From contig JAUYEG010000083.1 of the NCBI GenBank assembly GCA_030691505.1, positions 1 to 64,000 of the forward strand: 64,000 nt of DNA. The letters run 5' to 3'. The notes beneath the pieces were generated by a model, which searched no databases, was not told the DNA's origin, and worked only from the letters and a program-made list of their open reading frames with translations. How positions within the stretch are numbered: the stretch's first letter is position 1; each line of letters begins with the position of its first letter. The position numbers and the translations under genes were made by a program. Below are positions 1-64,000 of this stretch, one piece after another. This DNA comes from Bacillota bacterium (lineage in GTDB: Bacteria; Bacillota; Sulfobacillia; JAUYEG01).

Positions 1-2
1 AG

Positions 3-140
3 ATGGTCATGCCCGGCGACAACGTGCAGATGCAGGTTGAGCTGATCACCCCGATCGCGATCGAGGAAGGGCTGCGGTTTGCCATCCGCGAGGGTTCGCG
101 GACGGTCGGAGCCGGCGTCGTGGCCGGGATTAGCGAGTAG
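3..140 (+). CDS. tuf: Elongation factor Tu, C-terminal fragment
   Basis: The window opens inside this gene. The 45 visible residues match the C-terminal beta-barrel of EF-Tu: [14 protein letters not shown], then [16 protein letters not shown], ending [10 protein letters not shown]-Tu is the GTPase that delivers aminoacyl-tRNA to the ribosome. Only domain 3 is visible, so the GTPase motifs cannot be checked. It lies upstream of rpmG, tRNA-Trp, secE and nusG, an order also seen around tufB-secE in other bacteria. The start lies outside the window. Confidence 0.95.
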
Positions 141-237
141 CCGCGGCCATCGGGTAACAAATGGGCAGACGGCATTTCACGCTAGGCAGGGCCCAGCCGG
201 GAGACGCCTGGCACTCCTGGCCAGAGTTGCTCTTGCC

Positions 238-266
238 TTGACACTCATATACGCCTGTGCTAGAGT
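238..266 (+). promoter_or_regulatory. Sigma-A type promoter upstream of rpmG
   Basis: A perfect -35 box TTGACA (238-243) is separated by 17 bases from TAGAGT (261-266), which matches four of six -10 consensus positions. It lies 44 bases before the rpmG start and would drive rpmG, the tRNA and secE-nusG-rplKA. Confidence 0.7.
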
Positions 267-310
267 CAATAGGTGCCAAACAGGGGTTTTAGCGTGCTGG
301 GGAGGGCAGG

Positions 311-463
311 ATGGTGCGAGAGATTGTCACGCTTGCGTGCACTGAGTGCAAGCGCCGTAACTATACAACGGAGAAGAATAAGAAGAACGACCCCAGCCGT
401 ATCGAGCTGAAGAAGTTCTGCAAGTTCTGCCGGTCGCAGACCGTACATCGCGAGACACGCTGA
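311..463 (+). CDS. rpmG: 50S ribosomal protein L33
   Basis: This 50-residue protein is the small large-subunit ribosomal protein L33. It has the two CxxC pairs of the zinc-binding form: C10/C13 (ACTEC) and C37/C40 (FCKFC). It starts with ATG behind a GGAGGGCAGG Shine-Dalgarno site. Length and sequence are normal for the family. It lies between tuf and tRNA-Trp, as in many Firmicutes, and is followed by secE-nusG. The zinc-binding form is generally the one used in zinc-replete cells; the sequence does not show whether a zinc-independent paralogue exists elsewhere. Confidence 0.95.
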
Positions 464-509
464 AATACGGCCTGTTCCCGGGTTTTCTTCTGGGTATAGC
501 GGGTAGTAC

Positions 510-586
510 AGGCCCGTAGCTCCAATTGGTAGAGCGGCGGTCTCCAAAACCGTTGGTTGGGGGTTCGAGTCCCTCCGGGCCTGCCA
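510..586 (+). tRNA. tRNA-Trp (anticodon CCA)
   Basis: A full cloverleaf can be drawn: acceptor arm AGGCCCG (510-516) pairs with CGGGCCT (576-582), the D-arm contains AATTGGTAGAG, the anticodon loop CTCCAAA puts CCA at 544-546, and the T-arm contains GGTTCGAGTCC. Discriminator G583 and an encoded CCA tail (584-586) follow. A T-run begins a few bases downstream. A tRNA-Trp between rpmG and secE is a common bacterial arrangement. Confidence 0.96.
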
Positions 587-685
587 GCTAAGTCTTTTTT
601 TGTGTGCGGCCGGGAATCGGGCGGCGGGCCCCCGACGGCTGTCTGAGATGCGGTCCCGTGGGACATAAGCTGAGGGGTGAGGCCC

Positions 686-880
686 GTGAAGAAGGCACTT
701 GCCAGGATGGGGAAGTTTCTGCGCGAAGTCCGGGCGGAGTTGCTTAAGGTCATCTGGCCCGCCCGTCGCCAGACCGTCCTCTACACCGGCGTGGTGTTGG
801 CCTCGGTGGTGCTGATTGCCGGCATCATCTGGTTTGCCGATCTGGTCCTTGGCCAGGTGATCGGACTGATTCTGCGATAG
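686..880 (+). CDS. secE: Preprotein translocase subunit SecE
   Basis: This 64-residue protein has a short cytoplasmic amphipathic helix (FLREVRAELLKVIWPARRQ) followed by one transmembrane helix (about residues 32-55), the minimal SecE layout of Gram-positive bacteria. SecE clamps SecY in the SecYEG channel. The LLKVIWP segment is the family hallmark. GTG at 686 is preferred because GAGGGGTGA (672-680) is well spaced before it; an in-frame GTG at 677 lies inside that site and would add only three residues. nusG follows 44 bases downstream, as is usual. Confidence 0.93.
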   Translation: MKKALARMGKFLREVRAELLKVIWPARRQTVLYTGVVLASVVLIAGIIWFADLVLGQVIGLILR

Positions 881-924
881 CAGGCCTCTCTCGTTTTGAA
901 GCAGCAAGGAGGTAGGGCAAGACG

Positions 925-1560
925 TTGCCAGAGACAGGAGTCCCCGTAACCGCCGCCGGGACCGCCCCGCCAACCGAGGCCGAGACGGCCTCCGCACCCG
1001 CTGTTGATACGGCAGCCCCGGGCGACGATGAGGCAGCGCGTAAGCTATGGTTTGTGGTCCACACGTACTCGGGATACGAGAACAAGGTCAAGGCCAACCT
1101 CGAGAAGCGCATCGAGACCATGGAAAAGGAAGACAAGATCTTTCGTGTAGTCGTGCCCTTGGAAGAAGAGATGGAGATCAAGGACGGCAAGCGCAAGATC
1201 ACCAAGCGCAAGGTCTTCCCGGGATACGTCCTTGTGGAGATGATCATGAGCGATGACTCCTGGTACGTCGTGCGCAACACGCCCGGCGTGACCGGTTTTG
1301 TCGGTTCCGGTTCCAAGCCCATACCGCTCCAGCCTGCGGAGGTGCGTTCGATCCTGCGCCAGATGGGCGTCGACGAGCCCCGGCCCAAAGTAGCTTACGC
1401 TATTGGTGAGAGCGTTCGCGTGACCGCCGGGCCGTTTGAGGGCTTCGTGGGTGTCATTCGGGAGATATACCCCGACAAGGGCAAACTCAGGGTGTTTGTG
1501 TCCATGTTCGGGCGCGAGACCCCCATCGAGCTAGACTTCAGCCAGGTGGAGAAGCTTTAG
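925..1560 (+). CDS. nusG: Transcription termination/antitermination factor NusG
   Basis: NusG binds RNA polymerase and modulates pausing, Rho-dependent termination and coupling to translation. Residues about 37-145 form the NGN domain ([38 protein letters not shown]), and residues about 158-211 the KOW domain ([18 protein letters not shown]). The first ~35 residues are an Ala/Pro/Glu-rich extension absent from shorter NusGs. Start is TTG at 925 behind AAGGAGGTAG. rplK follows 11 bases downstream. Confidence 0.96.
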
Positions 1561-1571
1561 GAGGAGCGGCA

Positions 1572-1997
1572 ATGCCCAAGAAACTCGTGGCCAAGGTCAA
1601 ACTGCAGATCCCCGCGGGCAAGGCGACCCCGGCCCCGCCGGTTGGTCCGGCGCTGGGTCAGCACATGATCAACATCGTCGCTTTCTGCAAGGAGTACAAC
1701 GAGCGCACGTCCAAGCAGGTTGGGACGATCATCCCGGTCGAGATTTCCGTGTTTGAAGACCGGTCGTTCACGTTCATGCTCAAGACCCCGCCGGCCGCAA
1801 CGCTTTTAAAGAAGGCCGCCGGTGTTGAGAAGGGTTCGGCGGAGCCCAATCGCACCAAGGTGGCCAAAGTGACCGAGGCTCAGGTGCGGGAAATCGCCGA
1901 GCAGAAAATGCCCGACCTCAACGCAGCGAGCCTTGAAGCTGCCATGCGGCTTATCGAGGGAACCGCTCGCAACATGGGCATTGAGGTCGTCAAGTAG
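1572..1997 (+). CDS. rplK: 50S ribosomal protein L11
   Basis: A full-length 141-residue L11 of the GTPase-associated centre. The N-terminal domain has [20 protein letters not shown] and the C-terminal rRNA-binding domain includes [19 protein letters not shown] and [10 protein letters not shown]. It starts at ATG 1572 with GGAGGAGCGG upstream and ends 17 bases before rplA. In the usual bacterial pattern rplK and rplA form a unit controlled by L1. Confidence 0.98.
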
Positions 1998-2014
1998 GAG
2001 GATCGACGTAAGCC

Positions 2015-2722
2015 ATGGTCCAGCACGGAAAGCGCTATATCGAGGCGCGCAAACAGGTCGATCCCGAGGCCGCGTACGAGGCGGCCGAGGCGATTGCCAT
2101 GGTCAAGAATCAGGCCTCCGCCAAATTCGACGAGACTATTGAGGCTGCGGTTAAGCTGGGCATTGAGGTCAAGCACGCCGATCAGATGGTCCGTGGCGCC
2201 GTTGTTCTGCCCCACGGCACGGGCAAGACCCGGCGGGTCCTGGTCTTTGCCAAGGGCGACAAGGCCAACGAGGCCCAGGAGGCCGGTGCGGATTTCGTCG
2301 GAGCCGAGGACATAGTGACCCGGATCCAGGGGGGCTGGCTCGATTTCGATGTCGCCGTCGCCACCCCGGACATGATGGCGCTGGTTGGGCGTCTCGGCCG
2401 TATCCTTGGTCCCAAAGGGCTGATGCCAAACCCCAAGACGGGCACGGTCACCACCGACGTCACAAATGCCATTCGCGAGATCAAGGCGGGCAAGATCGAG
2501 TACCGCGCTGAGAAGGCCGGGATCATCCACGCCCCGATCGGCAAGGCCTCCTTTGAGACCGAAGCACTGGTCCAGAACCTTGAGACCCTCGTCGATGCCC
2601 TGGTGCGCGCCAAGCCGGCCGCAGCCAAGGGACAGTATCTGAGATCCATCTCCGTTAGCTCGACCATGGGCGTGGGCATCAAGGTTAACCCGCAGAGGGT
2701 CGGCGGGGCCGCCCTGAAGTAA
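2015..2722 (+). CDS. rplA: 50S ribosomal protein L1
   Basis: L1 (235 residues) binds 23S rRNA at the E-site stalk and in many bacteria represses its own operon. Conserved segments are [39 protein letters not shown] and [16 protein letters not shown]; the C-terminus [16 protein letters not shown] is typical. It starts at ATG 2015 behind AGGAGG. A leader of about 210 bases separates it from rplJ. Confidence 0.98.
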
Positions 2723-2774
2723 GTTCCCGTTAGTCGTCAGTTCCGGCAGCGAGTTAGGCCGGGGCCGGCGCGCA

Positions 2775-2920
2775 GAGCCGGAAACAACAACATAGCGCAG
2801 ATTTTGGCCGTAGACCGCAGGCGCCCCATCTTAATCCCGGCTGGACGCCGGGAGCCTGCCGAGGCTGCAACCCATCAAGGGTATGCTGGCTTCCGCTGTC
2901 TACGCGGGAGCCCTTTTTGT
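2775..2920 (+). promoter_or_regulatory. Ribosomal protein L10 leader (rplJL autoregulation)
   Basis: The untranslated stretch between rplA and rplJ has the layout of the L10 leader RNA: an arm around GCCGTAGACCGCAGGCGCC, a helix CCCGGC...GCCGGG, a conserved CCTGCCGAGGC block, and a 3' terminator hairpin just before the rplJ ribosome binding site. In characterised bacteria L10-(L12)4 binds this RNA and lowers rplJL expression. Boundaries are approximate; a covariance-model search would fix them. Confidence 0.8.
2888..2918 (+). terminator. Attenuator terminator within the L10 leader
   Basis: GGCTTCCGC (2888-2896) pairs with GCGGGAGCC (2904-2912) in a 9-bp stem with one G.U pair and a 7-base loop, followed by C and five T residues (2914-2918). 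It ends directly before the rplJ Shine-Dalgarno GGGAGGTGA, so transcription can stop before rplJ is made. Confidence 0.75.
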
Positions 2921-2933
2921 GGGAGGTGAACCA

Positions 2934-3464
2934 TTGGCTAAGAAAGAGGAGAAGGCGATAACCATCGCCGACCTGCGCTCCAAGCTCAGTCGTGCACAGT
3001 CCATGGTCCTCGCCGACTACCGCGGGCTAACCGTGGCCCAGATGACAGACCTGCGGCGCAAGGCGCGCGAAATCGGCGTCGAGTTGCGTGTCGTCAAGAA
3101 CACCCTGGCCAGCCGGGCGGCGAGCGAGATCGGCGCCGGCGACCTCGACGTGCACCTAAAGGGACCGACCGCGATCGCCTTCGGGTACGCCGACCCTGTG
3201 GCTCCGGCACGCCTTTTGGTGGATTTTATTCGCACGGCGAGAGTGGTTGAGCTCAAGGGCGGCTACGCGGAGGGACGGGTGCTGAGCCCGCAAGATGTCA
3301 GGGCGCTTGCCACCCTGCCGAGCCGGGAGGTCTTGTTGTCACAGGTCCTGGCCGCAATGATGGGTCCGTTGTCCAACATGGCGTCGGTCCTGGTAGCCCC
3401 GCTCAGGGGTATCGCGGCGGTGACCGACGGGCTGCGCAAGCAACGCGAATCGGCTGCCGACTAG
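2934..3464 (+). CDS. rplJ: 50S ribosomal protein L10
   Basis: L10 (176 residues) anchors the L7/L12 stalk to the ribosome. Conserved segments include TIADLRSKLSRAQSMVLADY, VVKNTLASRAA and GPTAIAFGY. Start is TTG 2934 (MAKKEEK), seven bases or so behind GGGAGGTGA. An in-frame ATG at 2883 must be rejected because it lies inside the leader terminator hairpin. rplL follows 44 bases downstream. Confidence 0.96.
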   Translation: MAKKEEKAITIADLRSKLSRAQSMVLADYRGLTVAQMTDLRRKAREIGVELRVVKNTLASRAASEIGAGDLDVHLKGPTAIAFGYADPVAPARLLVDFIRTARVVELKGGYAEGRVLSPQDVRALATLPSREVLLSQVLAAMMGPLSNMASVLVAPLRGIAAVTDGLRKQRESAAD

Positions 3465-3508
3465 CAGGCGGCGATCTCTGAGAGCGATGAGAAGAGGAGG
3501 AGCAAACG

Positions 3509-3892
3509 TTGTCTAAGACCGAGCAGGTGCTTGAGCTGGTAAAAGGTATGACGGTGCTTGAATTGGCGGGCCTGGTCAAGGCCTTTGAGAGCGAGTTTGG
3601 TGTTTCCGCCGCCGCTATGGTGGGCGCTCCGGCAGCCGGCGGGGCCGCGGCTGTGGCTGAGGTTGAGGAGGAGAAGGAGCAGACCGAGTTTGACGTCATC
3701 CTGACCCATGCCGGCGACCAGAAGATCGCGGTCATCAAGGCGGTCAAGGAAATCACCGGTGTCGGCCTCAAGGAGGCCAAGGACATCGTTGACGCAGCAC
3801 CAAAGGCCATCAAGGAGAAGGTTTCGCGCCAGGAGGCGGACTCGGTTAAGTCCAAACTGGCTGCGGTCGGAGCCTCCGCGGAGGTCAAGTAG
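3509..3892 (+). CDS. rplL: 50S ribosomal protein L7/L12
   Basis: A 127-residue acidic stalk protein that recruits translational GTPases. The N-terminal dimerisation helices ([19 protein letters not shown]) are followed by an Ala/Gly-rich hinge (about residues 40-50) and the C-terminal domain with [20 protein letters not shown], whose conserved lysines contact elongation factors. Start is TTG 3509 behind AGAGGAGGAG. A terminator-like hairpin follows before rpoB. Confidence 0.97.
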
Positions 3893-3914
3893 CGGCACGA
3901 TAGATATGCGAGGG

Positions 3915-3978
3915 GGGAAGGCCCCACTGGCCGGCGCTGTGGTCGCGGGTCAAAAAACCGAGGGGTGGGGCCTTTCCC
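3915..3978 (+). terminator. Long-range hairpin after rplL
   Basis: GGGAAGGCCCCAC (3915-3927) pairs with GTGGGGCCTTTCCC (3965-3978), leaving one bulged base and a loop of about 37 bases, then TGTTTCGGTTT. The U-tract is weak, so partial termination or processing between rplL and rpoB is as likely as a strong stop. Confidence 0.55.
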
Positions 3979-4019
3979 TGTTTCGGTTTAGGCCAGCGTG
4001 AATGGGGTATACTCGTTCC

Positions 4020-4049
4020 TTGACGCAGAATAGGGCCGACGCTTATAAT
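4020..4049 (+). promoter_or_regulatory. Promoter for rpoBC
   Basis: TTGACG (4020-4025), an 18-base spacer, then a perfect TATAAT (4044-4049). It sits in the 320-base gap between rplL and rpoB, leaving a 5' leader of about 155 bases. Confidence 0.8.
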
Positions 4050-4139
4050 GAGGTGTTGATATCTCATCAGGCGCCTGGTTTACCCCAATCCAGGGCGGAG
4101 AAAGGGACCGGTCACCCCCATCATATCTTCCCATAGCTG

Positions 4140-4203
4140 GACGGTGCACTGTACACCGTCGGTATTGGTTTTGGCGTAGACCTTTTTCTAGCCAAAAGGA
4201 GGC
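4140..4203 (+). promoter_or_regulatory. Two hairpins in the rpoB leader next to the ribosome binding site
   Basis: GACGGTG...CACCGTC (4140-4160) is a perfect 7-bp stem with a 7-base loop. TTTTGGC (4169-4175) pairs with GCCAAAA (4191-4197), and the second arm runs straight into the rpoB Shine-Dalgarno AGGAGG (4198-4203). This could tune rpoB translation; no trans-acting partner can be inferred. Confidence 0.5.
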
Positions 4204-4212
4204 TCTTCCTGC

Positions 4213-8247
<4,035 letters not shown>

Positions 8248-8298
8248 GATCTGGCGTCCAACCCAGCGGCCCAGATCACCTGAAGGGAGACGTCATCC

Positions 8299-11200
8299 TT
8301 GCTCGATGTAAACGATTTCGGCTCCATGAAGATCGGACTGGCGGCGCCGGGGCAGATTCGGACTTGGTCGCACGGGGAAGTCAAGAAACCGGAGACGATC
8401 AATTACCGTACCCTTAAACCCGAACGGGACGGTCTCTTTTGCGAGCGCATCTTTGGCCCCACGCGCGACTGGGAATGCCATTGCGGCAAGTACAAACGCG
8501 TACGGTATAAGGGCATTATCTGCGACCGCTGCGGCGTTGAGGTGACGCGTTCCAAGGTGCGCCGTGACCGAATGGGACACATCGAACTGGCCGCGCCGGT
8601 CTCGCATATCTGGTACTTCAAGGGTATCCCGTCGCGCATGGGACTGCTGCTGGACATGTCGCCGCGCCTGCTCGAAAAGGTGCTCTATTTCGCCGCCTAC
8701 GTCGTGGTCGACCCGGGCAACACACCGCTGGTCAAGAAGCAGATCCTCAGCGAGGCGGAGTACCGCGATTTCCGCGAAAAGTACGGTCTGTCATTTAAGG
8801 CCGGGATGGGCGCTGAAGCCGTCAAACTCCTGCTTGATGAGATCGACCTTGACGAAATGGGCCGCGACCTGCGCGTTGAGCTCAAACAGGCCAGCGGGCA
8901 GCGCCGTATCCGGGCGATCCGCCGCCTTGAGGTCGTGGAGGCTTTCCGCAAGTCAGGCAACCACCCCGACTGGATGATCCTCGAGGTTATCCCGGTCATC
9001 CCTCCGGATCTGCGACCCATGGTCCAGCTTGACGGCGGGCGGTTTGCGACTTCTGATCTCAACGACCTCTACCGCCGCGTGATCAACCGCAACAACCGGC
9101 TCAAGAGGCTGCTTGACCTGGAAGCACCGGACATCATTGTCCGCAACGAAAAGCGTATGTTGCAGGAGGCCGTGGACGCCCTGATCGACAACGGGCGCCG
9201 TGGCCGTCCTGTCACGGGCCCCGGCAACCGGCCGCTTAAATCGCTCTCCGACTTGCTCAAGGGAAAGCAGGGGCGTTTCCGCCAGAATCTGCTCGGCAAG
9301 CGCGTTGACTACAGCGGCCGGTCGGTTATCGTGGTCGGCCCGACCCTGCACATGCACCAGTGCGGATTGCCCAAGGAGATGGCTTTGGAGCTGTTCAAGC
9401 CGTTCGTTATGAAGCGGCTGGTGCAGCTGGGTCACGCGCATAACATCAAGAGCGCCAAGCGCATGGTCGAGCGGGCCCGGGACGAAGTGTGGGACGTCCT
9501 GGAGGACGTGATCAAGGAGCATCCCGTCCTGCTCAACCGGGCTCCCACACTGCACCGCCTCGGCATCCAGGCATTCGAGCCGGTGCTGGTGGAGGGCCGC
9601 GCCATCCAGGTCCACCCGCTGGTGTGCACCGCGTATAACGCCGACTTCGACGGCGACCAGATGGCGGTTCACGTTCCGCTCTCGGCTGAGGCCCAGACTG
9701 AGGCCCGGGTGTTGATGCTATCGGCGCACAATATCCTTGCCCCCAAGGACGGAGCGCCCATCGTTACGCCGACCAAGGACCTTGTCCTTGGCTGCTATTA
9801 CCTTACGCTGTTGCTTGAGACCGACCGTCCCACAAGCGGTCGAAACCGCGCTTTCGCCTTTCCGGATGAGGCCATAATGGCGTACAGCCAGAACGACCTC
9901 CGGTTGCACGAGAGGATCGATATCCGGTGGCAAGACGGCGGGCTGATCAAGGACACCACCGTTGGGCGGGTCATCTTCAACGAGGCCCTTCCGGCCGAGA
10001 TGCAGGAGCAGTTCATCAACAGGCAGATCAACCGGAGCGAGCTCGGCAAGATCGTTGCCCGGGTGTACCGCCGGTTCGGCAGCGCGGCCACGGCCAGGGT
10101 TCTTGACCGGATTAAGGAACTCGGGTTCCAGTACGCGACACGCGCCGGCACGACCATCGCGCTGTCCGATCTGCAGGTTGAGATCGGCAAAGAAGCTATC
10201 CTGGCCAGCGCGGAGGGGAAGGTTGACGAGGTCGAAACCCAGTTCCGGCGCGGCCTCATCACGTGGGATGAGCGGTACGAGCGCGTGGTCGAGGTCTGGA
10301 CCCAGGCGACCGAGGAAGTGTCCCGAAGCCTGATGAAGTCGCTAGACCCATCCAACCCCGTCTACATGATGGCTATTTCTGGGGCCCGGGGCAACGTCGC
10401 GCAGCTCCGCCAACTCGCCGGGATGCGCGGCTTGATGGCCGACCCCAGCGGCCGGATCATCGAGCTGCCGGTGCGGGCCAATTTCCGGGAAGGACTCACG
10501 GTACTCGAGTACTTCACCTCGACGCACGGCACTCGCAAGGGCCTGGCGGATACCGCCCTGCGGACCGCCGACTCCGGGTACCTGACGCGGCGCCTCGTCG
10601 ACGTCTCACAGGACGTCATCGTGCGCGAAGACGACTGCGGCTCCCAGATGGGCCTGCGCATTTCGGAGATCAGCGACGGCAACCAGATCATCGAATCGCT
10701 TGAGGACCGCATCGTGGGGCGCTATGCGTTTGAGGACGTGATCAACCCGGAAGACGGCTCGGTTTTCGTGCGGGCTGGAGACCTTATCACCGAGGACCAC
10801 GCCGAGTCGATCGTCGCCACCGGCATGACCGAGGTCCCGGTGCGCACCATCCTCACCTGTCGTACCCGCCACGGCGTGTGCCGCAAGTGCTACGGGCGCA
10901 ACCTGGCGACCGGCGCGATGGTCGACATGGGCGAGGCTGTGGGCATTATCGCCGCGCAGTCCATCGGCGAGCCGGGCACGCAGCTTACCATGCGCACTTT
11001 CCACACCGGCGGCGTCGCCGGGGAGGACATCACGCACGGCCTCCCCCGCGTCGAGGAGCTTTTCGAGGCCCGCAAACCAAAGGGCCAGGCGGTTATCACC
11101 GAGATCGACGGAACCGTTACGGTAAACGACGATCACCAGGGCAAGCGCGAGGTTACGGTGACCGGTCCCGGCGGCGAGGCGCAGGCTTACCCGATTCCGT

Positions 11201-11826
11201 TCGGAGCAAGGTTGCGCGTCAAGGACGACGAGCCCGTGCTGGCGGGCGACGAGTTGACCGAGGGCTCGGCCAACCCGCACGATATCCTCAAGGTGCGCGG
11301 CCTGCGCGGCCTGCAGAGCTACCTGCTGGAGGAAGTCCAAAAGGTGTATAGGCTGCAGGGCGTCGATATCAACGACAAGCACATTGAGATCATGGTCCGT
11401 CAAATGCTCAAGAAGGTTAAGGTCGACGACCCGGGCGACAGCGATCTGCTGCCCGGCGGGCTTGTTGACGGGTTCGAATTTGCAGAGGAAAATGCGCGCG
11501 TCATCGCCGGGGGCGGCACCCCCGCCACCGCGCGGCCGGTCCTGCTGGGCATCACCAAAACGGCGCTGGCGACGGATTCTTTCCTGTCCGCCGCATCGTT
11601 CCAGGAGACCACCCGCGTGCTGACCGACGCCGCGATCAAGGGCAAGCGGGATCCGCTCCTTGGGCTCAAGGAAAACGTGATCATCGGCAAGCTGATTCCG
11701 GCGGGCACCGGCATGAGCCGCTACCGCAATGTTCGAATCACCTATACCGATGAGGTGGAGACCTTCGGGGAGGCTGAACCGGCAGAGAACGAAGAGGACC
11801 TGACAACCGTTCAGCGTCCGTTCTAG
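8299..11826 (+). CDS. rpoC: RNA polymerase beta' subunit
   Basis: The catalytic beta' subunit, 1175 residues. The N-terminal zinc ribbon uses C60, C62, C75 and C78 (CHCGKY...CDRCG). The active-site loop NADFDGDQM carries the Mg-binding Asp residues at 449, 451 and 453. The second zinc site uses C780, C854, C861 and C864. The trigger-loop and bridge-helix region includes [18 protein letters not shown]. Start is TTG 8299 behind GAAGGGAGA. The gene is followed after 16 bases by secA, not by the rpsL-rpsG-fusA genes usual in Firmicutes. Confidence 0.98.
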
Positions 11827-11842
11827 GGGGCCCGCGCCAGCC

Positions 11843-14389
11843 ATGCTTAATGTGCTGCGGAGCTTCATACCCAGTAGCAACGAGCGTGAGCTGCGCCGGC
11901 TGCAGAAATCCGTTGAAGCGGTCGGCTCGCATGCCGGCCGCTTCTCGCGTCTTAGCGACGGCGAGCTCACGGCGATGACGGCCCAGTTGCGCGAGCGCCT
12001 TGACAGAGGGGCGACGCTCGAGCAGCTGCTGCCCGAGGCCTACGCCGTCGTGCGCGAGGCGGGCCGGCGTCAGATCGGCCAATGGGCGTTTGACACCCAG
12101 GTGCTCGGGGCGGTGGTGCTTCACGAGGGCAACATCGCCGAGATGAAGACCGGCGAAGGGAAGACGCTCGCCGCGACAATGCCGCTTTACCTCCACGCGC
12201 TGACCGGCCTGGGGGCCCACCTGATTACGGTCAACGATTACCTGGCGGGGCGCGATGCCGAGTGGATGGGCAGGATTTACACAGCCCTCGGGCTCACCGT
12301 TGGGCTGATCGTTCACGGCAAGGATACCGCCGAGCGGCGCAAGGCGTACGAGGCGGACATCACCTACGGCACCAACAATGAGTTCGGTTTCGACTACCTG
12401 CGCGACAACATGGTCCTGCATCCTCAGCACATCGTGCAGCGGGACCTGAGCTTCGCCATCGTGGACGAGGTCGACAGCATCCTCATAGATGAGGCGCGGA
12501 CACCGCTGATCATCAGCGGCCCCTCGGTGCGGTCGGCGGATCTGTACTACAAGTTCGCGCGGATTGTGCCGCGGCTGCGTGCCGACGAGGATTACACGGT
12601 CGACGAGAAGGCGCACGCGGTCACGCCGACCGAGGCTGGGCTGCGCAAGGTGGAGCGGGCTGCCGGCGTAAGCGACCTGTTCGCTCCGGAGCACTCGGAG
12701 CTCACTCACTACCTCAACCAGGCATTGCGGGCGCACGCGCTCTTCCGGCGTGACCGCGACTACGTCGTCAAGGACGGCGAAGTGATAATTGTTGATGAAT
12801 TCACAGGGCGGCTCATGTTTGGGAGAAGGTACAGCGAAGGCCTGCATCAGGCGATCGAGGCCAGGGAAGGGGTTAAGATTCAGAGCGAACATCAGACCCT
12901 GGCGACGATCACTTTCCAAAACTACTTCCGGATGTACCGGAAGCTTGCGGGCATGACCGGTACGGCGGCGACGGAGGCCGAGGAATTCCGCCGGATCTAC
13001 GGTCTCGATGTGGTTCAGGTGCCGACAAACAAGCCGATGATCCGCTCGGACTTCCCCGACGTGATCTTCCGTACCGATAAGGGCCGCTTTGCCTCGGTTG
13101 TCGAGGAGGTGGCCCAATGCCATCAGAGCGGCCAGCCGGTGCTGGTGGGCACGGTTTCGATCGAGAAGTCCGAGCGCCTGTCGGAGCTACTCAAGGAGCG
13201 CGGAATACCGCATCAGGTTCTAAACGCGAAATACCACGACCGTGAGGCCATGATCGTCGCCCAGGCCGGCCAGCCCGATGCCGTCACCATCGCAACCAAC
13301 ATGGCCGGCCGCGGGACCGACATCGTGCTGGGGCCCGGCGTGGTCGAGCGCGGCGGGCTGCACGTCATCGGAACCGAGCGCCATGAGGCGCGGCGCATCG
13401 ACAACCAGCTGCGGGGGCGGTCGGGACGGCAGGGGGATCCGGGCTCGTCCCGTTTCTACGTATCGCTTGAGGACGACCTGATGCGGCTGTTCGGAGCCGA
13501 CAACGTGACCGGCTTGCTCGACAGGCTGGGGATGGACGATACTCAGCCTCTTGAGCATTCGATGCTGAGCAAAGCCATCGAGCGGGCGCAGAAGCGGGTT
13601 GAGGCGCGTAACTTCGAGTTGCGGCGCCGCGTCCTGGAGTATGACGACGTGCTCAATCAGCAGCGCGAGATCATCTACAGGCAGCGCCGGCAGGTGCTCA
13701 AGGGGGAGGACCTGCGCGCCGTGGTTCTGCGGATGGCGGGCGAGGCAATCGGCCGCGTTCTCGATCTGCACGCTAGCCCGAGCCTGCCGCCCGAGGAGTG
13801 GGATCTCCCCGCGCTCACAGAGCTGCTTGAAGCGCTCTACCTGCCGCGCGGCCGGGTGACGCCCAAGGACCTCGCGGCTTGCGAGGACCGGGACCAGCTC
13901 GAGTCGCTTCTCACGGAGCTTGCCGTGGCGGTCTATGCAGAGCGGGAGGCAGCCATCGGTCTTGAGCTGATGCGTGACCTTGAGCGCCTGATCCTGCTGC
14001 GCGTCGTCGATGCTCAATGGATGGACCAGTTGGCGGCAATGGACGATCTGCGGGAGGGAATCGGCCTCCGCGCCTACGGCCAGAAGGATCCCCTCATGGA
14101 GTACAAGTTCGAGGCCTACGAGATGTTCCAGGCTATGATCAGGTCCATTGAGGACGAAGTGACCAGGATGATGTTCCACGTGCGCGTGGATATGCAGGGT
14201 CCTCGCCCGGAGCCGGGCCCTGAGCGGCTGACGGTGACCTCGGCCCAGGGCGGCGTGAGCAGCGTGAATGGTGCCCCGGGGCAGAGCCGGCCGGCGGCGC
14301 GCCCGGGGGCCAAGGTCGGCAGAAACGATCCTTGCCCTTGTGGAAGCGGCAAGAAGTACAAACGGTGCTGCGGGCGCGATGCCCGCTAG
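11843..14389 (+). CDS. secA: Preprotein translocase ATPase SecA
   Basis: SecA (848 residues) drives protein export through SecYEG. Walker A is MKTGEGKT (residues 101-108), the DEAD-like box is [16 protein letters not shown], motif VI lies in [15 protein letters not shown], and the C-terminal metal site is [13 protein letters not shown] (C831, C833, C842, C843). The start ATG 11843 is only 16 bases after rpoC, with a weak Shine-Dalgarno site, suggesting co-transcription. prfB follows, an order conserved in many Firmicutes. Confidence 0.98.
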
Positions 14390-14415
14390 CTGCCGTCTGG
14401 AACGGGGTGTTCGGC

Positions 14416-15559
14416 GTGACGGAGGAATTGGGCAAGACCCTTGAAGACGTGCGGCATGCTTTGTCGGAAGTGAGGGAGTCTCTTTGACGTTTCCGCTCTT
14501 GAGCTGGAGACGGCAGAGCTTGAGGAGCGGATGGGCAAGCCCGACTTCTGGGCCGGGCGGCAGGCCTCGCAGGAGATAGTCGGCCGCCTTCAGAGGGCGA
14601 AGAGCACGCTGCAGAGGTACCAGGACTTAACCTCCCGTCTCGCCGACGTCGAGACGTGGCTTGAGCTTGCCCGTGAAGAAAGCGACGCGGACCTGGCGGC
14701 GCAAGCGGCCGATGACCTCTCCAAACTCGCGGAGGAGATGGAACGTTTTCGCCTCGAATTGCTGCTGCGGGGGCAGTACGACCGGCGCAGTATGCTCCTC
14801 ACCCTACATGCCGGGGCAGGCGGGATAGAGGCCCAGGAATGGGTCGAGATGCTGCTTCGGATGTACACCCGGTGGGCTCAGGCGCGCGGCTACGAGGTCG
14901 AGCTGCTTGACAGCCTGGAAGGGGAGGAGGCCGGGCTCAAGTCAGCCACTATCGCCGTGCGCGGGGACAACGCGTACGGGTTTGGCCGGACGGAGCGCGG
15001 CGTCCACCGCCTCGTGCGCATTTCGCCGTTTGATGCGCAAAACCGCCGCCACACAACTTTCGCCTCGCTCGACGTTACCCCCGACGTCGAGGAAGTCGAG
15101 ATCGACATTCCAGTGGAGGACCTGCGCGTGGAGACCTTCCGCTCCAGCGGAAAAGGTGGGCAGCACGTCAACAAGACCGACTCCGCGGTCCGGATCACCC
15201 ACATTCCGACCGGCCTTCAGGCCAGCTGTCAGAACGAGCGCTCACAGCATTCAAATCGGGCAACGGCCATGCGCATCCTCACATCACGCCTCCTCAAGCT
15301 CCGGGAACAGGAGCGTGAGGAGATGATGGCGGCCGAGAAGGGGACCCTGCGCGAGATTGCCTGGGGCAATCAGATACGGTCATATGTCTTTCACCCCTAC
15401 ACACTGGTCAAGGACCACCGTACCGGTATCGAGACGGGCAACGTTCAGTCAGTCATGGACGGCAATATCGACCCATTCATCTTCGCCTACCTCAAACTAG
15501 AAGCTGCGGAGGCGCGTGCTTCCGGCGGCAGGGAAAAGCCCCAGTCCGGCCAGAAATAG
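14416..15559 (+). CDS. prfB: Peptide chain release factor 2 (programmed +1 frameshift)
   Basis: RF2 reads UGA and UAA stop codons. Translation starts at GTG 14416 and reads 23 codons to CTT (14482-14484); the ribosome then slips +1 over the in-frame TGA (14485-14487) and continues GAC from 14486, giving about 380 residues. The catalytic GGQ motif (SSGKGGQHVNKTDSAVRI) is at about 247-249, and the stop-recognition SPF tripeptide lies in VRISPFDAQNRR. The downstream frame alone, from ATG 14531, lacks the normal N-terminus. Cellular RF2 level sets the frameshift rate in characterised bacteria. Confidence 0.96.
14473..14488 (+). promoter_or_regulatory. RF2 +1 frameshift site
   Basis: The sequence AGGGAGTCTCTTTGAC contains a Shine-Dalgarno-like AGGGAG, a short spacer, and the slippery CTT TGA C. 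This matches the canonical RF2 recoding element. Confidence 0.93.
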
Positions 15560-15645
15560 TCAGCCTGAAACCCGGGTATCCGGGGCGGGCCGCGCTGCCG
15601 GCTGTTGGGCACTGGCGGGCTCGGACATGAAGGTAGGTGGGTCGT

Positions 15646-16350
15646 GTGCGTTGGGCCGTAGTCGCGGGCGTTATCGCCTTGGCCTTGCTCCTGGTTGCGG
15701 GTGAGCTCTTCCTCCCCATGATCGTCGCAAAGGGTCTTGAGGCCGGCCTCGGGCGCACGCTCGGTCAGGGAGCCGCCCTGGAGGCCAGTCTGCAGGTGCG
15801 CCCGGCTTTGCGCCTGCTCATCGGCCGGGTGGACAAGCTGACGATCGAGAGCCGGCAGGTCAAGACAGCCACCTTGACCATTGACAGCATCGCCGTCACC
15901 GTTGAGGACATCGCCGTCAATCTGCGCAGCCTGCTCACCAGGAGCGGCCTCAGCGTCACGCGCAACGCCCGGGTCGGCGCCGTGATCCGGATCAGCGAGG
16001 CCAGTCTGCGCCGGTACGTCCTGGATAACGTTGAGGGTTTCTCCGACCCAGCGGTCAAAATATCCGCTGATAAGGTCGCGGTTGTGGGGTACATCCGCTT
16101 TGCCAACCGCCCGTTACTGGTCTCGGTCGAGGGGCGCTTTGTCGCCGGCAGCGGGCAGCGGGTCGATTTCGTCGTCGACCGGATGTCGATGGATACCGAG
16201 CCCGTACCACCCCGCCTGACCGCGGCGGTCATATCGGCTTTGGGTGGCCCCGAACTGTTTATAGACCTCGAACGCTTTCCGGTGCCCCTTGAGCTAAGGG
16301 AGGTTAAGCTGCAAGAGGGTTGGCTTGTCATCGAGGCAAGTACCAAGTGA
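15646..16350 (+). CDS. DUF2993 / LmeA-like lipid-binding protein
   Basis: About 234 residues with one N-terminal membrane anchor (VVAGVIALALLLVAGELF), then an alternating hydrophobic-strand pattern with no catalytic motif. The pattern LQVRPALRLLIGRVDKLTI followed by repeated VTVEDIAVNL-type strands resembles the DUF2993/LmeA family, extracytoplasmic proteins that bind phospholipid and act in envelope lipid handling. GTG 15646 is preferred over GTG 15637 because GAAGGTAGGTGG is then correctly spaced. It sits between prfB and another anchored protein. The family call is from the anchor and strand pattern and is moderate. Confidence 0.6.
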   Translation: MRWAVVAGVIALALLLVAGELFLPMIVAKGLEAGLGRTLGQGAALEASLQVRPALRLLIGRVDKLTIESRQVKTATLTIDSIAVTVEDIAVNLRSLLTRSGLSVTRNARVGAVIRISEASLRRYVLDNVEGFSDPAVKISADKVAVVGYIRFANRPLLVSVEGRFVAGSGQRVDFVVDRMSMDTEPVPPRLTAAVISALGGPELFIDLERFPVPLELREVKLQEGWLVIEASTK

Positions 16351-16360
16351 GGTGAAGTCA

Positions 16361-16801
16361 TTGAGCGGAGCACGAGCACAGCTCCATGCTGACTGGCGCC
16401 GGAGAGCCCTGCTGCTTAGCCTTGCAGGTTTCGTTTTCCTCGGCGGTTTCTTTATCGGCCACCAGGGCCGCGCCTCCTCCGTCGCGCCGGGGTCCGACGC
16501 CGACCCGCTCGTCGCCAGGAGCTATGTGGACCAGTTCCTTGTCCTCGCCGTGGTCGAGTTGGCCAAGGGCCAGACGCTTGAGGGCGGCGCGGGCACGGAG
16601 ATCATCCTGCGCAGCGGGACGGCCCGGGCCATCGCCAGTCCGCTCGGCGGTGTGTGTGATCTGACTGGCGGGCGCGACCTTCCTCAGGGCGAAATCGTTA
16701 AGGCCAACCACCTGCTTTTGGTGCCGCGCGCCGATGGCCGGGGCATCCGCGCCGAAACCGCCGTGTTTGTCATGGTTCGCGGGCCCCATACGATCAAGTA
16801 G
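16361..16801 (+). CDS. Conserved anchored hypothetical protein
   Basis: A 146-residue protein with a basic N-terminus, one hydrophobic segment (ALLLSLAGFVFLGGFFIG, about residues 15-32) and an extracytoplasmic part containing GSDADPLVARSYVDQF, then a compact domain ending VFVMVRGPHTIK. I do not recognise a characterised family. The start is TTG 16361, supported by GAGGTGAAG just upstream, 10 bases after the LmeA-like gene, so the two probably share an operon. An envelope role is likely from the anchor; the biochemical function is unknown. Confidence 0.6.
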   Translation: MSGARAQLHADWRRRALLLSLAGFVFLGGFFIGHQGRASSVAPGSDADPLVARSYVDQFLVLAVVELAKGQTLEGGAGTEIILRSGTARAIASPLGGVCDLTGGRDLPQGEIVKANHLLLVPRADGRGIRAETAVFVMVRGPHTIK

Positions 16802-16823
16802 GCTCGCGGGTTCACTGCCGCAA

Positions 16824-17618
16824 ATGACCGCGCTCCAGGGAGAACTCCGGCCCACCGGTCCAGAATCCAGCCGCCGCTGGGACTGCTTTGGGGTTCCGGT
16901 GGATCTCGTCGGACGTGACGAAGGCCTGAGACGGGTGCGCCAATTGCTCACGCAACCGGGCGGGCAGTGGGTCGCCTCGCTAAACCCGGAGATCGTCTAC
17001 GCCGCGTGGCACGACCCACTGCTGGCCGCGGCGCTGCGGCGGGCCACGCTGTCGCTCGCGGACGGGATCGGTGTAGTCTGGGCCAATAGGCTCTTTGGCG
17101 GACCGCTCCGCGAGCGGGTGCCCGGTGTGGATCTCCTCGAGAACTGCCTTGCGGTATGTGCCGCTGAGAGCTGGCCCGTGTATTTTCTTGGCGCTGTGCC
17201 GGGGGTAGCTGCCGAAGCCGCGCGCCGTGCCGCCCAGCGCTGGCCGGGTTTGGCCGTGGTCGGTACGTATCACGGCTATTTTGGCAGCGAGGACGACGAG
17301 CGGGTCCTCAGGTCCATCGAGGCGGCGGCCCCGCGTTTGATCGCCGTGGGCATGGGGCATCCCAAGCAGGAGGCCTGGTTGTCGAGGAACATGCCGCAAC
17401 TGCGCGGGTCGGTCGGGCTCGCCTGCGGCGGCAGCATCGACGTCCTTGCAGGCAGGGTCCGGAGGGCTCCGGCATGGGTGCGGCACGCCAACGTCGAATG
17501 GCTCTATCGTGTGCTTGCTGCGCCTCGCGTCCGGCTGCGGCGGTCCGCCACCCTCCTTGCCTTTGGATACCGGATAGCCGGGCACAGGTTGCGCGGACAC
17601 GGCAAGACCGGCCCGTGA
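16824..17618 (+). CDS. WecG/TagA/CpsF-family glycosyltransferase
   Basis: A 264-residue GT26 glycosyltransferase. Family motifs are ASLNPEIV near the N-terminus, LADGIGVVWANRLFG, VYFLGAVPG, and GMGHPKQEAWLSRNMPQL. TagA-type members add N-acetylmannosamine to undecaprenyl-PP-GlcNAc in wall teichoic acid linkage-unit synthesis; WecG members act in enterobacterial common antigen. Substrate here cannot be fixed from sequence. The chosen ATG 16824 follows the previous gene by 22 bases and has no strong Shine-Dalgarno. The C-terminal basic segment may associate with the membrane. Confidence 0.88.
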   Translation: MTALQGELRPTGPESSRRWDCFGVPVDLVGRDEGLRRVRQLLTQPGGQWVASLNPEIVYAAWHDPLLAAALRRATLSLADGIGVVWANRLFGGPLRERVPGVDLLENCLAVCAAESWPVYFLGAVPGVAAEAARRAAQRWPGLAVVGTYHGYFGSEDDERVLRSIEAAAPRLIAVGMGHPKQEAWLSRNMPQLRGSVGLACGGSIDVLAGRVRRAPAWVRHANVEWLYRVLAAPRVRLRRSATLLAFGYRIAGHRLRGHGKTGP

Positions 17619-17644
17619 GGGCTGGCACTGAGAGGAGCGCTCCG

Positions 17645-18547
17645 ATGACGGACCAACGGACAAAGGCGGCGCCGCACAACCAGCCGGGGACACCGGAGGA
17701 AAGGCATGCCCGGCTGGCTGAGGCCGCCAGGCAACTGCGCGTCGAGATCTTGCGAATGACGGCCCAGGCCGGGTCGGGGCATCCTGGAGGCTCTCTCTCC
17801 AGTGCCGAAATCATCGCCTGCCTCTACTTTGATGTCCTGAGGCTGGATCCGGCCAGACCTTCCTGGCCCGAACGGGATAGATTTGTGTTGTCCAAGGGCC
17901 ACGCCGCCCCGGTGCTCTACGCAGCCCTGGCACTCCGGGGGTTCTTTCCCCGCGAGCTGCTGGCAACGTTGCGCAAGACCGGTTCTTGCCTTCAAGGTCA
18001 CCCCCACATGCGCACGACGCCGGGCGTTGAGGTCTCGACCGGCTCTCTGGGCCAGGGGTTGTCGATGGCCTGCGGCCTTGCCGCCGCCGCCCGGATCGAC
18101 GGGGCCGGCTGGCGGACGTGGTGCCTGCTCGGCGACGGCGAAACGCAGGAAGGCCAGGTCTGGGAGGCAGCGGAGGCCGCGGCGCACTTCCGGCTCGACA
18201 ATCTCGTCGCTCTCGTGGACAATAACGGCCTTCAGATCGATGGTCCGGTGAGTCAAGTGATGGCAGTGGACCAGGTGCCCCGGTGGCAGTCCTTCGGATG
18301 GCGGGTACTCGAGGCCGATGGGCACTCCATCCCGGATCTCCTGGCCGCCATGCAGGCGGCTTTAGCCGGCTCCGGACGGCCCGCGGTCATCGTTTGCCGC
18401 ACTACAAAGGGCAAAGGGGTGTCCTTTATGGAGGGCCAGGCCGACTGGCACGGTAAGGCGCCCACGCCCGAGCAGTTGGCCAGGGCATTGGAGGAGCTTG
18501 GGTGTTCCGGCCAGGGACCGGCACTGCCTGGGGGTGTGTCGAGATGA
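17645..18547 (+). CDS. Transketolase, N-terminal (thiamin diphosphate) subunit
   Basis: A 300-residue half-transketolase carrying the ThDP-binding domain. Visible motifs are SGHPGGSLSSAEIIACLYF, RFVLSKGHAAPVLYAAL, GSLGQGLSMACG and the Mg/ThDP motif GDGETQEGQVWEA...NLVALVDNN. With the next gene it forms a split transketolase that moves two-carbon ketol units in the non-oxidative pentose phosphate pathway. Split forms are common in archaea and anaerobic Firmicutes. Start ATG 17645 has GAGAGGAGCG upstream. The stop overlaps the start of the C-terminal subunit gene. Confidence 0.93.
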   Translation: MTDQRTKAAPHNQPGTPEERHARLAEAARQLRVEILRMTAQAGSGHPGGSLSSAEIIACLYFDVLRLDPARPSWPERDRFVLSKGHAAPVLYAALALRGFFPRELLATLRKTGSCLQGHPHMRTTPGVEVSTGSLGQGLSMACGLAAAARIDGAGWRTWCLLGDGETQEGQVWEAAEAAAHFRLDNLVALVDNNGLQIDGPVSQVMAVDQVPRWQSFGWRVLEADGHSIPDLLAAMQAALAGSGRPAVIVCRTTKGKGVSFMEGQADWHGKAPTPEQLARALEELGCSGQGPALPGGVSR

Positions 18548-19518
18548 CCCGTGTGGATGTCGCCCGGCTCCCGCGCCAGGCCACCCGCGACGCGTACGGG
18601 GAGGCGCTTGTGGCGGCCGGCCGTGCCGACGCTCGGGTTGTGGCTCTCGACGCCGACCTATCCGGCTCAACCAAGTCGCAGAAGTTCGGGGCGCTGTTCC
18701 CGGAACGCTTTTTCAACGTAGGGATCGCGGAGCAGAACATGATCGGAATGGCGGCGGGCCTGGCGGCCGCAGGCAAGATACCCTTTGCCAGTTCGTTTGC
18801 CATCTTCGTCACCGGCCGTGCGTTCGAACAGGTCCGTCAGAGCGTGGCATACCCCGGATTGCCGGTCCGCCTGGTGGGCAGCCACTCCGGCGTCACGGTG
18901 GGGCAGGACGGATCTTCCCACCAGGCGATCGAGGACATTGCCCTGATGCGCGTTCTGCCGCACATGACGGTGCTTGTTCCGGCGGACGGGCCGTCCACGC
19001 GGGCTCTCGTCAACGAGTCCTTGTCCATCGAGGGCCCTGTCTACCTGCGGCTCGGTCGGCCCGCGGTTCCTGTCCTGTACGGCGAGGGAGGCTTTGCGGC
19101 ACCGCCCTTCAAGGCCGGCGGGAGCGTCACTCTCCTCGCAGGCAGGGACGCAACCATTGTGGCCTGCGGGGTTATGGTCGCCGAGGCCGTCACGGCGGCC
19201 TACCGGGCAGAGGCGATCGGGCTCAGTGTCGGCGTGATCGATGCGTACAGCGTCAAGCCGCTTGACCGCGATGCCGTCCTGGCCGCCGCCCGCGCCACGG
19301 GCGCGCTGGTGACGGCGGAGGAACACAGTGTCATCGGCGGGCTCGGCGGTGCGGTTGCCGAGACTGTGGCCGAGGAGTATCCGGTTCCGGTTATCCGTGT
19401 CGGCCTCCTCGATCGGTTCGGCGAATCGGGCGCACCAGACGAATTGCTCAAGCTGTGCCGTCTTATGGCCGACGACATTCTCGCCGCTGTCCGGAGGGCG
19501 GTAGCCGTAAAGCGGTAG
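18544..19518 (+). CDS. Transketolase, C-terminal (pyrimidine-binding) subunit
   Basis: A 324-residue partner subunit with the transketolase pyrimidine-binding domain (DADLSGSTKSQKFG; RFFNVGIAEQNMIGMAAGLA, which contains the conserved catalytic Glu of IAEQNM) and the C-terminal transketolase domain (SVIGGLGGAVAETVAEE). The start ATG overlaps the preceding stop (ATGA), so the two halves are translationally coupled in a stoichiometric pair. No frameshift or decay was seen. Confidence 0.93.
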   Translation: MTRVDVARLPRQATRDAYGEALVAAGRADARVVALDADLSGSTKSQKFGALFPERFFNVGIAEQNMIGMAAGLAAAGKIPFASSFAIFVTGRAFEQVRQSVAYPGLPVRLVGSHSGVTVGQDGSSHQAIEDIALMRVLPHMTVLVPADGPSTRALVNESLSIEGPVYLRLGRPAVPVLYGEGGFAAPPFKAGGSVTLLAGRDATIVACGVMVAEAVTAAYRAEAIGLSVGVIDAYSVKPLDRDAVLAAARATGALVTAEEHSVIGGLGGAVAETVAEEYPVPVIRVGLLDRFGESGAPDELLKLCRLMADDILAAVRRAVAVKR

Positions 19519-19556
19519 CTTAGCAGCCGGGCGTAGCCGGCGTCAAGTCATTCGGA

Positions 19557-19588
19557 GGGGGCCCCTCGCCTCAGGGCGGGGGGCCCCC
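19557..19588 (+). terminator. Strong GC hairpin after the transketolase genes
   Basis: A 14-bp stem (19557-19570 with 19575-19588, one G.T pair) closes on the tetraloop TCAG. It is very stable but lacks a U-tract, so it may be a Rho-independent stop of the U-less kind or an RNA stabiliser. The rest of the 19519-19747 gap shows no confident promoter. Confidence 0.55.
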
Positions 19589-19747
19589 AAGCGTTTCCAT
19601 GTCGTCTGTGCGCGAAATAGCACGAACCCGGGCAGGAACAGGGAGTATGGTGTCGAACAGAGAAGGCTTACCAGACCGTGGCAGCCACCGTGCTGTTTGG
19701 GGCCGGCGGGCCTCACGCGGTTCACCCAATCTCCCGGCGGTGCGCCT

Positions 19748-20461
19748 ATGATCGAGTTCCGCAACGTCAGCAAGGTATATGACCATAATATCCGCGCCTT
19801 GGCGGGGGTCGACTTTCGCGTTGGAAAGGGCGAGTTCGTTTTTGTGGTCGGCCCGAGCGGCGCCGGCAAGTCCACGATGCTGCGGATGGTCTATCGCGAA
19901 GAGTTGCCGAGCGAGGGGCAGGTGTTCGTTGAGGGCAGGGATCTGGCCCGCCTCAGGGCAGCCTCTGTCCCGTATCTGCGGCGCGGCATCGGTGTTGTCT
20001 TTCAGGACTTCAAACTTCTGCCCTCGCGGACCACCTTCGAGAACGTCGCGTTTGCCCTTGAGGTCACCGGAGCGCGGTCGTATGAGATCAAGCGGCGCAC
20101 GACGCAGGCACTTGAGCTTGTCGGGCTTCGCGGGCGGCAGAGGGCCTACCCGCACGAGCTGTCCGGCGGCGAACAGCAGCGCACCTCGCTGGCCAGAGCG
20201 GTCGTCAACAGCCCAAAGATCCTGGTCGCCGATGAGCCGACCGGCAACCTCGATCCCCAGACCGGCAGGCAGCTGATGCAATACCTCCACAACATCAGCC
20301 TCATGGGGACGACGGTGCTCGTCGCCACGCATGCCCGCTCGATCGTCGACGAATTTCAGTGCCGGGTTGTCCGTCTGGAGCGGGGCCGGATCGTACGGGA
20401 CGACCAGCGTGCGGGCTACTTCGGACCGCTCTCCGCCTGTGCGGACGGCGAAGAGGTCTAG
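19748..20461 (+). CDS. ftsE: Cell division ABC ATPase FtsE
   Basis: A 237-residue ABC ATPase. Walker A is GPSGAGKST (from residue 35), Q-loop VVFQDFKLLPSRT, signature LSGGEQQR (from 138), Walker B ILVADEPTGNLD and the H-loop VLVATHA. The VFQDFKLL motif is characteristic of FtsE. With FtsX it controls septal peptidoglycan hydrolases. ATG 19748 is chosen by alignment to the family start (MIEFRNVSKVY). ftsX begins three bases after the stop. Confidence 0.96.
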   Translation: MIEFRNVSKVYDHNIRALAGVDFRVGKGEFVFVVGPSGAGKSTMLRMVYREELPSEGQVFVEGRDLARLRAASVPYLRRGIGVVFQDFKLLPSRTTFENVAFALEVTGARSYEIKRRTTQALELVGLRGRQRAYPHELSGGEQQRTSLARAVVNSPKILVADEPTGNLDPQTGRQLMQYLHNISLMGTTVLVATHARSIVDEFQCRVVRLERGRIVRDDQRAGYFGPLSACADGEEV

Positions 20462-20464
20462 GCG

Positions 20465-21346
20465 ATGAGCCTGTTCGGATACTGCCTGCGCGAGGCACGC
20501 AAGAGCATCGGCCGCAATCCGTTTCTGAGCATCGCCACGGTGTTTACCGCGGCGATCGCCCTCCTCGTGCTGGCGACCTTCCTGCTCGGAGCCGCCAATC
20601 TCCAAAACCTGGCGGAGTTTGTCGAGCGGCAAGTCAACGTTGCTATTTTCCTGCGCGACGGGGTCGCTCCCGCGGACCGTGATTCGCTCAAAGCTAATGT
20701 GGCCGGCATCGCCGGTGTCGAGGAGATTACCTTCGTTTCCCGTGAGACGGCCTTGCAGCGGTTGCGCGACAAGTTCGGTGAAAACGCGGCCTTGCTCGAC
20801 GGCATAGACGAGTTTAACCCGCTGCGCGACTCGCTGGAGGTCCGCGTCGGGTCTGCTGCGGCCGTCGATCTGGTTGCGGAAGCTGTCAAAGCAAGTCCCC
20901 TCGTCGACGAGATTAGTTATGGAAAGGAACTTGTCGCGCGGTTGGTGTCGGTCACGCGGGCTCTGCGCCTTGGCATCCTGGGCCTGGCCGGTCTCCTGGG
21001 GCTGGCGACCCTGTTCCTCATCCAGAATTCGATCCGTTTGAGTGTCTTCGCACGGCGGGAGGAGATCTCCATCATGCGCCTGGTTGGGGCAACGGACTCC
21101 GTCATCCGCTGGCCCCTCGTTTTTGAAGGAATCGTTCTGGCCGCCGGAGGCGCACTGGTCGCCACCTTGGCTGTCGGCGTCGTCTACCAATGGCTATGGC
21201 AGGCCATGGGCCGCAACCTGGCCTTCCTGCCGGTTCTGCCGCTGGCTGCGGTCCTGGGCCGGGTCGGCGGCGTGGTTGTCCTCACCGGCGTGGTCATTGG
21301 AGCAGCCGGGGCCCTGCTGGCGATGCGCCGTTGGCTTCGAGTCTAG
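20465..21346 (+). CDS. ftsX: Cell division permease FtsX
   Basis: A 293-residue membrane protein with four predicted transmembrane segments: about 22-44, then three between about 165 and 290. The large extracellular loop (about 50-160) is where FtsX usually contacts a peptidoglycan hydrolase or its activator. The motif RREEISIMRLVGATDSVIRWP is the conserved FtsX cytoplasmic coupling segment. The adjacent M23 coiled-coil protein is the likely partner. Confidence 0.95.
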   Translation: MSLFGYCLREARKSIGRNPFLSIATVFTAAIALLVLATFLLGAANLQNLAEFVERQVNVAIFLRDGVAPADRDSLKANVAGIAGVEEITFVSRETALQRLRDKFGENAALLDGIDEFNPLRDSLEVRVGSAAAVDLVAEAVKASPLVDEISYGKELVARLVSVTRALRLGILGLAGLLGLATLFLIQNSIRLSVFARREEISIMRLVGATDSVIRWPLVFEGIVLAAGGALVATLAVGVVYQWLWQAMGRNLAFLPVLPLAAVLGRVGGVVVLTGVVIGAAGALLAMRRWLRV

Positions 21347-21430
21347 CCAGTTAGCTGGGTGACGGCAGGGGATCTGCCGGCTGATACGACGGCAACACGT
21401 TGCACGACAAGGGGGCGGGAGGTAGTGGCA

Positions 21431-22585
21431 ATGCGCGGCCTGGGGCGGCTTTCGAGCATCATTTCGGTGCTCTTGGTTTTGGTCATACTGGCCGGCGCCG
21501 TCCTCCCCAAAAACCCTCCGGTCGCGCAGGCCGGCGAGCTCGATGATCTCCAGCGCGAGCTTGAACAACTTCATCGCGAGATGGAGGACCTTCTCAAGAA
21601 GATCACCACCACCAGGGCGCAGGAGAGCCAGGTGCTCAAGGACCTGGCCAAGATCGAGACACAACTCGACAACACCATCTCCCAGCTCCAGCGGCTTGAG
21701 CGCGACCTCTCGTTCGTGCAGCGGCAGATTGACATCGCCGAGGTGGACCTCGCCGCCGCCGAAGCTCATCTCGTAAAACGGCAGGACTATCTCGGACGGC
21801 GCGTCAGGGCCATCTACGAGGGCGGTTCCGTTGTCTACCTCGAAGTCCTGCTGGGGGCGACGAGCTTTGCCGACTTCGTCAGCCGTTTCGATCTCCTCCG
21901 CCAGCTGATCAGCAAGGATAACGAGCTGCTGGTGGCGGTCCGCGAGGAGCGCGCGGAGGTTGCCGGCCGCAAGGCGGACCTTGAGGCCAAGCGGTCACAG
22001 GCCCTCGGGCTTAAGGCGCAGACCAGCGCACGCAAGGCGAGTATTGAGTACCAGCAGGACTTGAAGGAACGCTACCTTTCGCAGGTGCGGCAGGACCGGC
22101 TGCTTTATGAGCGCGCGGTGGACGAGCTCGAGGATACCTCGCGACAACTGGAGGAAGAAATCCGCCGCCTTGCTCCCTGGGGCAAGCGACCGACTGGCAA
22201 GCTGGCCTATCCAACGACCAGCCGCCGGATCACCTCCTATTTCGGCATGCGGTTTCATCCCATTTTGCGCACGTACCGGCTGCACACCGGGATCGACTTT
22301 GCCGCCGCGACGGGCACCAAGGTGGTCGCCGCGGAATGGGGTATTGTGCGAAGGGCGGAGACTCTGGGCGGTTACGGCAAGACGGTCATGGTTGACCACG
22401 GCGGCGGGCTGTGGACTCTTTACGCTCACCTATCCGTGATCAGCGTATCTGTGGGCGAGACCGTTGCGAGGGGCCAGCAAATCGGCCTTGTCGGCAGCAC
22501 GGGTTGGAGCACCGGCCCACATCTCCACTTTGAGGTCCGCGACAACGGCACACCCGTCAATCCCCTCACCTGGTTGCCCAAGTAA
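21431..22585 (+). CDS. EnvC/NlpD-like coiled-coil M23 peptidase
   Basis: A 384-residue exported protein. A signal segment (IISVLLVLVILAGAVLPK) precedes a long coiled coil (about residues 37-250, Gln/Glu/Leu-rich) and a C-terminal LytM/M23 domain. The metal-site motifs HTGIDFAAATGTKV (HxxxD) and GPHLHFEV (HxH) are intact, so it may be an active endopeptidase rather than a degenerate EnvC-type activator. The coiled coil plus its position directly after ftsEX argue that FtsX gates it during septum splitting. ATG 21431 lies seven bases behind GGAGGT. Confidence 0.88.
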   Translation: MRGLGRLSSIISVLLVLVILAGAVLPKNPPVAQAGELDDLQRELEQLHREMEDLLKKITTTRAQESQVLKDLAKIETQLDNTISQLQRLERDLSFVQRQIDIAEVDLAAAEAHLVKRQDYLGRRVRAIYEGGSVVYLEVLLGATSFADFVSRFDLLRQLISKDNELLVAVREERAEVAGRKADLEAKRSQALGLKAQTSARKASIEYQQDLKERYLSQVRQDRLLYERAVDELEDTSRQLEEEIRRLAPWGKRPTGKLAYPTTSRRITSYFGMRFHPILRTYRLHTGIDFAAATGTKVVAAEWGIVRRAETLGGYGKTVMVDHGGGLWTLYAHLSVISVSVGETVARGQQIGLVGSTGWSTGPHLHFEVRDNGTPVNPLTWLPK

Positions 22586-22763
22586 GGGAGCCGTGCCGGG
22601 CCGCGCGGCCCGGGTCTGGCCCAGGCAACGCCCTCCGCGGGATCGTCGCTGCTGTGGAACTTGCGCAGCGAGCGGCGAGTAACAACTATACGCACATACA
22701 ATGCATACAGCGCCCCGGTGGGTTAACCTTTGATTGGCGACTTGTAGCTAGGGTGGGTGAGAC

Positions 22764-23990
22764 ATGAGACGCAAGGCCCTGCTTCTGACAGTGATTGCCC
22801 TGCTCGTCCTGTCCAATGTCGGCACGTACCTCATTTCCACGGGCCAGGTGCCCTGGATATATCAGCGGGGCACCATTGCGGGTAAAACGCCCGAGTATCG
22901 CAGCTTCCTTCAGGTGCTGGGGTACATCCAGGGCCAGTTTGTTGACGAAGCCCGCGCTCAGAACGACGCCCTGCTCATCAGGGGCGCCACGCGCGGGATG
23001 GTTGAGGCCCTCGACGACCCCTATTCGGTGTACATGGACCCGCAGCAATACACGCAATTCGTGACCGGCGTGCGCGGCAATTATACGGGCGTCGGCATCG
23101 AGATCACCTCCGTTGACGGATACATCACCGTGATCGCACCCATTAAGGACACCCCGGCCTACCGGGTGGGAATCCTGCCCCAGGACCGGATTGTCGCCGT
23201 TGACGGCCGAAGCATCATCGGTTTCACCACACAAGAAGCCTCGGAGCTGATCCGCGGCGCAGAGGGGACTGCCGTGGTGCTGACCATCCGCCGCGGCGAC
23301 TCAACCCAGCCGGTCGACTACAGCATCGTCCGTGAGCTAATCCAGTTGCGGACCGTGTTTGCCAAGATGCTCGAAGCTGGTATCGGCTATTTGCAGATCT
23401 CGGCTTTCCGCGAGGACACCGCGGCCGACTGCGAGCGCGCACTGACCGGCCTGCGCCAGGAAGGGCTGCGCGTGCTGATTCTTGACCTTCGCGACAACCC
23501 GGGCGGGCTGCTTGACCAGGCGGTTCAGGTCGCCGGTCTTTTCGTTCCCCAGGGACGCGTGGTTACGACGCTTTACCGCGACGGTCGCCGTGAAGAGCAC
23601 GACGCTCGCGGCCCCGGGCTTGGCCTTCCGCTGATAACCCTGGTCAATGGGGGTTCGGCGAGCGCGTCGGAGATCGTATCCGGCGCGATACAGGACCGGC
23701 AGGCCGGTACGTTGCTAGGTGTCAAGACCTTCGGCAAGGCCCTGGTCCAGCATCTGTTCACGCTGCCGGACGGGGGTGGGCTCAAGCTCAGCACGGCACG
23801 GTACCTTACCCCGAACGGCCGCGACATCAATCGCGCCGAGGACGGCACGGGCGGGATTGTTCCCGACGTCGTGGTCGAGAACGGTGCGGTCGATCCGGGC
23901 CGGCAGCGGGTACAATTGGACGACGTCAGCGACCCGCGCAACCTTCAGCTGCGGCAGGCACTCGAGCTTGCCCGCCAGAGGGCGGGCTAG
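22764..23990 (+). CDS. ctpB: S41 carboxyl-terminal processing protease
   Basis: A 408-residue exported serine protease. An N-terminal signal or anchor (ALLLTVIALLVLSNVGTYL) is followed by a PDZ domain (about 105-180, YTGVGIEITSVDG...PAYRVGILPQDRIVAVDG) and the S41 core. S300 (in NGGSASASE), K325 (FGKALVQ) and Q329 have the same spacing as the catalytic Ser-Lys-Gln residues of Bacillus CtpB. Such proteases trim envelope or sporulation regulators. ftsEX and a MinJ-like gene flank it, as in Bacillus. The substrate is unknown. Confidence 0.92.
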   Translation: MRRKALLLTVIALLVLSNVGTYLISTGQVPWIYQRGTIAGKTPEYRSFLQVLGYIQGQFVDEARAQNDALLIRGATRGMVEALDDPYSVYMDPQQYTQFVTGVRGNYTGVGIEITSVDGYITVIAPIKDTPAYRVGILPQDRIVAVDGRSIIGFTTQEASELIRGAEGTAVVLTIRRGDSTQPVDYSIVRELIQLRTVFAKMLEAGIGYLQISAFREDTAADCERALTGLRQEGLRVLILDLRDNPGGLLDQAVQVAGLFVPQGRVVTTLYRDGRREEHDARGPGLGLPLITLVNGGSASASEIVSGAIQDRQAGTLLGVKTFGKALVQHLFTLPDGGGLKLSTARYLTPNGRDINRAEDGTGGIVPDVVVENGAVDPGRQRVQLDDVSDPRNLQLRQALELARQRAG

Positions 23991-23994
23991 GCCC

Positions 23995-25260
23995 ATGGTC
24001 GAAATAGGCCGCCTGCTGGAGATGGTGGCACGGGGGGTCCCGTCGCTGATACTACGTCCGTGGGACTTTCCCTTTTTCTGGCTGCTTGTCGGATTAGTCG
24101 CTCTCCAGTACCGCCGGGTTGCCGAAAACGAGCGACGGCTGTACGGGGTAGCCAAGAACCAGGCGCTGCGCCACGTGCTTGTCGCCATGGGCTACGGCCT
24201 CATCGGGGGGGTCGTCGCCAGCCTGCTTATGGCGTTTCTCGGGGTCAGCCTGAGCGGCACCGGCGTGGTCTGGCTGTTGCCGCTGGCACTGCTGCTGATG
24301 GCCGTAAGCCCACGGCTGATGTGCTTCTCTTACGCAGGCGGCCTCGTGTCGGCCAGCTATCTCCTTTTTGGTTGGCCCAAGGTGCACGTCCCGGCGTTGA
24401 TGGCGCTTGTCGCCGTCCTCCACGTGACGGAGAGCGTGCTCATCTTCCTTCGGGGCTCCTCGTGCGCTACTCCGGTGACGGTTCGGGATGCCGTCGGCGG
24501 GGGAGTCCGCTCAGGGTTTCTCCTGCAGGGATTCTGGCCGCTCCCGTTGCTGATGTTGTTTGTCGTAATCTTACCTCCAGGCGCCGCGCGCGAGGGGTTG
24601 ATGGAGATGCCTTCGTGGTGGCCTCTGGTCGCTCCTCCGGCCGAGCTGGCCGCCCAGCCGGGCGCCGTGTTCACGCTGTTCCCGGTTGCCGCTGTCCTCG
24701 GGTACAGCGATCTCGCGGCCCGCTTCAGCCCGCGTACCAAGGCGAGGCGCAGCGCCGCATTGCTCCTTGGCTACAGTTTCATCCTGCTTGCCCTGGCGGT
24801 GATTTCGTCCACCCGTCCCGAGTTTGTCTGGCTTGCGGCTCTGTGGGGACCGCTGGGACACGAGCTGGTCGTCAAGCAGGGAACGGCCGGCGAGTTTCGC
24901 GAGCGGGGGGCGCTCGCCCCGGCTCCGGACGGCGTCACCGTTTTGGACGTGCTGCCCGGCGGCGGCGCACAGGCCGCCGGGGTCCAGTCCGGTGATGTCC
25001 TATTGGAGGTCGACGGGCAGCCCACGGTGGACCCCTCGTCCGTGGCCTCGGCAATGGGTTGGGGCAACAGGAAGGTAACGCTCGCGATACGGCGCGACGG
25101 GATCCGCCGCGACCTGATCGTCGAGTTGCGCGCAATGGAGCCTGATGGCCCTCCGGTGCTCGGCATCATCCCGCTGCCGCCCGACGGTGTTGCGCCCCAG
25201 CTTGAGGTGCATAACCGGGGTTTCCTGCAGTTGTACCTGCGCCGGCTGCTGCGGCGCTGA
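23995..25260 (+). CDS. MinJ-like multi-pass membrane protein with C-terminal PDZ domain
   Basis: A 421-residue protein with about eight hydrophobic membrane segments between residues 15 and 285, and a C-terminal PDZ domain (about 305-390; [34 protein letters not shown]). In Bacillus subtilis MinJ has this layout, sits next to ctpB and ftsEX, and bridges DivIVA to MinD at the septum and poles. The identification rests on architecture plus neighbourhood, not close sequence match. Start ATG 23995 is four bases after ctpB, so the two are co-translated. Confidence 0.7.
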
Positions 25261-25352
25261 GAAGCCTCCGCTGCGCCTCCCCTTGGGTGTTCGCTGAACA
25301 GGCTCGGCTTGCAGTGGGCGTCCCGCTCGCCCTACCGTACATATGTTCGATA

Positions 25353-25361
25353 TGCTATAAT
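25353..25361 (+). promoter_or_regulatory. Extended -10 promoter for uvrB
   Basis: TGCTATAAT (25353-25361) is a perfect extended -10 element with no good -35 box at the right distance. Transcription would begin near 25368, almost at the first ATG of uvrB. Confidence 0.6.
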
Positions 25362-25370
25362 CCGCTTGAC

Positions 25371-27470
25371 ATGCGGGAGGGATGGTCGCTGGCCACTCAG
25401 GACGGTCTTTTCGTTTTGCGCAGTGACTTCGTTCCCGCCGGCGACCAGCCGCGGGCAATAGACGAGTTGGTGGAGGGACTGGACGCCGGGCTCCGCGAGC
25501 AGGTCTTGCTCGGCGTCACCGGATCGGGCAAGACGTTCACCATTGCCAACGTCCTCGCGCGCGCGCAACGGCCGACCCTCGTGATAGCGCATAACAAGAC
25601 TCTTGCGGCGCAGCTCTGCAGCGAGTTTAAGGAGTTCATGCCCGGGTCCGCCGTGGAGTACTTCGTCAGCTACTACGACTACTACCAGCCCGAGGCGTAC
25701 ATCGCGCAGACCGACACCTATATAGAAAAAGACGCGCTCATCAACGACGAGATTGAGAAAATGCGCCACAGCGCGACCATGAGCCTTTTCGAGCGGCGGG
25801 ATACACTCGTGGTCGCGAGCGTCAGCTGCATATTCGGCCTGGGGTCACCCGAGAGCTACAGCACGCTGGTCGTTTCGCTGCGGCTGGGGGCCGAGCGCGA
25901 TCGGGACGAGATCCTCCGCAGGTTGATCGATATCCAGTACCAGCGAAACGACATCGGGTTCGTCCGTGGCACCTTCCGGGTCCGGGGCGATGTGCTGGAG
26001 GTTTTCCCGGCCGGAAACACGGATCGGGCGGTGCGCGTGGAGTTCTTCGGCGACAGGATCGAGCGGATCACCGAGACTGACTCCCTGACCGGGGAGGTGC
26101 TCGCCGAGAGGCGTCACGTCGCCATCTACCCCGCAAGCCACTACGTGATCGCCCCGGAGATGCTGGAGCGGGCGCTGGTGAGCATCGAGGTGGAGCTTGA
26201 GGAACGTCTGACGGAGTTCCGGCGGCAGGGCAAGCTGCTGGAGGCCCAGCGCCTCGAGCAGCGCACCAGATACGACCTGGAGATGCTGCGGGAGGCCGGA
26301 ACCTGTCACGGGATCGAGAACTACTCGCGGCACCTCACCGGGCGCAAGCCGGGGCAGCCGCCCTTCACGCTGTTGGACTTTTTCCCTAAGGACTTCATGT
26401 TGGTGATCGACGAGTCGCACCAGACGATACCGCAGATCCACGCGATGTACGCCGGCGACCGTTCGCGCAAGGACTCTTTGGTTGAGTACGGTTTTCGCCT
26501 GCCCTCGGCATACGATAACCGGCCCCTCACGTTTGCCGAGTTTGAGAGCCGGGTAAACCAGGTCGTCTATGTCTCGGCTACGCCCGGGCCGTATGAGTTG
26601 AGGCGCGCTCAACGGGTCACGGAACAAATCGTCCGGCCGACCGGGCTCATCGACCCGGAGGTTGCGGTGCGCCCGACCCAAGGCCAGATCGAGGATCTGC
26701 TCGGGGAGATCAACGCCCGGGTCGCGGCCCGGGAAAGGGTGCTCATCACGACGCTGACCAAGAAGATGGCCGAGGACCTGGCGGATTACCTGCGGGAGGC
26801 CGGCGTTGCGGTTCGCTACCTGCACTCCGAGATCAAGACCCTTGAGCGCATGGAGATCCTGCGTGACCTGCGGCTGGGCGTGTTTGACGTCCTGGTGGGC
26901 ATCAACCTGTTGCGCGAGGGGCTCGACCTGCCGGAAGTATCGCTGGTGGCGATCCTCGACGCCGACAAGGAAGGATACCTGCGCTCCGAGACCGCCCTGA
27001 TCCAGACGATCGGGAGGGCGGCACGCAATGTGCGCGGCAAGGTCCTTTTCTACGCGGATACCCTCACCGAGTCGATGCGGCGGGCGATTGACGAGACTAA
27101 CCGCAGGCGCGCCCGGCAGACCGATTTTAACGTGGTGCATGGCGTCACGCCGGTGTCGGTGCAGAAGGCGGTACGTGCGGTGGTCGAATCCACCAGAACC
27201 AGCGGCAAGGCCCTGTCGCTGCTGCCGGCGGACCTGGGGCGCATACCGCGCAGGGATATTCCTGACCTTGTCGAGAAGCTAAAGCGCGAGATGGCCGGCG
27301 CAGCGAGCCGCCTTGAGTTTGAGTACGCGGCCGATCTCAGGGACATGCTCTTCGAACTGGAGGAGATGTCGGGGAGCGGCCGGCAGGTCACCCGGCTGGC
27401 AGGCGGCGGCCCCCGTTGGGGCGGCGGCGCCCAGCAGGGCGGCCGCGGACGGGCCCGCGGGCGCGGCTAG
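25371..27470 (+). CDS. uvrB: Excinuclease ABC subunit B
   Basis: UvrB (699 residues from this start) is the helicase-like damage verifier of nucleotide excision repair. Walker A is GVTGSGKT (48-55); the beta-hairpin that clamps DNA is [20 protein letters not shown]; helicase motifs include [17 protein letters not shown] and QTIGRAARN; the UVR domain ([20 protein letters not shown]) that contacts UvrC is near the C-terminus, followed by a Gly/Arg-rich tail. Start is uncertain: ATG 25371 is nearly leaderless, while GGGAGGG (25375-25381) would favour an unusual CTG at 25389. Confidence 0.96.
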
Positions 27471-27574
27471 AAACAGGGCCGGGTGCAGGCACCTTTCGGC
27501 GGTTCCATAGGTTCGATCAATGTATCGGGAGGCTAGCGGACGGGGACGGCCGGGCGGCCGCCCCGCGCGTGGAC

Positions 27575-30466
27575 ATGCATAGGCAGAGCATCCTGGTCAA
27601 GGGCGCCAGAGAGCACAACCTCAAGAACATCGATGTTGAGATCCCCCGCAACCAGCTTGTGGTGATCACCGGGCTTTCCGGGTCCGGGAAGTCGTCGCTG
27701 GCTTTTGACACCATCTTCGCCGAGGGGCAGCGGCGCTACGTCGAGTCGCTTTCAACCTACGCGCGCCAGTTCCTGGGCCGGATGGACAAGCCCGACGTGG
27801 ACTACATCGAAGGGCTCTCACCGGCCATATCGATCGACCAGAAGGCGGCCGGACGCAACCCCCGATCCACCGTGGGGACCGTAACCGAGATATACGACTA
27901 TATGAGGCTCCTGTTCGCTCGCATCGGCCGGCCGCACTGCCCGCAGTGCGGCCGCCCCATCGCCCAGCAGACGGTGCAGCAGATGGTTGACTGCCTGATG
28001 GGCCTGCCGCCCGAGACGCAGCTGGTGGTCCTCGCTCCTCTCGTTCGCGGCCGCAAGGGCGAACACGAGAAGATCCTGGAGGAGCTCGCTCGGGACGGTT
28101 TCGTGCGCGCCCGGATTGACGGCACCGTCTACGAACTGGCCGAGGCGCCCAAGCTCGACAAGAACCGCAAGCACACGGTGGAGGCCGTCGTCGATCGCCT
28201 TGTCATGAGGCCGGGACTCGAGAAGCGCCTGGCCGATTCGCTGGAGACCTCGGTCAAGCTGAGCGGCGGCCTCGTCGTCATTGACCTGGGCGACGGGCGC
28301 GAACTCGTATTCTCCCAGAACTACGCCTGTCCCGAGTGCGGCATATCCATCGAGGAACTGACCCCGCGGATGTTTTCGTTCAACAGTCCGTACGGCGCAT
28401 GCCCGTCGTGCAGCGGGCTGGGCACCAACCTTGAGATAGACCCGGATCTGATCATGCCCGACCTGAGCAAGTCGCTGGCCGACGGCGCGGTCGCGCCATG
28501 GAGCAGGAGCTCCACCACGTACTGGCCGCAGTTGCTCGAGGCCGTCGCGGCGCATTTCGGTTTCAGCACCGAGGTGCCGGTAGGGGAATTGACCGAGGAA
28601 CAGCGCCACATCCTGCTCTTCGGAGCTCCGAAGGCCAGAGTCCGGTTTCGCTACGAAAACCCGTGGGGCAGGGTGCGGGTTCACGAGACGGTATTTGAGG
28701 GCGTGGTCCATAACCTGACGAGGCGTTACAAGGAGACCACCTCGGAGGGCGCGCGGCTGGAAATTGAGGAGTTTATGTCGAGCCGGCCGTGTCCGGCCTG
28801 CAAGGGCGCGCGGCTCCGCCCGGAGGCGCTGGCGGTGACCGTGGCGGACCGCTCCATCAGCGAGGTCACCGCGCTGTCGGTGCAGGAGGCGCTGCAGTTC
28901 TTCAGCGGGCTGGAGTTGTCTGAGCGCGATGAAACGATCGCCCGCCAGGTGATCAAGGAGATACTCGAGCGTCTCGGGTTCATGGCCAACGTCGGCCTGG
29001 ACTACCTCACTCTCGACCGTCCCGCGGGCACGCTTGCCGGCGGCGAAGCGCAGCGTATCAGACTGGCCACTCAGGTCGGATCGAGTCTGATGGGCGTGCT
29101 CTACATCCTGGACGAGCCGAGCATCGGGCTGCACCAGCGGGACAACCAGCGGCTGCTGGCGACGCTCAAGCGGTTGCGGGACCTGGGCAACACGGTGATC
29201 GTGGTCGAGCATGATGAGGAAACCATCCTATCCGCGGACCACATCATCGACATCGGGCCGGGGGCGGGAGAGCACGGGGGGCGTCTCGTGGCCAGCGGCA
29301 CGGTGGCCGAGGTGATCGGCTGCCCCGAATCGATCACCGGTCAGTATCTCTGTGGCGCCAGGCGGATACCCATGCGCGCGGCCAGGCGGCCGCTCGGCGA
29401 AAAAGCCCTCACAGTCCGCGGGGCCGCCGAGCACAACCTCAAGGACGTGGATGTTTCCATTCCGCTCAACATGTTCGTCTGCGTCACCGGTGTCTCCGGT
29501 TCCGGCAAGTCCACGCTGGTCAACGACATCATCTACCGGCGCCTGGCGGCCGAACTCAACGGAGCGCGCTCGCGCCCCGGACAGCATCGCGCCCTTGAGG
29601 GCCTGGAGCATCTGGATCGAGTGATCAACGTGGACCAGGCGCCCATAGGGCGGACGCCCCGATCAAATCCGGCGACGTATACCGGGTTGTTTGGCTACAT
29701 ACGTGAGCTGATGGCGCGTACCCCGGAGGCGCGAGTGCGCGGCTACCGTCCGGGGAGGTTCTCGTTTAACGTCCGCGGCGGCAGATGTGAGGCCTGCCGG
29801 GGCGACGGCATCATCAAGATCGAGATGCATTTTCTCCCCGACGTCTACGTGCCGTGCGAGGTGTGTCACGGGAAGAGGTACAATCGGGAGACGCTCGAGG
29901 TACGTTTCAAGGGGAAAAACATCGCCGAGATCCTGGACATGACCGTCGAAGAGGCCTTCGAATTCCTGCGCAACGTACCGAGCTGCCGGCGGAAGCTCGA
30001 GACGCTGCATGACGTCGGTCTCGGGTACATCCGCCTCGGACAGCCGGCAACAACGCTTTCCGGCGGCGAAGCCCAACGTGTCAAGCTCGCCGCGGAGCTC
30101 TCCCGGCGCAGCAACGGGCGGACGCTGTACATCCTCGACGAGCCGACGACGGGCCTGCACCTGGCGGACATCGAGCGCCTCCTGGATGTCCTGCAGCGGC
30201 TGGTCGACGCCGGCGACACCGTGCTGGTGATCGAGCACAACCTGGAGGTTATCAAGACGGCGGACTGGGTCATCGACCTGGGCCCCGAGGGTGGCGACCG
30301 GGGCGGGCTGGTTGTTGGTGAGGGAACGCCGGAGGGGGTTGCGGCCGAGAGCGGTTCCCATACCGCGGCTTTCCTCCGGCCCGTTCTCGCGAGGAGCGGC
30401 CCCGCACTGGCGTCGGCGGAAACCGCATCCCGGGCGTCGGCGGGCGCGGGCGATGCCGGAGCGTGA
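27575..30466 (+). CDS. uvrA: Excinuclease ABC subunit A
   Basis: UvrA (963 residues) is the damage-scanning ABC ATPase of excision repair. The two Walker A motifs are GLSGSGKSS (from 33) and GVSGSGKST (from 639). Signature motifs are [12 protein letters not shown] and [12 protein letters not shown], and the Walker B segments are [11 protein letters not shown] and [11 protein letters not shown]. Zinc motifs CPECGI...CPSC and CEACRGDG...CEVCHG are present. ATG 27575 matches the family start ([19 protein letters not shown]); longer in-frame extensions are rejected. The C-terminus overlaps uvrC by 14 bases. Confidence 0.97.
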
Positions 30467-32345
30467 GGGGCGGCCGCCGGACCTGGCGGCCAAACTGGAG
30501 CTGCTCCCGGACGCGCCTGGTGTCTACCTCTTTCACGATGCAGCGGGCAAGCCGCTCTACGTGGGCAAAGCCCGTTCCCTGCGGCAGCGGGTCCGCTCGT
30601 ACTTCGCCCCGTCGCGCGATCTTGGGCCCCGCAAGGAGAACATGGTCGCGCAGGTCCAGGATGTGGACTACATAGTAACCGCCACGCCGGTCGAGGCCCT
30701 GATCCTTGAGGCCAACCTCATCAAGCGCCATCATCCCAAGTACAACATCACGCTCCGCGACGACAAGCAGTACCCGTACGTTCGGGTGGGCCTCGGCGAG
30801 GACTACCCCGGTGTCACGCTGGTCAGGGCTCGAGGGGCGGATGATGCTAGGTACTTCGGGCCGTACACCCAGAGCCGGGCGCTCCGCGGAACGTTGCAGG
30901 CCCTGCGCAGGGTCTTTCCCTACCGTACGTGCCGGCGTGTTCAGGAGCGGCCCCGAGCGTGCCTTGACCACTTCATTGGGCGTTGCCTGGCGCCTTGCCT
31001 CGGCCGGGTCACACCCGAGGAGTACGGGGAGATGATCAGCCGGCTGATTCTCTTTCTTTCCGGACGCGGGGACGAGGTCTCGGAGCAACTCGAGCAGCGC
31101 ATGCGGACGGCCGCGGGCGAGCTCGCGTTCGAGAGCGCCGCGGCATACCGGGACCAGCTCCGGGCCTTTGGCTCGATCCTCGCGGGGCAGAAGATCGAGT
31201 CAAGTTCCCTGGTTGACCGGGACGTGGTGGCGGTTGCGACCGATCCGGTGGAAGCTTGCGCCCAGGTGTTCTTCTTCCGCCGGGGCAAGCTCGTCGGGCG
31301 CGAGTCGTTCCCGCTGCGCGGGGCCGAACCGGGCCGAGAGGCGGAGGCCATGTCCGCGTTCCTGACCCAGTTCTATTCCGTGGCGGCTGAAACGCCGCGG
31401 GAAGTGCTCCTTTCAACCGACGTGGAGGACCGCGGCCTGGTCGAGGCCTGGCTGACCGGACTGCGCGGCCGCAAGGTCAGTCTCGCCGTTCCGCGGCGCG
31501 GCGAGGGCGCCCGGCTGATGGAAATGGCCCTCCGCAATGCCGGGCTCGCCCTGGAGGAGCGCCGCCGCAGGCGTGGGAGCGAGGACGAAACGGTCCAGGC
31601 GGACCTGATCGCTCTGGCGGATGCGCTCGGGCTGGAGGACTACCCGCAGCGAATCGAGTGCTACGACGTGTCCAACATCAGCGGGCGCGACCCGGCCGCC
31701 TCGATGGTCGTCTTCGAAGGCGGCAAGCCCCGCAAGGAAGACTACCGGCATTTTCGCCTGCGCACAGCGGGGCCTGACGACTACGCCATGATGCGTGAAG
31801 TGCTGCATCGCAGGCTTCGCCACCGCCGGACGGGAACGCAGGGGGCCTCCACCGAGGCCGATTCCTTTGACGTGTTGCCGGACCTGATCATTGTCGACGG
31901 GGGGCGCGGCCACGTCCAGGTTGCGTCCGAGGTCCTGCAAGACGAGGGCTTGGGCACAATCGCGGTCTTTGGACTGGCCAAAGAGCAGGAGATCCTGTAC
32001 CCTCCCGGTGGCGCCCCCCCGGTTGTCATGCCGGCAGGGTCCGGAGCCCTCTTCACACTGATGCGCCTGCGCGATGAGGCGCACCGGTTCGCCCTTGCGT
32101 ATCACCGCAAGCTGCGGGCCCGGCGCAGCCTCAAGTCCGTGCTGGATGGCATTCCGGGGATCGGTCCGGCCCGGCGCACCGCGCTCCTCAAGCATTTCGG
32201 CTCGGGCAAGGCGATCGCGGCAGCCTCGCTGGAGGACCTCGCGGCCGTGTCCGGTCTTACGGCACCGGCGGCCAGGGCCGTCCATGATTGGTTTCATCCC
32301 GCGGACAAACTGAAACCGGTTCCGGATCAGGAGGGGACGGAGTGA
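30453..32345 (+). CDS. uvrC: Excinuclease ABC subunit C
   Basis: UvrC (630 residues) makes both incisions in nucleotide excision repair. The N-terminal GIY-YIG nuclease domain is [20 protein letters not shown], the UVR domain (about residues 205-240) binds UvrB, the central RNase H-like endonuclease domain contains [11 protein letters not shown] and [12 protein letters not shown], and the C-terminal helix-hairpin-helix motifs include [21 protein letters not shown] 30453 lies inside the end of uvrA, indicating translational coupling. The last four bases overlap the ogt start. Confidence 0.97.
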
Positions 32346-32965
32346 GCGGCAATAACAAAGGAAAACGATTTGCCACCAAGACGAAACATCGCTGTTGGGC
32401 CACGGTCTGCGAGACTGGCGGAGGTTACGTCGGGCTGGCCGCAAGCGCCTATGGCCTGGCGGCCAGCACATTGCCGCGGGCGAGCGAGGACGGGGCGCGT
32501 CAGGCCCTGTTTGTCTGCCTCGGGGGGGCGGCTCTGCGCGGGTGGTTTGACGAGCCTGAGTGGCTCACCCCCGCTGAGGGACTCCCCCCGCACCTGGCGG
32601 CGGCACGTGAGGCATTCGCCGCTTCCGGCGGCGAGCTCGTCCGGTGTCTCGGCCGTCTGCAGATTGACCTTCGTCCCCACCCACCGTTTACGGCCAGAGT
32701 CCTGGAGGCCGTTCGCGGTCTCGCCCCCGGCGAGACAAGCACCTACGGGGATGTCGCGCAGAAGGTGGGGGTTGCCGGCGGCGCCCGTGCGGTAGGTCAG
32801 GTGATGTCACACAATCCGCTCGCGCCCGTGGTTCCCTGCCACCGTGTCCTATCGGCAGGCGACCGCATCGGTGGATTCGGCGGCGGTCCCGATATGAAGG
32901 CGCGGATGCTGCGCGGTGAAGGACTTCAGGTTGACGGTGACCGTGTCCGGCGGACGCCGGTGTAG
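32342..32965 (+). CDS. ogt: Methylated-DNA--protein-cysteine methyltransferase
   Basis: A 207-residue suicide alkyltransferase that removes O6-alkyl groups from guanine. The acceptor Cys is C166 in VVPCHRVL; GETSTYGDVAQ and AVGQVMSHNPLAP are the helix-turn-helix and active-site helper segments, and GGFGGG the conserved tail. GTG 32342 overlaps the uvrC stop (GTGA). Clustering with uvrBAC gives one operon covering bulky and alkyl lesions. The N-terminal half is weakly conserved, as is normal for the family. Confidence 0.9.
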   Translation: MSGNNKGKRFATKTKHRCWATVCETGGGYVGLAASAYGLAASTLPRASEDGARQALFVCLGGAALRGWFDEPEWLTPAEGLPPHLAAAREAFAASGGELVRCLGRLQIDLRPHPPFTARVLEAVRGLAPGETSTYGDVAQKVGVAGGARAVGQVMSHNPLAPVVPCHRVLSAGDRIGGFGGGPDMKARMLRGEGLQVDGDRVRRTPV

Positions 32966-33044
32966 TGCGTTCTTTTCCCGTGCGAACGCTCCCGGGCCCG
33001 CCGGTGCGGCCGGCGGTCCGAGCCGCATTTCTATCCCCCCTGTA

Positions 33045-33074
33045 TTGACGTATGTAAAACGGCCACTCTATAAT
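33045..33074 (+). promoter_or_regulatory. Promoter of the envelope-stress island
   Basis: TTGACG (33045-33050), an 18-base spacer and a perfect TATAAT (33069-33074) precede the DUF2089 gene by about 60 bases. A second, weaker pair (TTGATA...TATAAC) overlaps just downstream. Confidence 0.75.
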
Positions 33075-33135
33075 GTTGATAGTGCTTATAACGCTTGTCG
33101 AGGCTGAGGTTTACCTATAGCGGGAGGTGTGATAG

Positions 33136-33516
33136 ATGCGAAGAAGGATGCCGGGACGCTGTCCGGTGTGTGGCGAGACGATGGACGTGACCCGCCTGCA
33201 CTGCCCCACCTGTGACACGGCCCTCGACGGACGCTTTGAGACCTGCCGGTTTTGTCAGCTGTCCGACGAGATGCGGGATTTCGTGGAGATCTTCATTAAG
33301 TCACGCGGCAACATCAAGGAAGTGGAGCGGGCTCTGGGGGTTTCCTATCCGACCGTCCGGGGCCGCCTGGACGCCGTGATCAAGGCTCTCGGATACAGCG
33401 TCGATGCCGCCGGTCCCGAGGAAGACCGCGGCGAGCGGCGGCGCGAGGTCCTCGAACTGCTGAGCAAGGGCGAGATCGGCGCGCAGGAAGCCGCCAATCG
33501 CCTGCGCCAGATCTAG
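33136..33516 (+). CDS. DUF2089 zinc-ribbon helix-turn-helix regulator
   Basis: A 126-residue putative DNA-binding protein. An N-terminal zinc ribbon carries CPVCGETM, CPTCDTAL and CRFC, followed by a helix-turn-helix region (FIKSRGNIKEVERALGVSY; PTVRGRLDAVIKALGY). The C-terminal helix VLELLSKGEIGAQEAANRL resembles the N-terminal helices of the next two proteins. DUF2089 proteins usually sit beside DUF4097 and yvl-like envelope genes and are presumed regulators. It lies first in the operon, 21 bases before the next gene. The ligand or signal is unknown. Confidence 0.85.
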   Translation: MRRRMPGRCPVCGETMDVTRLHCPTCDTALDGRFETCRFCQLSDEMRDFVEIFIKSRGNIKEVERALGVSYPTVRGRLDAVIKALGYSVDAAGPEEDRGERRREVLELLSKGEIGAQEAANRLRQI

Positions 33517-33537
33517 CCAAGCCGAGGAGGAGGCGCT

Positions 33538-34851
33538 ATGAGCGGCGACGAGACCCCGGACCGCGAGGAGCAGATCCGCAAGATCTTGGCGATGGTCGAG
33601 GGTGGCACCCTCAGCCCCGCCGAGGCCGACGAGTTCCTCGCGGCACTGCAGGAGCGCGAACCTGGCGCGGTGCCCCCGCCATCCGCGTCCGCCGGCAGGC
33701 CCTTGCGCGCCACCCGTCCTTTCCCCTCAGCTCCCTCGCGGCCCCGGACTGTCGCGGAGCCTGAACCCGTCGGCCGCTCGGCGTCCGCGGAGCTCAGGCG
33801 TCTGGGCCGCGAGGCCCGACGCATGGCCCACGAGGCCCGGCGCGCGGCGCGGCGTGACCTGCGAGACGCGATGCGCGAGGCCAAGTACGAGATTGAGCGG
33901 GCCATGCGTCTTTCCCTGGATGAGTCGGCCCGTGCGGTGCGCGAGGTCGAGGCCGAGCTGAGAGGCATTTTTGGGGAGGGCGGCGGCGCGCGGGCGCAGC
34001 GTCCCGGGGGACGCTGGCTAAGTCACCTTACGGGGTTGGAGATGACCCGCGACAGGGTCAAGGTCACATCCCCTGTGCATCTCCAGCACGAGCTTTCAGA
34101 GGGCGCCAGGGTCACGATCCGCAACACCAACGGTGACGTGCATGTCCGTGGTTGGGACCAGACGCGGCTTGAGGTTCGGGGCGACAGGACTGCGTGGGGC
34201 CTTGACCGCGAGGCGGCCCAGGACAGGGCGGAGTCGCTGGCGGTCGAGGTATCGCGCCGCAACGGTGAGGTAATCGTCGAGGCGAGGCCGCCGGTGCCGG
34301 CCGGAGTTGGGGTGCTTAACATGCAGCGGATGCGCGCCGACCTCGTGGTCATGGTTCCTGCTCAGGCAGCCGTCGAGATTGTCACCAGGAGCGGTGACGT
34401 TACCGTTGTGGAGCACAGGGGGGCTCTCGCCGTCAACACGTCAAGTGGGGATGTCACTCTCACGGGACCTGAGGGCACGGTGAAGGCCGAGACCGTCTCG
34501 GGCGAAATCCGCGTTGGCTCGGGACCGGTCAGAGAGCTCGAACTCGTCAGCGTTTCAGGCAACATTTCCACGGACCTCTCGCCTGTGCCCGGTGGTGAGT
34601 ACGGGTTGCGCAGCGCGAGCGGCGACGTCACAGTCCGCGTCCAACCTGGCCGGGCCCTCCGCTACGAGGCTGAAACCGTCAAGGGCGACCTGCATGTCCA
34701 GCTTGGCGGCAGGCTGCTGGCTCGCGAGCGGGGACGTATTGCCGGCGAGGTGGCCCCGGCGGGGAGCGAGGGGAAAGACGGCCAGGACATGCCTGAGTCC
34801 GCCGCCGTCCTCAAATTGGCAACCATCAGCGGCGACGTTTTCGTATCTTGA
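33538..34851 (+). CDS. DUF4097 beta-repeat protein A (YvlB-like)
   Basis: A 437-residue protein with three parts. The N-terminal helical module (residues ~8-40, IRKILAMVEGGTLSPAEA) is followed by a long Arg/Ala/Glu-rich predicted coiled coil (~80-145), then a DUF4097 beta-repeat domain with recurring SGDV/SGEI/SGNI turns (TSSGDVTL, SGEIRVG, SASGDVTVRV). No signal peptide or membrane segment is visible. Bacillus YvlB belongs to the same family and is induced by cell-envelope stress. Molecular function is unknown. ATG 33538 follows GAGGAGGAGG. Confidence 0.75.
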   Translation: MSGDETPDREEQIRKILAMVEGGTLSPAEADEFLAALQEREPGAVPPPSASAGRPLRATRPFPSAPSRPRTVAEPEPVGRSASAELRRLGREARRMAHEARRAARRDLRDAMREAKYEIERAMRLSLDESARAVREVEAELRGIFGEGGGARAQRPGGRWLSHLTGLEMTRDRVKVTSPVHLQHELSEGARVTIRNTNGDVHVRGWDQTRLEVRGDRTAWGLDREAAQDRAESLAVEVSRRNGEVIVEARPPVPAGVGVLNMQRMRADLVVMVPAQAAVEIVTRSGDVTVVEHRGALAVNTSSGDVTLTGPEGTVKAETVSGEIRVGSGPVRELELVSVSGNISTDLSPVPGGEYGLRSASGDVTVRVQPGRALRYEAETVKGDLHVQLGGRLLARERGRIAGEVAPAGSEGKDGQDMPESAAVLKLATISGDVFVS

Positions 34852-34897
34852 ACGCTTAATGCTTGGCCGCGAGCAGCGGCCGAGGGAGGAACGCGCG

Positions 34898-36136
34898 ATG
34901 AGTGAAGAACGCCGGATGATCCTCAACATGCTTTCGGACAAGAAGATCACCGCCGAGGAGGCGGCCGAACTGCTTCGTGCGCTCGGTCCAGCCGTGGCCG
35001 GAGGGCCGGAGGCCGAAATGGTCCCCCGGGGTCCATCCTTCGGGGGACCCCGTGCCGCGGATTCCGGACCCACAGTTCCCGGAGAGCCGCCGGTCCCGCC
35101 ACGGCCCGGCGCGCCGCACCACGCCGGCGCAGGTGATACCGTCGGGCACAGCAGGTCCATCCTGGAGGAGTTCCTAAGCCATCTGGATATTGACTGGGGT
35201 AACCTGCCCTTCGCGTTCGGCGGCGAGGCCTACCGTTTCGAAGAGGAACACCGTGGGCGTTTCGAGGCCGGAGGCGGGGCCGTCAACCTTGATCTCACCG
35301 CGCGCAACGGCCGGGTCGAGGTCTTTGTGTGGGACCGCCCGGAATGGCGCGCCGTTGTCCGCAAGAAGATAAGGGCCTCGAGCGAGGAGCAAGCCAAGCA
35401 GAGGGGCCAGGAGATCGCCGTCCTGGGCAGCTCGCCCAACGGCCTGACGTTCGAGGAACGGACCTTCGGGTGGGGCAACACCGGTGTTTCCATCGAGGTC
35501 TGGGTGCCCAGGAACCTGACATATGAGGTCAAGGCGCGAAGCTCAAACGGCAGGGTGGTCCTGGACGGATTGTGTTGCGCAGGTGTTGTGGCCCGGACGG
35601 CAAACGGCAAGGTCGGCGTGCGGGTCACGGACGCGAGCGTTGCCGAGGTCGCCACCGCCAACGGACAGATCACCTTCGAGGGCCCCGCCGACAAAATCAA
35701 CTGCCACACGGCCAACGGGAGCATCAGGTTTTACCCCGTGCCAAAGAGGGAAATGCGTGCGGACGTGCATACTGCCAACGGCAGCATCAAGGTGTGGGTC
35801 CCGCAGGACCGGTCGGTCGGCTATGAGGTCGAGGCGCGTACCGGTTTCGGCGGGCTCGAGGTTGACCTGCCCGAGTTCACCGTGGTGGAGCACGACCGCC
35901 AATTCGGGCGGCGTCTGCTCCGGGGCCACAGCGTAGATTTCGCCGGTAAGGAGCGCAGGTTATCGGTGACCGCCCGCACCACCAACGGCAGCGTACGGAT
36001 CATGCCGCGCCGGGCCGGCGATGTCTGGGACGAAAGCGAGCGGCCTTCGCGCGAACCCGACGATCAGGCCGCCAACTTGCGGCAAGAGGGGCCGGGCGGT
36101 CTACCCGCAGGGCCGGGCGGAAACCATAACCAATGA
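34898..36136 (+). CDS. DUF4097 beta-repeat protein B (YvlB-like paralogue)
   Basis: A 412-residue paralogue of the preceding protein without the coiled coil. An N-terminal helical module (MILNMLSDKKITAEEAAELL) and a Pro/Gly-rich linker (~35-85) lead to a beta-repeat domain whose turns are NG-type: SSNGRVVLDG, TANGKVGV, TANGQITFEG, TANGSIRFY, TANGSIKVWVP, TTNGSVRIMP. The regular spacing predicts a right-handed beta solenoid. ATG 34898 has GGGAGGAACG upstream. The DUF4097 call is secure; the role is not. Confidence 0.75.
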   Translation: MSEERRMILNMLSDKKITAEEAAELLRALGPAVAGGPEAEMVPRGPSFGGPRAADSGPTVPGEPPVPPRPGAPHHAGAGDTVGHSRSILEEFLSHLDIDWGNLPFAFGGEAYRFEEEHRGRFEAGGGAVNLDLTARNGRVEVFVWDRPEWRAVVRKKIRASSEEQAKQRGQEIAVLGSSPNGLTFEERTFGWGNTGVSIEVWVPRNLTYEVKARSSNGRVVLDGLCCAGVVARTANGKVGVRVTDASVAEVATANGQITFEGPADKINCHTANGSIRFYPVPKREMRADVHTANGSIKVWVPQDRSVGYEVEARTGFGGLEVDLPEFTVVEHDRQFGRRLLRGHSVDFAGKERRLSVTARTTNGSVRIMPRRAGDVWDESERPSREPDDQAANLRQEGPGGLPAGPGGNHNQ

Positions 36137-36203
36137 AGCCGTCGGGCGGCCGGAGGAAATAGCGGGGGGCCGGGAGAACTAGGGCCTCTACGGAGGCGAT
36201 CAG

Positions 36204-36560
36204 ATGTCTGTACTGGTGCGCATCGGCATTAACGCTCTGGCGTTGCTGGCCGCCGCACGTCTGGTCGGCGGGGTGGAGGTTCAAGGCTTCGAGGCCGCGC
36301 TTGTCGCGGCTCTGGTGCTGGGCCTGATCAACGTCACCTTGAGACCGATCCTGGTCGTGCTGACGATCCCGATTAACGTTGTGACATTGGGCCTGTTCAC
36401 CTTCGTGATCAATGCCCTGATGCTGCTCCTGGTGTCGCGGGTCGTGGCCGGTTTCGAGATCGCGGGCTTCTGGCCGGCATTGCTGGCGGCGCTGCTCCTG
36501 AGCATCGTCAGCAGCCTATTGAGCAGCATGACGGGCGCCCGGTCGCGCCGGCGGCGCTAG
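36204..36560 (+). CDS. YvlD-like phage holin family 4 membrane protein
   Basis: A 118-residue protein with four hydrophobic segments covering most of its length (about 5-25, 28-50, 55-80, 88-110). The motif GLINVTLRPILVVLTIPINV is the signature of the YvlD/DUF360 holin-like family. In Bacillus yvlD is part of the yvlABCD operon, which responds to envelope stress. Despite the family name there is no phage context here. ATG 36204 has GGAGGCGATC upstream. Confidence 0.88.
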   Translation: MSVLVRIGINALALLAAARLVGGVEVQGFEAALVAALVLGLINVTLRPILVVLTIPINVVTLGLFTFVINALMLLLVSRVVAGFEIAGFWPALLAALLLSIVSSLLSSMTGARSRRRR

Positions 36561-36618
36561 GTCAAGTCCGTGCTTTAACACGTGCATTAACAATAAGAGC
36601 GGACGGTTGGAGGTTACA

Positions 36619-37212
36619 ATGGCGGAGGCTTCGGCTACGGGGACGTACGAAGAGCGGCCCAAGATCAACTGGTTTCTCATCGTTGCCAGCGCGTTTTTCG
36701 GCATGCTGCTATTGGCGCTGGTCGGCCTGCCGTCGTCGCTCGGCAAATGGCTGTGGATCGGCATCGCGTCGCTCAACCTTGGCGCCAACCTGATGCAGAT
36801 CAACTTCACCCGCAACATCCGGTACGTGCTGTGGAAGCGCGGGCTGAGCATTTACATGGGAAAGAACCGCGAGGCGCTGATTCGTTTTGACCGGACCCTG
36901 CTGTTCAAGTCGTACAAGAGCTATAAGGATGCAAAGGGGGATCTCCGCGAGTTCGAGGTGCGGCTGCCATTGCGGAGCCTGCCGGTCTTCGGAGCCCGCC
37001 GCCGCTGGTTCGTGATCTTCGAACGTGAGGATGGTCAGCGTCAAGGTGTGGTTTTCGACCCCACGCCCAAACTCGAGCGGATGTTCCGGCAGCGGCTTGT
37101 GGCTGCGGAACAGTCGATGGAAACGCAGGCCGCGGCGGAAGACGAAGAGCAGCATGACCAGACCTGGGAAGCCGACGAGCACCCCACCGAACCCAAGCCG
37201 CCAGCCATCTAG
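36619..37212 (+). CDS. Two-helix membrane protein with a PH-like cytoplasmic domain (unknown)
   Basis: A 197-residue protein. Two hydrophobic stretches (about 18-62: FLIVASAFFGMLLLALVGL; WLWIGIASLNLGANLM) are followed by a basic/aromatic domain (LFKSYKSYKDAKG, RRRWFVIFEREDG) whose strand order resembles bacterial PH-like domains, and a Glu/Asp-rich tail. I do not recognise a named family. ATG 36619 is supported by TTGGAGG just upstream. The position after yvlD implies an envelope-associated role; nothing more can be claimed. Confidence 0.55.
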   Translation: MAEASATGTYEERPKINWFLIVASAFFGMLLLALVGLPSSLGKWLWIGIASLNLGANLMQINFTRNIRYVLWKRGLSIYMGKNREALIRFDRTLLFKSYKSYKDAKGDLREFEVRLPLRSLPVFGARRRWFVIFEREDGQRQGVVFDPTPKLERMFRQRLVAAEQSMETQAAAEDEEQHDQTWEADEHPTEPKPPAI

Positions 37213-37267
37213 GCCCTGGTCCCGGCAGGGGACCGGCCACGCGCAAGGAGGCGTGAGAAACAGACTC

Positions 37268-38449
37268 GTGCGAATCATCGTTGCACCGGACTCATATAAG
37301 GGGTGTCTCATGGCCTGGGATGTCGCCCAGGCCATTTCGTTGGGCATCCGGGCGGCCGATCCCGCCGCGGACATCATCGAGCTGCCGCTCGGTGACGGCG
37401 GCGAGGGGACCGCTCGCGCGCTCGCCTGTGCCGTGGGCGGCAGCCGGATGGTGCCCGCGTCAGTCGAGGATCCCCTCGGGCGTCCGGTTGAGGCGGAGTT
37501 TGCGCTGCTCCCCGGCGGAACAGCGGTCGTTGAGATGGCATCCGCCTCCGGTCTAGGCCTGCTGCGGCCGGACGAACGAAACCCGCTGAGGGCCTCAAGC
37601 TACGGTACCGGACAACTGGTTAGTCAGGCCCTTGATCTGCTTTTTGCCGCACAAGATGGCGGGCCCACGCCGACGCTCATCCTTGGGGTCGGCGGCTCTG
37701 CAACCGTTGACGGCGGCATGGGGATGATCGGGGCGCTGGGCGCCCGCTGCACCGACCATGCCGGGATGGATCTGTCCAGGCGCGGCGGTGGAGCGCTCGC
37801 CCGGGTGCAGCGGGTTGACCTCAATGGTCTCGATCCGCGGCTCGGGCGGGTCCGCCTGGTGCTTGCTTCGGATGTGAGCAATCCGCTGCTTGGCCCGAAC
37901 GGCGCGGCCGAAATCTTCGGCCCGCAGAAAGGGGCGGGCCCCGGCGAAGTCGCTGCGCTCGAAAGAGGCCTGGCGCACCTGTCGGACGTCGTGCGCCGTC
38001 AGACCGGCCGCATGATTGAGGGATTTGCCGGAGCCGGCGCGGCCGGCGGGGTAGGCGGTGCGGCGGTGGGTATCCTTGGCGCCGAGCGCTATCCCGGGAT
38101 TGAGCTCGCCCTTGAGATCGTGGGTTTCAGACCGCTGGCGGCGGGGGCGGACCTGGTGATCACGGGCGAAGGGCGCTATGACGCTCAGACGCTCGGCGGC
38201 AAAGCCGTCGCGGGTGTCGCGGCAGCGGCCGCCGAACTTGGGATTCCCGTCTGCGTCCTTGCCGGCGAAGTGGACGAATCGGCGGAATGGCGCCTGCCCG
38301 GCCGCGTTGTCGTGTGGTCGATCGCCGGAGGTCCGCTGACCCGTCAGCAGAGCGAGGCCGAGGCGGCGCGGCTGATCGCGGCGGCGGCACGGCGTGTCGT
38401 CGCCCTTTTCGCAATCGGCCGACTCGGCCGGCGACAGGGGGCCGGGTAA
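37268..38449 (+). CDS. Glycerate 2-kinase (GlxK/GarK family)
   Basis: A 393-residue glycerate kinase that phosphorylates D-glycerate, feeding glycolysis. Family motifs are IIVAPDSYKGCLMA at the start, LGDGGEGTARALA, GVGGSATVDGGMGMIGALGA and DLVITGEGRYDAQTLGGKA. GTG 37268 is chosen because the family starts MRIV(I)APDS(F/Y)KG; a strong AAGGAGG lies 17 bases upstream, further than ideal, and the alternative GTG 37253 is too close to it. Its presence inside an envelope-stress island is odd. It ends three bases before the next gene. Confidence 0.93.
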   Translation: MRIIVAPDSYKGCLMAWDVAQAISLGIRAADPAADIIELPLGDGGEGTARALACAVGGSRMVPASVEDPLGRPVEAEFALLPGGTAVVEMASASGLGLLRPDERNPLRASSYGTGQLVSQALDLLFAAQDGGPTPTLILGVGGSATVDGGMGMIGALGARCTDHAGMDLSRRGGGALARVQRVDLNGLDPRLGRVRLVLASDVSNPLLGPNGAAEIFGPQKGAGPGEVAALERGLAHLSDVVRRQTGRMIEGFAGAGAAGGVGGAAVGILGAERYPGIELALEIVGFRPLAAGADLVITGEGRYDAQTLGGKAVAGVAAAAAELGIPVCVLAGEVDESAEWRLPGRVVVWSIAGGPLTRQQSEAEAARLIAAAARRVVALFAIGRLGRRQGAG

Positions 38450-38452
38450 CCC

Positions 38453-39694
38453 ATGCGCTCCGAACGGCGCCGGCAGGTCACCCGTATCGTTGCGCTGCTG
38501 CTGCTCGCATCTATGGTCCTGCCGTTTCTCGCCACTCAGCTGGCCTCGCCGGCGGAGGCCGTCGCCGTGTGGCACGCATATCCCGAGGGCACCGTCCAGG
38601 CTGACACAATCCAGGCCTATGTTGAGGCGCTCGCGTCCAGCCGTCCGAGGGTAAAGGTGCAGGTGAGAGCCCTCGGTGACCAATTCGGCGGAGCGCTGGT
38701 CCAGGGTGTCGGCTCCGGCACCTTCCCCGACATAATTCTTGCGCCCGCCGAGTGGGTCCCGCTGCTTGACGATATCGGGCTGTTGGCCGCGGTGCCTGCT
38801 GATGATCTGGATCAATACCTGCCGGGGGTGGCGGCCGCCGTAAGCAGTGAGGGACGCGTCAGGGCGCTGCCCGCTTTCACCGCGGTACTGGCCCTGGGCC
38901 GCCGCCCGGCGACGGGTGGAGACGACCCCGTACCGTGGCCGGACACTCTTGCGGCGATGATCGCGGACGCCGGCGAAGCCGCGGGTGCGGGGCTCGGGGG
39001 CCTTTACTGGCCGGTGGACGACCTCTACTACACGGTGCCGTGGCTGCTGGGCGCGGGAGGATATCTCGAGCCGCCGCCCGACCCATCTCCGGGGTCGCCC
39101 GCCGGAGGCGCCGCGCCCCCGGTCGCCGATGATGCGGTGCGGGCATGGCTGCGGGCCGTTGAACGTGCGCGGGCCGCCGCAATTCCGGGTTCCGGGGACG
39201 TTGATCTTGTCTCTGCCTGGCTTGCGGGCGAGATAGCCTTTGCCGCCGTCACCCCCGGGGAGGTGACGGTGTTGCGCTCGTCCGGGGCCGCGATCGACGT
39301 GGGCCCGATCCCGGAAGCAAGGGGATACCTCTCGACCTGGGCCTGGATGCTCTCCGCGTATGCGGGCGAACCTCGCTCCGATGCAATCAGGCTTCTTGCC
39401 CGCATCCAGGCTGCGGACGGCGGAGAAGGTCCGTCCCTGGCATTGAGCGTCAGGCAGTTGCCCGCCATGGTGTGGCATTTCGACGAGCCCGCGTCCGCCG
39501 AACGGGGTATCGATGGGTTTCTTTCTTCCGCGCAATCCGGCATACCGATGCCCGCCGGCCCTCTTGCGCGCGAGTTGTGGACAATCTACGAGATGGCTCT
39601 ACAGGAGTTTCTCGCCGGGGCGAAAGCCGAAACCGTGCTCGCGAGTCTAAAGAACAGAACCGGCGAGCTGTATGCGCCGGACCAAGAACCATAA
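38453..39694 (+). CDS. Extracellular solute-binding protein, family 1 (orphan)
   Basis: A 413-residue exported protein with signal peptide VALLLLASMVLPFLATQLA, likely cut after SPAEA. The mature N-terminus VAVWHAYPEGTVQADTIQAY and FPDIILAPAEWVPLL are typical of sugar-type binding proteins of ABC importers. There is no lipobox cysteine, and no permease or ATPase gene lies in the neighbourhood. It could work with transporter components encoded elsewhere or act as a sensor. Ligand unknown; carbohydrate is the usual class. Confidence 0.75.
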   Translation: MRSERRRQVTRIVALLLLASMVLPFLATQLASPAEAVAVWHAYPEGTVQADTIQAYVEALASSRPRVKVQVRALGDQFGGALVQGVGSGTFPDIILAPAEWVPLLDDIGLLAAVPADDLDQYLPGVAAAVSSEGRVRALPAFTAVLALGRRPATGGDDPVPWPDTLAAMIADAGEAAGAGLGGLYWPVDDLYYTVPWLLGAGGYLEPPPDPSPGSPAGGAAPPVADDAVRAWLRAVERARAAAIPGSGDVDLVSAWLAGEIAFAAVTPGEVTVLRSSGAAIDVGPIPEARGYLSTWAWMLSAYAGEPRSDAIRLLARIQAADGGEGPSLALSVRQLPAMVWHFDEPASAERGIDGFLSSAQSGIPMPAGPLARELWTIYEMALQEFLAGAKAETVLASLKNRTGELYAPDQEP

Positions 39695-39721
39695 TTCGCC
39701 GCGGGTAAGGTGGGTCGAGCA

Positions 39722-40219
39722 ATGAAGAGGCTTTATCGCTCCAAGGTCAACAACATCATTGGAGGTGTATGCGGCGGTCTGGCCGAGTACCTGGACATTG
39801 ACCCGACGATTGTCAGGCTGGCCTGGATACTTTCCGCTTTCGCCGGGGGACTCGGGCTGCTGGCCTACATTGTCGCCTGGCTGATCATTCCCCCGCACCC
39901 TGAGCACGCTCGGGACGATGACTGGCACTGGGCCAACCGGGTCAAGCAAAATGGGGAGCGAACAGAAACCTCGTACGACGTGGACCCGAGCACGGCTGAC
40001 ACAGCCCCTGCGGCCGCCGGGGGCGGCGAGGAGCTGAGCCACGCCCGGGTTCACCGTGAGCACGGTCCCAGAACGCTGGGCATTGTGCTTGTCATCCTGG
40101 GTGGGTTCCTGCTCCTGCGCAACCTTATGCCCTGGTGGGGCTGGGGGCGGTTCTGGCCGCTTGCCCTGGTTCTTATCGGCGCCTGGATCATCCTGACAGC
40201 GGTGAGAGGTGAGCGCTGA
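39722..40219 (+). CDS. PspC-domain protein with LiaF-like C-terminal helices
   Basis: A 165-residue protein. Residues 1-60 form a PspC domain (KRLYRSKVNNIIGGVCGGLA; EYLDIDPTIVRLAWIL), then a polar linker and two hydrophobic helices (LGIVLVILGGFLLLRNL; FWPLALVLIGAWIIL) typical of LiaI/LiaF membrane parts. PspC-type proteins take part in phage-shock/envelope stress responses. ATG 39722 has AAGGTGGG upstream. The stop overlaps the start of the LiaF-like gene by one base. Confidence 0.85.
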   Translation: MKRLYRSKVNNIIGGVCGGLAEYLDIDPTIVRLAWILSAFAGGLGLLAYIVAWLIIPPHPEHARDDDWHWANRVKQNGERTETSYDVDPSTADTAPAAAGGGEELSHARVHREHGPRTLGIVLVILGGFLLLRNLMPWWGWGRFWPLALVLIGAWIILTAVRGER

Positions 40220-41106
40220 TGCGTGGGCGCCGGCTCGCCGCAGGCCTGATCATCCTACTGCTCGGCGTGATGTTTCTGCTGGGCAACATGGGCTTGATGG
40301 ATTGGAGCGTCTGGGGGCTGCTCTTTCGGTACTGGCCTGTGCTGCTTGTACTGGCCGGAGTGAGCGTGCTTCTCGGCGGCAGTTTCCGGTGGTTCGTCGC
40401 GCTCGTTCTCGTGCTGGTGATGGTGGCCGGCACCGTGGGAATGCCCTGGTTGGCCGGGTGGACCGATGGTCCTCTGACCAAGGCGGTCTTCACGGGCGGA
40501 ACCCCCCCGGAGGCGCTGACTGCACTTGTCACCGTGGTCGGGCTCGATGTGGCGAATATCACGACAATCGCTCCGGGAGGCGAAGCGTACCGTCTGGAAC
40601 TGTCCTATCGCAATGCTCTGCAGCCGCAGCGCACGTTCACGGTCGACGCTGAAGGCACGGGACGCCTTACCCTCAGGCAGCAGGGACACCGTCCAAGCTC
40701 GGTCGGAATCAGGCAGTCGCTCGAGATGGGGTTCATCAGCGGCATACCGCTTGAGCTTTCCATCAAGGCCGGAGTGCTGACCGCCAACCTTGACTTGAGC
40801 CCCTACCAGCTGCGGCGCCTGGACGTTGACTGCGGCGTGGGCACGTTTTACGTCAGACTTGGGCATCCCGAAGGCACAATGGTGGGAAGCATCAATTCCG
40901 GGGTCGGCACCGTCAACCTGGCCGTGCCGAGTGGTGTGAGTGTGCGCATTACCGGGGACTTCGGCGTCGGCGTCAGGAACCTGAGCGCGGCAGGGCTCAA
41001 ACGCTCCGGCGGGGCCTGGCAGGACGACCGGTACGACACGGCGGAAAGCCGCATCGACCTGCACGTTTCGGGCGGCGTCGGCCGTCTTGCAGTGCAGCGT
41101 TACTAG
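40219..41106 (+). CDS. LiaF-like membrane protein with toastrack beta domain
   Basis: A 295-residue protein with three or four N-terminal hydrophobic helices (residues ~5-85) and a C-terminal beta-rich domain of the LiaF/DUF2154 toastrack type, with repeated strands such as AGVLTANLDLSPYQLRRLDV, GVGTFYVRLG, SGVGTVNLAVPSG and GVGVRNLS. In Bacillus LiaF inhibits the LiaRS two-component system under envelope stress. No LiaRS pair is adjacent; the nearest two-component pair, at 54796-56990, is of the same broad kinase class. Confidence 0.78.
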   Translation: MRGRRLAAGLIILLLGVMFLLGNMGLMDWSVWGLLFRYWPVLLVLAGVSVLLGGSFRWFVALVLVLVMVAGTVGMPWLAGWTDGPLTKAVFTGGTPPEALTALVTVVGLDVANITTIAPGGEAYRLELSYRNALQPQRTFTVDAEGTGRLTLRQQGHRPSSVGIRQSLEMGFISGIPLELSIKAGVLTANLDLSPYQLRRLDVDCGVGTFYVRLGHPEGTMVGSINSGVGTVNLAVPSGVSVRITGDFGVGVRNLSAAGLKRSGGAWQDDRYDTAESRIDLHVSGGVGRLAVQRY

Positions 41107-41124
41107 GATAGGGCTAAAGCGCGG

Positions 41125-41147
41125 GCGAGCCCCGGGGAGGGGCTCGC
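41125..41147 (+). terminator. Short GC hairpin ending the envelope island
   Basis: GCGAGCCCC (41125-41133) pairs with GGGGCTCGC (41139-41147) around a 5-base loop. There is no U-tract, so it is terminator-like at best. Confidence 0.45.
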
Positions 41148-41196
41148 TGTCGCATGCCGAAGAAACGTGCAAATCCATGCATATGAGGTGACTGGC

Positions 41197-41757
41197 TTGT
41201 TCTTCGAAGGCAAGGGCAAGGAGTACACTGCCAAGACCGCGGGGCTCGCCGTCCAGAGGGCGCGGGAGCTGGGCATCTCGCGCATCGTCGTCGCGTCCAA
41301 CACAGGTTACACGGCCGATGAGTTTCTGTCCGCCATCGGAGACCTCAAGGACATCAAGCTCGTTGTGGTAACCCACCACGTGGGCTTTCGCGGGCCAGGC
41401 GAGCACGAGATGCCCGCCGAGGCGCGGGCCAGGCTAGCCGCGGCCGGGTGCGAGCTCTTGACCACAACGCATCTGTTTGCCAACGTCGAACGGGCGATTA
41501 CGAGCAAGTTCGGCGGGCTCTACCCGGGCGGGATTATCTCGGCGGCGCTCCGCCTGTTCGGTCAGGGAACCAAGGTCTGCCTGGAGATCGCCACCATGGC
41601 CATGGACGCCGGGCTCATCCCGGCGGGGGCCGAGGTGGTCGTTGCCGCCGGCAGCGGCAGGGGCGCGGACACCGCCCTCGTCTTGCTCCCGGCCCACGCC
41701 AAATCGTTCTTCGAAACCGAGGTGCGCGAGGTCATCTGCAAACCTCGCACCGTTTAG
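41197..41757 (+). CDS. Stand-alone pyruvate kinase C-terminal-like domain protein
   Basis: A 186-residue protein made only of the alpha/beta domain found at the C-terminus of pyruvate kinase. Motifs: KTAGLAVQRARELGISRIVV, ASNTGYTADEF, VVVTHHVGF and LPAHAKSFFETEVREVICKP. No kinase catalytic barrel is present, so it should not make pyruvate. TTG 41197 (MFFEGKGKEY) is preferred because GAGGTGA lies 6-7 bases upstream and the family normally starts at that motif. It precedes the amino-sugar cassette by 188 bases. Function of this family is unknown. Confidence 0.75.
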   Translation: MFFEGKGKEYTAKTAGLAVQRARELGISRIVVASNTGYTADEFLSAIGDLKDIKLVVVTHHVGFRGPGEHEMPAEARARLAAAGCELLTTTHLFANVERAITSKFGGLYPGGIISAALRLFGQGTKVCLEIATMAMDAGLIPAGAEVVVAAGSGRGADTALVLLPAHAKSFFETEVREVICKPRTV

Positions 41758-41945
41758 GGGTCCAAATCCGAGTGCGGTCCGCGGTCCGGACTTGACTGTT
41801 TTTGCGCAGCAGACGCCCTTGATACGCCAAAATGAGCAGATGGGCGAGAAGACCTGCTCTTTTCTGCTCAGGTTGTCGCCCGCACCCGCTCAATCGGGAA
41901 CAGGTGGCGTGGAAAACACGTGGGCGGAAGACAGGTGGTGGCGCC
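41758..41945 (+). promoter_or_regulatory. Leader of the amino-sugar cassette with competing hairpins
   Basis: This 188-base gap has no confident sigma-A promoter. TGAGCAG (41833-41839) can pair with CTGCTC (41854-41859, followed by TTTT) or with CTGCTCA (41864-41870). GGGCGA (41842-41847) can pair with TCGCCC (41876-41881), which would disrupt the first option. The layout resembles an attenuator but no ligand-binding domain was recognised. Confidence 0.35.
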
Positions 41946-44102
41946 ATGGCAGCCTCGTCCTGCGTTACCTGCGGTCTAGACAGACTGCTCGAGGACCCGC
42001 GGCGGTGGCTCAGGGGACGGCGTTTTGGCCTGGTGACCAACCGGGCGGCCCGGGGTAGCTGCGGCACCCCGGGTTTCATGCTGCTCAGGCAGAGATGCGG
42101 CCGCCAACTGGCGGCCGTCTTTGGACCTGAGCACGGCCTGGACGCGAACGTCGAGGACGGGCAGCCCGTAGCGGACGCCCATGGGGGTACCGGAGCCAAC
42201 GTGCCGCCTGTCTATTCGCTCTACGAGACGGGACGGCGCCGTCCCACGCCCGAGATGATGGAAGGCCTTGACCTGCTCGCTGTGGATCTGCAGGATATCG
42301 GTGTCCGCTACTACACTTACGTGAGCACCATGCTTGAGTGCATGCGCGCCGCGGCGGCGGCCGGCATACCGCTTATGCTCCTCGACCGCCCCAACCCCCT
42401 CGGCGGGCGGCGCGTGGAGGGGCCGGGCGTCAGGGCCGGCTACATGTCGTTCGTCGCCGCCCTGGATGTTCCGGTCCGTCACGGCATGACGCTGGGAGAG
42501 CTGGCTATGCTTGCGAGAGCACAGCTTGGACTCGATGCCGCGAGCCTTGAGGTCCTGCCCATGCTCGGGTGGCGGCCCGCCCACGATTGGGCGGACACCG
42601 GGCTGATATGGTACCCGCCTTCGCCCGCCGCCGGGTCGCTCAACATGGTGCGCCTGTACCCCGGCACATGCCTGATCGAGGGGACCAACGTTTCCGAGGG
42701 CAGGGGCACGGATGCTCCGTTTGAGCTGATTGGGGCACCGTGGCTGGACGGGGACGCTTTGGCGGACTCGCTGAACCGGTTGCGCACAGGCTGCCGGGGG
42801 TGGTGGCCCACAGCTACTCCGGCCCGGTTTACGCCGCGCAGCGGCAAACACGCCGGGCAGCCCTGCGGCGGCGTCAGGCTTGAGCCCCCCCGCGCGATCG
42901 GCGCCGCAGTGGAGGCCGGGGGCGGCCCGGTTGCATTCGGCATAGCGCTTCTGGCCCTTCTCCGGCGCACCGGCGGCGGCCGTTTTGCCTGGCGCGGGGC
43001 GGCCGGGGCCGAGGGACAGGGGGACCGCTGCTGGCTTGATGTCCTGATGGGTGGTCCGGAAACACGGGCCGCGCTTGACGATGGCGTGCCTTGGGCAGAC
43101 ATCGCGGACAGCTGGCATGCTCAAGAGGAGAGGCATCGCGAGCGCTCCGCGGGCTCTCTGCTCTACCGGCAACCGGATGGGTCGCGCTTTTTTGTAGCGG
43201 CAGTGTCCCGCGCGCAGCTTGATCTGATGTCGCCGCTCGAGGTGGCGCAGTACCTGGTTGCGGGGGCGGGCCGGGCCGTCGCCGCCGTCGAGGAAAGCGT
43301 GCCGCAGATTGCCCGGGCAATTAAGCTTGCCGCCGGGCGCCTCGCGGCCGGCGGGCGCATGATCTATGCCGGCGCAGGCACCAGCGGTCGCCTGGGAGTG
43401 CTCGACGCGAGCGAGTGCGAGCCGACGTTCGGGGTCGCCCCGGGGCGGGTGCTCGCGCTGATTGCCGGGGGCCCCGGCGCCTTCGCGAGTTCCCGTGAGG
43501 GCGCGGAGGACGATGCGGCGGCTGCGGTTGCTGACCTGGAGCGGGTCGCCTGCAGCGGCAACGATGTGGTTGTCGGAATCGCCGCCAGCGGCAGCACCCC
43601 GTACACGCTGGCCGCCTTGCGGGAGGCGGCGCGGCGCGGAGCGGCGCGCGTCGCCGTCGTGGGCCGGAGCGGCAGCCCGCTGGCCGAGGCGGCTGACGTG
43701 GCCGTTGAGGTGCTGACTGGAGAGGAGCCCCTGCGGGGGTCGACCAGGCTGCTTGCCGGCACCGCCCACAAAGTCGTGCTCAACGCGCTCAGCACCGGAG
43801 TGTTCGCTTACCTGGGGCTTGTCTACGGCGACCGGATGGTGGGGGTTCAGGTCACCAATGCGAAGCTCAGGGCCAGGGCGGAGGCCTTGATCGCCGAAAT
43901 GGCCGGGGTCTCGCACGCGCGAGCCGCGGAGTCTCTTGAGCTGGCCCGTGCCGTCGACCCCAGGCTGGCGGTGCGGCTGGCGATACTTTCGCTCAGGCAG
44001 CGTTGTTCCGTGACCGAGGCGCTGGCCCGTCTTGCCGCCAGCGCGGAGTCGCTCCGTCGCGCGCTTGACGCCGCCGGGGACGCCTGCCGCCGGGCCGAAT
44101 AG
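41946..44102 (+). CDS. Fusion of NamZ exo-N-acetylmuramidase (DUF1343) and MurQ etherase
   Basis: One continuous 718-residue frame joins two enzymes. Residues ~10-405 are a full DUF1343/NamZ domain (FGLVTNRAA, VFGPEHGLDANVEDGQPV, VRYYTYVSTM, LLDRPNPLGGRRVEGPGV, LYPGTCLIEGTNVSEGRG), which frees terminal MurNAc from peptidoglycan saccharides. Residues ~425-718 are MurQ, which cleaves MurNAc-6-P to GlcNAc-6-P and D-lactate: GAGTSGRLGVLDASE, catalytic-type E490 (ASEC) and E521 (EGAED), the same 31-residue spacing as E83/E114 of E. coli MurQ. The linker is short, and the usual N-terminal MurQ stretch is partly replaced. No signal peptide is present. ATG 41946 follows AGGTGGTGG. Confidence 0.9.
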   Translation: MAASSCVTCGLDRLLEDPRRWLRGRRFGLVTNRAARGSCGTPGFMLLRQRCGRQLAAVFGPEHGLDANVEDGQPVADAHGGTGANVPPVYSLYETGRRRPTPEMMEGLDLLAVDLQDIGVRYYTYVSTMLECMRAAAAAGIPLMLLDRPNPLGGRRVEGPGVRAGYMSFVAALDVPVRHGMTLGELAMLARAQLGLDAASLEVLPMLGWRPAHDWADTGLIWYPPSPAAGSLNMVRLYPGTCLIEGTNVSEGRGTDAPFELIGAPWLDGDALADSLNRLRTGCRGWWPTATPARFTPRSGKHAGQPCGGVRLEPPRAIGAAVEAGGGPVAFGIALLALLRRTGGGRFAWRGAAGAEGQGDRCWLDVLMGGPETRAALDDGVPWADIADSWHAQEERHRERSAGSLLYRQPDGSRFFVAAVSRAQLDLMSPLEVAQYLVAGAGRAVAAVEESVPQIARAIKLAAGRLAAGGRMIYAGAGTSGRLGVLDASECEPTFGVAPGRVLALIAGGPGAFASSREGAEDDAAAAVADLERVACSGNDVVVGIAASGSTPYTLAALREAARRGAARVAVVGRSGSPLAEAADVAVEVLTGEEPLRGSTRLLAGTAHKVVLNALSTGVFAYLGLVYGDRMVGVQVTNAKLRARAEALIAEMAGVSHARAAESLELARAVDPRLAVRLAILSLRQRCSVTEALARLAASAESLRRALDAAGDACRRAE

Positions 44103-44112
44103 GAGACGCGGC

Positions 44113-45744
44113 ATGGAGGCCTTCGCGAACGGCTGCAGCCCGGGCGATCCCATCGGGCTCGTGATGATCGGTTTCGGCGGCAGCGAACCAACCCCGGAGC
44201 TTGAGGCGTTGATCCGGCAAGGTCTGGCCGGCGTCATCCTCTTTGCCCGCAACCTTGTCGATGCAGCCCAGACGGCGGAGCTGACCGCATCGCTGCAGGC
44301 GTGCGCCGTCGAGGCGGGCCACCCGCCGCTTCTGATCTGCACGGACCAGGAGGGGGGCCGTGTACGGCGGTTGCGCCGGGGCCTCACGGCGTTTCCCTCG
44401 GCGATGGCCCTCGGGGCGGCCGGGGATCCGGATCAGGTCTATGGCCTCAGCAGCGCGGTAGCACGCGAGCTTTTGTCCGTCGGGATCAACCTGAACCTCG
44501 CGCCGTGCGCGGACGTCAACTCAGACCCGCGCAACCCGGTGATCGGCACGAGGTCATATGGCGGAGACCCCTTCGCGGTGGGGCGAATGGTCGCCGCCGC
44601 GGTCCGCGGGTACCAGGACGGAGGCGTCCTGGCCTGCGCCAAGCACTTCCCCGGCCATGGGCACACCGATCTGGATTCCCATCTGACCCTTCCGGTCATC
44701 GATCGCGGGCTGGACGAGTTACGGCGGAGGGAGCTGGTTCCATTCGCGGCAGCCGTGTCCGCGGGCGCCGCCGCGGTCATGTCCGCACATATCGTCGTGC
44801 CCGAGCTCGGCGGCGACGTGCCCGCAACGTTGAGCCCGCGGCTGCTTACCGGGCTGCTGCGTGGCGAGCTCGGCCATGACGGACTGATCCTCACCGACTG
44901 CATGGAGATGGCCGCGGTCAGGAGCTTTGGGGCCGGCGAGGCGAGTACACGTGCGGTCGCCGCGGGTGCTGATCTGGTACTCTGGTCGCACACACCTCTG
45001 CTCCAGCTGGAGGCGATCTCAGCGCTTCGAGCCGCCGCCGGTGGTTTCGCGCTCCCCCCGGGCCTGGTCACCGACAGGCTTGGCCGTGTACGGCGGGCGC
45101 GCCTTGGCCTCGTCAGCCGCGCCAAGGCGGCTGAGCCTGCGGAGATCCGCTCCCGTGCGGAGGCGTTTCTTGGGGGATCCGGGTCAGGGGTGCTGGAGCG
45201 ATCCCAACGGCTGGCGCTCGCGGCAGTCACCCGGGTGGGAGGATGGCCTGAGGGGGCGGCGGGGTGCATCGCATTGCCGCGCGAGCGTTCGGTCTTGCTC
45301 ATCGACCTCACCGGGCTGAGCGGGACTCCCGAGGAGCCAGCACCAGGCCTCCACCTGGCCGCGCAACTCTGTCGACGTGGTTTTGCCGTCCGGCTCGCCG
45401 GAAACGTTAATGCCCGTGCGTCGGAGAGGGCCGGTGCCGGCCACGCCAGCGGTTCGTTGCAGCAGGTCTTGCCGTCCGGCGACGCAAGCATCGTCTGCCT
45501 GACCCACGATGCCTGCCTAAAGCCGGACCAGGCCGTCGCCTACAGGACGGTCAGGTCGTCCTGCCCGGGCCTCATCTCCGTCGCGACCGGGTTGCCGTAC
45601 GATCTTGCCTGGCTCGCCGAAGCCGCGTCAGGGCTGGGGCTCTGCGCGTACGATCCGGGGCCGGCATGCATGGAGGCCTGTGCCGGGATTCTGTGCGGCG
45701 AAAGCCCCCCGCGCGGCAGCCTACCTGTGAAACTCGACGGGTAG
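44113..45744 (+). CDS. nagZ: Beta-N-acetylhexosaminidase NagZ (GH3)
   Basis: A 543-residue glycoside hydrolase family 3 enzyme that removes GlcNAc from muropeptide saccharides. The catalytic site is intact: KHFPGHGHTD (residues 177-186) with the acid/base His-Asp dyad, and nucleophile D262 in LILTDCMEM. TDQEGGRVRRL and GTRSYGGDP are substrate-pocket motifs. Beyond residue ~350 there is a second domain as in Firmicute two-domain NagZ. Bacillus NagZ is secreted, but no signal peptide is present here, suggesting cytosolic action. ATG 44113 lies seven bases behind AGGAG and ten bases after the fusion gene. Confidence 0.93.
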   Translation: MEAFANGCSPGDPIGLVMIGFGGSEPTPELEALIRQGLAGVILFARNLVDAAQTAELTASLQACAVEAGHPPLLICTDQEGGRVRRLRRGLTAFPSAMALGAAGDPDQVYGLSSAVARELLSVGINLNLAPCADVNSDPRNPVIGTRSYGGDPFAVGRMVAAAVRGYQDGGVLACAKHFPGHGHTDLDSHLTLPVIDRGLDELRRRELVPFAAAVSAGAAAVMSAHIVVPELGGDVPATLSPRLLTGLLRGELGHDGLILTDCMEMAAVRSFGAGEASTRAVAAGADLVLWSHTPLLQLEAISALRAAAGGFALPPGLVTDRLGRVRRARLGLVSRAKAAEPAEIRSRAEAFLGGSGSGVLERSQRLALAAVTRVGGWPEGAAGCIALPRERSVLLIDLTGLSGTPEEPAPGLHLAAQLCRRGFAVRLAGNVNARASERAGAGHASGSLQQVLPSGDASIVCLTHDACLKPDQAVAYRTVRSSCPGLISVATGLPYDLAWLAEAASGLGLCAYDPGPACMEACAGILCGESPPRGSLPVKLDG

Positions 45745-45830
45745 TATACGGAGGAGTAGCCGCGCCGTGGGCGGAACCCCTCCAGGCCGGGCTCGTTTCC
45801 GGCTCAGATCCATGAAGGGTGAGTGAGTGC

Positions 45831-46316
45831 ATGAGCTGTGTTGAGGAGCGGGTGCGGGAGGCCCGCGAGGAAGCCAAGCGGCTTCACGTGCTGGGCTATA
45901 ACTGCGCGGAAGCTGTTTTGGGCGGAACTGTGCGCGCGGCGCGCGGGGAGCAACCGCCCCTGCGGATCGCGACCGGTTTTGGCGGGGGGCTCGGCAGGAC
46001 GGGGAGCGTGTGCGGGGCCGTGACCGGCGCGATCGCGGCTTTTGGCTGGCTGCGGGGGCGGACGAGCCCGGACGACAAGGAAACCTACGCCCGGTGCGCC
46101 ACGCTGGTGCGCCGGTTCCTCGCCGATTTCGCCGCGGCCCACGGGACGATGACCTGCAGCGAGCTGACGGGCTACGACCTCCGGGACCCCGAAGTGCTGC
46201 CGGCATTCGCGGCCGATGCGGCGAGACGGGAGAAGTGCGCACGGTTCATCGATACCGCCGCCTCGCTGGCGGCCCGGGCTGTCCTTGCTGATGGGAAGGG
46301 TGGGGAGTCGCGGTGA
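45831..46316 (+). CDS. C_GCAxxG_C_C family redox-type protein
   Basis: A 161-residue protein of the cysteine-rich C_GCAxxG_C_C family. Visible cysteines lie in SCVEE, GYNCAEAVLGG, GSVCGAVTGAIAAFG, YARCATL, MTCSEL and REKCARF; the second and third carry the family signature. Members are thought to bind a metal or redox centre but have no assigned reaction. ATG 45831 is preferred because AAGGGTGAG is correctly spaced before it. It overlaps the start of the dehydrogenase gene by four bases, so the pair is co-translated. Confidence 0.8.
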   Translation: MSCVEERVREAREEAKRLHVLGYNCAEAVLGGTVRAARGEQPPLRIATGFGGGLGRTGSVCGAVTGAIAAFGWLRGRTSPDDKETYARCATLVRRFLADFAAAHGTMTCSELTGYDLRDPEVLPAFAADAARREKCARFIDTAASLAARAVLADGKGGESR

Positions 46317-47275
46317 GCGCCTCGAAGCCGCCCGTGCTTGTTCACCACCCGCAGGACACGCTGGAGTACGCGAGGTTGGCCTCGGCTGCCCTGCCCGGCG
46401 TGGACCTCGTTCCGTGCCTCTCCGGCGCCGAAATGGAGGCGCTGATGCCCGAGGTTGAGATCATTTTCGGCTGGCGCATTCCGGGTGCATGTTTCCGCCT
46501 TGCCCGCCGGCTGCAGTGGCTTCAGGGCATGGGTGCGGGGGTCGAGGATCTGCTGGCCAACAAGGACCTGCCGGCCCGGGTGAAGATCACGCGGGTGACG
46601 GGCATTTTCGGCCCGTGGATCGCCGAGTACACGCTCGCCCATGCTCTCGCCTGGACGCAGGACATCCGGCGTTCGCTGGGTAGCCAGGCCGTCCGGAAGT
46701 GGGACAAGTACCTCGTGCGCAAACTGCGCGGCCTGCGGCTTGGAGTGGCCGGCCTGGGCAGCGTGGGCCAGGAGGTGGCGCGCCTGGCCGCCGCGGCGGG
46801 CCTGCGGGTCACCGGGTTTGACCTGGAACCGCGCCGGCTGCCCGGCGGCGGTGCGGCCTATTGCGGGGACAGGGGCAGCCCATCGCTTCTCAGGTTTCTG
46901 TCTGAGCTCGACATCCTCTCGGTCAACCTCCCGTTGACTCGGGACACGGACGGGATGTTCGGGGCCGCCGAGTTGGCCGCCCTTCCTGCCGGCGCTCTGG
47001 TCGTCAACACCGCGCGGGGCAGGATCATCGACCAGCATGCCCTGATCGAGGCGCTCAGGTCAGGCCATCTCGGCGGTGCGGCTCTGGACGTGTTTGAAAC
47101 CGAGCCCCTTCCTGAGGACAGCCCGCTGTGGAGCTTTCCGCAGGTTGCGGTTACGGCGCATATCTCCGGGCCAAGCACCCCGGCTGAGGTTGTGCCCATT
47201 TTCCTCGACAACTACCGGCGCTACCACGCGGGCGAGCCGCTCGCCGGCCTGGTCGACCGGGTGAGGGGATTTTAG
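46313..47275 (+). CDS. D-2-hydroxyacid dehydrogenase
   Basis: A 320-residue NAD(P)-dependent dehydrogenase of the D-isomer 2-hydroxyacid family. The nucleotide-binding loop is GLGSVG (147-152), followed by an acidic residue in VTGFD that suggests NAD preference. Catalytic residues are R235 (NTARGRII), E264 (VFETEPL) and H283 (TAHISG). Substrates in the family include D-lactate, glycerate, glyoxylate and phosphoglycerate. D-lactate is attractive because the neighbouring MurQ domain releases it, but this is inferred. GTG 46313 overlaps the previous stop; anmK begins on the last base. Confidence 0.85.
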   Translation: MSASKPPVLVHHPQDTLEYARLASAALPGVDLVPCLSGAEMEALMPEVEIIFGWRIPGACFRLARRLQWLQGMGAGVEDLLANKDLPARVKITRVTGIFGPWIAEYTLAHALAWTQDIRRSLGSQAVRKWDKYLVRKLRGLRLGVAGLGSVGQEVARLAAAAGLRVTGFDLEPRRLPGGGAAYCGDRGSPSLLRFLSELDILSVNLPLTRDTDGMFGAAELAALPAGALVVNTARGRIIDQHALIEALRSGHLGGAALDVFETEPLPEDSPLWSFPQVAVTAHISGPSTPAEVVPIFLDNYRRYHAGEPLAGLVDRVRGF

Positions 47276-48498
47276 TGCTGGTCATCGGGCTGATCTCCGG
47301 CACCTCAGCCGACGGGGTGGACGCCGCGCTGGTGGAGATCGGTGAGAGGCCCGGCGGCCGCCTAAGTATCGGCCTGCGTCACTGGCTTACGGCGCCGTAT
47401 CCTGCCGAGCTGCGTCAGGCCGTCCTCGCCGCCTGCCGGGAGTGCGGCGCGGGCACGGCGCAGCTGTCCCGGCTCAATTTCGTGATCGGCGAGGAGTTTG
47501 CGCGTGCGGCCCGCATGGTTGCCGGCGCGGCCGGCGTGCCGCTTTCTTCCGTCGACCTCATCGGCTCGCACGGCCAGACCGTCTGGCACGACCCGCTGCC
47601 GGCGGCGTCGGGCATGTGGCGGCGGAGCTCGACGCTGCAACTGGGCCAACCGCAGGTGATCGTCGAGCGGACGGCGGTAACGGTTGTCGCCGACTTCCGG
47701 CCGCGCGACATGGCCGCGGGCGGCCAAGGCGCTCCGCTGGTCCCGCTTGTCGACTTCCTGACGCTCGGCGATCCTGGCGTGGGGCGCATCGCCCTCAACC
47801 TCGGCGGTATCGCCAACGTGACGGTGCTGCCCGCGGGATGCTGCGCCGCCGATGTGCGCGGTTTCGACACCGGCCCGGCAAATATGGTGATCGACGCCCT
47901 TGCCGAAACCACATCGGGCGGCGCCCTGACCTACGACCGCGACGGGCTGCTGGCAGCGGCCGGCCGGGTCGACGAGGGTTGGCTCGGAGAACTCGCGGAG
48001 CACCCCTATTTCGGCATCGCCCCGCCGAAATCGACCGGTCGCGAGGTTTTCGGGCCCCACTATGCCCGCGAATGCCTTGCCGCGGGGAGGGCCAGGGGTC
48101 TCGGGGATACCGACATCATCGCCACCGTCACCGCCCACACCGCCGACACCGTGGTGCGGGCAATTCGGGACCATGTCCGGCCGCACGGGGCGATGGCCGA
48201 GGTGGTGGTTTCGGGCGGGGGCGCGCTCAACCCGTTCCTTCTTGGCCAGCTGGAAACCAGGCTTGAGGGCCTGCGGATGACCGTGCGCCCGTCCGACGAC
48301 TTCGGCCTGCCGGTCGAGGGCAAGGAGGCGGTGGCCTTCGCGGTTCTTGCCTACCTGACGCTGCACGGGCGGCCGGGCAACGTGCCCGGGGTCACCGGGG
48401 CCGAACGTCCGGTTGTGCTGGGGACCATCGTGCCCGGCGACAACTTTGCTTCCCTATTCCGACGGGTGGGCCCCGGCCCGGACGGCGGCGGGCCGTGA
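47275..48498 (+). CDS. anmK: Anhydro-N-acetylmuramic acid kinase
   Basis: A 407-residue kinase of the ASKHA fold that hydrates and phosphorylates 1,6-anhydroMurNAc to MurNAc-6-P, the MurQ substrate. Motifs are the N-terminal phosphate loop GLISGTSADGVDAALVEI, LIGSHGQTVWH, TVVADFRPRDMAAGGQGAPL, ALNLGGIANVTVLPAG, FDTGPANMVID and VVSGGGALNPFLL. It starts with GTG one base inside the previous stop codon. Its presence implies that anhydro-muropeptides from lytic transglycosylases are also recycled. Confidence 0.95.
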   Translation: MLVIGLISGTSADGVDAALVEIGERPGGRLSIGLRHWLTAPYPAELRQAVLAACRECGAGTAQLSRLNFVIGEEFARAARMVAGAAGVPLSSVDLIGSHGQTVWHDPLPAASGMWRRSSTLQLGQPQVIVERTAVTVVADFRPRDMAAGGQGAPLVPLVDFLTLGDPGVGRIALNLGGIANVTVLPAGCCAADVRGFDTGPANMVIDALAETTSGGALTYDRDGLLAAAGRVDEGWLGELAEHPYFGIAPPKSTGREVFGPHYARECLAAGRARGLGDTDIIATVTAHTADTVVRAIRDHVRPHGAMAEVVVSGGGALNPFLLGQLETRLEGLRMTVRPSDDFGLPVEGKEAVAFAVLAYLTLHGRPGNVPGVTGAERPVVLGTIVPGDNFASLFRRVGPGPDGGGP

Positions 48499-49679
48499 CG
48501 CCGGATCCCCGGGCCGCGTCAGGCAGATGCCTGGTGCTCGCCGACCTCATGCGCGGAGGCGAGCGGGTTCCCGGCACCGTTGTGGTCGAGGACGGGGTGA
48601 TTGTCGAGCTCTGTTTCGGCCGCAGGCTGTCCGAGCCCTGGGCGCGGACGTATGATCTCCCCGGCGCACTGGTGCTTGCCGGGCTGATCGACCTGCACGT
48701 CCACGGGGGCGGGGGTTTCGCGGCGGCGGACGGCCGTGAACACCTGCGCAGGCTTGGAGCCTGGCTCGCCGCGCGAGGAGTCACGGGTTTCCTCGCGTCG
48801 GTGCCGTCGCGGCCGCAAGACGAGCTTTGTTCGGCGTGCCGCGCCGTGGCGGAGGCGGCGTCCGCCGGCGACCCGCCCAACCTGCTGGGCCTGCACCTGG
48901 AGGGGCCGTTCCTCAGCCCCGAGCGGGCCGGGTCTCTTCCCGCCGGGAGCTTTCGCCAGCCCTCGCCCCTGGCCTACCGCTCGCTGCGGGCCGTGTGCGG
49001 TTCGTGGCTAAAGGTGCTAACCATCGCCCCGGAGCTGCCGGGCGCCGGTGAGGTGATTGCCGCGTGCCGCCGGGACGGGGTCGTGGCGGCGATGGGCCAT
49101 ACAAACGCCGGTTTCGACGAGGCGCGGGCGGGCCTGTCGTCCGGAATGGCCCATGTTACCCATCTCTTCAACGCAATGAGCCCGTTTCATCACCGCGCGC
49201 CTGGGGCGGTGGGGGCGGCGCTGACCTCCGAAACCGCCACGGCCGAGCTGATTCTCGACGGTGAGCACGTGCACCCAGCGGCAATGGCCCTGGCCAGGAG
49301 CGCAATGGGGGCTTCGCGGCTCATTGTGGTGAGCGATGCCCTGCCCGTGGCGGGCACTGCGCGCGAGTCGTCGCTGTGGGAGGGACGGGAGGTCTTCCGG
49401 CGCGGCCCGCGTCTTGTGTTCGCGGACGGCACGCTGGCCGGCAGCGCCGTGTCCCTCAACGAGGCTCTGGCGACGGCGATCGGGTGGGGGCTTGAGCCGG
49501 CTGAGGCCGTGGCGATGGCGTCGGCCAACCCGGCGGCGGTTCTTGGACTGGAGGGCCGCAAGGGCCGGCTTGTGCCGGGACAGGACGCGGACCTCGTCGT
49601 CATGGACAAAGACTGGCGGGCGCTCTTGACCCTTGTCCGCGGCCGCCGGGTGTGGCCCGACCAGCGCTGGCAAGACTAG
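48495..49679 (+). CDS. nagA: N-acetylglucosamine-6-phosphate deacetylase
   Basis: A 394-residue amidohydrolase that turns GlcNAc-6-P into GlcN-6-P and acetate. Metal and substrate motifs in order: LIDLHVHGGGG, LHLEGPFLSP, AAMGHTNAGFDEA, HVTHLFNAMSPFHHR, and the catalytic Asp in LIVVSDALPVAG. Length is normal. GTG 48495 overlaps the anmK stop. It completes the route from MurNAc-6-P to GlcN-6-P; a NagB deaminase is not seen in this window. Confidence 0.95.
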   Translation: MTPDPRAASGRCLVLADLMRGGERVPGTVVVEDGVIVELCFGRRLSEPWARTYDLPGALVLAGLIDLHVHGGGGFAAADGREHLRRLGAWLAARGVTGFLASVPSRPQDELCSACRAVAEAASAGDPPNLLGLHLEGPFLSPERAGSLPAGSFRQPSPLAYRSLRAVCGSWLKVLTIAPELPGAGEVIAACRRDGVVAAMGHTNAGFDEARAGLSSGMAHVTHLFNAMSPFHHRAPGAVGAALTSETATAELILDGEHVHPAAMALARSAMGASRLIVVSDALPVAGTARESSLWEGREVFRRGPRLVFADGTLAGSAVSLNEALATAIGWGLEPAEAVAMASANPAAVLGLEGRKGRLVPGQDADLVVMDKDWRALLTLVRGRRVWPDQRWQD

Positions 49680-49683
49680 CGTC

Positions 49684-50502
49684 ATGACCAGCTTTCACGG
49701 CTATGAACTGCTTGCCGACTACCATACGCACACGATCCACAGTCACGGCACGGGCACGGTGGCCGAGAACGCGCGTGCGGCGGCGGCCGCCGGGCTGTCG
49801 GAGGTTGCGGTCACGGACCACGGGCCCGCGCTGGCCGCCGGCATGGGGCTCAGGGAGCCCGGGGCCGTCGAGCACGTCAGGCGTATGGTCGAGCAGGCCA
49901 ACCTGGATCAGGATCAGGTGCGCGTACTGCAGGGTGTGGAAGCCAACGTCATGGACCGCGGCGGCGCGCTGGATCTGCCAGACAAGGTCCTGCGGCGCAT
50001 GGACATCGTGCTGGCCGGGTTTCACCCGGCGTCCCGGGGCACGGTTACCGGTGAATTGCGCGCCCTGTGGCGGTCGCATGTCGTTCCGCGCCTCTCCTGG
50101 CGGCTCGCCGCCCGGCAGCGCGTCGAAAACACCAAATCGCTGTCCGAATGCGCGTACAGGCACGCGGTCGACATCCTCGTCCATCCGGGCCTGAGGGTGG
50201 CCATCGATCCGCTCGAGCTGGCCAGAGCGGCTGCAAAGGCGGGGACGGCGCTGGAGATCAACTCCGCGCACGGACATCTCACGCCCGCGTCTGCCCGCGC
50301 CGCAGCCCGCACCGGGTGCTTCTTTGCCATCAACAGCGACGCCCACTCCCCCGTGAAAGTCGGGGATCTCGCAGCCGGCGCGCGCATCGCCAGTCTTGCA
50401 CGGATCGCTCCGGAAAGGATCCTCAACACCGGCCTGGCCGGCCGGAGCGGGGCGGTTCCGCTGCCTGGCCGGCACGGCAGGAGAACCCAGCGCCCCTCCT
50501 GA
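49684..50502 (+). CDS. PHP-domain phosphoesterase (YcdX-like)
   Basis: A 272-residue PHP-domain metallohydrolase. Metal ligands are visible in DYHTHTIHSHGTG, VAVTDHG, VLQGVEANVM, VLAGFHP, DILVHPG and AINSDAH. YcdX-like and HisK-like PHP proteins hydrolyse phosphate esters; the substrate here is not predictable. It begins four bases after nagA and ends 40 bases before rapZ, so it is probably part of the cassette, perhaps as a sugar-phosphate phosphatase. That role is inferred from position. Confidence 0.8.
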   Translation: MTSFHGYELLADYHTHTIHSHGTGTVAENARAAAAAGLSEVAVTDHGPALAAGMGLREPGAVEHVRRMVEQANLDQDQVRVLQGVEANVMDRGGALDLPDKVLRRMDIVLAGFHPASRGTVTGELRALWRSHVVPRLSWRLAARQRVENTKSLSECAYRHAVDILVHPGLRVAIDPLELARAAAKAGTALEINSAHGHLTPASARAAARTGCFFAINSDAHSPVKVGDLAAGARIASLARIAPERILNTGLAGRSGAVPLPGRHGRRTQRPS

Positions 50503-50542
50503 ACTCGTGAACTCGCGGGAAGAAACCGGTGAGGTGGTGACC

Positions 50543-51415
50543 TTGAGAGACCTGCGGTTTGTAATCGTCACCGGTCTGTCCGGGGCCGGCAAGAGCGAGG
50601 CCATCCGGGCTCTTGAGGACCTCGGGTACTTTTGCGTGGACAACTTGCCCCCGTCGCTGCTGCCGAAGTTCGCCGAACTGTGCTCGCAGGGGGGGCCGCA
50701 GCGGGCCGCCGCAGTCATCGATGTGCGCGGCGGCGAGTTCTTTGATGACGTCTACGGCGCCCTCGAGGAACTGGAGCGCGCCAGCATCACCTACACCATT
50801 CTCTACCTCGAGGCAACCGATGAGGCCCTGGTACGCCGGTTCAAGGCCACACGGCGGCTGCACCCTCTGGCGCCTCAAGGCGGCGTTCTTGACGGTATCC
50901 GGGCGGAGCGTCAGGCGCTTGACGGACTGCGAGGGCGGGCGCGCACCATCATCGACACAAGCGACATGGCCCCGCGGGTGCTTCGCGACCAGCTGGCAGG
51001 GGTATTCGGGGACCGCGGCGGGCGGCGGCCGCTGGCCGTTACGGTAACCAGTTTCGGTTTCAAGCACGGGCTGCCGCTCGATGCGGACCTGGTCTTTGAC
51101 GTCCGGTTTCTCCCCAATCCGAATTACGTCGCATCGCTCAGCGACCTTGACGGCAACCATCCACAGGTCGCGGCGTACGTCTTGCGTTGGCCCATCGTCC
51201 GCCAGTTCATGCGGCGGCTGAGGGGCATGGTCAGCTGGCTGCTGCCGCACTATCTCGCTGAAGGCAAGTCGCAGCTCCAGATCTGTCTGGGATGCACCGG
51301 CGGGCGGCACAGGTCCGTGGTCATCGCAAACCGCCTGGCCCAAGCCCTTCGCGAGGCCAACTTCAGTGTCACGGTCCATCACCGTGACCTGTCCAAAGGC
51401 GGCAGCACCCCTTGA
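50543..51415 (+). CDS. rapZ: RapZ nucleotide-binding regulator
   Basis: A 290-residue RapZ/YvcJ protein. Walker A is GLSGAGKS (11-18); FCVDNLPPSLLPKF and KHGLPLDADLVFDVRFLPNP are family motifs; the C-terminal domain (IGCTGG-like CLGCTGGRHRSVVIAN) is where E. coli RapZ binds GlcN-6-P. TTG 50543 is preferred: GTGAGGTG (50529-50536) is well spaced, and the family start is MRFVIVTGLSG. In E. coli RapZ controls GlmS synthesis through small RNAs. rapZ-yvcK-whiA is a conserved Gram-positive cluster. Confidence 0.94.
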   Translation: MRDLRFVIVTGLSGAGKSEAIRALEDLGYFCVDNLPPSLLPKFAELCSQGGPQRAAAVIDVRGGEFFDDVYGALEELERASITYTILYLEATDEALVRRFKATRRLHPLAPQGGVLDGIRAERQALDGLRGRARTIIDTSDMAPRVLRDQLAGVFGDRGGRRPLAVTVTSFGFKHGLPLDADLVFDVRFLPNPNYVASLSDLDGNHPQVAAYVLRWPIVRQFMRRLRGMVSWLLPHYLAEGKSQLQICLGCTGGRHRSVVIANRLAQALREANFSVTVHHRDLSKGGSTP

Positions 51416-52791
51416 TGACCCTCTTGCGCTGGCTTTGGCCGGGGATCGGCGTCAAGCGGTGGATTGGCCTCTTCGCCCTCGGCGTGCTCATGATCAGCCT
51501 GGGGCTGGCCCTGGCGGTGGGCGGCAATGTCGTGCGGGCGCTGGGCGATTGGGTCCGAAACACCGCTTACCTGCTCACCGGCTCGATCCTCACGCCGCTA
51601 TGGCGGGGGGTGTTGCTCGCGCTGGCCGGATGCGCGGTGATCGCCGTTGCCGCCAGCGGCCTCGTCAGAGCCATCCTGAAAGTCGTGTTCCCCGAGATGG
51701 AAAATGTCGGCGAGCTGATTTACCAGCGAAAGTACCTTGAGCGCGGACCGCGGGTGGTTGCGATCGGCGGCGGGACGGGGCTGGCCACGCTGCTGCGCGG
51801 GCTCAAGGCCTATACCTCCAACATCACGGCCATCGTGACGGTCACGGACGACGGCGGCAGTTCGGGCCGCCTGCGCGGCGAACTTGGAGTGCCTCCGCCG
51901 GGCGACATCCGCAACTGCCTGTGCGCCCTGGCCGACACGGAGTCGCTGATGGAGCGGCTGTTTCAGCACCGGTTTGCGGAAAGCGGTTCGCTCTCGGGCC
52001 ACAGCTTCGGAAACCTTTTCATCGCGGCGATGACCGAGGTGACCGGCGACTTCGAGCTTGCCGTCCGCCAGTCCAGCCGCGTGCTTGCGGTGCGCGGACG
52101 GGTGTTGCCCAGCACGGTGTGGGACGTGGTCCTCAACGCGGAGTTCACCGACGGGACCACGACGCGCGGCGAGAGCGCGATTACGGGCGCAGGCAAGTTT
52201 ATCGCCCGCCTGTCGCTCGACCCGGCCGAAGCCGAACCGCTGGCCGAGTCCCTCGAAGCGATCGCCGCAGCCGAGGTGATCGTTCTGGGACCCGGCAGTC
52301 TATACACCAGCGTGATTCCCAACCTGCTGGTGCGGGATATCGCGGATGCCATCGCGGCCTCGCCGGCCCTGGTGGTCTATGTTGCCAATCTGATGACCGA
52401 GCACGGCGAGACCGACGGCTACGGCGTGGCGGAGCATGTGTATGCGCTGCACACGCATGCGGGCCGCCCGGTGATTGACGTGGTTATTGAGAACGACTGC
52501 CCCGTGCCGGCGCCGGTCCTCGAGAGCTACGCCGCCGAACGAGCCTTTCCGGTTCCGGTGAGCCGCGGAGAGTTGGAACGGCAGGGCTTGCGCGTGGTGC
52601 GTGTTTCCCTCCTCGAGGCCGGGAGGCTGGCCCGGCACGATCCCCAGCAGTTGGCGCGGGAGATTGTCAAGTTGACCGTGGGCGGGCGTACCCGCGAACG
52701 AGTGGGGCGGTATAGCTTCATGTGGCTCGCCGAGCACCTGCACCGGCGCGCCTCGGCCGCCCGCAAGGAGGGGACCGGGGATCGCGTTTAG
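51415..52791 (+). CDS. yvcK: YvcK/CofD-like protein with N-terminal membrane anchor
   Basis: A 458-residue YvcK family protein. Residues ~15-85 hold two hydrophobic segments (WIGLFALGVLMISLGLALAV; VLLALAGCAVIAVAASGLV), and the YvcK core starts near 115 (VVAIGGGTGLATLLRGLK; TVTDDGGSSGRLR; LGPGSLYTSVIPNL). Bacillus YvcK is ~317 residues, binds UDP-GlcNAc and is needed for cell wall synthesis on gluconeogenic carbon. The anchor would place it at the membrane. ATG 51415 shares a base with the rapZ stop (TGATG); the in-frame TTG at 51412 is a weaker option. Confidence 0.93.
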   Translation: MTLLRWLWPGIGVKRWIGLFALGVLMISLGLALAVGGNVVRALGDWVRNTAYLLTGSILTPLWRGVLLALAGCAVIAVAASGLVRAILKVVFPEMENVGELIYQRKYLERGPRVVAIGGGTGLATLLRGLKAYTSNITAIVTVTDDGGSSGRLRGELGVPPPGDIRNCLCALADTESLMERLFQHRFAESGSLSGHSFGNLFIAAMTEVTGDFELAVRQSSRVLAVRGRVLPSTVWDVVLNAEFTDGTTTRGESAITGAGKFIARLSLDPAEAEPLAESLEAIAAAEVIVLGPGSLYTSVIPNLLVRDIADAIAASPALVVYVANLMTEHGETDGYGVAEHVYALHTHAGRPVIDVVIENDCPVPAPVLESYAAERAFPVPVSRGELERQGLRVVRVSLLEAGRLARHDPQQLAREIVKLTVGGRTRERVGRYSFMWLAEHLHRRASAARKEGTGDRV

Positions 52792-53725
52792 CGCGGCGCT
52801 CAAGGACGAGCTGGCCCGCATCTGGCCGGACCGAGGATGCTGCGTGGTTGCGGAGCTCTCCGGCATAATTCGTGCCGCGACGTTCGCCTCCGGCGAAAGC
52901 GGCCCCGTGTCTCTTGAGCTCCGGACCAACCACGCTACCGTCGCGCGCAAGGCCTACCGGCTCGCCGGGTCGGTGCTCGGCGGGGGTACGCGCGTCTTTG
53001 CCCGGCGCCGGCGCCAGCTCGACAAGGCCACGCTCTACCACGTGCGCGCGGAAGGCCCCGCGCTGCTGGACGGCCTGGCGCGTGTGGGCATCCTTGACGA
53101 TCGCGGCGAACCTCGTCCGGTGCCCGAACTGACGGAATGCTGCCGCCGCGCCTTTCTGCGCGGGGTCTTTCTGGGGGCGGGGTCCATCGCGGACCCGTGG
53201 CGCGGCTATCACTGGGAGACTTCCCTTGCCGACCGGCGAACGGCGCGCAGGGTCCGCGACCTCCTGTTCGCGGAAGGCATACGGGCAGGCCTGGTGAGAC
53301 GACGGCATGAGCACGTCGTGTACCTCAAGGACGCCGAAGGCATCGCCTCGTGGCTAACCCTCGCGGGCGGCCATCAGGCCCTCCTCAGTCTGGAAAACAC
53401 CAGGATCTATAAAGACATGAAGAACCGTCTCAACCGGCTGGTCAACTGCGAGACGGCGAACCTCTCGCGTACGATTGACGCGGGGGTGGCGCAGCAAGAG
53501 GACATCCGCCTGCTCGTCGCCACCTCGGGCCTCCAGTCGCTCGCGCCGGGACTCCGCGATGTGGCAGGGATACGGCTCGAGCACCCCGATGCGACCCTCG
53601 AGGAGATCGGCCGTCTGCTCACCCCACCCCTCGGCAAGTCAGGCGTCAATCACCGGCTTCGCGAGATTCGCAGGCTTGCCGCAGAGCTACGCCGGACGAG
53701 CGGCGCAACTACGCAAAGACACTGA
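52781..53725 (+). CDS. whiA: WhiA sporulation/division regulator, probable ATC start
   Basis: WhiA (about 314 residues) has a degenerate LAGLIDADG homing-endonuclease fold plus a C-terminal helix-turn-helix (DATLEEIGRLLTPPLGKSGV; NHRLREI). Signature YKDMKNRLNRLVNCETANL is intact. The conserved N-terminus (AFSAALKDELARI...CCVVAEL) has no ATG, GTG or TTG in frame; the first such codon, GTG 52844, would remove ~21 conserved residues. ATC at 52781 lies seven bases behind a strong AAGGAGGGG (52765-52773) and overlaps the yvcK end. This start is inferred. Confidence 0.9.
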   Translation: MAFSAALKDELARIWPDRGCCVVAELSGIIRAATFASGESGPVSLELRTNHATVARKAYRLAGSVLGGGTRVFARRRRQLDKATLYHVRAEGPALLDGLARVGILDDRGEPRPVPELTECCRRAFLRGVFLGAGSIADPWRGYHWETSLADRRTARRVRDLLFAEGIRAGLVRRRHEHVVYLKDAEGIASWLTLAGGHQALLSLENTRIYKDMKNRLNRLVNCETANLSRTIDAGVAQQEDIRLLVATSGLQSLAPGLRDVAGIRLEHPDATLEEIGRLLTPPLGKSGVNHRLREIRRLAAELRRTSGATTQRH

Positions 53726-53863
53726 CCGGATCACGCCGCATCATGGTTTAGCCCTCAACGACTATCCGTGTTATATTCTTTAGTAATCGGCTAATGTTTA
53801 TTGGGCGGTGTTTCCGAGCTGTTTTGGACAACAACTCCGGGATGCGGGAAAGGGGGAATTACG

Positions 53864-54799
53864 GTGCGTAGGTGGTGGCCGTTGACGGCACTCGTACTGC
53901 TGCTCGCCGCTGCATCGCTCCTGTCCGGTTTCCGGCCCGGCGGCTCTCTTCCTTTCGTGAGTCTGACGCCGGATCTCAAGCCCGGGCCGGGCACACTCCC
54001 GCAGCCCGACCCGGCCAAGCCGGTGCTGCGAGTAGGACTGGCGGCTGTTACTTCGCCGCGCGCGAATCTCAAGCATTACACGGCCCTTCTTGATTATCTT
54101 GGGCGAGAACTTGACCGGCACGTGATTGTGGTGCAGCGGCAGACCTACGCGGAAATGAATGAATTGATCGCAGCGGGAAAGGTCGACCTTGCATTCATCT
54201 GCACCAACGCCTACGTCAAGGGGCAGGCCGACTTTGGCCTTGAGATTGTGGCCGCGCCGGAGGTCGGGGGCAAACCCGAGTACTACTCCTACTTGATCGT
54301 TCCGTCTGACAGCAACGCCAGGGGACTGCTCGATCTCAAGGGCGGGGTTTTCGCGTTCACCGATCCTCTCTCGCTGTCGGGCTACATTGTCCCGATGTAC
54401 CTGCTCAAACAGGCTGGGCAGACGCCGGAGGGGTTTTTTAGGAACCATATATACACGTACAGCCACGACAACTCAATCCGCGCCGTTGCGGAACGTCTGG
54501 TCGAGGGCGGCCATGTCGACAGCCTTGTCTACGATTTGGTGGTGTCACGAGACCCCGAGCTGGCGAAAAGGGTCAAGATCATCAACTCGGTCGGGCCGTT
54601 CGGCTCGCCGCCCGTGGTGGTCCGCCCTGGTCTGGACCCGGAGCTAAAGGTGAGCATTCAGTCGCTGCTGCTCGGGCTCAGTTCGTCGGAGTACGGCCGC
54701 GAGTTGCTGGAGGGCGTCGCGGTGGACCGCTTTGTCGTGCCTGACGAGCGGCTCTATGACGAGGCGCGGCGGATCGCCGCGGGGGCCAAAGCTCAATGA
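53864..54799 (+). CDS. PhnD-like phosphate/phosphonate-type binding protein
   Basis: A 311-residue exported binding protein. The signal peptide is TALVLLLAAASLLSGF. The domain matches PhnD-type proteins: VLRVGLAAVTSPRANLKHYT, LLDYLGRELDRHVIVVQRQT, VDLAFICTNAYVKGQADFG and DPLSLSGYIVP. No transporter partner is nearby; instead the stop overlaps a histidine kinase gene by four bases. GTG 53864 is supported by AAAGGGGGA. The upstream 138-base gap has TATATT (53772-53777) but no convincing -35. Confidence 0.87.
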   Translation: MRRWWPLTALVLLLAAASLLSGFRPGGSLPFVSLTPDLKPGPGTLPQPDPAKPVLRVGLAAVTSPRANLKHYTALLDYLGRELDRHVIVVQRQTYAEMNELIAAGKVDLAFICTNAYVKGQADFGLEIVAAPEVGGKPEYYSYLIVPSDSNARGLLDLKGGVFAFTDPLSLSGYIVPMYLLKQAGQTPEGFFRNHIYTYSHDNSIRAVAERLVEGGHVDSLVYDLVVSRDPELAKRVKIINSVGPFGSPPVVVRPGLDPELKVSIQSLLLGLSSSEYGRELLEGVAVDRFVVPDERLYDEARRIAAGAKAQ

Positions 54800-56289
54800 C
54801 CGTGACCGCCCGCGGCCCCGGGGCGGCGGCGCCCGCGGGCTGGGTACTCAGGAGCCCCATCAGCCGGTGGTCGAGTCTGCGGACCAAGGTCACGGGCATC
54901 ATTCTCGCTTTGGTCGTGTTGCTTGGCCTGGCTATCGTTCTGCAGACCAGGTATATCATGATCCCCGCGCTTGAGCACCAGCTCCAGCAGCGGGCCATCT
55001 CGATTGCCCGGGATATGGCGGCACGAAGCGCCGACATGGTCCTCACAAACGATCTTTTTGCGCTGCACCAGTTGGCAATGGAGACCAGCGGGCTCAACGA
55101 CGATGTCCGCTACGCTTTCATCGTGGACCGGTCGGGAGCTTTGCTGGTGCACAGCTTCACCGAAGGGTTCCCGGCGGCGCTGCTTCTTGCCAATGAGGTT
55201 TCCGGCGAGGAGCGCCAGAGCTTGCGCGTTTTCAGAACCGAAGAAGGGACGATCCGCGACGTCGCCGTGCCGATTGCCGGAGGGATAGCCGGCACGGCGC
55301 GCATCGGCATGGGCGAGCATCGCCTGCGGCAAACGGTTGCCGGCCTCGTCCAGCGGGAGTTGGCGTTTACCGCCCTGACATCGCTCCTCGGTCTGGCGAT
55401 AGGTTTCTACTATCTAAATGCGGTCCTCGTGCGTCCGCTCGGCGGTCTGGTTCAGTCGACCGCGGCGGTTGCGGGGGGCGACCTCAGCCGGAACGTTCGG
55501 GTGGGCACGCACGACGAGATCGGGGAACTGGCCCAGGCGTTTAACCAGATGACCGAGCAGCTTGAGCGGTCGCGGCGCGAGCTCAAGGCCAAGGAAGACC
55601 TGCGGCTGCAGCTTCTAAACCGCGTGATCACGGCCCAGGAGGACGAGCGCCGCCGGATCGCGCGCGAGCTTCACGACGAGACCGGCCAGTACCTCACTTC
55701 GCTGATGCTGGGGCTCAAGGCGGTTGAGGAGGCTCGCGACATGGACACGGCGCGCCGGACCTCCGCCGCGCTGCGGGAAATGACCGAGGAGGCCCTCGAT
55801 GTCGTGCGCGACCTGTCGCTTGAGCTTCGTCCCGGCCTCCTCGACGATCTGGGATTGGTGCCGGCGCTCCAGCGGCACACGGCTGAATACCAGCAACGCG
55901 CCGGGATCGAGGTCGATCTCTGTACCACCGGAATGGATGACGGCATGGATGGCACGCAAAGACTGCCTGGTGTGGTGGAACTCACGCTCTACCGGATCGT
56001 GCAGGAAGCGCTGACAAACGTGGCCCGGCATTCCGGTGCGCGCAAGGCTGCCGTCTGCATCAGCCGCAGCCGGGATTCGGTAAGCGCGACAGTCGAAGAC
56101 GACGGGCGGGGATTCGACGTGGGTGAACTGGCAGGGTCGGAGTCCAGACGCGGGCGGCTCGGGCTGTTCGGGATGCAGGAGCGGGCGTCGCTTGTCGGTG
56201 GGCGGCTTGCTATCGAATCGGCTCCGGGTTCCGGAACCACGGTATACGTCCGGCTGCCCCTGGCAGCCGCGCGAGGTGATGTGTCGTGA
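54796..56289 (+). CDS. HAMP-containing histidine kinase (NarX/LiaS class)
   Basis: A 497-residue sensor kinase. Transmembrane helices at about 33-53 and 190-212 flank an extracytoplasmic domain of ~135 residues, followed by a HAMP domain (~213-265), a HisKA_3 dimerisation domain with phospho-acceptor H293 (IARELHDETGQYLTSLML) and an HATPase_c domain (QEALTNVARHSGA, VEDDGRGFDV, GLFGMQERASLVGG). This is the class paired with NarL-type regulators. It overlaps the PhnD-like gene and the regulator gene by four bases each. Confidence 0.93.
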   Translation: MTVTARGPGAAAPAGWVLRSPISRWSSLRTKVTGIILALVVLLGLAIVLQTRYIMIPALEHQLQQRAISIARDMAARSADMVLTNDLFALHQLAMETSGLNDDVRYAFIVDRSGALLVHSFTEGFPAALLLANEVSGEERQSLRVFRTEEGTIRDVAVPIAGGIAGTARIGMGEHRLRQTVAGLVQRELAFTALTSLLGLAIGFYYLNAVLVRPLGGLVQSTAAVAGGDLSRNVRVGTHDEIGELAQAFNQMTEQLERSRRELKAKEDLRLQLLNRVITAQEDERRRIARELHDETGQYLTSLMLGLKAVEEARDMDTARRTSAALREMTEEALDVVRDLSLELRPGLLDDLGLVPALQRHTAEYQQRAGIEVDLCTTGMDDGMDGTQRLPGVVELTLYRIVQEALTNVARHSGARKAAVCISRSRDSVSATVEDDGRGFDVGELAGSESRRGRLGLFGMQERASLVGGRLAIESAPGSGTTVYVRLPLAAARGDVS

Positions 56290-56990
56290 GCGATACGCGC
56301 ACGGGCACGATCAGGCTTGTGCTCGTCGACGACCATGAGGTGCTTCGGTCCGGGCTCAGAATGCTCCTGGAGGCGCAGCCGGACATGGTCGTGGTGGGCG
56401 AGGCGGGCGACGGCGTTGAAGCGGAGCGCATCTGCCGCGAGCTGATGCCGGACGTTGTGTTGATGGATATCGCCATGCCCGGAAGGGACGGCATCGAGAC
56501 AACGAAGAGGCTAACTGAGCGGCTGCCCGGGGTGCGAGTTCTGGCGCTCACCATGCACGACGACAAGGAGTACCTCAAACAGGTCCTCGCCGCCGGCGGG
56601 GCGGGGTACGTCGTCAAGAGGGCGGCTGCCGACGAGGTCGTGGCCGCTGTGCGGACTGTGGTCAAGGGTGACGTCCCGCTGCATCCTTCGATGACGCGGG
56701 CGCTTGTCGACGAGCTTCTCGGCGCGGACGCCAAGGGGCGCGCTCAAGTCGGAGCGGACGTGTACCCCGCGGCCCGGCCGATCCTCAGCGAGCGCGAAAC
56801 AGAGGTGCTGAAGCTGGCCGCGCTGGGGCATTCCAACCAGGAGGTCGCCGACGCGCTCTGCATCAGCATTAAAACAGTTGAGACGCATAAGGCCAGGATC
56901 ATGGGCAAGCTCGGCACGCGGCAGCGCTCTGAACTCGTCCGCTACGCCATCGACCACGGCTTTCTCAAGGACGTGCAATCCCCGGGCTAG
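56286..56990 (+). CDS. NarL/LuxR-family response regulator
   Basis: A 234-residue response regulator. The receiver domain has acidic residues in VLVDDHE, phospho-acceptor D61 (VVLMDIAMPG) and the conserved Lys in YVVKRA. The C-terminal LuxR helix-turn-helix is LSERETEVLKLAALGHSNQE followed by ISIKTVETHKARIMGKLGTR. It is the evident partner of the kinase encoded just upstream. GTG 56286 overlaps the kinase stop (GTGA). Target genes are unknown. Confidence 0.94.
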   Translation: MSDTRTGTIRLVLVDDHEVLRSGLRMLLEAQPDMVVVGEAGDGVEAERICRELMPDVVLMDIAMPGRDGIETTKRLTERLPGVRVLALTMHDDKEYLKQVLAAGGAGYVVKRAAADEVVAAVRTVVKGDVPLHPSMTRALVDELLGADAKGRAQVGADVYPAARPILSERETEVLKLAALGHSNQEVADALCISIKTVETHKARIMGKLGTRQRSELVRYAIDHGFLKDVQSPG

Positions 56991-57026
56991 GCGAGCTCGG
57001 GCAAGGACATGCGGCGCCAGCAAAAG

Positions 57027-57066
57027 CTGACGGGACGTCCCGCAGGAGTTCGGGACGTCCCGTCAG
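57027..57066. repeat. Perfect 16-bp inverted repeat between convergent genes
   Basis: CTGACGGGACGTCCCG (57027-57042) is exactly inverted at 57051-57066 around an 8-base loop. Each arm itself contains the palindrome GGGACGTCCC. It lies between the response regulator (+) and doxX (-), which converge, so a bidirectional terminator is likely, although neither side has a strong U-tract. Confidence 0.85.
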
Positions 57067-57136
57067 ACACCGCCAATGGCCCCGTTCGGCGCCCTGGTGT
57101 GCTTGCACTTACCGCGGCCGCGGCCGCTGGCCGCTA

Positions 57137-57709
57137 CTACTGCATCTGCGAGCCGCCCGCCTCGGTGAGGCTGGTCTGCGGCTGCGGTGCCGGCGATCCG
57201 CGGACCGTGGCCGGTCGGAGGGATAACTTTGGCATCATCTTGCGGACCCTTGGCATAAGGAAGGTGTCGAGCCCGTAGTACCCGGACAGATTGGTGCCGG
57301 CGTAGACCAGCAAGAGAGCGAGCGTGTACATGACCGGGTTGGTGCTGGCGCTGCCGGCGAGCATGAAGTTGAGGTTCATGAGCCCGCCCATGAACGCAGC
57401 GAGCAGGGTAAACGAACCAAGAATCAGACCTGCCCCGACCAGTATCTCGCCGATTACGATGAAAGGCGAAAACCAGGTGTGGTGATTGCCGTTGACCAGG
57501 GTCTCAATGAACTTCTGGTACCAGCTGTATTTGATCGCAGCCGGCGTACCGGGCACCATTCCGGCGGCCCGCATCCAGAACCCCCGGATGGCTGTGCCGG
57601 TCTGCATCCAGGCCGGGTTGCTCAGCTTGCCGAGTCCCGAGTGAAGCCACTGGTAGCCGAGCCAGATCCTTGCTGCCGCCAGGCTCACCCTTGTTAGCTG
57701 CAGCCTCAT
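57137..57709 (-). CDS. DoxX/DoxD-family membrane protein
   Basis: A 190-residue protein with about four hydrophobic helices. The N-terminal segment AARIWLGYQWLHSGLGKL and the stretch IVIGEILVGAGLILG are typical of DoxX/DoxD proteins; archaeal DoxD is a subunit of thiosulfate:quinone oxidoreductase, while other members have unknown oxidoreductase-linked roles. Cysteines are absent, so no redox centre can be assigned. The ATG (57709) follows GGAGGGAATAC on the minus strand. Its orientation, opposite to the neighbouring two-component operon, makes it a separate unit. Confidence 0.8.
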   Translation of the reverse strand: MRLQLTRVSLAAARIWLGYQWLHSGLGKLSNPAWMQTGTAIRGFWMRAAGMVPGTPAAIKYSWYQKFIETLVNGNHHTWFSPFIVIGEILVGAGLILGSFTLLAAFMGGLMNLNFMLAGSASTNPVMYTLALLLVYAGTNLSGYYGLDTFLMPRVRKMMPKLSLRPATVRGSPAPQPQTSLTEAGGSQMQ

Positions 57710-57738
57710 GTGTGTATTCCCTCCAGGTGGTTCGTGTT

Positions 57739-57755
57739 CGGATTATCACAATCCG
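57739..57755 (-). promoter_or_regulatory. Small inverted repeat overlapping a putative doxX -10
   Basis: CGGATT-N5-AATCCG is a perfect 6-bp dyad. On the minus strand it contains TGTGATAAT, which could be an extended -10 element, about 30 bases upstream of the doxX start. An operator is possible. Confidence 0.35.
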
Positions 57756-57930
57756 TTTGAAGCGTAGCTGCCCATGCGCCCGCCCGCGGGCCAGCGTACT
57801 TTGCATCAAATGTACACAGCGCCGCGACGGCTGCCCATCCGTGCGAACCCTGAACTTGGCGTCCCGCGCATCAGGGAAAAACCCGACAGCAAGCCATGCG
57901 GCACGCCAGGCGCCGCAACAGGACGGCGAT

Positions 57931-57990
57931 GGCCTTGGGAGCGGCCTTGGAGCAGCCTTTGAAACGGCCTCGAAAACGGCCTTAGAAGAG
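57931..57990. repeat. Degenerate 12-base tandem repeat (about five copies)
   Basis: Five consecutive imperfect units begin at 57931, 57943, 57955, 57967 and 57979 (GGCCTTGGGAGC, GGCCTTGGAGCA, GCCTTTGAAACG, GCCTCGAAAACG, GCCTTAGAAGAG). The last overlaps the end of the chromate transporter gene at 57982. The remaining bases of the 57710-57981 gap show nothing recognisable. Confidence 0.5.
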
Positions 57991-58503
57991 GAGGAGTCCC
58001 AGCCCCGCGGCCCCTGCGATAACCCAGAGCGGGTGGACTCTCCGGTAGAGGGCCACGGCTGCCAGCGCCGCGATAGCTGCCGAGCGGATGTCCAGGTCCA
58101 CCGCCCGGAAGATCGTGAGTGTGGCCGCGCCCAGCATTGCGCAGGCAACGGGGCGTAGTCCGCGTAGCGCGGCGATGACCTGGGGGATCTGCCCGCACCT
58201 GCCCAGCGCCAAGGCGAGCGAGCCGGACACCAGGGCCGGGACCGCAAGCACGGCGAGCGTCGCGGCAGCTCCGCCGGCCACTCCCGCCAGCCGGTGCCCA
58301 ACGAATGTCGCTGTGTTGACGGCAACAGGTCCCGGCGTCATTTCCGCAACCGCGATGATCTCGCCGAACATCTCGGTCGTAAGCCAGCCGCGGCCGGCGA
58401 TCAGCTCCCTTTCAACCAGGGGGATCATCGCGTAGCCGCCGCCAAAGCTGACCAGGCCGACCAGCAGAAATGCGAAAGCCAACTCGCCCAGGACTCCGCT
58501 CAT
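57982..58503 (-). CDS. Chromate transporter, short-chain subunit (second of pair)
   Basis: A 173-residue single-domain CHR protein with five or six hydrophobic helices. Family motifs are GLVSFGGGYAMIPLVERELI, AVAEMTPGPVAVNTATFVG and a C-terminal run of membrane helices. Short-chain CHR proteins work as pairs, exporting chromate or related oxyanions; the native substrate in anaerobes is uncertain. ATG 58503 follows GGAGGCGGAGAGG and overlaps the stop of its partner by four bases, so the two are translationally coupled. Upstream in-frame extension is not credible. Confidence 0.9.
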   Translation of the reverse strand: MSGVLGELAFAFLLVGLVSFGGGYAMIPLVERELIAGRGWLTTEMFGEIIAVAEMTPGPVAVNTATFVGHRLAGVAGGAAATLAVLAVPALVSGSLALALGRCGQIPQVIAALRGLRPVACAMLGAATLTIFRAVDLDIRSAAIAALAAVALYRRVHPLWVIAGAAGLGLLLF

Positions 58504-59081
58504 TGCCTCTCCGCCTCCCCGGACCCTTCCGGCCCACTGCTCGTGGGCTGGAGCCGCAGCCGGACGACAGAGGCCGCGGCCGCCGCCAGCACAACCGCCA
58601 GCGGGTGCACTCGGAAGAGCAGCAGCGCCACCGAGGCGGCGGCAAACGCGGCCCAGGCGTAGCGGTCCGTGAGCGCGGCCCGGCCAAGACGCACCGCGGC
58701 AAAGGCGATCAGCACGACCACCGCCGGGCGGACCCCCGCAAAGGCTTGCGCGGCCCACGTTTGCCCGCGCCATGCGGCGTAGTTTGCAGCAATGAACGTG
58801 ATGACCACGAATGCGGGCACCGCGACGCCCAGCAGGCTCAGCGCCGCCCCGGCCCACCCGGCGAGCCGGTAGCCCAACAGCACGGCGATGTTGCCGGCAA
58901 TCGGGCCGGGGGCGCATTGGGCCAGCGCGAGCGTTTCGACAAACGCCTCGTCGTCAAGGAAGTGGCGCTCAGCAACCAGTTCTTGCCGCATAAGAGGAAT
59001 CATTGCCATGCCGCCGCCGAAGGTAAACGCTCCGATGCGTAGAAAAAGCCGCAGCAAATCGAGCGGTCTTGGCCGGTCCAA
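58500..59081 (-). CDS. Chromate transporter, short-chain subunit (first of pair)
   Basis: A 193-residue CHR-domain protein, partner of the following one. Motifs: RIGAFTFGGGMAMIPLMRQE, LALAQCAPGPIAGNIAVLLG and multiple hydrophobic helices. The TTG at 59081 is favoured because GAGGTGA on the minus strand is seven bases upstream; ATG 59102 would also be in frame but lacks a ribosome binding site at the right distance. The gene is divergent from hdrC. Confidence 0.88.
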   Translation of the reverse strand: MDRPRPLDLLRLFLRIGAFTFGGGMAMIPLMRQELVAERHFLDDEAFVETLALAQCAPGPIAGNIAVLLGYRLAGWAGAALSLLGVAVPAFVVITFIAANYAAWRGQTWAAQAFAGVRPAVVVLIAFAAVRLGRAALTDRYAWAAFAAASVALLLFRVHPLAVVLAAAAASVVRLRLQPTSSGPEGSGEAERQ

Positions 59082-59477
59082 GTTGCATTCACCTCGCGTC
59101 ATGCGGATATCGTGCCTCAATGCAACTTGCTCCCGTTTCTCTGGCGCAAAGCGCGAAGCCTCCCGGCAGGCGTTTTATTGTCTTCCAATTTCCAATGAAT
59201 CGTGTCCGGGGAGGAATAGGATTTTCAGCAACGAAGTGCAGTCTGTTGAGCAGGGCTTTGCGTTGAGGGAGTTGTCAAGCTACTCAGAAAAGGGTTAGGA
59301 TGGCCTGAGCCCACGGGGCGGGCGGCCGCACAACAACGGACGCAGCCAACGCGACACCAAGCCCTGCCTTCTGCCCCTCTGCCCCGGGCGGCACGCCGTT
59401 TTGCCGCTGGTAACGGCCACAACCCCAGATAAGGTGGACCTTTGTTTTGCCTATCTACCCGCGAAGAGGGGATGCCG
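59082..59477. other. Divergent intergenic region between chromate and hdr genes
   Basis: This 396-base stretch contains no gene I can support. A possible hdr promoter on the + strand is TTGTCA (59272-59277), an 18-base spacer and TAGGAT (59296-59301), leaving a leader of about 170 bases. No clear minus-strand promoter was seen. Confidence 0.45.
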
Positions 59478-60056
59478 ATGAAAGCCTTGGTTCTTCCGGC
59501 CTCCGGCGCGCCCGGGTTTGCCGCCGAGGTCAGCCGCCTGGCCGGCACCGACGTTCAGGCCTGCTACGCCTGTGGGAAGTGTTCGGCCGGATGTCCGGTG
59601 TCCGCATCCATGGATTACCAGCCGCACCAGATCATCAGGCTGGTGCAGCTGGACCAGAAAGACGAGGTGCTCTCCGCCTCGGCTTTCTGGCTTTGCGCCT
59701 CATGCGTTACCTGCTCGGTCCGCTGCCCGCGTGAGGTCAAGCTCGCACAGGTCATGGACGCCCTTCGGGAGATATCCCGGAGGAGCGGGGTCGCGGCCGG
59801 ACAGCCGCGGATCGCCGCGTTCTACGGCTCGTTTCTAGACCTGGTCCGCTCGGGCGGACGCCTTCATGAGCTCGGAATGACGGCGATGTACAAGCTGCGC
59901 AGCCGCGACCTCTTCGGAGACATCGACCTGGGCGTCAAGCTGATGCTGCGCGGCAAGCTCAAGCTCATCCCGGGACGGATCAAGGGCCGCCATCACGTTG
60001 CCGGCATCTTCCGCCGGGTGCGGGAGCATGAGGCGGGGGAGGGGGGTAAGAGGTGA
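59478..60056 (+). CDS. hdrC: Heterodisulfide reductase-like subunit C
   Basis: A 192-residue iron-sulfur protein with two 4Fe-4S motifs: CYACGKCSAGCPVSASMDY and CASCVTCSVRCPREV. HdrC passes electrons between HdrA and HdrB. The C-terminal third is basic and without cysteines. ATG 59478 lies seven bases behind GAAGAGGGG; ATG 59472 is too close to it. The stop overlaps the hdrB start by four bases. The hdrC-hdrB-hdrA-mvhD order also occurs in acetogens and sulfate reducers. Confidence 0.93.
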   Translation: MKALVLPASGAPGFAAEVSRLAGTDVQACYACGKCSAGCPVSASMDYQPHQIIRLVQLDQKDEVLSASAFWLCASCVTCSVRCPREVKLAQVMDALREISRRSGVAAGQPRIAAFYGSFLDLVRSGGRLHELGMTAMYKLRSRDLFGDIDLGVKLMLRGKLKLIPGRIKGRHHVAGIFRRVREHEAGEGGKR

Positions 60057-60973
60057 GAGTCTACAGCTATTACCCCGGCTGCTCGCTCGAAGGCACGGCC
60101 AAGGAGTATGACTACTCCCTGCGCGCCCTCGCCCCGCTGCTCGGGATGCAACTGGTGGAAATCCACGATTGGAGCTGCTGCGGGTCGTCGGCCGCGCATG
60201 CCACGAGCCATCGCCTGGCGCTGGCGCTTGCGGCGCGCAACCTCAACCTGGCGGCCGACATGCCCGGCGGGGCCAGGGATATCCTCGTCCCCTGCGCCAT
60301 GTGCTACAACCGGCTAAAGGTCACGTCCGCCGAGCTTGCCGCCGACAGCGGCCTGCGGTCCGCCGTGGAATCCGATCTGGGCGACAAGTGGCGCGGAGCG
60401 GCCATCACCGCCAAAGCGCTTCCGGAGGTGCTGCTGGGCGATATCGGAGTTGACGCTGTCGCCCAGGCTGTGGTTCAGCCCCTGGAGGGGCTGCGCGTGG
60501 CCTCCTACTACGGATGCCTCCTGGTCAGGCCGCCCGAATACACGGGCTTTGACGATCCCGAGAGCCCCAAGTCGATGGATGAGCTGGTGAGGGCCACCGG
60601 CGCGACGCCGGTCGACTGGCCGCACAAGGTCGAGTGCTGCGGCGGGGGCCTGAGCATCACAAACCGCGAACTCGTGGCCGGGCTCGTGGCCGACATTCTC
60701 GGGGCCGCCCGGGATGCGGGCGCCGACGTGATCGTCACAGCCTGTCCGATGTGCCAAGCAAACCTTGACACGCGTCAGGGGCTCGCCGGCAAGACGCGGG
60801 GCACCGATTTCGGCCTGCCGGTGCTGTACATCACGCAGCTGTTGGGGCTGGCCTGCGGGCTTTCCGCGGCAAGCCTTTCGTTCCAGTCGCATCTGGTCTC
60901 CGTGGCCCCCTTGCTGGAAAAGGTGCGGCAGCTTGGCCGCGCCCGGCAGGCCGCGGGCGGGGAGGGCTGTTAG
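60053..60973 (+). CDS. hdrB: Heterodisulfide reductase-like subunit B
   Basis: A 306-residue protein with two CCG domains that in methanogen HdrB bind the noncubane 4Fe-4S clusters. Copy one is YPGCSLEGTAKEYD...WSCCGSSAAH...CAMCYNRLK; copy two is YYGCLLV...VECCGGGLS...CPMCQANLD. All expected cysteines are present, so the catalytic site looks intact. True substrate in bacteria is usually unknown and need not be CoM-S-S-CoB. GTG 60053 overlaps hdrC. hdrA starts immediately after the stop. Confidence 0.94.
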   Translation: MRVYSYYPGCSLEGTAKEYDYSLRALAPLLGMQLVEIHDWSCCGSSAAHATSHRLALALAARNLNLAADMPGGARDILVPCAMCYNRLKVTSAELAADSGLRSAVESDLGDKWRGAAITAKALPEVLLGDIGVDAVAQAVVQPLEGLRVASYYGCLLVRPPEYTGFDDPESPKSMDELVRATGATPVDWPHKVECCGGGLSITNRELVAGLVADILGAARDAGADVIVTACPMCQANLDTRQGLAGKTRGTDFGLPVLYITQLLGLACGLSAASLSFQSHLVSVAPLLEKVRQLGRARQAAGGEGC

Positions 60974-62953
60974 TTGCCACGTATCGGCGTTTTCGTCTGT
61001 TGGTGCGGTTCCAATATCGCTGCCACCGTGGACATCGGCCAGGTAACCGAAGCGGCCGCCGAGATGCCGCATGTGGTCTGTGTGGAGGACAACAAGTATA
61101 CCTGTTCCGAACCGGGGCAGGCCAGCATCAGGCAGGCTATCGCCCAACACGGCCTGGACCGCGTGGTGGTAGCCGCATGTTCGCCGCGGATGCACGAGAA
61201 CACTTTCCGCAAAACGATCTCCGCCGCCGGGCTCAACCCGTACCTGCTTGAGATCGCCAACATACGCGAGCAGTGTTCCTGGGTGCACGCCGACCGCGTC
61301 GCCGCAACCGCTAAGGCAATAGATCTGGTCCGCATGGCTGTGGCCAAGGTGGCCCAGCACAGCGCGTTGACCAGCTCCACCAGTCCCGTGACGCGCCGGG
61401 CGATGGTCATCGGTGGCGGCATTGCGGGGATCCAGGCCGCGCTCGATATCGCGGACGCCGGGCACGAGGTCGTTGTGGTCGAGCGGTCGCCGACTCTCGG
61501 CGGCCACATGGCCCAGCTTGACAAGACGTTTCCGACTCTTGACTGCTCGGCCTGTATCCTGACGCCCAAGATGGTCGAGGTCGTGCAGCACCCCAAGATA
61601 ACTCTCTACGCCTACAGCGAAGTCGAGAAGGTCGACGGTTACGTCGGCAGTTTCAAGGTCACCGTGCGGCGCAAGGCCCGCTCGGTCGACGAGAGCAAGT
61701 GCACGGGCTGCGGCGCCTGCTGGGAAAAGTGCCCGGTCAAGGTTAAAAGCGAGTTTGATCTTGGACTCGGCACCCGCAAGGCTATCTACGTTCCCTTCCC
61801 ACAGGCCGTGCCGGCCAAGGCGACCATCGACCGCGAGCACTGCATCTACTACCTGCGCGGCCGCTGCCGGATCTGCGAGCGCTTCTGCGAGGCCAAGGCG
61901 ATTGTCTTTGACCAGCAGGACGAGATCATTAACGTCGAGGTGGGCGCGATCGTCGTCGCCACCGGGTTTCAGCAGTTCGACCAGGCGGCTTACGGCGAGT
62001 ATGGGTACGGGGAATATCCGGATGTCATCACCGGCCTCGAGTTTGAGCGGCTGGTCAATGCCTCCGGACCGACCGAGGGCAAAATCAAGCGGCCGTCTGA
62101 CGGCAAGGTCCCTGAGACAGTGGTTTTCATCAAATGCGTCGGGTCGCGCGACGAGCACAAGGGCGTGCCCTATTGCTCGCGCACCTGCTGTATGTACACC
62201 GCCAAGCACGCCATCCTGACCAGGGAGAAGATCCACGGTTCGAAGGTGTTTATCTTCTACATGGACGTCCGCACGCCCGGCAAGGGGTACGAGGAGTTTT
62301 ACCGCCGGGCAAGCGAGGAAGACGGCGCCCGCTACTTGCGCGGGCGTGTCTCGCGGGTATACCCCAAGGGCGGCAAGATGGTCGTTTTAGGCGAGGATAC
62401 GCTCCTCGGCCGTAAGGTCATCGTTGAGGCTGACCTCGTCGTTTTGGCCTCGGGCATGATCGCCCAGCCGGACGCCCAGGAGATGGCCCGTAAGCTAGGC
62501 GTTTCTTATGATCAACACGGCTTCCTGACTGAGGCCCACCCGAAACTGCGCCCGGTCGAAACCAACACCGCCGGGATCTTCCTCGCGGGCGCCTGTCAGG
62601 GGCCCAAGGATATTCCTGACACGGTTGCGCAGGCCTGTGCGGCTGCGTCCAAGGCCGCGGCGCTGCTTAATCGCGAAGCCCTGGAAGCCGAGGCGATGAT
62701 CGCCTGCGTTGACGAAGCCAGGTGTTCCGGCTGTCTGTGGTGCGAACCGGTTTGTCCGTACAAGGCCATTTCGGCCAAGACGATAAGCGAACGGGTCGGC
62801 CGCCGCACGCTCACCCGGAGCGTGGCCGAGGTCAACCCGAGCCTGTGTCACGGGTGCGGGGCCTGCACGGTGGCGTGCCGGGACAGCGCGCTCAACCTTC
62901 TGGGCTTCACCAACCAGCAAATCCTGGCGGAGGTGGAGGCCGTATGTCCGTAG
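60974..62953 (+). CDS. hdrA: Heterodisulfide reductase-like subunit A (flavoprotein)
   Basis: A 659-residue flavoprotein, the presumed electron-bifurcating subunit. After an N-terminal cysteine region (VFVCWCGSNIAATVDI) comes an FAD-binding loop at ~145-172 (VIGGGIAGIQAALDIADAG). Ferredoxin-type motifs are C243-C253 (CTGCGACWEKCP), the C290 region (CIYYLRGRCRICERFC), C584 onward (CSGCLWCEPVCP) and C625 onward (CHGCGACTVACR). No in-frame TGA/selenocysteine is present. Start is TTG 60974, directly after hdrB. The last ten bases overlap mvhD. Confidence 0.94.
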   Translation: MPRIGVFVCWCGSNIAATVDIGQVTEAAAEMPHVVCVEDNKYTCSEPGQASIRQAIAQHGLDRVVVAACSPRMHENTFRKTISAAGLNPYLLEIANIREQCSWVHADRVAATAKAIDLVRMAVAKVAQHSALTSSTSPVTRRAMVIGGGIAGIQAALDIADAGHEVVVVERSPTLGGHMAQLDKTFPTLDCSACILTPKMVEVVQHPKITLYAYSEVEKVDGYVGSFKVTVRRKARSVDESKCTGCGACWEKCPVKVKSEFDLGLGTRKAIYVPFPQAVPAKATIDREHCIYYLRGRCRICERFCEAKAIVFDQQDEIINVEVGAIVVATGFQQFDQAAYGEYGYGEYPDVITGLEFERLVNASGPTEGKIKRPSDGKVPETVVFIKCVGSRDEHKGVPYCSRTCCMYTAKHAILTREKIHGSKVFIFYMDVRTPGKGYEEFYRRASEEDGARYLRGRVSRVYPKGGKMVVLGEDTLLGRKVIVEADLVVLASGMIAQPDAQEMARKLGVSYDQHGFLTEAHPKLRPVETNTAGIFLAGACQGPKDIPDTVAQACAAASKAAALLNREALEAEAMIACVDEARCSGCLWCEPVCPYKAISAKTISERVGRRTLTRSVAEVNPSLCHGCGACTVACRDSALNLLGFTNQQILAEVEAVCP

Positions 62954-63408
62954 CCAAGACCAAGCCCGAGGCGGACGGAGCAAACGCGGCCGCGGAGTGG
63001 CAGCCAAAGATAGTGGCGTTTTGCTGCAATTGGTGCAGCTATGCCGGCGCCGACCTGGCGGGCACCAGCCGGTTGCAGTATCCCCCGACGGTGCGCATCG
63101 TGCGCGTTCCCTGTTCGGGCCGCGTCAACCCGCGTTTTCTGATCCGGGCCCTCCAGCGCGGGGCCGATGGGGTGCTGGTCGCCGGCTGTCATCCCGGCGA
63201 CTGTCACTACAGCACCGGCAACTACTTTGCCCGGCGGCGTTTTCTGCTTGCCCGGCGGTTCATCGAGTACCTTGGCCTGGAACCCGACCGCCTGTGGGTC
63301 AAGTGGATCTCCGGGTCCGAGGGCAACAAATTCGCGGACGTGGTCCGGGAGATGTCAGCGGCTGTGGCAAAACTGGGCCCCAACCGGAAAGTGAGGGAGG
63401 CCCGATGA
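62944..63408 (+). CDS. mvhD: MvhD-like (hydrogenase delta) iron-sulfur subunit
   Basis: A 154-residue MvhD/FlpD protein. The cysteine motifs FCCNWCSYAGADLAG, RVPCSGRVNPRF and VAGCHPGDCHYSTGN are typical and bind a 2Fe-2S cluster in characterised homologues. MvhD links HdrA to its electron donor, which may be a hydrogenase, formate dehydrogenase, MetFV or NADH dehydrogenase. ATG 62944 lies inside the end of hdrA. The gene also overlaps the next gene by four bases. Confidence 0.93.
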   Translation: MSVAKTKPEADGANAAAEWQPKIVAFCCNWCSYAGADLAGTSRLQYPPTVRIVRVPCSGRVNPRFLIRALQRGADGVLVAGCHPGDCHYSTGNYFARRRFLLARRFIEYLGLEPDRLWVKWISGSEGNKFADVVREMSAAVAKLGPNRKVREAR

Positions 63409-64000
63409 GCGCTGTAGCCATCGCCGACCTGAGCCGCGATCTCGCGCGGCTGGAGGAGTCCGTGCGGGCCCGGGCCTCGGAGCTGCTGGAGAGCCAGCAG
63501 GTGCGCATGGTCATCGGACACAAACGCGCCTGGAACGGGCCGCTGGCAGTGGCGCACTTCGCCGTCAGCCCCAAAGAGGCCCGCAAGTTCGCAGCCGGGC
63601 CGCATTGCACCGGTGGACTGGCCAAGTACCTGCTCGAAGAGCGGGAAAAGGACGGCGTCGTGGCGGTCATCGCCCGCGGCTGCGATGCTCTCGGCGTACG
63701 CCGGCTGCTCATAGACCGGCGCGTCGATGCCGAAAAGGTGCTCGTCCTCGGTGTGCCGTGCGCCGGTTGCCTCGACCCGGCCAAGCTGGCCGAGGCTCTG
63801 GGCGTGACGCCTGCCGAGCTGGTGGAAGTTACGCTCGCCGCCGGCGCGCTGCGCGTCAGGTTGGCGGGCCAGGAGCAGGCTGCCGCCGGGCCGCCCCTGG
63901 ACAAGGTCCTGCCGCCGACCTGTATGGCCTGCGAGGTTCGCATGCCGGTGGAGGTTGCGGAGATGCTCGGCGGCGACCTCGCCGCCCTGACCGCTCTGGC
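63405..64000 (+). CDS. FrhB/FdhB-like iron-sulfur subunit, truncated by window end
   Basis: The visible 198 residues (ATG 63405) resemble the N-terminal domain of F420 hydrogenase/dehydrogenase beta-type subunits and related 4Fe-4S proteins: HFAVSPKEARKFAAGPHCTG, VAVIARGCDALGVRRLLI and LVLGVPCAGCLDPAKL. A further CMAC motif is near the edge. The C-terminal part is outside the window. It continues the hdr-mvhD operon with a four-base overlap and is a candidate for the input module that feeds electrons to HdrA. It does not look like MetV. Family call is moderate. Confidence 0.6.
   Translation, partial: MSAVAIADLSRDLARLEESVRARASELLESQQVRMVIGHKRAWNGPLAVAHFAVSPKEARKFAAGPHCTGGLAKYLLEEREKDGVVAVIARGCDALGVRRLLIDRRVDAEKVLVLGVPCAGCLDPAKLAEALGVTPAELVEVTLAAGALRVRLAGQEQAAAGPPLDKVLPPTCMACEVRMPVEVAEMLGGDLAALTAL

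Follow-up and report, generated by a model that had tools for sequence, protein, structure and literature searches.

A NamZ-MurQ fusion gene within a MurNAc-salvage gene cluster of a Sulfobacillia bacterium

The fusion of two genes speaks strongly for a shared pathway of their proteins, and the NamZ of Bacillus is known as a secreted enzyme. A gene that joins NamZ to the etherase MurQ, found in the window (the whole 64,000-nucleotide stretch of DNA analysed here), raises the question of whether such a fusion is real, how rare it is, and what a protein of this kind could do. Both enzymes and their pathway are already known, and it is the NamZ-MurQ architecture that is new. In the B. subtilis cluster murQ-murR-murP-amiE-nagZ-ybbC, the genes are separate (PMC5061867).

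The Fusion Gene and Its NamZ Half

The gene (41946..44102, forward strand) was analysed with Pfam, NCBIfam, and AlphaFold2. As proposed in the initial annotation, it translates in a single frame into 718 residues without a stop, with both domains complete, and the family matches of the NamZ and MurQ halves each showed E values below 1e-35, far beyond chance. The NamZ half includes a NamZ_N domain at residues 28-229 (42027..42632, +; PF07075, E 1.6e-61, 207.7 bits over a curated cut-off of 26.9) and a NamZ_C domain at residues 237-407 (42654..43166, +; PF20732, E 1.7e-36, 126.7 bits over a cut-off of 25), whereas the MurQ domain spans residues 422-709 (43209..44072, +; PRK05441, E 6.9e-91, 304.4 bits over a subfamily cut-off of 168). 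An AlphaFold2 monomer model from a 51-row alignment (mean pLDDT 91.7, pTM 0.70) presented both domains at high confidence, with a disordered joint at residues 412-421 (pLDDT below 50). Solved structures that Foldseek retrieved for it included 4k05, a DUF1343 protein (TM 0.86 on the target), and 4lzj_A, the MurQ of H. influenzae (TM 0.95, rmsd 1.4).

The absence of a signal peptide was confirmed: neither the start at 41946 nor the earlier in-frame ATG at 41832 yields one, with no hydrophobic N-terminal stretch under either choice. Judging from its sequence, the fusion protein is probably located in the cytosol, and it would differ in this, as well as in being fused to MurQ, from the NamZ of Bacillus subtilis. 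Many NamZ proteins of relatives encoded next to murQ also seem to lack a signal peptide, which is not a defining feature of the NamZ (GH171/DUF1343) family. On the minus strand, an 803 aa ORF (41976-44387) overlaps the fusion gene and was judged a by-product of the high G+C content.

Out of 63 positions conserved in the NamZ half (for all deviation counts, those identical in at least 90% of homologues), 60 are kept and the three deviations are ordinary. The family-invariant motifs PEHG, LDRPNP, and EGxxxSxGRG are present, and E62 in GPEHG (42129..42131, +), invariant in the alignment of 49/49 NamZ homologues, is the presumed active-site residue. This half is predicted to be an exo-beta-N-acetylmuramidase, and it resembles B. 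subtilis NamZ (YbbC, DUF1343) and T. forsythia NamZ1 and NamZ2 in its NamZ_N/NamZ_C families, in the PEHG and LDRPNP motifs, and in its clustering with nagZ and murQ.

A Divergent MurQ Half

The catalytic glutamates assigned to the MurQ half were found where they had been proposed: in an ungapped phmmer alignment, E490 (in VLDASECEPTF; 43413..43415, +) and E521 (in SREGAEDDAAA; 43506..43508, +), separated by 31 positions, align with 4lzj, the H. influenzae structure, at chain positions 89 and 120. The loops GAGTSGR, ECxPTFG, GSTR, and NxKL are also retained, and the SIS loops are intact, as is the Glu pair. The half is thereby like the MurQ proteins of E. coli, H. influenzae (4lzj), and Y. enterocolitica (4s12) in fold (TM 0.93-0.95), Glu pair, and SIS loops; it departs from them in forming the C-terminal part of a fusion protein, in the loss of the N-terminal TE motif, and in changes at K603, Q608, N629, and L630.

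The idea of an ordinary MurQ half did not hold, as it turned out to be unusually divergent. It passes a second subfamily cut-off (PRK12570, 272 bits against 255) and falls under the TIGR00274 equivalog cut-off (261.9 vs. 302 bits), which the ordinary MurQs of the relatives tested pass with 314-411 bits. Changes affect 11 of its 65 conserved positions, the highest number among 29 MurQs (the others have at most 7). The TE motif is present in 27-28 of the 28 MurQs of relatives, and the branch of this half is the longest in the MurQ tree (1.33). Given this divergence, the greatest among the 29, together with the lost TE motif and the score below TIGR00274, its etherase activity is likely rather than proven.

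GKRP and MurR are relatives that bind sugar phosphates. The main rival explanation is a MurQ half with no or altered activity, acting as a scaffold, as a MurNAc-6-phosphate sensor, or on a different substrate, while the NamZ half is active; the long branch, the lost motif, the score under the equivalog cut-off, and the leading number of changes all speak for it. We nevertheless regard it as unlikely, given the intact E490, E521, and SIS loops and a model of this half that fits the MurQ fold at TM 0.95. In addition, the window genome (2.88 Mb in 177 contigs, rated 95.9% complete) contains the fusion as its sole MurQ match, and yet it carries AnmK and NagA, which require a MurQ. The half is taken here as an active but fast-evolving MurQ.

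The Gene Cluster and Its Relatives

The claim of a real fusion within a MurNAc-salvage gene cluster was supported by its neighbours, all on the forward strand. Upstream lies a gene for a pyruvate-kinase C-terminal-domain-like protein (41167..41757; PF02887), an upstream neighbour also in G043 and G056, two genomes belonging to this class. Downstream, the fusion gene is followed by a NagZ-like GH3 beta-N-acetylhexosaminidase (44113..45744; PRK05337, 211.4 bits over a cut-off of 207; PF00933, 2.1e-77), in which a signal peptide was not seen, a C_GCAxxG_C_C family protein (45819..46316; PF09719), a D-2-hydroxyacid dehydrogenase kept in G043 and G056 (46313..47275; PF02826, 6.2e-47), the anhydro-MurNAc kinase AnmK (47275..48498; PF03702, 1.4e-101; PRK09585.3-2, 439.7 bits), and the GlcNAc-6-phosphate deacetylase NagA (48495..49679; TIGR00221, 296.1 bits over a cut-off of 225.65). 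On the 3' side of NagA, a PHP protein and then an ordinary rapZ-cofD/yvcK-whiA trio are encoded.

The gene clusters of G043 and G056 match that of the window in order. In G043, the nearest syntenic relative, the order is PK_C-like protein, a cupin-type protein resembling glucose-6-phosphate isomerase, NamZ, MurQ, beta-lactamase-family protein, GH3, dehydrogenase, and AnmK; no recognisable NamZ was present at the cluster of G056. The namZ and murQ genes of G043 are separate and overlap by 4 nt (GTGA), with AAGGAG just ahead of the murQ start. As G043 keeps the cluster order with separate genes, the gene in the window is the same namZ/murQ pair joined, and the fusion probably originated from the joining of two adjacent, co-directional genes.

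No kinase for free MurNAc is encoded within the cluster of the fusion. Kinases of the BadF/BcrAD type sit on other contigs of the genome, and the one closest to the MurNAc/GlcNAc kinases of relatives (C89:6620-7528) is surrounded by unrelated genes. In families f6, f40, and f41, a kinase gene sits between namZ and murQ. MurK of T. forsythia belongs to the BadF-type kinase family PF01869 (PMC5790795), and the order NamZ, kinase, MurQ is supported by the BadF-type (PF01869) kinases that relatives encode between or beside namZ and murQ.

A second NamZ is encoded in the window genome (contig C9, L002:808-2367, -). It is probably a secreted form, as it has a signal peptide, with a copper-amine-oxidase-N domain (Cu_amine_oxidN1) at the C-terminus.

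Two further observations concern the cluster. A stand-alone pyruvate-kinase C-terminal-domain protein heads it in three genomes, with about 62% identity. The dehydrogenase gene of the window (46313-47275) has counterparts in G043 and G056, in each case kept close to murQ and anmK.

The Joint between the Two Halves

The joint, delimited by sequence and pLDDT, comprises the 17 residues 408-424 (43167..43217, +) and contains a run of six T (43188..43193, +) that the initial annotation did not mention. Since a one-base indel in this run would make or break the fusion, we considered an assembly or sequencing artefact in which two genes overlapping in different frames, as namZ and murQ do over 4 nt in G043, had been merged. 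With five T, NamZ would terminate as ..SRFL followed by a stop, and with seven, the ATG at 43177 would begin MurQ in frame. We hold such an error to be very unlikely. No Shine-Dalgarno-like motif was found ahead of any in-frame start in the joint, nor ahead of ATG 43177 or GTG 43203, whereas G043 retains its AAGGAG; the frames of other checked window genes remain open across runs of six or more bases; and a NamZ-MurQ fusion free of this doubt exists in a genome of another phylum, described below.

Distribution of the NamZ-MurQ Architecture

Scanning of 154 genomes of the class revealed no match spanning both halves in the 153 others, and the same was true of an even sample of about 390-399 genomes of the phylum. 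No NamZ-MurQ fusion was found in 297 genomes of Acidobacteriota. In contrast to the uniqueness suggested at first, a sample of Chloroflexota, to which the Anaerolineae record at locus L115 belongs, contained another NamZ-MurQ fusion in 1 of its 301 genomes, G592. This protein (L205:3150-5231) has 694 residues in one frame and matches the window fusion with 2.6e-138 and 43% identity; a PIG-L deacetylase gene lies directly upstream. Both fusions share the domain order, the position of the joint, the single frame, and the lack of a signal peptide; that of G592 differs in a longer joint, which keeps a MurQ N-terminal motif, and in its canonical MurQ half, which clears TIGR00274 with 342 bits. As this second fusion contains no internal stop, the NamZ-MurQ architecture is real rather than artefactual, yet rare. 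The two fusions do not group together in trees of NamZ and of MurQ, although AU tests gave no rejection of a single origin (p 0.368 and 0.238).

A second sample of Chloroflexota (n = 400), searched with the G592 protein as a query, revealed no further uninterrupted fusion. Genomes G697, G1014, and G1230 were rejected as carriers, as stop codons separate namZ and murQ: in G697 and G1230, both genes share a frame split by stop codons and a BadF-like kinase comes next, and the acidobacteriotal G1014 presents a beta-lactamase-NamZ fusion and then murQ. The long matches at L115 and L116 (query residues 1-457 and 7-467) were also discarded, being alignment run-ons. In an alignment-based scan, MurQ was found in the same frame in none of the best 80 of at least 582 NamZ loci, and a scan of contigs with the single fusion protein as a query gave no match. 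Finally, that no NamZ-MurQ fusion has been described agrees with the literature searched, where none is reported; this absence is weak evidence, given that the search had incomplete coverage, without protein-architecture databases.

A Possible Role in MurNAc Salvage

The reading that we prefer, with a probability of about 0.68, is that of a bifunctional cytosolic MurNAc-salvage enzyme, with a separate kinase acting between its two steps. The NamZ half would act on imported wall saccharides and release the MurNAc at their non-reducing end, a separate kinase, probably of the BadF/MurK type and encoded elsewhere, would convert it into MurNAc-6-phosphate, and the MurQ half would split off D-lactate and leave GlcNAc-6-phosphate, to be deacetylated by the NagA of the cluster. 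AnmK would supply MurQ through the anhydro branch, NagZ would remove GlcNAc, and a possible task of the D-2-hydroxyacid dehydrogenase is to oxidise the D-lactate that MurQ sets free. The enzymatic activities, the kinase identity, the localisation, and the import route of this pathway are those that we infer from the genes described above.

As NamZ frees MurNAc, the kinase phosphorylates it, and MurQ follows, the fusion would join the first and the third step, which are not consecutive. A hand-over from NamZ to MurQ via the kinase is possible; the flexible joint of the model gave no hint of a fixed channel between the two sites. The main gain of the fusion could be the presence of both activities in equal amounts and at the same location, on a flexible joint.

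Consecutive steps would be easier to explain, and they would result if the NamZ half acted on putative 6-phosphorylated muramyl saccharides, feeding MurQ directly. This is how MupG works, the 6-phospho-N-acetylmuramidase of Staphylococcus aureus (PMC6262408), which is also an exo-muramidase acting just ahead of MurQ. In two genomes of the same class, a single frame encodes MupG together with MurQ (L105:1695-3821, -, in G144; L108:3952-6204, -, in G041), a fusion of which no description was found in the literature searched. The lack of a kinase for free MurNAc in the cluster would fit such a substrate as well. MupG differs from the NamZ of the window in its family (PF19200/PF05913) and in requiring a phosphorylated substrate. 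Against this reading, nearly all conserved NamZ positions are retained in the window protein, and relatives have a kinase gene directly 3' of namZ. A phosphorylated substrate for the NamZ half is thus quite unlikely, and release of free MurNAc remains the preferred reading.

Other Fusions of MurQ and NamZ

At least five partners are fused to MurQ in the class: NamZ, MupG, a BadF-type kinase, an AmiE-like protein of beta-lactamase fold, and a degenerate GH3/NagZ-like domain. Fusions of a BadF/BcrAD-type kinase with MurQ in one frame (L107:2421-4571, +, in G001; L106:1494-3401, -, in G013) join consecutive steps of MurNAc breakdown. It is possible, if doubtful, that MurQ is a recurrent fusion hub in the class and that NamZ-MurQ is a working assembly, recruiting the kinase or using a phosphorylated substrate, and not a neutral join.

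The NamZ-MurQ fusion ties NamZ, a family characterised only recently, to the breakdown of MurNAc in the cytosol. In addition, the series of MurQ fusions provides candidates for testing complexes or channelling in peptidoglycan recycling and points to uncharacterised partners as likely members of this pathway.

NamZ is also joined to another recycling enzyme in the fusion of a DD-peptidase/beta-lactamase (PF00144) with DUF1343, an architecture listed in 2008 (PMC2605481) and also found in L202; its partner differs in being AmiE-like and not MurQ. MurQ followed by an AmiE-like beta-lactamase-family (PF00144) domain was found in families f6, f40, and f41, within single frames some 700 aa long, at loci L048, L051, L052, L087, L025, L047, and L088, the assignment being based on Pfam for L048 and on frame length and sequence for the rest. 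The frames of this length in f6 had been candidates for kinase-MurQ fusions and were rejected as such. Finally, families f7, f27, and f38 combine a degenerate GH3/NagZ-like domain (hhalign probability 98.4, E 9.7e-15) with a divergent MurQ (L109:2571-5114, L097, L099, and L100-L104), in which the SGRTP motif is altered, mostly to xHGxTPY.
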